From: a virus | Virus record (IMG/VR): IMGVR_UViG_3300027749_000532 | Span: 1-21,261 of that record | Strand: one strand, 5' to 3' | DNA: 21,261 nt | In this document: one piece after another, positions 1 to 21,261 of the stretch | Layout of the letters: each line of letters opens with the position of its first letter | Numbering within the stretch: position 1 is the first letter of the stretch | The notes under the pieces: model-generated | What the model was told of the DNA's origin: nothing | The model's input: the letters and a program-made list of their open reading frames with translations, nothing else | Database searches by the model: none | Program-made: the position numbers and the translations under genes

Positions 1-19
1 CAACCTAAAAATAAATTTC

Positions 20-50
20 TTGATGAATGATCTTTGTATCGCTGTATAAT
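20..50 (+). promoter_or_regulatory. Putative sigma70-type promoter for the early operon
   Basis: A perfect -10 hexamer TATAAT lies at 45-50. The best -35 candidate is TTGATG at 20-25, leaving a 19-base spacer, which is longer than the ideal 17. A TG pair sits directly before the -10 rather than one base further upstream, so it is not a textbook extended -10. Transcription would start near 57, about 38 bases before the first gene. It is the only convincing promoter ahead of the + strand gene block, and the surrounding 1-50 stretch is AT-rich. Assignment is by motif only. Confidence 0.55.
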
Positions 51-56
51 CTTATC

Positions 57-72
57 GTGGGAAGTTCCCCAC
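57..72 (+). promoter_or_regulatory. Inverted repeat at the predicted transcript start (operator or 5' stem-loop)
   Basis: GTGGG (57-61) pairs with CCCAC (68-72) around a 6-base loop. Overlapping it is an exact 11-base palindrome, GGGAA-G-TTCCC (59-69). It begins where the TATAAT box at 45-50 would place the first transcribed base. It could be a DNA operator for a phage or host regulator, or a 5'-terminal RNA hairpin that protects the early mRNA. Sequence alone cannot separate these. Confidence 0.35.
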
Positions 73-94
73 TGTTCTTAAATGGAAAACTCCA

Positions 95-310
95 ATGAAA
101 CTCTGTATCAATTGCAAGCACTACGTTCTTGACAAGCTTCTCCCCCAAACCAAATATTCACGCTGCGGACGTATTTGGCCCATCTCTCTAGTAGACGGGG
201 AAAAATCTCCCCTAGAACAACTACCCTACTGTTCCGTACAGAGACTCGCAAATAGCACTCAGCATTGCGACCAAGAAGGAAAGTTCTTTGAGGGGGCCAC
301 CGATGTCTGA
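95..310 (+). CDS. Small Cys-rich putative zinc-binding phage protein
   Basis: This 71-residue protein has cysteines at 4, 7, 24, 46 and 58 and a histidine at 9. They form a CINC knuckle at the N terminus followed by single spaced cysteines, which suggests one small zinc-binding fold. It ends with a GKFFE motif before the acidic tail. Short proteins of this type (CxxCKHY...C...YC...C...KFFE) are common, uncharacterised early genes in phages. It is the first gene after the promoter at 20-50. The ATG has only a weak purine-rich stretch (TGGAAAA) upstream. The stop overlaps the next start by 8 bases. The zinc role is inferred from cysteine spacing and no activity can be assigned. Confidence 0.7.
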   Translation: MKLCINCKHYVLDKLLPQTKYSRCGRIWPISLVDGEKSPLEQLPYCSVQRLANSTQHCDQEGKFFEGATDV

Positions 311-476
311 CTATGACTATGTGATTGTCGATATTCGGTTATCCAATTTATTGGGTGATGACACTCATCTTGCCTACAAACAGGTAATCCCTTTGTCTTT
401 TTTGACATCCCGTAACTACAAATGGTTAGAGAAAATTATTGCCATCATCAATGACTTGGAGGCTAAAGATGTCTGA
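303..476 (+). CDS. Small hypothetical early protein, 57 aa
   Basis: I do not recognise a family. The ATG at 303 is preferred over the in-frame TTG at 288 because GAGGGGG lies just upstream with good spacing and the product then starts MSDYDY. The protein is mildly acidic at its N terminus and has a Trp- and Ile-rich helix-like C-terminal half (WLEKIIAIINDLEAKDV). It overlaps the previous gene by 8 bases and the next by 8 bases, and both overlaps use the same ATGTCTGA string. Such translational coupling supports it being a real gene of the operon. No membrane segment or metal motif is visible. Confidence 0.6.
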   Translation: MSDYDYVIVDIRLSNLLGDDTHLAYKQVIPLSFLTSRNYKWLEKIIAIINDLEAKDV

Positions 477-1365
477 TTTCAGTTCTGAAACACGCAATAG
501 CGCCATCTGGTCTGGTGACGCCCGGATGATTGCCCAAGGCAAGGCCAACCAAGTCATCCTGACAAAGCTGGGACGGATGCCTATCCCTGACCTATCTGAC
601 GTGGAGGCCGTGCAAATGGGTCACGTTATGGAACCCGTTATCGGGCGGCTGGCGCAGGAGCGCCTGGGTATCGACCTGGAGAAGATTGAGGACGCATTTA
701 CGCATCCCACCGAGAGCTGGCTTAAATCACACTTTGACTTTGTGGGGCGCGAGAATGGTAAACCTGTTTTGGTCGAGGCTAAGAACTACAACGCAGGTAC
801 GCGCAACAAGTTTGATCCTGATACTGGACTTATGCCTGCTGCGGATCTGGCTCAGGTTGTGCACGAAGCGACCGTATTCGGCTGCCAGGTGGTTTATCTT
901 GCCGTGCTATTTGGTGGTCAAGAGTTTGTGCTTATTCGCACGGAAGTTACTGACCAGATGAAGGCAGACCACACTCGTCTCATGGCTAACGTCTGGGGCA
1001 ATGTGGTGAACAAGACGACCCTGCCGCCAGAAGATACAGAACAGGCGAAGCTGCTGTATCCAATATCTGCTGATTCCGGAAAGATAGCTTCAGGGGCCGT
1101 AGAAGGTGCTTGCCAAGCCTTGTCGCGAGTGAAGCAGCAGATAAAGCAACTAGAAAACACGGAAGAGCAACTGCTAACAATGCTGCAAGGCTACATGCAG
1201 GAGAGTGAGCGGCTGGTGAACGTGGAGGGATCTGTGCTGGCTACGTGGAAGTCTGCAAAGATTAGCAAGTCTTTTGACAGCAAGCTGTTCCAGTCTGCCA
1301 TGCCTGACATCTACAACAAGTTTGTGATGGACAAGCAGGGAAGCCGTCGTTTCCTTCTGAAGTGA
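469..1365 (+). CDS. YqaJ-type phage exonuclease (alkaline/lambda exonuclease-like)
   Basis: The 298-residue product matches the YqaJ viral-recombinase fold, a PD-(D/E)XK nuclease related to lambda exonuclease. Visible motifs in order are a conserved helix GHVMEPVIGRLAQERLG with Glu55, an Asp at 90 in SHFDFVG, the catalytic pair E103-x-K105 in LVEAKNY, and Gln129 in DLAQVVHEA on the following helix. The expected role is 5'-3' resection of double-strand ends to give 3' tails for the RecT-like annealase encoded at 1697-2470. A coiled-coil-like stretch lies at about 215-245 (SRVKQQIKQLENTEEQL). The ATG at 469 has GGAGG upstream; the longer in-frame start at 439 lies inside the previous gene and is rejected. 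It overlaps the previous gene by 8 bases. The family call is firm; activity is inferred. Confidence 0.85.
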   Translation: MSDFSSETRNSAIWSGDARMIAQGKANQVILTKLGRMPIPDLSDVEAVQMGHVMEPVIGRLAQERLGIDLEKIEDAFTHPTESWLKSHFDFVGRENGKPVLVEAKNYNAGTRNKFDPDTGLMPAADLAQVVHEATVFGCQVVYLAVLFGGQEFVLIRTEVTDQMKADHTRLMANVWGNVVNKTTLPPEDTEQAKLLYPISADSGKIASGAVEGACQALSRVKQQIKQLENTEEQLLTMLQGYMQESERLVNVEGSVLATWKSAKISKSFDSKLFQSAMPDIYNKFVMDKQGSRRFLLK

Positions 1366-1373
1366 GGCGCAAA

Positions 1374-1700
1374 ATGAACATAGAAGATTATTTCCCACCG
1401 TGTTTTGAAGATAAAAAACAATACAGGGAATGGAAGCTGCTCTCTATGAAGAGTTGCAGTTACAGATATGTTGATTATTGCGAAGACTGTACTTTAGCGT
1501 ACCAATCCAAAATGGTAAGAGAAAGACGGTGTACGAATCCTAAACTTGATTTAGTTGAGTTTCAAGACAAACACAAGCGTGATGACATATCCAAAGAAGC
1601 ACCAGGTAAATTTAGCATAGAAGATACACCTTTGGCCGACGTTTGGGAAAATATGTTAGGCGTTTTAACCAAGAAACAAAAAAAAGGAAGTCTCCAATGA
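1374..1700 (+). CDS. Cys-rich hypothetical protein between exonuclease and annealase
   Basis: This 108-residue protein carries cysteines at 10, 28, 36, 39 and 53, with a clear CEDC pair at 36-39 followed by YQSKMVRERRC. This resembles phage proteins with a CxxCTxxYQxKM...C signature, suggesting a small zinc site that might bind nucleic acid. The C-terminal half is charged and ends with a Lys-rich stretch (LTKKQKKGS). The gene is visibly more AT-rich than its neighbours, which may point to separate acquisition. The start at 1374 has GAGG upstream; an in-frame GTG at 1362 would overlap the exonuclease stop and is less likely. The stop overlaps the next start as ATGA. The precise role is unknown. 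Confidence 0.65.
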   Translation: MNIEDYFPPCFEDKKQYREWKLLSMKSCSYRYVDYCEDCTLAYQSKMVRERRCTNPKLDLVEFQDKHKRDDISKEAPGKFSIEDTPLADVWENMLGVLTKKQKKGSLQ

Positions 1701-2470
1701 CTAACGCTCTTGTACCAGTTGGTGACATCGAGAAGATGGCTATTGCCATCGCCAAGTCGAAGATGTTCGGCATGAAGACGCCAGAAGAGGCTTTTGCGCT
1801 GATGTTGATAGCGCAAGCAGAGGGTATGCACCCTGCTATCGCAGCGCGTGATTATCACGTCATTCAGGGCCGTCCTACGCTGAAGGCAGATGCCATGCTT
1901 GCGCGGTTTCAGAATGCCGGCGGGAAGGTTCAGTGGGAGGTTTACACGGATGCAGAGGTGACAGGCGTGTTTTCTCACCCGTCCGGAGGCTCTCTCAAGC
2001 TGACGTGGACGTTTGCCCAAGCCAAGTCTATAGGTCTTACAGGCAAGGACAACTGGCGCAACTACCCTCGAGCCATGCTACGCGCACGGTGCATCTCAGA
2101 AGGCATCAGAACGGTCTATCCTGGCTGTGTGGTGGGCACATACACGGCAGAGGAGCTAGAGGAGATACCAGCGCCAGCAGAAACACCAAAAACTTTGGAG
2201 GTGGTGGAGGAAGTTGAGAAGCAATACAAATTGTGGATTCCAAATCAAGAAGAGCCTTACTCTACCTATGACACCCCAGAGGAGTGGAAAGCAGGGTTTG
2301 ACGCACTTGTGAAGCGCATCACCCATAGCCCCAAGTTCTCTGAGGAAGTGAAGGAAGAGAAGCTGGACGGCCTCAAGGCTTGCAACTTGGATATGTTGGA
2401 ATATTTTAATTGGGTTGGTGATTACGATAAAGCAGAAATGCATGGAAAGGAAGTTAATCATGGGGAATGA
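1697..2470 (+). CDS. recT: RecT-family single-strand annealing protein
   Basis: The 257-residue product has the features of RecT/Bet-type phage annealases: an N-terminal helical part with PEEAFALMLIAQAEGMHP and the RPTLKADAMLA segment, then the diagnostic KDNWRNYPRAMLRARCISEG block followed by GVYTAEE-like residues (VVGTYTAEEL). It should pair complementary single strands made by the exonuclease at 469-1365, and the two form a RecET/Red-like module. After about residue 160 there is an acidic, Pro/Glu-rich extension with no recognised domain, typical of the variable tails in this family. The ATG at 1697 overlaps the upstream stop (ATGA) and has GGAAG upstream; a longer in-frame start at 1643 lacks support. 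The last 60 bases are AT-rich. Confidence 0.85.
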   Translation: MTNALVPVGDIEKMAIAIAKSKMFGMKTPEEAFALMLIAQAEGMHPAIAARDYHVIQGRPTLKADAMLARFQNAGGKVQWEVYTDAEVTGVFSHPSGGSLKLTWTFAQAKSIGLTGKDNWRNYPRAMLRARCISEGIRTVYPGCVVGTYTAEELEEIPAPAETPKTLEVVEEVEKQYKLWIPNQEEPYSTYDTPEEWKAGFDALVKRITHSPKFSEEVKEEKLDGLKACNLDMLEYFNWVGDYDKAEMHGKEVNHGE

Positions 2471-2786
2471 ACACCGCGAGATGCCAGGCAGTGGCGTAGC
2501 TTTTTGGGAGACTGTGAAGAAGTCTGACAAGGGGCCAGACTACAAAGGCTTTGTTACGCTGGAGATGGATTACAAGGCTGGAGAGAAGTTGAAGATGGCC
2601 TTCTGGCTCAAGAACACCAGCAACGGGAATACGCTGTTGGCAATCAAAGAGGACAACTACAGCAAGCGTATGAACATGGAGAAGGATACGCCTCGGGAGT
2701 ACGAGCCTAAACCTAGAGTGCAGCCAACTCGTCAGCAGCCGCCGCGCAGGGCTGTAGATCTTGATGACGATTCTGTTCCGTTCTAA
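2460..2786 (+). CDS. Small protein with SSB-like acidic C-terminal tip
   Basis: This 108-residue protein has a compact N-terminal part (about 1-70), then a disordered-looking Pro/Gln/Arg-rich linker (79-97: PREYEPKPRVQPTRQQPPRR) and the final tip DLDDDSVPF. That layout closely copies bacterial SSB, whose linker ends in DFDDDIPF, the peptide that docks RecO, RecQ, exonuclease I and other partners. The N-terminal part looks short for a full OB fold, so calling it an SSB is uncertain. Its place directly after the RecT gene supports a role in single-strand DNA handling or partner recruitment. The ATG at 2460 has AAGGA upstream and overlaps the RecT gene by 11 bases. The tip is seen directly; the function is inferred. 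Confidence 0.7.
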   Translation: MGNEHREMPGSGVAFWETVKKSDKGPDYKGFVTLEMDYKAGEKLKMAFWLKNTSNGNTLLAIKEDNYSKRMNMEKDTPREYEPKPRVQPTRQQPPRRAVDLDDDSVPF

Positions 2787-3106
2787 TGGCAAAAGAATCT
2801 CCTACCACCCGATCTCTGGCTCTCTTGCGTGAGCAGGGTTACACCGTTGCGGTGGTGGAGAAATGGAATCCACACGCTAGGATTCGCCAGGATCTCTTTG
2901 GGTTCATCGATATCCTAGCTATTAAACGTGGCGAGACGCTGGCAGTTCAGGCAACTGCTGCTGGTGTTTCTGCCCGTTTGAAGAAGATTAACGACAGCGA
3001 ACTACTACCGAAAGTGAGGGAAGCAGGATGGACTATACAAATCTGGGGTTGGACAAAGTCAGCAAAGACTGGGAAGTATGTCCTGAGAGTTATCGACATC
3101 TCTTGA
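2786..3106 (+). CDS. PD-(D/E)XK-like nuclease-fold protein
   Basis: The 106-residue product reads like a minimal restriction-endonuclease/Holliday-resolvase-like fold: a first helix (RSLALLREQGYTVAVVEKW), the RQDLFGFIDILAI strand with Asp36 and Asp42, then TLAVQAT, where the usual E-x-K is Q55-x-T57, followed by an Arg/Lys helix (VSARLKKI) and a C-terminal GWTIQIWGW strand. Proteins with DLFGF(I/A)D(I/V)LA...AVQ(A/T)T are frequent in phages and are related in pattern to VRR-NUC nucleases. With Glu and Lys replaced, catalysis is uncertain: it could be a structure-specific nuclease or a non-catalytic binder. It starts in the TAATG junction after the previous gene and sits in the recombination operon. 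Confidence 0.7.
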   Translation: MAKESPTTRSLALLREQGYTVAVVEKWNPHARIRQDLFGFIDILAIKRGETLAVQATAAGVSARLKKINDSELLPKVREAGWTIQIWGWTKSAKTGKYVLRVIDIS

Positions 3107-3189
3107 AAGAAGCGTACCAGGCCGGTTTTGAGGACGGCCTGGCATTCGCAGATAACGAAGTTCTTACGCTTGAGATTCCGCCCAATTAA
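3028..3189 (+). CDS. Small hypothetical protein, 53 aa
   Basis: A 53-residue reading frame starts inside the 3' end of the previous gene, with AGGG about 10 bases upstream of the ATG. The product begins MDYTNLGLDKVSKDWEVCPE and contains an amphipathic helix with YQAGFEDGLAFA, a pattern common in tiny phage early proteins, and ends LEIPPN. Its last 26 bases overlap the end of the convergent 884-residue tail gene. A GC-rich inverted repeat lies within it (3117-3142), so part of this DNA may serve as a terminator as well as coding. No function can be assigned; support is from the helix pattern, ribosome site and operon position. Confidence 0.5.
   Translation: MDYTNLGLDKVSKDWEVCPESYRHLLKEAYQAGFEDGLAFADNEVLTLEIPPN
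3117..3142. terminator. GC-rich hairpin at the convergent junction, possible bidirectional terminator
   Basis: CCAGGCCG (3117-3124) is an exact reverse complement of CGGCCTGG (3135-3142), with a 10-base loop between. It lies 10 bases after the stop of the nuclease-like gene on the + strand and 21 bases past the stop of the tail gene on the - strand. Neither side has a run of T after the stem, so it is not a canonical intrinsic terminator. Stem strength and position still suggest it slows or stops polymerase, or protects 3' ends, in both directions. Confidence 0.4.
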
Positions 3190-5818
3190 GACGGGCCACA
3201 ATCGTGTTGGATGCCCCTGCCGCTAAGGTGGAGGCGACCACATAAAGAACGTCTGGGCCATCAGGGAACTGGTTGGCTTGGCTGGTGGGAACGGCGTTAC
3301 TGTTTCCACCGCCTAACGCAGCATTACCAAACGGAGCAATACCTGACAAGTCGTAAGTTGTTTGTCCAGAGCCATTAGAGTAGAAGGCGGCGATGGACTC
3401 ACCTCCGGAAATGGTCGTTGTAGCCGTCGTGTTAACTCCAATTTGAGAAATAGAGCTTGTGTTTGTACCTTGAGTGGGCGAAACAAAATTTCCGCTGTTG
3501 GCACTAAACGCAGCACTAGGAACACCGTTAAGGATCAACTGAATTAGATAGGTGGTGTTTGTAACCACAGCCAGTTCTCGCATAGACAACTGCAAGCGGT
3601 TGATAATTTCTTTCTGCCCCATGTAACCTGTTTGCCCGTTATCAACAGATGGAGCAATCCTGATAGCCATGATGGGGACAGCAGCGGTACTGTTAGGGCT
3701 TGTCAACGCAGTGGTCATTCCGTAGTTATAAATGGCAGACACGTCAGACGTAAACCCACCATCCATGACCACAGAAGAACCCCAATGAGACAGCAATGCA
3801 GCAGTGTCAGGGGCGCTGTATTCCACAGATACCGGAGCGGTAGCTGAATAAGTGAATGCAGTAGCAGCAGCCCCGCCAGTTGCGCCCCTGGTGCATCCCA
3901 ACAATTGCGTTGGTGTAAGGCTTGCATAGGTGACGTATTCAACAGCACCACTGGTGGCAGACGCACGCAGTATCACAGTGCCACCATTAGGGTTAAACCC
4001 GTATGTGTTACTAACGTTGATGGTGGTGTCGCTAGATCCTACGGAACCTGTAATGAAAGTAGTGTTACTGACGTTGCTTTGCTCATACCGAGAACACATG
4101 TTCCCAGATCGCAAATACGCGCTGTACTGAACGTTGTTATTCTGGAAAGTGTAGACGTAAGATATGGCTCCGTTGGTCATGCGAATTCCAAATCGAACAG
4201 CGCCAGCGCCATACCAAGAGTAGTCGATGTACCACATCTGGATTTTGGTCAAATCTAACTTGTATCCAGACGGGTTGGCGAGCGTGTTGGTTCCATCGCA
4301 AACGTCGTACCACTGAGACTGAGGAATTTTTACATCAACAGTTCGGCTAACAATTGCATTGGCAATGGTTGTGCCACGGTATTCTGGAGAAATAGATAAG
4401 CTGGTGTTGCTTGTAATGTTCAACACACGATAAGACTGACCGCGGATAACAATGTAATCACCAACCACAAGATTGGTGCTAAAAGCAGTTCCTGACCCAG
4501 TAACAGTTGCGCTTCCTTGTGAAACAGACACACTTCCAGTAATTTGCTGGATGCTGTTTCTCAGAATTACGTACAAGACTTGACCGTCGTATTCAAAAAA
4601 GAACCCGTTTTGTTGGTCAAAAAACCCAATACGATTTCTACTGCCCCACCAGTTTACTGGGCTAATGCGCAAGACATTCGGAACGGTTGACGTTGCAGTT
4701 GTAGCAGTAGGGATTGTGCTGTTTGCTGTAACGTATTGGAATGTAGTTTCGCTGGTAACAGACGTGATTATGAAGGTTCCGTTGTACGCAGTTTGGTCAG
4801 CGCCGCTAACTGTAATGTACGTGTTGATCGCCAAGTTGTGAGGCGTCAGCGTAGTGACAGTTACTGTCGCCCCAGAAGATGTAAGCACAGGCAACTGTAT
4901 CTGAGGATTCAGAATAGAACCAGTAGAGAACTGGATACTTTTTCCTGACTGGTAACGGAAATAACGGCGTGTCTGGCGTGCCAATTCAGCAGATGGGACA
5001 GCAGCGCCAGCAGTAAAGTTTACCGATCCGTCGTAAGCCTTGGTGTCAACGTATCCGGCAGGACGGGCGTACAGGTTAGTTTGTCCGGCAGTGTTTGCAA
5101 TTGTTGTGGAGGGCGTTCCGTTGACGTTGGTAAACGTAAAGCTGTTGTTAGCAGTAACTGTTGCTACAACTTGAGCGCCATTGATCTGAGTGGCTGCACT
5201 TGGGCCGGTTGTTCCTTTAATAAAAATGAACGAACCTTTTGACAAGCCATGCGGGTAGGTTGTTGTACAAGTGACCGTAGATCCACTAAAAGTAAATGCA
5301 GTCGTACCAGTTAAATTGATGCCGCAATTGCTGTACAGATAGCCTTGATACACAGATGTAGAAGTTGCTGACCAGCAGGTTACCGTCGTCACTTGGTTGC
5401 TGCCTTGAGCGGTAAAACTTGTACCTCCAGACACGCCAGTAGTGACGTATGCCCAGCCACTTGCCAGAGGATCAAGAGCGTCTTGAATAAACAAAGGTGT
5501 ACCAGCCGCAACCGTTACATTGGTTGAAGTTGTAAAAACAAGCTGGTATTTGTTGGTTTGGTTGCCAGCTATTGCACTCACAGGCAAAGGAGTCTGTACG
5601 TTGTAGTACATCGACGCACGGTTGTTTTGTAAAGCAACTTGCTCCCACTTACCGCCTTGCTGCCCGTACTCAAAGTCAGTATCAATCAAAGATTGCGGGG
5701 TTGACACCCGCAACTTGTCCACAGCATCATAAGCTCCAGATCGTTGCGAGGCGATGGTAAGGTTTTGGTTTTGCGCCTGGTTGCCAGGTGTGCCAGAAAA
5801 GCCGGATGCTATAGACAT
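3164..5818 (-). CDS. Large multidomain tail/virion structural protein, 884 aa
   Basis: The N terminus has the block DKLRVSTPQSLIDTDFEYG followed by KWE, which I associate with virion structural proteins of many aquatic tailed phages. Two FCCH-like beta modules follow at about 179-232 (TYPHGLSKGSFIFIKG...NSFTFTNV) and 317-365 (TPHNLAINTYITVSG...YNGTFIITSV...TTFQYV). A further beta module at 428-482 has the VTGSGTAFSTNLVVGDYIVI pattern. A WYIDYSWYGAGAVRFGI motif lies at about 529-545. A module at 588-655 has the form Gly-Cys-Thr-Arg-Gly (LLGCTRGATGG). The C terminus ends LNWAESQA. It is probably a tail spike, fibre-base or adhesin-like protein. AAAGG precedes the ATG. It is the last gene of the late operon and overlaps the convergent small gene by 26 bases. 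Confidence 0.75.
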   Translation of the reverse strand: MSIASGFSGTPGNQAQNQNLTIASQRSGAYDAVDKLRVSTPQSLIDTDFEYGQQGGKWEQVALQNNRASMYYNVQTPLPVSAIAGNQTNKYQLVFTTSTNVTVAAGTPLFIQDALDPLASGWAYVTTGVSGGTSFTAQGSNQVTTVTCWSATSTSVYQGYLYSNCGINLTGTTAFTFSGSTVTCTTTYPHGLSKGSFIFIKGTTGPSAATQINGAQVVATVTANNSFTFTNVNGTPSTTIANTAGQTNLYARPAGYVDTKAYDGSVNFTAGAAVPSAELARQTRRYFRYQSGKSIQFSTGSILNPQIQLPVLTSSGATVTVTTLTPHNLAINTYITVSGADQTAYNGTFIITSVTSETTFQYVTANSTIPTATTATSTVPNVLRISPVNWWGSRNRIGFFDQQNGFFFEYDGQVLYVILRNSIQQITGSVSVSQGSATVTGSGTAFSTNLVVGDYIVIRGQSYRVLNITSNTSLSISPEYRGTTIANAIVSRTVDVKIPQSQWYDVCDGTNTLANPSGYKLDLTKIQMWYIDYSWYGAGAVRFGIRMTNGAISYVYTFQNNNVQYSAYLRSGNMCSRYEQSNVSNTTFITGSVGSSDTTINVSNTYGFNPNGGTVILRASATSGAVEYVTYASLTPTQLLGCTRGATGGAAATAFTYSATAPVSVEYSAPDTAALLSHWGSSVVMDGGFTSDVSAIYNYGMTTALTSPNSTAAVPIMAIRIAPSVDNGQTGYMGQKEIINRLQLSMRELAVVTNTTYLIQLILNGVPSAAFSANSGNFVSPTQGTNTSSISQIGVNTTATTTISGGESIAAFYSNGSGQTTYDLSGIAPFGNAALGGGNSNAVPTSQANQFPDGPDVLYVVASTLAAGASNTIVARLNWAESQA
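4724..5284 (-). repeat. Two diverged FCCH-like beta modules within the 884-aa tail protein
   Basis: Codons for residues 179-232 (5123-5284) and 317-365 (4724-4870) encode two copies of the same pattern: a Thr-rich strand, PHGL or PHNL, a turn with a Gly-rich strand, then a xNGxxxVTxVTxxxxFxF/Y segment. Only the protein pattern is shared, not the DNA. Such modules occur repeatedly in phage tail proteins and resemble the E1 FCCH fold in pattern. Confidence 0.5.
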
Positions 5819-5820
5819 GA

Positions 5821-6081
5821 TTAGCCTTTGTTGTGGTGACGTTTTGTACCGCCGGTAGCCCAGAAGGGAGATGAATCTTCTGAAGGGGGATGATTGAAGC
5901 GAGCAGCACCACCAGACACAATAGTTTTATTAGGGTGGGGCATAGTGTCCTGCATACTACGGCCCCAGCGGTACTGGAGCGTTCCGTCTACAGGCACACG
6001 GTCATCACCAGATCGGCATGTCGCGTCAAGACTCTTCACCATCTCTTTGGGAAGGTATGTGCTTTGGAATAGCTTTGTCAC
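5821..6081 (-). CDS. Small hypothetical late protein, 86 aa, GTG start
   Basis: I do not recognise the family. The product is hydrophilic, with a Pro/His/Gly-rich C-terminal half (GAARFNHPPSEDS then TGGTKRHHNKG) and no membrane segment. The start is taken as GTG at 6081 because an exact AAGGAG lies 7 bases upstream; the longer in-frame ATG at 6147 lies deep inside the preceding membrane-protein gene and lacks a ribosome site. It overlaps that gene by 56 bases in another frame, the largest overlap in the late operon, and ends 2 bases before the 884-aa tail gene. It may be a minor virion or assembly protein. Confidence 0.55.
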   Translation of the reverse strand: MTKLFQSTYLPKEMVKSLDATCRSGDDRVPVDGTLQYRWGRSMQDTMPHPNKTIVSGGAARFNHPPSEDSSPFWATGGTKRHHNKG

Positions 6082-6277
6082 GGTTTCGCTCCTTGTAAAG
6101 TACAGGCAAAAATACACACGTTGAGAACCAGCCAAATGTCGCCACACGCAACCAGTCCGGATTGTTCATTATCCATGTTGCTAACACAAATGTCATTATC
6201 AAGCACACTATTGTCAGCAACCTATCGGTAATGACTGACAACGCCAACGACAACAACGCAGCAACTTTCTGTTCCAT
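6026..6277 (-). CDS. Small membrane protein with two predicted transmembrane segments
   Basis: The 83-residue product has two hydrophobic stretches, roughly residues 5-36 (LLSLALSVITDRLLTIVCLIMTFVLATWI, broken by an Asp-Arg pair) and about 44-61 (VATFGWFSTCVFLPVLY), followed by a basic, charged tail. This is holin-like architecture, but it lies far from the peptidase gene at 16691-17119, and many phages carry small membrane proteins of unknown use. AGGGG precedes the ATG. It follows the only sizeable gap in the late operon. Its 3' end overlaps the next gene by 56 bases. Second holin, antiholin or ejection-related membrane protein are all possible. Confidence 0.6.
   Translation of the reverse strand: MEQKVAALLSLALSVITDRLLTIVCLIMTFVLATWIMNNPDWLRVATFGWFSTCVFLPVLYKERNRDKAIPKHIPSQRDGEES
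6089..6094 (-). promoter_or_regulatory. Ribosome binding site that decides the GTG start at 6081
   Basis: The - strand reads AAGGAG, then 7 bases, then GTG. It is embedded in the coding sequence of the upstream membrane protein, and is the main reason for choosing the internal GTG over the longer in-frame ATG at 6147. Confidence 0.65.
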
Positions 6278-6310
6278 AGCTATCCCCTAAGTTAAAACTT
6301 GAGTATAACG
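6278..6310 (-). promoter_or_regulatory. Largest late-operon gap, with a TATACT box and a short inverted repeat
   Basis: This 33-base gap is the only non-coding stretch in the late operon longer than about 15 bases. Read on the - strand it has a -10-like TATACT, then AAGTT-N2-AACTT in inverted orientation on the + strand (6289-6300), then AGGGG before the next ATG. I see no convincing -35 hexamer 16-18 bases upstream, which would lie within the preceding gene. It may be a weak internal late promoter or merely a leader. Confidence 0.2.
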
Positions 6311-6523
6311 CTATGTATCACTATCTTCATCTTCACCAAAAAATCCACTGCCCCAGGCATCATCGTTCATTTTCAACTTAAGAGCTTCCAGCTTCAGGCT
6401 CCGGTCGATGATCTTCATCTTATCGGTCAGCGTGGCCTCTGCATCATTCATCGTCTGCTCTAGCAGCTTGGCTATGGCTTTTTCTAGCGCGGGGTCTATT
6501 CCTGGTGTTTTCTTCTTGCTCAT
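6311..6523 (-). CDS. Small acidic-tailed hypothetical protein, 70 aa
   Basis: The product starts with a basic MSKKKTPG, then a helical middle (ALEKAIAKLLEQTMNDAEATLTDKMKIIDRSLKLEALKLKMNDD) and an aromatic/acidic tail (WGSGFFGEDEDSDT). Proteins with the TDKMKIIDRxLxLExLKLKxxDDxWGSGF pattern are recurrent in phage late regions and sit next to internal-virion genes. By position and size it might be a small terminase-like DNA binder or an assembly factor, but no helix-turn-helix is evident and I make no such call. It starts 1 base after the upstream stop. Confidence 0.6.
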   Translation of the reverse strand: MSKKKTPGIDPALEKAIAKLLEQTMNDAEATLTDKMKIIDRSLKLEALKLKMNDDAWGSGFFGEDEDSDT

Positions 6524-6524
6524 A

Positions 6525-8774
6525 TCAGAATCCCGTCACAGAGCGAATTTTGCTTTGAACCATAGGGCCAGCAATTGGAAGCGCCAGCAAGGCAGCAACA
6601 GCCGCCAATTTCTTGGCGCTTGCTTTTTGTTGCTCTATAGACCCGCTCAAGCCTTTTGCAGCATCTAAAAGCTCATTGCGTTGTGCCTGCGTGATTAGAC
6701 CTTGGTTTTCCATGCTTCTAGCAATTGCCGTCACATTTTTGGCAGTTTCGGCAGGGCTTGTTCCACGCTGAATGTCTGATATAGCGTTGCTCAATTGGCG
6801 TACAGATTCATTTTTAGCCGTTTGCTCAGCAGTCATTCTTGAAGATTCTTGTTCGTTAATCTTCTCAATAGTGGACTTTGCTTTTTCTTTTTCCCCGGTC
6901 AACCGTGTCTTGGCTTCTTCTGCTTCTTGTGCTTTTTTTGCAAGCAACTCATCTGAAGTTTTCACGCCTTGGCCTGCTTGCTCTGTACGTTTTGCGGCTT
7001 CGCCTAACAGCCTTGATTCAGATTTTGAAACCAATTCAGCTACTCTGCGATCATGCTCTGCTTTAGACACAACATCATTCGCAAAGTCAACAGCCTCTTT
7101 TGCCGCTTTCTTGGCGTTTCTTAGGTCTTTGAACTCTTCGTACAAATTGAGTTGGCGCAAAGAATTTTCATTTGTTCTCAACCAATTTGCAAAAACTGCG
7201 TCAGTTGGCGCAATCTCTTTGCCAAACAAATCTTGCGTAAAGTGCAACCGTGCAGCGTCTTTGAGTTCTGGGCTTTCTTGCAACAGGCGAGAAAAAACAG
7301 AATGACCAGCATTTGCTTTGTTGATTACAGCGCCAGCCACTTCAGCTTCAGAAAGTTTGCTTTCTTTGGACAAGCTGTTTTCATCCAAGATGTTGGATAC
7401 AGTTGTTCCTGTACGTTGCTCAACAATGTCTAGCGGTCTTGATGCTTTTCGATATTCGGACATTGCCTTACCGTAATCTGGGTGTTGCTTTACGGTTTCT
7501 TTGAGCAAATCGGTTTTGTACTTTTTTGCCAAAACAGCAATATCTTGGTTTACAAGAAAATCCTTCTCTTGATTTCCAGCAACCATCCTGTCAAGAAAAC
7601 CCTTGACTGAATGGGCTTTTTTGAGGTTGATTTTGTTTTTGTCAAACGGCAATTCTGCGGTTTCAAGCTCTGCGTACAGCGTTTGAAGAAATGTGCGCTT
7701 GGCGGGATCACCCGTGTTGGCAATCTCTTTCTCAATTTTTGAACGCAATCCAGTTGTTCCGATAGAAGGCTTTTCACCAGCACGCGCAAACGTGCCTTCA
7801 TAGTCTGCTGCCTTAGACCTAGCTGCACCAAAACTTGTTTTTATGTCGTTGACTATTTTTCTGACAACTTGACCAAATTGGTCTTTGCTCATTCCTGGCT
7901 TGGACAACAATTGCTGATCTAGTTCATCAACTGCTTGTTTGGCTTGTTGTTGCCGTTGCCCCGCTTCTCCTGCTTTGGCTTCAACAGTTCCTAATTTTTC
8001 TTTGGCGGCGGCAGCTCTAGCGCCCACCTGAGATTGCACTTCTTCTCTGACGGGCTTCATGGCGGCAACGCCAGTAGGAGCTGGCATCTGAGTTTCTGCT
8101 CTTGTTTTAGCAACTTGCGGCTGTTGTTTCAACTGTTGTAACGCCTGATCTCGCTTGGTTATCTCAGAATTGAGACGGTCAATTTCACTTTGACGCTGCG
8201 GCGTAATTTCTTGAGACTTAATTTTGTCAAGGCTCTGTTGCAGTACGCCTCTTTCTCCAGCAATTTTGTCAACAAGCGCCGCAGCTTCTGCACTTGTTTT
8301 TGTTCCTAATGCTCTGCCCAAAGATCCACCAACGTAGTCAGCCGCAAGACCTAGACCTTTTTTAAGAAGAGTTCCTCCAGCAGCCGCAAGAGGTGTAAGT
8401 TCTCCGGCAGTCTGTATGGCTTGTAATTGCTTGATTTTTGGCTCTCCCAATCCAATTTTGGAATAGCCTTGGCGTATTTCTTCTGGCGTAGGAAATACGG
8501 TTTCATGCCCTTTAAGTTCGCCTTTAGCCGTTGGCGTAATCATAGACTCAATAGAGCCAGGAATGCCTAGAATTTCAGACGACAAGCCTCGACCAAAAGC
8601 AGCCACTTGTCCAGGCAACGCCTCTTTTGCTTTTAACCCGCTGGCAGCTAATTTTCCAGCGCCGCTCAAGACTTGCTTGCCAAGACTAGGTTTTTCTTTT
8701 TTAGCGGGTACAACTTCTCCTGTGTACTCTTTTCCACTAATAGGAATTATTTCACCAGTGTATTCTGTAGCCAC
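6525..8774 (-). CDS. Large internal virion / DNA-ejection protein candidate, 749 aa
   Basis: A long Ala/Lys/Glu/Gln-rich, mostly helical protein. The N terminus has a duplicated EYTGE(I/V)(I/V)P peptide (residues 4-11 and 16-23). Next come a glycine-rich region with AAFGRGLSSEILGIPG and ETVFPTPEEIRQGY (about 58-103) and a hydrophobic Ala/Gly/Leu patch (124-150). Long heptad-like stretches follow (about 170-310 and 560-710), and a hydrophobic C terminus at about 721-739 (KKLAAVAALLALPIAGPM). The ETVFPTPEE region is shared by many putative internal-virion proteins of short-tailed phages. It may help form the trans-envelope channel during ejection. GTG is used as start, with GGAG just upstream. 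No lytic transglycosylase motif is seen. Function is inferred from composition and context. Confidence 0.6.
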   Translation of the reverse strand: MATEYTGEIIPISGKEYTGEVVPAKKEKPSLGKQVLSGAGKLAASGLKAKEALPGQVAAFGRGLSSEILGIPGSIESMITPTAKGELKGHETVFPTPEEIRQGYSKIGLGEPKIKQLQAIQTAGELTPLAAAGGTLLKKGLGLAADYVGGSLGRALGTKTSAEAAALVDKIAGERGVLQQSLDKIKSQEITPQRQSEIDRLNSEITKRDQALQQLKQQPQVAKTRAETQMPAPTGVAAMKPVREEVQSQVGARAAAAKEKLGTVEAKAGEAGQRQQQAKQAVDELDQQLLSKPGMSKDQFGQVVRKIVNDIKTSFGAARSKAADYEGTFARAGEKPSIGTTGLRSKIEKEIANTGDPAKRTFLQTLYAELETAELPFDKNKINLKKAHSVKGFLDRMVAGNQEKDFLVNQDIAVLAKKYKTDLLKETVKQHPDYGKAMSEYRKASRPLDIVEQRTGTTVSNILDENSLSKESKLSEAEVAGAVINKANAGHSVFSRLLQESPELKDAARLHFTQDLFGKEIAPTDAVFANWLRTNENSLRQLNLYEEFKDLRNAKKAAKEAVDFANDVVSKAEHDRRVAELVSKSESRLLGEAAKRTEQAGQGVKTSDELLAKKAQEAEEAKTRLTGEKEKAKSTIEKINEQESSRMTAEQTAKNESVRQLSNAISDIQRGTSPAETAKNVTAIARSMENQGLITQAQRNELLDAAKGLSGSIEQQKASAKKLAAVAALLALPIAGPMVQSKIRSVTGF
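8706..8765 (-). repeat. Duplicated EYTGE(I/V)(I/V)P peptide at the N terminus of the ejection-protein candidate
   Basis: Residues 4-11 and 16-23 are EYTGEIIP and EYTGEVVP with four residues between. Five positions are identical, and of their codons Glu4, Thr6 and Gly7 differ at the third base from the second copy. The repeat is therefore kept at protein level while the DNA has drifted. Confidence 0.7.
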
Positions 8775-8776
8775 AA

Positions 8777-10375
8777 TTACTCCACGTATTTTTTGCCATC
8801 TGGAGCTTGATGAACTGGTCTTCCATCTGGCGTATTTCCTATTATGGGATAGGATTTAATGTCTACTTTTTGACTAGAAGACGCAGCAGGAAGAGCAGCA
8901 GCAGGAGCAGCTTTAGAAATAGGCTGTTCTAAACCTGCTCCAAATTCAGATGCCATGTCTTCCATAACACCATGCGTTATCTTAGGACTTTTTTCCCTTG
9001 CTCCCCGTGCGACTTCCACTTCCATGTCATCCATCAAGGCAGACAAGCCAGCAGGGTTAAATTGGTCTTGAGATAACAAAGCGTTAAACCGTTTTTGAAA
9101 TGCAACGGTTGAACCAGATCGTGAAGTTCCTGCCAACGCTTGTTCATAACGTGTAAGCATCGAGGCGTATTTTTTAGCAAAACGCAATGCGGCTTGGTCT
9201 TCTGGTTTAACGCCAGATTCATCAACGGCTGGGCCTTCACCTTTAAATGATTGATAATATTTATCGGCAAACTGTCGTATCTGACCTTGCCTACCAACCA
9301 AACTTGGATCAGAGGCAACATCTGCTTTTAATGATTGCAAAGTGGAATAAGCGTTTACCGCGCTCTGCACTGCGGCACGATCTTTTTTGTCTGCAATATG
9401 TATTCCTTTGTCCGACAAATAAGACGAAACATCATCAGCACCTTTCGCAGAGGCTTTAGCGTCTTTTCCTGCAATAGTTATGTTTATCCTTTGCTGACTT
9501 AAATTTTCTCTTTTTTCAGCCCCACGTTTTCTTTCTTGCAAAGAATCAGCATCTCTTTTTGCTTTTCTTGCTGTTTCCAAATTGTGATCTAATATTTTTA
9601 TTGCTTCTTTGTAGTTGCCTTGCCGCATTTTTAAAGAAGCGATTCCACCAGTGTCCATAGCAATAGCAACTTGGGCGGCAGACATTGCAGCATCTTTGTC
9701 AGTGCTGAGCAGACGTTGTGACAATTCAACTTGCTTCAACAGGTTTTCTTGGTGCTTAGTGTACTCAGCAAGACTTTTGTTGTAGCTGTCCATCTCTTTT
9801 TTGTAGACATCATCACGGCCTTCTTTGTAACCCTTCATGGCCCCGGTAAGAGACGAAAGAGCATTCATGCCGTAATACTTGCCCACAGTGCCAGAACCCA
9901 TCGTTGCTAGAGTCATGATTGAAAAGATGCCAGCAATGTCTTTGGCAGTTTCTTTTGACGGCGCAAAATGACCGTGTTCACTGTCAAGAATCTTCTGCTG
10001 TTTCTCGGTAAGAACTTTCTGTTTTTCAGCAAAGTCTTTGTCAATTTCAGCTTTTCTAGTTTTCTCTTCCAAAGTCTTTTTATCTTGCAATAGACCTAAT
10101 TGTTTGTTGGTTCTTTGTTCCACAAGGTCTGCCGCAGTAAGTCCACGGGCTACAACTTCTCGATCATCTGAACCTTTAGCCATAGCTGACAGGCGATAAA
10201 GCTCATCATCGGTCATGGTGTCAAATGATGGTTCAGCGGGTTTGGCGGGAGCCGCCGCAACAGGAGCAGGCGCAGCAGCAACAGGTGCTGGCGCTGGTTT
10301 TGGGTTAACAACAGGCGCAGCCCTTCCCAGCGCATCAGGCTGCCTCAAAGATTGTCGCAATGCGTCATCAATCAT
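8777..10375 (-). CDS. Coiled-coil internal virion protein candidate, 532 aa
   Basis: The N terminus (1-20) is short and polar and is followed by a Pro/Ala linker (20-49). Then comes a charged helical region (80-132), a Gly/Met-rich hydrophobic segment at about 147-182 (IAGIFSIMTLATMGSGTVGKYYGM), more long helices to about 300, and a folded-looking second half. The last residues, GNTPDGRPVHQAPDGKKYVE, resemble a short C-terminal cap seen on putative phage structural proteins. It sits between two other large helical late proteins, the usual arrangement for ejection proteins of short-tailed phages. It begins after a 9-base gap that carries AAAGGG. The role is inferred from composition and order; no enzyme motif is visible. 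Confidence 0.55.
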   Translation of the reverse strand: MIDDALRQSLRQPDALGRAAPVVNPKPAPAPVAAAPAPVAAAPAKPAEPSFDTMTDDELYRLSAMAKGSDDREVVARGLTAADLVEQRTNKQLGLLQDKKTLEEKTRKAEIDKDFAEKQKVLTEKQQKILDSEHGHFAPSKETAKDIAGIFSIMTLATMGSGTVGKYYGMNALSSLTGAMKGYKEGRDDVYKKEMDSYNKSLAEYTKHQENLLKQVELSQRLLSTDKDAAMSAAQVAIAMDTGGIASLKMRQGNYKEAIKILDHNLETARKAKRDADSLQERKRGAEKRENLSQQRINITIAGKDAKASAKGADDVSSYLSDKGIHIADKKDRAAVQSAVNAYSTLQSLKADVASDPSLVGRQGQIRQFADKYYQSFKGEGPAVDESGVKPEDQAALRFAKKYASMLTRYEQALAGTSRSGSTVAFQKRFNALLSQDQFNPAGLSALMDDMEVEVARGAREKSPKITHGVMEDMASEFGAGLEQPISKAAPAAALPAASSSQKVDIKSYPIIGNTPDGRPVHQAPDGKKYVE

Positions 10376-10384
10376 GATTACCCT

Positions 10385-11371
10385 TTATTTAGGAGCTGCG
10401 TTAGCTTGCTGTGTTGGGCTGGTGTTGGCTTCTGGTTCTAAGAACTGGGCGATAGATCGGAAAAAGTCTTGCGACAAAGCCTGGGCATCTTTATTCTGAG
10501 CGTAGCCTGTGTTCATGGCTTTCATGATGTACTCGTCTGAAATACCCATTAGCTTCATGCCTCTGTCGATGTTTTGCTGCGCAAATTCTCCAGCTTGCCG
10601 TTGCAAGTTTGCTTCTAGCTGTTGCTGAGATGTGCCGCCGGTAACGCCCGACGATGCCATCTGCTGCGACGCAACTGCGCGTTGTATCTCCAACTGCTTC
10701 TGCTGCTGGGGCGTAAGACCACCGGCTTGACCCAACGCCACCAACTGCTGGCCTTGTTGCCGGTAAGGCTCTGACAGCCTCCTGATTTCAGCCTCATTTG
10801 CCGCAGCCTGCTGTTGCATCTGCGCACTAGCTTTGTTGCCTTGTACAGCGCCATACAAAGCGCCAGCGCCTTTTAAATAAGGCGTCACAGGCGATAAAGC
10901 CTTGTTGAGTTCACCCAACTGGTTTCCAAAATTTCTTACGCCTGCCATAAACCCGCCGGTTGGCGCAGCAGTTTGCTTGTTAAATTCGGCAGCCACTTGG
11001 GGGCTGGGCGTTTCCACGCTAGGCAATTGACCTGGAGATTGAGCGGCAGGGGCCTGTGTAACAGGCGCAACTGACTGAGGTTGCGGCGCACTTCCAGCAG
11101 AAGCTAAACGCTGTGTTTCTGCTGCGGACTGGTCTGGTGCTTTTTCTTGTTGAGAAAAATAAGCCTCTGGGTCTTCATCGTAACCTTGAAACTCCATGAT
11201 GCCAGTATCAGGATTGATCTCTCCGCTGCCTCCGCGAGACTTTAGCAGCTTGGCTTCTTTGGGATTGATGTGGGCAAGAATCGTATCTTTGCCCCGTCCA
11301 GCAGAAGCTAATCGCTTTGCCATCTCCGGCAAACCCATATCGACCTGCAACAGTTTTGCGAGAGTAGCCAT
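10385..11371 (-). CDS. Internal virion / virion-associated protein candidate, 328 aa
   Basis: The N terminus has a block LAHINPKEAKLLKSRGGSG (32-50) followed by INPDTGIMEF, a signature I have seen in many uncharacterised phage structural-region proteins. The middle is low-complexity Gln/Ala/Pro-rich. The later part is Gln-rich and helical (EIRRLSEPYRQQGQQLVALG, then GGLTPQQQKQLEIQRAV). The ATG at 11371 is preferred over a longer in-frame codon at 11437: it falls 1 base after the upstream stop (TAACATG) and gives the conserved MATLAKLL start. The protein lies between two other putative ejection proteins and probably belongs to the same internal complex. Biochemical function is unknown. Confidence 0.6.
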   Translation of the reverse strand: MATLAKLLQVDMGLPEMAKRLASAGRGKDTILAHINPKEAKLLKSRGGSGEINPDTGIMEFQGYDEDPEAYFSQQEKAPDQSAAETQRLASAGSAPQPQSVAPVTQAPAAQSPGQLPSVETPSPQVAAEFNKQTAAPTGGFMAGVRNFGNQLGELNKALSPVTPYLKGAGALYGAVQGNKASAQMQQQAAANEAEIRRLSEPYRQQGQQLVALGQAGGLTPQQQKQLEIQRAVASQQMASSGVTGGTSQQQLEANLQRQAGEFAQQNIDRGMKLMGISDEYIMKAMNTGYAQNKDAQALSQDFFRSIAQFLEPEANTSPTQQANAAPK

Positions 11372-11372
11372 G

Positions 11373-12317
11373 TTAGATACCCAATCCTTCTTTAAGAGCC
11401 GTTGTTCCCTCAGGATCGCCCCAGGGGTATTTTCCACCTTTTTTAGAAACTTTGCTACCTAGACCAGCTTGGCTAGTGTCGTCCAGCATGGCAACATCAG
11501 CGGCACCAAACGCTGCTGGCGACGCTGATCCTTCCGCTGCTCCAGAAATCTGTGTTGATGAAAATGCGGCGGGTCTATTGGCTTGACCTCCACTAGGGGC
11601 GCTCTTTGTTATTAAGTCTGCAATTTGTTTGTCGTAATTGCTGCCTAGGCCAATCTCGTTTGTAACGTAATTTATGCCTTTTTCTAAACCGTAATTTACA
11701 CCTTCTGTTGCTGCGCCTGTTGCAGCTCCACCAAGAATGTCGCCGCCAGCTAACGCTGCTTTTGTTGCGCCACTAGCGCCACCAGACACAACACGTTTTG
11801 TAAAAGGGTCGTCAAACTGCTGCGCAGCATATTTACCTGCTTCGCTGCCTAACCCACTCGCAGCGCCACTCGCCAAACCTTGACCTACGTCTTTTCCAGA
11901 AAGCGCGGCTTGGGTGCCGCCAGCAACTGCTCTGCCGCCGATAGACGACAGCGGTGCATTTAAACTTGAACCAGTAGTAGGGCCAGATCGCAACCCACCC
12001 TCATTGCTGTAATCTGCGCCCGTTCCACTTGTTATGGTGTTTGAAATTTCGCCTTTTGCATAGTCGCCAACCTGTCCTGCAGCGTAGGAAGTAACACCTG
12101 CTTTCATAGCATCTTCTAAGCTTCCTCCGTTCATCGCCGTTACAGCAGCACTTGCAAGCTCTGGAGGAACTCCATTAGAAATAAGAATAATTGTTTCTAT
12201 TGTTGGCAGTGGGTTTTTGATGATGTTTTCAATCGTGTCTCCAAGACTTTTACCTATGCCGCTGACAGCGTCGGTTAAGCCCTTGGCTTCATTGCTCCAA
12301 AATCCGTCGCAGCACAT
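11373..12317 (-). CDS. Gly/Ala-rich virion protein candidate, 314 aa
   Basis: The product starts MCCDGFWSNEAKG and then runs through long small-residue-rich stretches such as GGTQAALSGKDVGQGLASGA and KAALAGGDILGGAATGAATE, consistent with Gly-zipper-like helices that could insert into membranes. A hydrophobic segment lies at about 38-50 (PTIETIILISNGV). The C terminus is more polar, with a short YPWGDPEG motif. Its position at the head of the row of putative internal-virion proteins suggests a membrane-active ejection component. No catalytic motif is visible and the family is not recognised. One base separates it from the preceding gene. Confidence 0.5.
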   Translation of the reverse strand: MCCDGFWSNEAKGLTDAVSGIGKSLGDTIENIIKNPLPTIETIILISNGVPPELASAAVTAMNGGSLEDAMKAGVTSYAAGQVGDYAKGEISNTITSGTGADYSNEGGLRSGPTTGSSLNAPLSSIGGRAVAGGTQAALSGKDVGQGLASGAASGLGSEAGKYAAQQFDDPFTKRVVSGGASGATKAALAGGDILGGAATGAATEGVNYGLEKGINYVTNEIGLGSNYDKQIADLITKSAPSGGQANRPAAFSSTQISGAAEGSASPAAFGAADVAMLDDTSQAGLGSKVSKKGGKYPWGDPEGTTALKEGLGI

Positions 12318-12318
12318 A

Positions 12319-12813
12319 TTACAGCCCTACTTCTACGTGGATGGAGGGTTTGCCAGTTTTTGGTTCTGGTGACGCCCCCATGTTAGATTGCACGTTAAAT
12401 CCCGTTGACTGTATCAACTTGATGATTGCTGGTCTTGGGGTGTCAAAACTTACTTTGGTGTAATTTGCTTTTTTCAGGGCTTGCAAAAACTCTTTCATGT
12501 TTTTAGCCATATCCGCAGGCCGGTCAGCAGAAGCCATCAACACATACGCATTGCCGCCACCATCATTTCTAACCACCAAGATACTGTTGCCAGCCCTCAG
12601 AATGCGGTACTTAGGTTGCTGCACCAGTTGCTGTATGTTGGCATAAACTTGCCTCCAATCCATCCCAGTACCGTTGTTTTCAAACTCTGTACGCACAATG
12701 TCCTGCGTACTCATCTTTTGAGCAGGCGAGTTTTCTTTTTGCAATTGCCCCATTACGTCAGTTTGGGAAATCTCATTTTTTTTTGGTGGGGGGGCAAGGT
12801 TGGGGAGCGCCAT
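12319..12813 (-). CDS. Hypothetical late protein, 164 aa, possibly acetyltransferase-like in its second half
   Basis: The N terminus is polar and Pro/Lys-rich (ALPNLAPPPKKNEISQTD) and is followed by an alpha/beta-looking domain from about residue 50. The pattern RILRAGNSILVVRNDGGGNAYVLMASADRP, then a long helix KNMKEFLQALKKANYTKVSF and later KLIQSTGFNVQ, faintly recalls the GNAT core (strand, strand, helix, strand, GF). The acetyl-CoA-binding loop is not evident, so this is a weak guess. Near the start the coding strand carries C7 and A9 runs (12776-12791 region) that are prone to replication slippage; either shift meets a stop within a few codons. It sits between tail-side genes and putative internal-virion genes. 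Confidence 0.5.
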   Translation of the reverse strand: MALPNLAPPPKKNEISQTDVMGQLQKENSPAQKMSTQDIVRTEFENNGTGMDWRQVYANIQQLVQQPKYRILRAGNSILVVRNDGGGNAYVLMASADRPADMAKNMKEFLQALKKANYTKVSFDTPRPAIIKLIQSTGFNVQSNMGASPEPKTGKPSIHVEVGL

Positions 12814-12814
12814 A

Positions 12815-13153
12815 TCAAAGTCCTAGTGCAACAACAATTTGCTGATGTAGTGAAAGATGGGTGCCTATCCAGTCGTAAAAAGAGTCCTCATCGTTCCAGT
12901 TTGCGTCTAAAAGATTAACTGGATTGCTCAATCCTAGCTCCGCAGAGATAGCCTGATGCTCTACCTGATGGGCCAAAAGCCAGTCCTCAATGTCGTTCGG
13001 ATTGATGTCAATGATGGGGAATTTGGGTATCCGAATGTCAAAATCAGCCAAAGTGTCCGCAAATAGCTGGTGCTGAAGGCCGTTCTCAAGCGCAAACCCC
13101 TGGAGACTGTCTGTGTCTCCATGACGCACTAAAGAAATGGCGTCCATGTTCAT
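12815..13153 (-). CDS. Hypothetical late protein, 112 aa
   Basis: The product is acidic and rich in His, Asp and Leu, with a helical C-terminal half (DSFYDWIGTHLSLHQQIVVALGL) and a central PKFPIIDINPNDIEDWLLAHQ segment. I do not recognise a family. Similar short proteins that mention WLxxHxxxHQ occur in phage late regions, often next to tail-fibre genes. The ATG at 13153 overlaps the upstream stop as ATGA, so the gene is translationally coupled to the XkdW-like gene. A second in-frame Met lies two codons further on. It could be a fibre chaperone or minor virion protein; neither can be shown here. Confidence 0.55.
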   Translation of the reverse strand: MNMDAISLVRHGDTDSLQGFALENGLQHQLFADTLADFDIRIPKFPIIDINPNDIEDWLLAHQVEHQAISAELGLSNPVNLLDANWNDEDSFYDWIGTHLSLHQQIVVALGL

Positions 13154-13419
13154 GTTTTGGGAAACTTAGCTTTTACAGCCAAACACTTGTCGATGTAAGC
13201 CTGCACCTGAGCAGCATCACCTTTGACAATACCATCTAAGTAGTCTGCAATAGGCGGGTAAGCCGCTGCGCGTTTTTCTTGGTACGTTGGCTCTGATGGC
13301 GCAGGGCGTAGGGCCTCCGCTTCTGCGTCTGTAATGGCAACAGAACCAGCGGGGAGCAAGTACTCAAACTCAATAGAGTCTAAAGAGTGGATGGAGTTAT
13401 CAGGGGCTTTGTAGTGCAC
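13150..13419 (-). CDS. XkdW-like small tail-associated protein, GTG start
   Basis: The 89-residue product has an N-terminal strand region (HYKAPDNSIHSLDS, EYLLPAGSVAITDAEAEAL) and a C-terminal helical region with YPPIADYLDGIVKGD and YIDKCLAVKAKFPK. This YPPIxDYLDGxVKGD...CLAVKxxYPK pattern is widespread in small phage proteins coded immediately after tail-fibre genes and resembles XkdW/fibre-assembly proteins. The start is GTG with AAGGA 6 bases upstream. It ends in an ATGA overlap with the next gene. A role in fibre assembly is inferred from position and family resemblance. Confidence 0.65.
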   Translation of the reverse strand: MHYKAPDNSIHSLDSIEFEYLLPAGSVAITDAEAEALRPAPSEPTYQEKRAAAYPPIADYLDGIVKGDAAQVQAYIDKCLAVKAKFPKT

Positions 13420-13425
13420 GGTGTT

Positions 13426-13430
13426 TCCTT
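13426..13430 (-). promoter_or_regulatory. Ribosome binding site for the GTG start at 13419
   Basis: The - strand reads TAAGGAAACACCGTG. AAGGA lies 6 bases before the GTG and overlaps the stop codon of the upstream tail-fibre gene, so reading of one gene ends where initiation of the next begins. There is no nearby in-frame ATG, which supports GTG as the real start. Confidence 0.65.
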
Positions 13431-14577
13431 AGCGAAGTTCCGACCAAAACGAGAATCCAGAGCTAGTGGTTGCAGAATAAGAAAACCCCGGTGGAACAAT
13501 GAATGAAGTACATCCTGTCGATAATCCATTTGTTGTGTCGCTAACCAAATAGCACACAGATACTCCTGCAACAAGGGCGGTCATACTAGAGTTTGTTCCA
13601 GATTGCGCTTTTCCAATATTTACTAAAATTGGTCTGCCGGTGGTGTTGTAGTAGGTCGTATTACTGGTTCTACTACCAGTTACGCTCTGCCAAGTCTGCC
13701 CATACCCAAGCGAACTCATTGCTGTCAGCGCTTGACCGCCTGATCCTTGGATGGTAGATGGCGTAGTAGCCCAAGTACCTGCGGTTGCTTGTGTAGATTG
13801 AATAAAACCAATTACACGATACGCAAGAGATGTTCTGGCTGTTGCTGAATACACTACGTTTGCGCTATCCGCTGCACCAGCACCACCCTCAGCAGTTGTG
13901 GTTATAAGATTTGTTTCATCAAGTTGGTTGCCGCCGCTAATATTTACAGCCGCTAATTCAATTGTTCCAGCATTATTAAGAGCAATCACCACAATTCTAG
14001 ATTGTTGGGCGCTCACTGTTCCAAGAGTTGAACCACTAGAAATAACTAAATTTGCAGGCGTACCGCTCACAGTAGTTACTGTGCCGCTTCCAAGAGTTGT
14101 AGAACGAAAATCTAAATTTAGTAGAGACGCCGAAATTGTTAACGCATTAGCAGCAACTGATGCTGAAATGGGTTGTATTTGAGCAACATTTGCATATATT
14201 GTGGCTGGGTTAAGCAATTCCCAGTTGCTATTTATGCCATCGTATTGCAGTATTATCACATGCCCGTTGCCTGCAATCTCTCCTATTTTTAAAGGTTGAT
14301 TGTTTGTCTTAACTATTGTTGCAGCAGTGAACCCGTTAGGTGAAAACGTAGGAGTTGTGGTTGTGTTAGCAAATCCTGCTCTCACGTACAGCGTTAATCC
14401 ACTGACAAGCGCGGTTACGGCTGGCGTGTAAGTTGCCGTCAGAGCATCAGATGTTCCTCCTGCCGTGGAGTACAAAGCCTGCGATTGAATGTCAACGGCA
14501 AAGTTAAAGTTGTCATCCAGCGTAGACAGCGCCAACGGGCCTGTTTGACTGGCATAAACATTAGGGTAATAAGACAT
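13429..14577 (-). CDS. Tail fibre / receptor-binding protein candidate, 382 aa
   Basis: The N terminus, SYYPNVYASQTGPLALSTLDDNFN, is typical of phage fibres that anchor to the tail. A Thr/Ala/Gly-rich beta region follows, including a strand block with GNGHVIILQYDGINSNWELLNP at about 104-125. The rest is Ser/Thr-rich beta strands, and the C-terminal tip has a VCYLV...GCTSFIVPPGFSYS pattern, with two Cys flanking a loop, and ends FSFWSELR. The PPGxSYSA...WxELR ending is common on phage receptor-binding tips. It should recognise the host surface. It overlaps the previous gene at TAATG and is followed by an XkdW-like gene, which supports the fibre call. Confidence 0.7.
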   Translation of the reverse strand: MSYYPNVYASQTGPLALSTLDDNFNFAVDIQSQALYSTAGGTSDALTATYTPAVTALVSGLTLYVRAGFANTTTTPTFSPNGFTAATIVKTNNQPLKIGEIAGNGHVIILQYDGINSNWELLNPATIYANVAQIQPISASVAANALTISASLLNLDFRSTTLGSGTVTTVSGTPANLVISSGSTLGTVSAQQSRIVVIALNNAGTIELAAVNISGGNQLDETNLITTTAEGGAGAADSANVVYSATARTSLAYRVIGFIQSTQATAGTWATTPSTIQGSGGQALTAMSSLGYGQTWQSVTGSRTSNTTYYNTTGRPILVNIGKAQSGTNSSMTALVAGVSVCYLVSDTTNGLSTGCTSFIVPPGFSYSATTSSGFSFWSELR

Positions 14578-16325
14578 TAGAACCTCGCTCTTAGTTCGGT
14601 TTCAAACTGGATACCTGTCATCGTCCAGTTGGGTGATGTACTTGTTATCGTTAAAGATATGTACTTTCCCCACATCTGCGCATCATAACGGTATAGGTAG
14701 TAACCCAATGACGGGTTGCCCCAAGACACGGGCGCGTTGCTTGCATTTATCCATCCAACAACAGTGTTGGTGTTGTTTACCCACAATACTGTCGTGTAAT
14801 TGCTGAGAGTAACAGTTGGAGATGTTGCGTTCTCAGAATCAACAGCAACAGTCATGCTGTTGCCACTTGCAGCACTCAGAATAGCTTCCACGCCAAATTT
14901 CAGCGCAACCTTGTCCCTGATGATGTTGCCCATTCCGTACAAAGCAGGCTGGATGTAGCTTGAAATTGCAGTGGTGGAGTTTTTATACGCTTGTTGTAAA
15001 TTTGTGCCTGTAGTTGTAAACAACACAGCAGACCCGCTGACGGGAATAGATGTAACAAACGTCGTTGCGTTTTGAGAAGTAAAGAACCACTTCTTGTCAA
15101 AGTACACGGCCTGCACCCACCGCCCACCGCCTGTGCCATACGGGAATGTGCTGCTGACATAAAAATTAAACGCAGCGCAGAGAATGTTGTATATCAACAC
15201 CTGTCCTGCGCTTACCGTCTTGGTAAAGTCTATGTAAGGGAAAACCCCGTCAAGCGCGTCGCTAAGTTTGGATGTAGTAGAGCCAACCAAGGCGTATACA
15301 CCGTAACGGTTCATGAACACGATAGACCGGAAATACGGCATCAGGGCGTAAGGCAGATCTGTACCTACGCTGGCGCTGATGTTTGTGTTGGTGAACAACG
15401 TAGAACCATCTGTGGTGCTAACGCGAACATCCGAAATCACGTTGATGCTGTCCGTGCCAAACACATACAAGAAGTTGTTAGCGCTAACAATCTGAGTGAT
15501 GTTGCCAATCAGCGTGGAGTCATTAAAAATAATGTTTCCAGCCGATTTGCTGATGAAATCATTGTTTGTGCCAGAAGCGGTGTAATACAACACCCTTCCA
15601 TTGGCAATCCAAACCCGCCCCGCATACGATGCTATGCAATTGCCTGGTTGAAAAATCACGCTTGCGGTAATTGTTTGTCCGCTGCCTGCACCACCCAAGG
15701 TCACTGTAGGCACGCTGGTGTAACCTGTGCCTGGCGTAAGACCTGTGCCATATGCAGAGACGGTTGTAATTGCGCCTCCCGTTATGGTCAACGCAATAAC
15801 CGCGTCTGTTCCACCAGTCTGGTTATGCACACCAACGCTAACGGTAGTTGTTGCCCCGTATCCAGTTCCGGTTCCCGACAAAGCAAAACTAAGAGAGCCA
15901 ACCTTAACAAGGTTTATGCCATCCCATTGGAAGTACCCGTTGACTGGATCAATGATGATGATGAGTGAGTTGTACCACTGGCTTGACTCTACGCCCGATG
16001 TGGAGAACGTACCGGCAGAACCGATAGTTGTAGTTGTTCCGCTAGGCACAGACACTTGCACCGCAGAGCCATCTGACAAAAACGCTATGTAATAGTTGTT
16101 AGTACCAATGTTGCCGTAGGTGGCATAAACAACACTAGCAGCAAACGTAACGCTGCCAACAGTTGCAGGAGCAGGAACAACGCGCACGTTGGCGTGACCG
16201 ATAGGCATGGCATTTTCTAGCCACGAAAACTCCTCTTCCTTGATCGCGGTGCGATTGGCTTTGGTGTTAACGCCTACAAAGTCTTTAACAACTTTGTAAT
16301 CTTTCTTTTGCTCCTGAACTGCCAT
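14577..16325 (-). CDS. Propeller-like tail protein, 582 aa (tail hub / packaged-DNA stabilisation type)
   Basis: The N terminus contains VVKDFVGVNTKANRTAIKEE then WLENAMPIGHANVRVVPAPA, a start shared by a family of short-tailed phage tail proteins. Further on are repeated blade-like strands: SLIIIIDPVNGYFQWDG, RVWIANGRVLYYTASG, FLYVFGTDSINVISD, SIVFMNRYGVYALVG and GRWVQAVYFDKKWFFTS. A beta-propeller is therefore likely, as in P22 gp10-like nozzle or stabilisation proteins; this is inference by pattern. A Gly/Thr repeat insert interrupts the blades at about 151-223. The C terminus ends MTGIQFETELRARF, typical of proteins that pack the tail tip. It starts 2 bases after the upstream stop. Confidence 0.65.
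   Translation of the reverse strand: MAVQEQKKDYKVVKDFVGVNTKANRTAIKEEEFSWLENAMPIGHANVRVVPAPATVGSVTFAASVVYATYGNIGTNNYYIAFLSDGSAVQVSVPSGTTTTIGSAGTFSTSGVESSQWYNSLIIIIDPVNGYFQWDGINLVKVGSLSFALSGTGTGYGATTTVSVGVHNQTGGTDAVIALTITGGAITTVSAYGTGLTPGTGYTSVPTVTLGGAGSGQTITASVIFQPGNCIASYAGRVWIANGRVLYYTASGTNNDFISKSAGNIIFNDSTLIGNITQIVSANNFLYVFGTDSINVISDVRVSTTDGSTLFTNTNISASVGTDLPYALMPYFRSIVFMNRYGVYALVGSTTSKLSDALDGVFPYIDFTKTVSAGQVLIYNILCAAFNFYVSSTFPYGTGGGRWVQAVYFDKKWFFTSQNATTFVTSIPVSGSAVLFTTTGTNLQQAYKNSTTAISSYIQPALYGMGNIIRDKVALKFGVEAILSAASGNSMTVAVDSENATSPTVTLSNYTTVLWVNNTNTVVGWINASNAPVSWGNPSLGYYLYRYDAQMWGKYISLTITSTSPNWTMTGIQFETELRARF
15657..15875 (-). repeat. Gly-Tyr-Thr repeat insert in the propeller-like tail protein
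   Basis: Codons for residues 151-223 encode GTGTGYGATTTVSVG and then GGAITTVSAYGTGLTPGTGY followed by TSVPTVTLGGAGSG. The segment lies between two propeller-like strands (GYFQWDG before, YAGRVWIANGRV after), so it looks like an inserted module. The same motif recurs in the unrelated 368-aa virion protein at 19675-20781. Confidence 0.6.
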
Positions 16326-16327
16326 GC

Positions 16328-16471
16328 TTACTTCTTAGCAGTGCGTTTTGCGCGTCGGAATGACGCAGCAGTAGGATAGCCCTTCTGCCCAGGACGTTTC
16401 GCAGGCAAACCGGCTTTGCGGCGTTTGCTGATGTTGTAGTACAGCCCACGTTTTGCTTTTGGCGTTTTCAT
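16328..16471 (-). CDS. Very basic mini-protein, 47 aa
   Basis: A 47-residue frame begins MKTPKAKRGLYYNISKRRKA and ends RRAKRTAKK. It has 17 Lys/Arg and no acidic residue. Its ATG overlaps the stop of the previous gene (ATGA), and it ends 2 bases before the propeller-like gene, filling exactly the space between them. The pattern KTPKxKRGLYxNIxxKR...RPGxKGxPTAAxFxxAxKTAKK recurs among tiny phage late proteins. Given its charge it may bind packaged DNA or an acidic partner; this is inference. A different-frame reading at 16335-16535 looks like a shadow. Confidence 0.7.
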   Translation of the reverse strand: MKTPKAKRGLYYNISKRRKAGLPAKRPGQKGYPTAASFRRAKRTAKK

Positions 16472-16698
16472 CTGCACCCCCAACGTTTACGTGCGGCTTT
16501 GCCGCGCTCACCTGTCCAGCTTTTGCTTCTGGCACAGAACGATTTGTGTCTTGGCCCCGACTTCTGTGGAGCCTTCAAATTGCTTCCAGTAGATCTGTTG
16601 TACTTGGCCCTGCCTTTCGCAGTCAAGCCCCCGCCCTTGCGGACAGATTGTTTTTCACCCCTGCCGACAGATAGGTTGGGGCCTTTCTTTCTAGCCAT
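16468..16698 (-). CDS. Basic small protein with KGGGLTAKGRAKYNR motif (DUF6321-like), 76 aa
   Basis: The 76-residue product has 23 Lys/Arg and only two Glu. Its centre is KGGGLTAKGRAKYNRSTGSN followed by LKAP, then RHKSFCARSKSW and a final AARKRWGCR with two Cys. I associate this KGGGLxAKGRxKYNR...SFCAR...RRWxC pattern with the family named DUF6321, found in many phages and large viruses; the name should be checked. The function is unknown; nucleic-acid binding is plausible from charge. The ATG at 16698 overlaps the upstream peptidase gene by 8 bases; a longer in-frame start at 16722 would deepen the overlap and adds unconserved residues. It ends in an ATGA overlap with the next basic mini-gene. 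Confidence 0.75.
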   Translation of the reverse strand: MARKKGPNLSVGRGEKQSVRKGGGLTAKGRAKYNRSTGSNLKAPQKSGPRHKSFCARSKSWTGERGKAARKRWGCR

Positions 16699-17119
16699 AC
16701 AAGCGCGTACCTTCTTTGTCAATGATTAGCACTTGACCACGGGGTGCGCTGGTTTCTTCGTTTGGCACAGAAATGTGCGTCCAGCGGTCAAACTCTCGAA
16801 TGAGTTGGTCATACGGCAACTTGGCAGTCATTATTGCCTTTACCACTTCATCAGGCGTCATGCCTGGCACTCGTAGGTCTGCCGCACAGCCGATCCTATG
16901 TTGGCTGGTGTCTTTAGACCCAACGGCATCATTGACTTTTTTTGACCTGAAAGCGGAGTTGACCATGATGGGCTTTCCTCCAAGTACCGTTTTGACGTTT
17001 TCAAGAAACGCTGCAAGGCGTCGAAGGTTTGCAAGTTCTGTTTCATTAGGCGTGTTCTCAAACTCACGATGGTCTGTGTGAGTCAACTCTTCTAGAGTAA
17101 AGTGTTCAGTCAGATTCAT
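16691..17119 (-). CDS. Peptidase M15-type endolysin (peptidoglycan peptidase), 142 aa
   Basis: The fold markers are clear: an N-terminal MNLTEHFTLEELTHTDH start, the substrate strand PIMVNSAFRSKKVND, the zinc motif SQHRIGCAAD (SxHxxGxAxD, ligands His74 and Asp81), and the third ligand His115 in RWTHIS. This is the M15 family (Peptidase_M15_3-like), which cuts peptide cross-links or stems of peptidoglycan. It has no signal peptide, so release should depend on a holin, and the adjacent 17116-17610 gene is the best candidate. The ATG overlaps that gene's stop (ATGA), coupling the two. It could be an endolysin or, less likely, a virion-borne wall peptidase. Confidence 0.85.
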   Translation of the reverse strand: MNLTEHFTLEELTHTDHREFENTPNETELANLRRLAAFLENVKTVLGGKPIMVNSAFRSKKVNDAVGSKDTSQHRIGCAADLRVPGMTPDEVVKAIMTAKLPYDQLIREFDRWTHISVPNEETSAPRGQVLIIDKEGTRLYG

Positions 17120-17610
17120 TTGATGGCATCCTTCATCGCGTCGGTCTTGTCTTTGCTGGACTTAGAACTGCCGTAAAAAAAACTGATGATGGTAGCCACA
17201 GCAGTGCCAAGCAGGAAGCCCAAGATGATGTTGCCAAAATCTTTTCCGGAAGCCGGAACTTGACCAAAAGTAATCGCGAAGAAATAGGCCATTGAGCCAA
17301 CGCTCCAGAACCAAGCAAACCAGTAGATGAAGTGCTTGGCAAACTTGTCGTCTTGTTGCAAGGAGGTTTCCTGCATGTGACGCGCTGAATCTCGGTCAGC
17401 GTTCTCAAGTTCAAACTGGCGCAGGTCTAATTCTGCAAGTTTTTTTGCAGCTTCTGGATCGCCAGCAATGGCAGTTGCAACAGCTTTAACGTCGTCAGCC
17501 ACGCCAAACTTATCAGCAAGAGCGGTAATAGCGAGACCACCGAGAGGGCCGCCGACAGCAGTAGCAACAGCAGGTGCAATGCCTTTAAGAATATTGAGTA
17601 GTTCATCCAT
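17116..17610 (-). CDS. Holin candidate (GTA_holin_3TM-like), 164 aa
   Basis: The N terminus (10-31) is a hydrophobic amphipathic helix with AVGGPLGGLAITALADKFGV, matching the start of the three-TM holin group named after gene transfer agents. Middle residues 55-90 are charged and helical. Two strong transmembrane segments lie at about 94-114 (FIYWFAWFWSVGSMAYFFAI) and 125-146 (FGNIILGFLLGTAVATIISFF), followed by a Lys-rich tail. It should form or trigger membrane holes that let the adjacent M15 peptidase reach the wall. It starts 1 base after the previous stop and overlaps the peptidase gene by 4 bases. Confidence 0.75.
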   Translation of the reverse strand: MDELLNILKGIAPAVATAVGGPLGGLAITALADKFGVADDVKAVATAIAGDPEAAKKLAELDLRQFELENADRDSARHMQETSLQQDDKFAKHFIYWFAWFWSVGSMAYFFAITFGQVPASGKDFGNIILGFLLGTAVATIISFFYGSSKSSKDKTDAMKDAIK

Positions 17611-17611
17611 G

Positions 17612-18079
17612 TCATTTCCTCATAAAGTCTACGTATTCTGCCGTTCCCCATGCGACTATAGTAATAATCAGCGCGGCTAGTGCAGCCAGCAGCACAACTT
17701 CCACTACTTCTCCAATCTCTTTTTTTTGCTTTGCTTTTGTTTTTTCAACCGCAGCCTCTTGAGCTTTGCGGTCATGAACAATCTTGTTGCGCTCGCGCAG
17801 TATGGCCTCCCAAGTGTCGGCGTTGCCAGACCAGATCAGCATTTGCTTTAGCTCGTCTTCAGCGTCTTGCAACTGCTTGGCCTTCATCACGATCTCAACA
17901 GCGCGAGCAGTATCTGACTTTCCAGGCTTTACGGCAGCTTTTGCCACAACGTCCTTGGCCTCAAAGAACTTCATCAAGTCACCAGAGATAGCTCCAATGT
18001 CTTTGCCCATTTTAATTGCAGCCTGCACCCCTTTGATTGCGGCTTGTGCGGCAGCAAAAGCGGTGAAAGGATCAATCAT
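17612..18079 (-). CDS. Single-pass membrane protein near the lysis genes, 155 aa
   Basis: The N-terminal 35 residues are Ala/Ile-rich and amphipathic (DPFTAFAAAQAAIKGVQAAI). The middle is helical, with EDELKQMLIWSGNADTWEAI at about 74-93, and a Lys/Arg/Glu-rich stretch lies at 94-122. One transmembrane segment is at about 124-146 (VVEVVLLAALAALIITIVAW), ending in a short tail. Proteins of this layout recur next to phage holins, but I know of no proven role. Spanin-like, antiholin or virion roles are possible; no lipobox or outer-membrane partner is seen. It starts in a TAATG overlap with the previous small membrane gene, so three membrane proteins are coupled in a row. Confidence 0.6.
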   Translation of the reverse strand: MIDPFTAFAAAQAAIKGVQAAIKMGKDIGAISGDLMKFFEAKDVVAKAAVKPGKSDTARAVEIVMKAKQLQDAEDELKQMLIWSGNADTWEAILRERNKIVHDRKAQEAAVEKTKAKQKKEIGEVVEVVLLAALAALIITIVAWGTAEYVDFMRK

Positions 18080-18294
18080 TAGTGGCCTATAAATTTCTTA
18101 AACATTTCAGCAGCAAAACCTGGGCCAAGTAAAACGACACCACCAATCGCATACAAGATGTATTCAATCTTTTGCATGCGTTTTTCTCCGTTTGCAAGAG
18201 CTGCTTGTATGCCTTCGTAACGCTCTGCGCATACGGCTTCATGTACGCTCAAACGCTTGTCGTTGTCGTTTATCGTGCTTTGCAGATCGTCCAT
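18079..18294 (-). CDS. Small XhlA-like membrane protein, 71 aa
   Basis: The N-terminal 40 residues are charged and helical (DKRLSVHEAVCAERYEGIQA, then NGEKRMQKIE), and one transmembrane segment sits at about 44-62 (YILYAIGGVVLLGPGFAAE) before a short basic tail. This soluble coiled helix plus C-terminal membrane anchor resembles XhlA/hemolysin-like phage proteins that assist lysis. The family call is weak because length and composition dominate. It lies directly downstream of the adaptor gene (2-base gap) and overlaps the next membrane-protein gene by one TAATG junction, which ties it to the lysis cassette. Confidence 0.55.
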   Translation of the reverse strand: MDDLQSTINDNDKRLSVHEAVCAERYEGIQAALANGEKRMQKIEYILYAIGGVVLLGPGFAAEMFKKFIGH

Positions 18295-18296
18295 GT

Positions 18297-18926
18297 TTAT
18301 CCCATAAGGTAGGGTGTTGTGATGCGTCGAGTAAACACAGAAGCAAGAACGGCCTTCACCTGGTTCTTGTATTCTTGGCTAAAAATTTCTGACTCTCCGT
18401 AGGCTTGTTCTTTGTACTTGGCCTTGTGGCAAGCGTAGAACGCCACAGGCGTTGTGTACGGGTCAGGAATGGTTTCTGTGGGCGCAGCAGTAGTCAGTGC
18501 CGTAGGCATGATGACCGTGTCCAACTCTACGCTGTATGTCTGGTCTGGCACGGGGCCAAGATAAATGCTGGTCTGCCCGTACATCGAGTAAGCAATCGGC
18601 CTGCCAATGTAGTTTTGGTAGTAACGCAGCCGTGCGTTGAAATCGGTGAACGGCAAATACTGCAACGCAATCCTGGTGTTACCCCAGATCAAGTTGAAGT
18701 TGATGATGTCTAGTGTGCTTGTGCCGCTTGGCAGAGAGCTAGTGAGCAGAACTTCTTGGTTCTGAACTACTGAAGATGTTTGGTAAGTACGCAGACAGCC
18801 AGTGTCGCGCACCAAACGAACTCTACCCTGATTGATGTAATCAGTTAGTTCGCTGTCGGAGTAAAAGTTGCCATTCGCATCATGCAGCAATCTCCGGCAT
18901 TCGGTGATGTAATCAGAGAGTACCAT
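18297..18926 (-). CDS. Head-tail adaptor / connector protein candidate, 209 aa
   Basis: The product opens with a helical part (LSDYITECRRLLHDANGNFY then SDSELTDYINQGRVRLVRDTG), the usual start of phage adaptor proteins of the gp6/P22 gp4-like helical kind. A beta region follows with LPFTDFNARLRYYQNYIGRP and TSIYLGPVPDQTYSVELDTV. The C-terminal helices carry TPVAFYACHKAKYKEQAYGE then a QEYKNQVKAVL segment. It would sit below the portal and close the filled head. Position two genes after the decoration-like proteins fits. GAGG precedes the ATG. The call rests on pattern and gene order; a tail-completion protein is the alternative. Confidence 0.7.
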   Translation of the reverse strand: MVLSDYITECRRLLHDANGNFYSDSELTDYINQGRVRLVRDTGCLRTYQTSSVVQNQEVLLTSSLPSGTSTLDIINFNLIWGNTRIALQYLPFTDFNARLRYYQNYIGRPIAYSMYGQTSIYLGPVPDQTYSVELDTVIMPTALTTAAPTETIPDPYTTPVAFYACHKAKYKEQAYGESEIFSQEYKNQVKAVLASVFTRRITTPYLMG

Positions 18927-18941
18927 TTATGCCTCATGATG

Positions 18942-19268
18942 TTATGCGGCTTTTTGAACAAGACCAGTCCTACGCTGTTTAGGCGCAGGAACTGGCTTTG
19001 AGTCAACCACGGGGGATAGGACGTGGACGTTGGGACGTGTTGAAGAAAAAGAAAAGCAAGCTAGGCGGTCTTTGGCCTTTTGCAATTCGGTGTTGTTCAA
19101 CATCCATCCGAGCCGCCGCAAATGCGGCTCTTTGTTATCTTCACCAAACCCAAACACATGGTTACAAACAACGGGAGGCACTTCTATAGGGACACCTTTG
19201 GCAAACAAGTATCGCTTGCCATCGTATCCGTCTTCTAGATCGTGTTCACTGTTATTTGTAACCCACAT
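18942..19268 (-). CDS. Small virion-region protein, 108 aa
   Basis: The start is taken as ATG at 19268, 1 base after the upstream stop (TAACATG), giving MWVTNNSEHDLEDGYDGKRY. The longer in-frame ATG at 19382 lies inside the preceding gene and yields an unlikely Arg/Leu/Thr-rich leader. The pattern D(G/R)YDGxxYxFxxGxPxxVPxxVxxHxFGFG, then LxRLGW, is common in small proteins coded between capsid and adaptor genes in short-tailed phages, with no known function. The C terminus is Pro/Lys/Arg-rich and probably disordered. A minor head or neck component is the best guess. Confidence 0.65.
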   Translation of the reverse strand: MWVTNNSEHDLEDGYDGKRYLFAKGVPIEVPPVVCNHVFGFGEDNKEPHLRRLGWMLNNTELQKAKDRLACFSFSSTRPNVHVLSPVVDSKPVPAPKQRRTGLVQKAA

Positions 19269-19269
19269 G

Positions 19270-19665
19270 TTAAGCCGTAAGAATGTCGCCGTAGATGTAC
19301 AGGTCAACTGTGGCTGCTGCGCCTTGAGCCGTGCCAACGTTGATGTACAAATAAGCCTGAGAGAATGCATTCGTGGACGCAATGCTCAAGTCTTGTACAA
19401 CAGCAGACGATGCCAAAGCAGGAGTTACCGAAGTAACAATTGCCGTACCACCAGCAGATGCCGCAGTGCGAACCGTAAACCGAGCCGTCGTCGGGTTGAT
19501 AGACCCGTTGGTCATTGCAATTGCGCGAATCCGAAACTTAGTAGGGGTATCGGCAAAAGCAACAAACGTGTCGCCCGTTGTGTTCAAGTCCAAACCAGCA
19601 ACAACAGCTAGCAGAATGCTACCAAATTGACTCGGCAGTTTGTTTGCAACTCTAGAGCTAGACAT
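19270..19665 (-). CDS. Small head-decoration-like virion protein, 131 aa
   Basis: The product is Ala/Thr/Ser-rich with regular short beta strands: GSILLAVVAGLDLNTTGDTF, KFRIRAIAMTNGSINPTTAR, SQAYLYINVGTAQGAAATVD and LYIYGDIL. There is no Cys or Trp. This reads as a single beta-sandwich, as expected for a capsid decoration or minor head protein. The gene follows the repeat-rich virion gene with AAGGAA before the ATG and precedes the 108-aa gene by one base. Decoration is inferred from size, beta pattern and nearness to the capsid gene; a tail or neck role is not excluded. Confidence 0.6.
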   Translation of the reverse strand: MSSSRVANKLPSQFGSILLAVVAGLDLNTTGDTFVAFADTPTKFRIRAIAMTNGSINPTTARFTVRTAASAGGTAIVTSVTPALASSAVVQDLSIASTNAFSQAYLYINVGTAQGAAATVDLYIYGDILTA

Positions 19666-19674
19666 GGTATTTCC

Positions 19675-20781
19675 TTAAATGGTTTGCAGATACACGGTGT
19701 CAGATACGCCGCCAAATGTATTTGCAACTGTGCCGGTTGTTGTGCCAAATGCTGCTGACGTAGGAATGACGCCCGTATAAGCAGAGGCAACTTGGAACAA
19801 ACCATTGTCGGTCAGTGTTGCAGCCCAAGCCGTTGTAGAGGAACAAGTTACATAACCAGTAGCGGGACGAGGCACAAAAATACCTGTGCTGATTGCTGGG
19901 TTGGTCAACACAGAAGTGCCAGCAGTAATGTTTGATGTTGCAACAAATGGAGCGGTTGCAGCATTTGTGTAACCAGTTCCGCCGGTTGTAGCAGAAGTCA
20001 ACAAACTCATGCACATCACGGCAGTAGCCGCAGTGGTAGATGCTGGAGCAAACGACATGGTAGGAACAGAAGTCATGTTCGCGCCATTGTTGTTAATCGT
20101 AACAGCAGTAACGGTTCCAGAGCCTACCAACGTAGAGTTGATAGTCAACACCGCTCCAGTACCAGTAGTGTCACCGTTAGCGTTAACCACAGTGATAGTA
20201 GGAGCAGCAGTGTATCCAGCTCCTTGGTTGGTGACAGAGACAGAGTTAATAGCTCCGCCAGAAATGGTGCAAGTTGCTGTTGCCTGTACTCCGCCAGCAG
20301 GAGGAGCAGAAATAATCAGAATGGGTGCGCGCAAGTAATTCAAACCAGCGGTTGTAATCGTAACGGTTGTGTTAATAGCGCCGCCAACAATTACGTTGCC
20401 AGTTGCCAACACGCTACCGCCGCCAGCCGAAAATGTAACGCTAGGAGAAGCAGCAGTTCCAAGAGCGGTAGCCGACGGATAAATTCCGTTGGTGTAACCA
20501 GAGCCAGCAGTTGTGATGACAGCGCCAACAACCGTACCAGTCATGTTAATCAGACGGACGTTGCTTCCGTCAGATGTAACAATGGTTGGTGCAGATTGTG
20601 CAGATGCTTCTACAAAACGCCACGTTTGCTGGACTCCGTCAAATTGCTGTACAGCAGTGTAGGGGCCAAGGTGAGCAGAATATTGACCGCTTGGAACAGT
20701 GTAAACCTGACCAGAAGCCAGATTGATGGGCGTGTTGGGCCAGTTAGTGCCACGAACGCCAAAACCCATTTGATTAATCAT
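19675..20781 (-). CDS. Gly/Thr-rich repeat virion protein next to the capsid gene, 368 aa
   Basis: The N-terminal domain (1-60) has GFGVRGTNWPNTPINLASGQ, followed by VYTVPSGQYSAHLGPYTAVQ and WRFVEA. A repeat array then covers about 86-272, with units of the form VTTAGSGYTxxPTVTxxxG separated by 40-55 residues. A C-terminal domain (about 300-368) ends DTVYLQTI and contains GYVTCSSTTAWAATLTDNGL. The array suggests stacked beta structure, as in fibres or head appendages. An exact AAGGAG lies 9 bases before the ATG and overlaps the stop of the capsid gene. Its location directly after the capsid gene favours a capsid-surface or head-fibre role; this is inference. Confidence 0.65.
   Translation of the reverse strand: MINQMGFGVRGTNWPNTPINLASGQVYTVPSGQYSAHLGPYTAVQQFDGVQQTWRFVEASAQSAPTIVTSDGSNVRLINMTGTVVGAVITTAGSGYTNGIYPSATALGTAASPSVTFSAGGGSVLATGNVIVGGAINTTVTITTAGLNYLRAPILIISAPPAGGVQATATCTISGGAINSVSVTNQGAGYTAAPTITVVNANGDTTGTGAVLTINSTLVGSGTVTAVTINNNGANMTSVPTMSFAPASTTAATAVMCMSLLTSATTGGTGYTNAATAPFVATSNITAGTSVLTNPAISTGIFVPRPATGYVTCSSTTAWAATLTDNGLFQVASAYTGVIPTSAAFGTTTGTVANTFGGVSDTVYLQTI
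19966..20526 (-). repeat. Five-fold degenerate VTTAGSGYT repeat in the 368-aa virion protein
   Basis: Residues near 86 (GAVITTAGSGYTN), 139 (TVTITTAGLNYLRAP), 179 (NSVSVTNQGAGYTAAPTITV), 225 (TAVTINNNGANMTSVPTMSF) and 262 (TSATTGGTGYTNA) share one pattern. The copies differ at DNA level. A similar unit is present at 15657-15875 in the propeller-like tail gene. Confidence 0.65.
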
Positions 20782-20790
20782 ATTGTGCTA

Positions 20791-20796
20791 CTCCTT
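20791..20796 (-). promoter_or_regulatory. Strong ribosome binding site for the repeat virion gene
   Basis: The - strand carries a full AAGGAG 9 bases before the ATG at 20781, and it begins within the TAA stop of the capsid gene. It is one of the two exact consensus sites in the late operon (the other serves the GTG at 6081) and implies strong translation, as expected for an abundant virion protein. Confidence 0.6.
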
Positions 20797-21261
20797 AGAT
20801 AGTAAGAGAGTTGTAACCAGTAATTTTGGTCATTGATTTGGGCTTTGTCACCACCAGCTCGGCAATGGTCAACACCGCACCAACATAGCCAACTTGCCAG
20901 TTAGCCAAGGTGGATTCAAAGCCGGTGAAAGCAAACGATCCCAATTCGTGGATGTACAGCGATGCGTAGTTGCTATTGAGCAAGTACACAGTGCCTTCTG
21001 GGCAGTAAGGATCAGGATAAATTGGCACACCAGCAACCATCAAAGCACGGAAGCCAGATTGTGGGCCGTCAGAGTCATTGTCAAAGCCAATGCCTTTGCC
21101 TGGGGTAATGACGTAAGACTCTTGAGCAACATAGTCTTGAGCCAACAAAGTCCACGTACCAAAACCGCACACGCCAAACGTGGGGACTTCGGCAGAGTTC
21201 TTCACAGTACCGCTGATGTATTGCAGCAGGTTGGCGCGAGTTGGGTTAACAGAACCGGCAG
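20795..21261 (-). CDS. Major capsid protein, C-terminal part (cut by the window edge)
   Basis: The frame stays open from the stop at 20795 to the last base of the window, so the gene is truncated and its start lies beyond 21261. A GTG codon at 21205 is internal: the in-frame residues before it (AGSVNPTRANLLQYISGTVK) continue the same protein. Visible features are TWTLLAQDYVAQESYVITPG, VAGVPIYPDPYCPEGTVYLL and SLYIHELGSFAFTGFE, with a final NWQVGYVGAVLTIAELVVTK. The SLYIHE...FTGFE...GYVGAxLTxAELVVxKP block is one I associate with major capsid proteins of short-tailed phages. It is the first visible gene of the late operon, with decoration-like genes after it, as expected. Confidence 0.7.
   Translation of the reverse strand, partial: AGSVNPTRANLLQYISGTVKNSAEVPTFGVCGFGTWTLLAQDYVAQESYVITPGKGIGFDNDSDGPQSGFRALMVAGVPIYPDPYCPEGTVYLLNSNYASLYIHELGSFAFTGFESTLANWQVGYVGAVLTIAELVVTKPKSMTKITGYNSLTI

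Follow-up and report, generated by a model that had tools for sequence, protein, structure and literature searches.

A phage protein joining a bacterial SSB-type tip to a small, distinct core: a probable minimal SSB of a RecE/RecT-like recombination operon

The virus record analyzed here (21,261 bases; hereafter the window) encodes, within a RecE/RecT-like recombination operon, a protein of 108 amino acids (translation of 2460–2786, + strand) whose C-terminus reads RRAVDLDDDSVPF. We consider this protein, referred to below as mini-SSB, likely to serve the recombination module as a minimal phage SSB-type protein, with a core that would bind ssDNA and an acidic tip that would dock the RecT-like protein encoded next to it. 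The original prediction described the tip DLDDDSVPF, following a Pro/Gln/Arg linker, as a mimic of the bacterial SSB tail. This is borne out by the translation and by a control set of bacterial SSB proteins, in which 29 of 30 have acidic residues leading into a final [IV]PF, with DDDIPF the commonest form. The linker (residues 77–98) and the end of the protein (residues 99–108) carry net charges of +4 and −4, respectively.

Table 1. Features of the recombination operon and of the mini-SSB gene and protein, in window coordinates
Feature	Position	Strand	Basis
RecE/YqaJ-like recombination exonuclease	469..1365	+	phrog_434 E 1.1e-42; PF09588 E 2.1e-5; upstream in relatives too
112-aa ORF between exonuclease and annealing protein	1362..1700	+	No family match
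RecT-like single-strand annealing protein	1697..2470	+	phrog_561 E 1.5e-23; PF03837 just below cut-off
AAAGGA ribosome-binding motif, mini-SSB gene	2446..2451	+	8 nt 5' of ATG
Mini-SSB-like protein, 108 aa	2460..2786	+	ORF translation; phrog_18154 E 4.4e-5; family conserved
Predicted four-stranded core domain, residues 12–64	2493..2651	+	AlphaFold2 (45 sequences); conserved residues
Basic Pro/Gln/Arg linker, residues 77–98	2688..2753	+	Net +4; poorly conserved
SSB-type acidic tip DLDDDSVPF, residues 100–108	2757..2783	+	Tip kept in relatives
106-aa conserved ORF	2786..3106	+	In 77 related loci; no Pfam/PHROG match

The operon runs from the RecE/YqaJ-like exonuclease through a small ORF to the RecT-like annealing protein, mini-SSB, and the 106-aa ORF. 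The exonuclease ORF is open from 439, with the ATG at 469 as the likelier start. The mini-SSB gene begins within the last 11 nt of the RecT-like gene, and its stop codon overlaps the ATG of the 106-aa ORF (TAATG), which places the gene in a tightly packed operon. The 106-aa ORF carries the motif D-L-[FW]-G-[FW]-x-D-[IL]-L-x-I ... x-V-Q-[AV]-T, a pattern that would be compatible with a small nuclease of the PD-(D/E)XK type. Genes matching phrog_434 and phrog_561, as expected of a RecE/RecT-type module, lie beside mini-SSB, and this layout is kept across relatives. Relatives were gathered from viral contigs, where 216 loci encode one, and the best 80 of 216 were kept. A RecT-like gene adjoins mini-SSB in 81 of 83 close-relative loci, and thus in all 81 that hold upstream sequence; the remaining two (L016 and L061) start at or within ~100 bases of the mini-SSB gene. 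The exonuclease is found upstream in 69 of these loci, the others being cut off upstream. Such constant linkage to the annealing protein gene of the same phage favors a function in phage recombination. Seventeen related records (32–57 kb) contain exactly one mini-SSB copy each and neither a PF00436 SSB nor a PF00476 PolA, with PF00436 the one SSB family searched; these absences are suggestive only, since the records carry no completeness estimate.

Among the 83 close relatives, the protein ends in [IVLC]PF in 79 and in PFN in 3, and runs off the contig end in 1; [IVLC]PF is therefore kept in all 82 complete proteins, 3 of them with one extra Asn. Relatives without the acidic tip, which the original prediction had named as contrary evidence, were thus absent from the complete close relatives. 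In the three PFN loci, a foreign insert carrying an HNH-like gene directly abuts the final Phe codon (AATTAGAACGGGTCTATAATGG) and so adds the Asn. The terminal codons differ among relatives (CCC, CCT, CCG, or CCA for Pro; TTC or TTT for Phe) with the amino acids unchanged, so that the protein end itself is what is conserved. The linker drifts among close relatives while the tip stays. Among the remaining 2,966 ORFs (≥60 aa) of these fetched loci, no similar acidic xPF end was found. An SSB-like end arising by coincidence in an unrelated small protein might be considered, given that xPF ends are short motifs; however, its retention in 82 of 82 proteins despite linker drift, the synonymous codon changes, and the empty control set make the probability of such a coincidence negligible. 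The tip is a selected feature, and a chance origin is rejected.

The core is conserved as strongly as the tip, which bears on a second proposal. As a decoy, mini-SSB would mimic the host SSB tail and sequester host SSB-binding proteins (e.g., RecO, ExoI, PriA, and RecQ), and its tip is indeed nearly identical to the ends of bacterial SSB. A bare decoy, however, would not need a core so conserved, and the gene in close relatives is strictly tied to the recombination operon and never found outside it; moreover, other phage SSBs use such tails for their own annealing protein (PMC5928155). Core conservation and this constant gene context make a decoy improbable. The original prediction had left the choice between a minimal ssDNA binder and a decoy. 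The phrog_18154 match, the RecE/RecT operon, and the retained tip lend better support to the former, and no positive evidence emerged for the latter.

Some members of the wider family do lack the tip (L085, L123, and L124). The first of these (L085:4328-4606, on a Novacetimonas maltaceti contig) is the only relative confirmed in a scan of bacterial genomes.

No Pfam match was obtained for mini-SSB or for any of 16 relatives. The protein does match phrog_18154, "single strand DNA binding protein," with residues 14–108 aligned to positions 9–105 of the 105-position profile. Residues G12, K24, P26, D27, G30, G41, W49, G56, and the terminal PF are near-invariant in the family, and the window subfamily is homologous to a Mae-JY35-like subfamily (hhalign probability 97.3%). 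Annotated phage relatives, reached through an intermediate sequence, belong to phrog_18154 or phrog_7364 and include proteins of Acinetobacter phage SH-Ab 15497 (AUG85480.1), Vibrio phage VP2 (YP_024430.1), and Vibrio phage VpV262 (NP_640282.1); a tblastn search of a phage collection with the window protein gave no match, to these named phages or to any other. They share with the window protein a core of the form G-x-[LV]-[FW] ... PD[YF]xG ... xxW ... G, a linker, and an SSB-type tip (DLDDDLPF or DFDDDIPF). The window subfamily is only distantly related to them and differs in a longer connection between strands 2 and 3 (EMDYKAG), in a predicted helix after strand 4, and in its association with a RecE/RecT-like operon rather than with PolA.

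Because PHROGs and several GenBank records already label relatives as SSB, the protein belongs to a known kind. That label may itself rest mainly on the tail; the GenBank note for the VpV262 protein reads "similar to single strand DNA binding protein C-terminus." Bacterial SSB (PF00436) and the window protein both place an acidic xPF tip after a flexible linker, but the bacterial core spans ~110 residues against ~60, and similarity to the OB domain is not detectable. Compared with the OB domains of 30 bacterial SSBs, the mini-SSB core gave an hhalign probability of 0.5%, inside the shuffled-column controls, and in a full-length profile comparison only the last 10 residues aligned. By sequence, the tip is the only SSB-like part of the protein.

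AlphaFold2 modeling on 45 sequences gave a mean pLDDT of 75.2, with core block means mostly between 76 and 93; an earlier model from 16 close relatives reached 53.5. Strands are predicted at residues 12–16, 28–33, 43–52, and 58–64, followed by a helix at 67–76. The earlier estimate of about 70 residues for the N-terminal part was right, with a confidently predicted domain at ~12–64 and the helix extending to 76. The doubt raised over a standard OB fold is likewise supported, both by the profile comparison and by the model, which predicts four strands and a helix; an OB barrel has five strands. A divergent, truncated OB-fold SSB, remotely descended from bacterial SSB, would have the same tail, and the gene context suggests the same general role; OB cores can also be as small as ~60 residues, the approximate length of the core barrel in Enc34 ORF6 (PMC5686142). 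However, the profile result above and the absence of a recognized OB hit for the predicted strands and terminal helix among the solved-structure matches listed make this origin very improbable.

Solved structures were searched by sequence, both with the protein alone and with a 45-row profile, but no credible match resulted; hits to T-cell receptor and xylanase entries (E 0.03–0.6) were rejected. With the model as query, Foldseek found no PDB match at E ≤ 0.001; the best VIA-align hit (Z 3.9) fell among mixed folds. No SSB or other OB-fold protein was recognized among the structure matches listed, nor was there a significant fold match of any kind; we therefore claim no fold for the core. Pur-alpha and PC4 bind ssDNA. 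Their rows in the structure comparison (Z 3.8 and 3.2, respectively) had large rmsd, stood among unrelated folds, and did not rise above background; like SpoVG rows, they were not accepted. Bacterial PC4 (PF02229) sequences were present in 1 of 150 genomes.

The core does resemble DUF736 (PF05284; loci L133–L152) by profile–profile comparison, with an hhalign probability of 55%; the highest value reached by 100 column shuffles was 2.5%. The resemblance spans ~40 residues (PDY ... AWxk ... G..yLSl) and is a profile–profile likeness only, as none of the 16 relatives matched DUF736 at the Pfam gathering score. DUF736 proteins are ~100 residues long, and those fetched lack an SSB tip; the family is carried by all ICEs compared in Mesorhizobium (PMC8627217). 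For DUF736 of conjugative elements, this resemblance may offer a first functional hint. It is possible, though we hold it only tentatively, that the ~60-residue domain represents a distinct non-OB ssDNA-binding fold furnished with a bacterial-type SSB tail and serving RecT-, Erf-, and Sak-like proteins, with DUF736 as a distant, probably ssDNA-related cousin.

Beyond the close relatives, gene neighborhoods vary. Distant relatives adjoin Sak-like (L096 and L105) or Erf-like (L098, L101, L102, and L125) annealing proteins, with RecE-like exonucleases also nearby, and in Microcystis phage Mae-JY35 the relative directly follows an "essential recombination function" gene. In other named phages, relatives adjoin PolA, helicase, or adenylosuccinate synthetase genes. 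At least three types of annealing protein thus occur beside members of the family. These neighborhoods weigh on the main rival to an ssDNA-binding core, namely an adaptor without ssDNA binding of its own, whose beta domain would hold the annealing protein or exonuclease and whose tip would tie the complex to host SSB-docking proteins. The domain's lack of likeness to the OB domain of SSB, the constant pairing of the annealing protein gene with mini-SSB, and the near-neutral charge of the whole protein are all consistent with an adaptor. However, an association with unrelated annealing proteins, or with PolA or helicase genes only, is easier to accommodate if the common ligand is ssDNA, and the PHROGs family label is SSB; we regard the adaptor as rather unlikely.

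Under the preferred reading, in which mini-SSB is an ssDNA-binding member of the recombination module, the RecE-like exonuclease would make single-stranded ends, and the ~60-residue beta-rich N-terminal domain would bind or coat ssDNA such as these ends, probably as an oligomer. The flexible basic linker would present the acidic xPF tip, which would in turn dock the neighboring RecT-like annealing protein—its probable partner—onto the coated ssDNA; the same tip may engage host SSB-binding proteins as well. In Vibrio phage VP2 (L088:3827-4303), two copies of the small domain are fused in one protein, and in Manatee Spring-like phages (L086:3522-3770, L126–L130, and L132) a tail-less domain gene of the same family overlaps the start of the tailed gene. 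These paired copies suggest a working unit of at least two domains.

The closest tested precedent for such tail-borne recruitment, by analogy, is the SSB of phage HK620 and its partner Sak4. Described as a bona fide SSB, the HK620 protein is 95 kDa in solution and ends in the tip NDYPPF; without its last six residues, Sak4 does not bind SSB-covered ssDNA and annealing is not stimulated (PMC5928155). Both are SSB-type phage proteins with an xPF tail, and that of HK620 works with a phage annealing protein (PMC5928155); the core of the window protein is different from that of HK620 SSB and smaller, and its neighbor is RecT-like. Enc34 ORF6 and T7 gp2.5-type SSBs (DUF2815) are also phage-borne with an acidic C-terminal tail, but their OB fold is complete and carries a long capping helix, and their tail is long (acidic in 16 of the 29 last residues) and lacks the DDDxPF tip (PMC5686142).

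The mini-SSB family is widespread and almost unstudied, and no published structure or biochemistry for it was found in the open-access papers searched. What is added here is the restriction of SSB likeness, by sequence, to the tip, the range of annealing proteins accompanied, and the resemblance of the core to DUF736. If ssDNA binding holds true, mini-SSB would rank as unusually small for an SSB, and its core would differ from the OB domain of bacteria. It would then show that different DNA-binding modules can bear the partner-docking tail, and the operon would offer an SSB and an annealing protein that are naturally matched. Compatibility between SSB and annealing protein matters for recombineering in new hosts (PMC12262390).

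Elsewhere in the window, minus-strand late genes encode an M15-type endolysin (PF08291, phrog_894; 16691-17119) and an SU10-adaptor-like head protein (PF24175; 18297-18926). In several related loci, HNH-like genes lie between mini-SSB and the 106-aa ORF (L016:300-830, L024:1740-2250, and L082:1225-1760), with others at the same position in L017:4300-4950 and L042:4290-4860; the HNH-like assignment relies on a cysteine/histidine pattern rather than a family search, and the genes are probably homing endonuclease genes.
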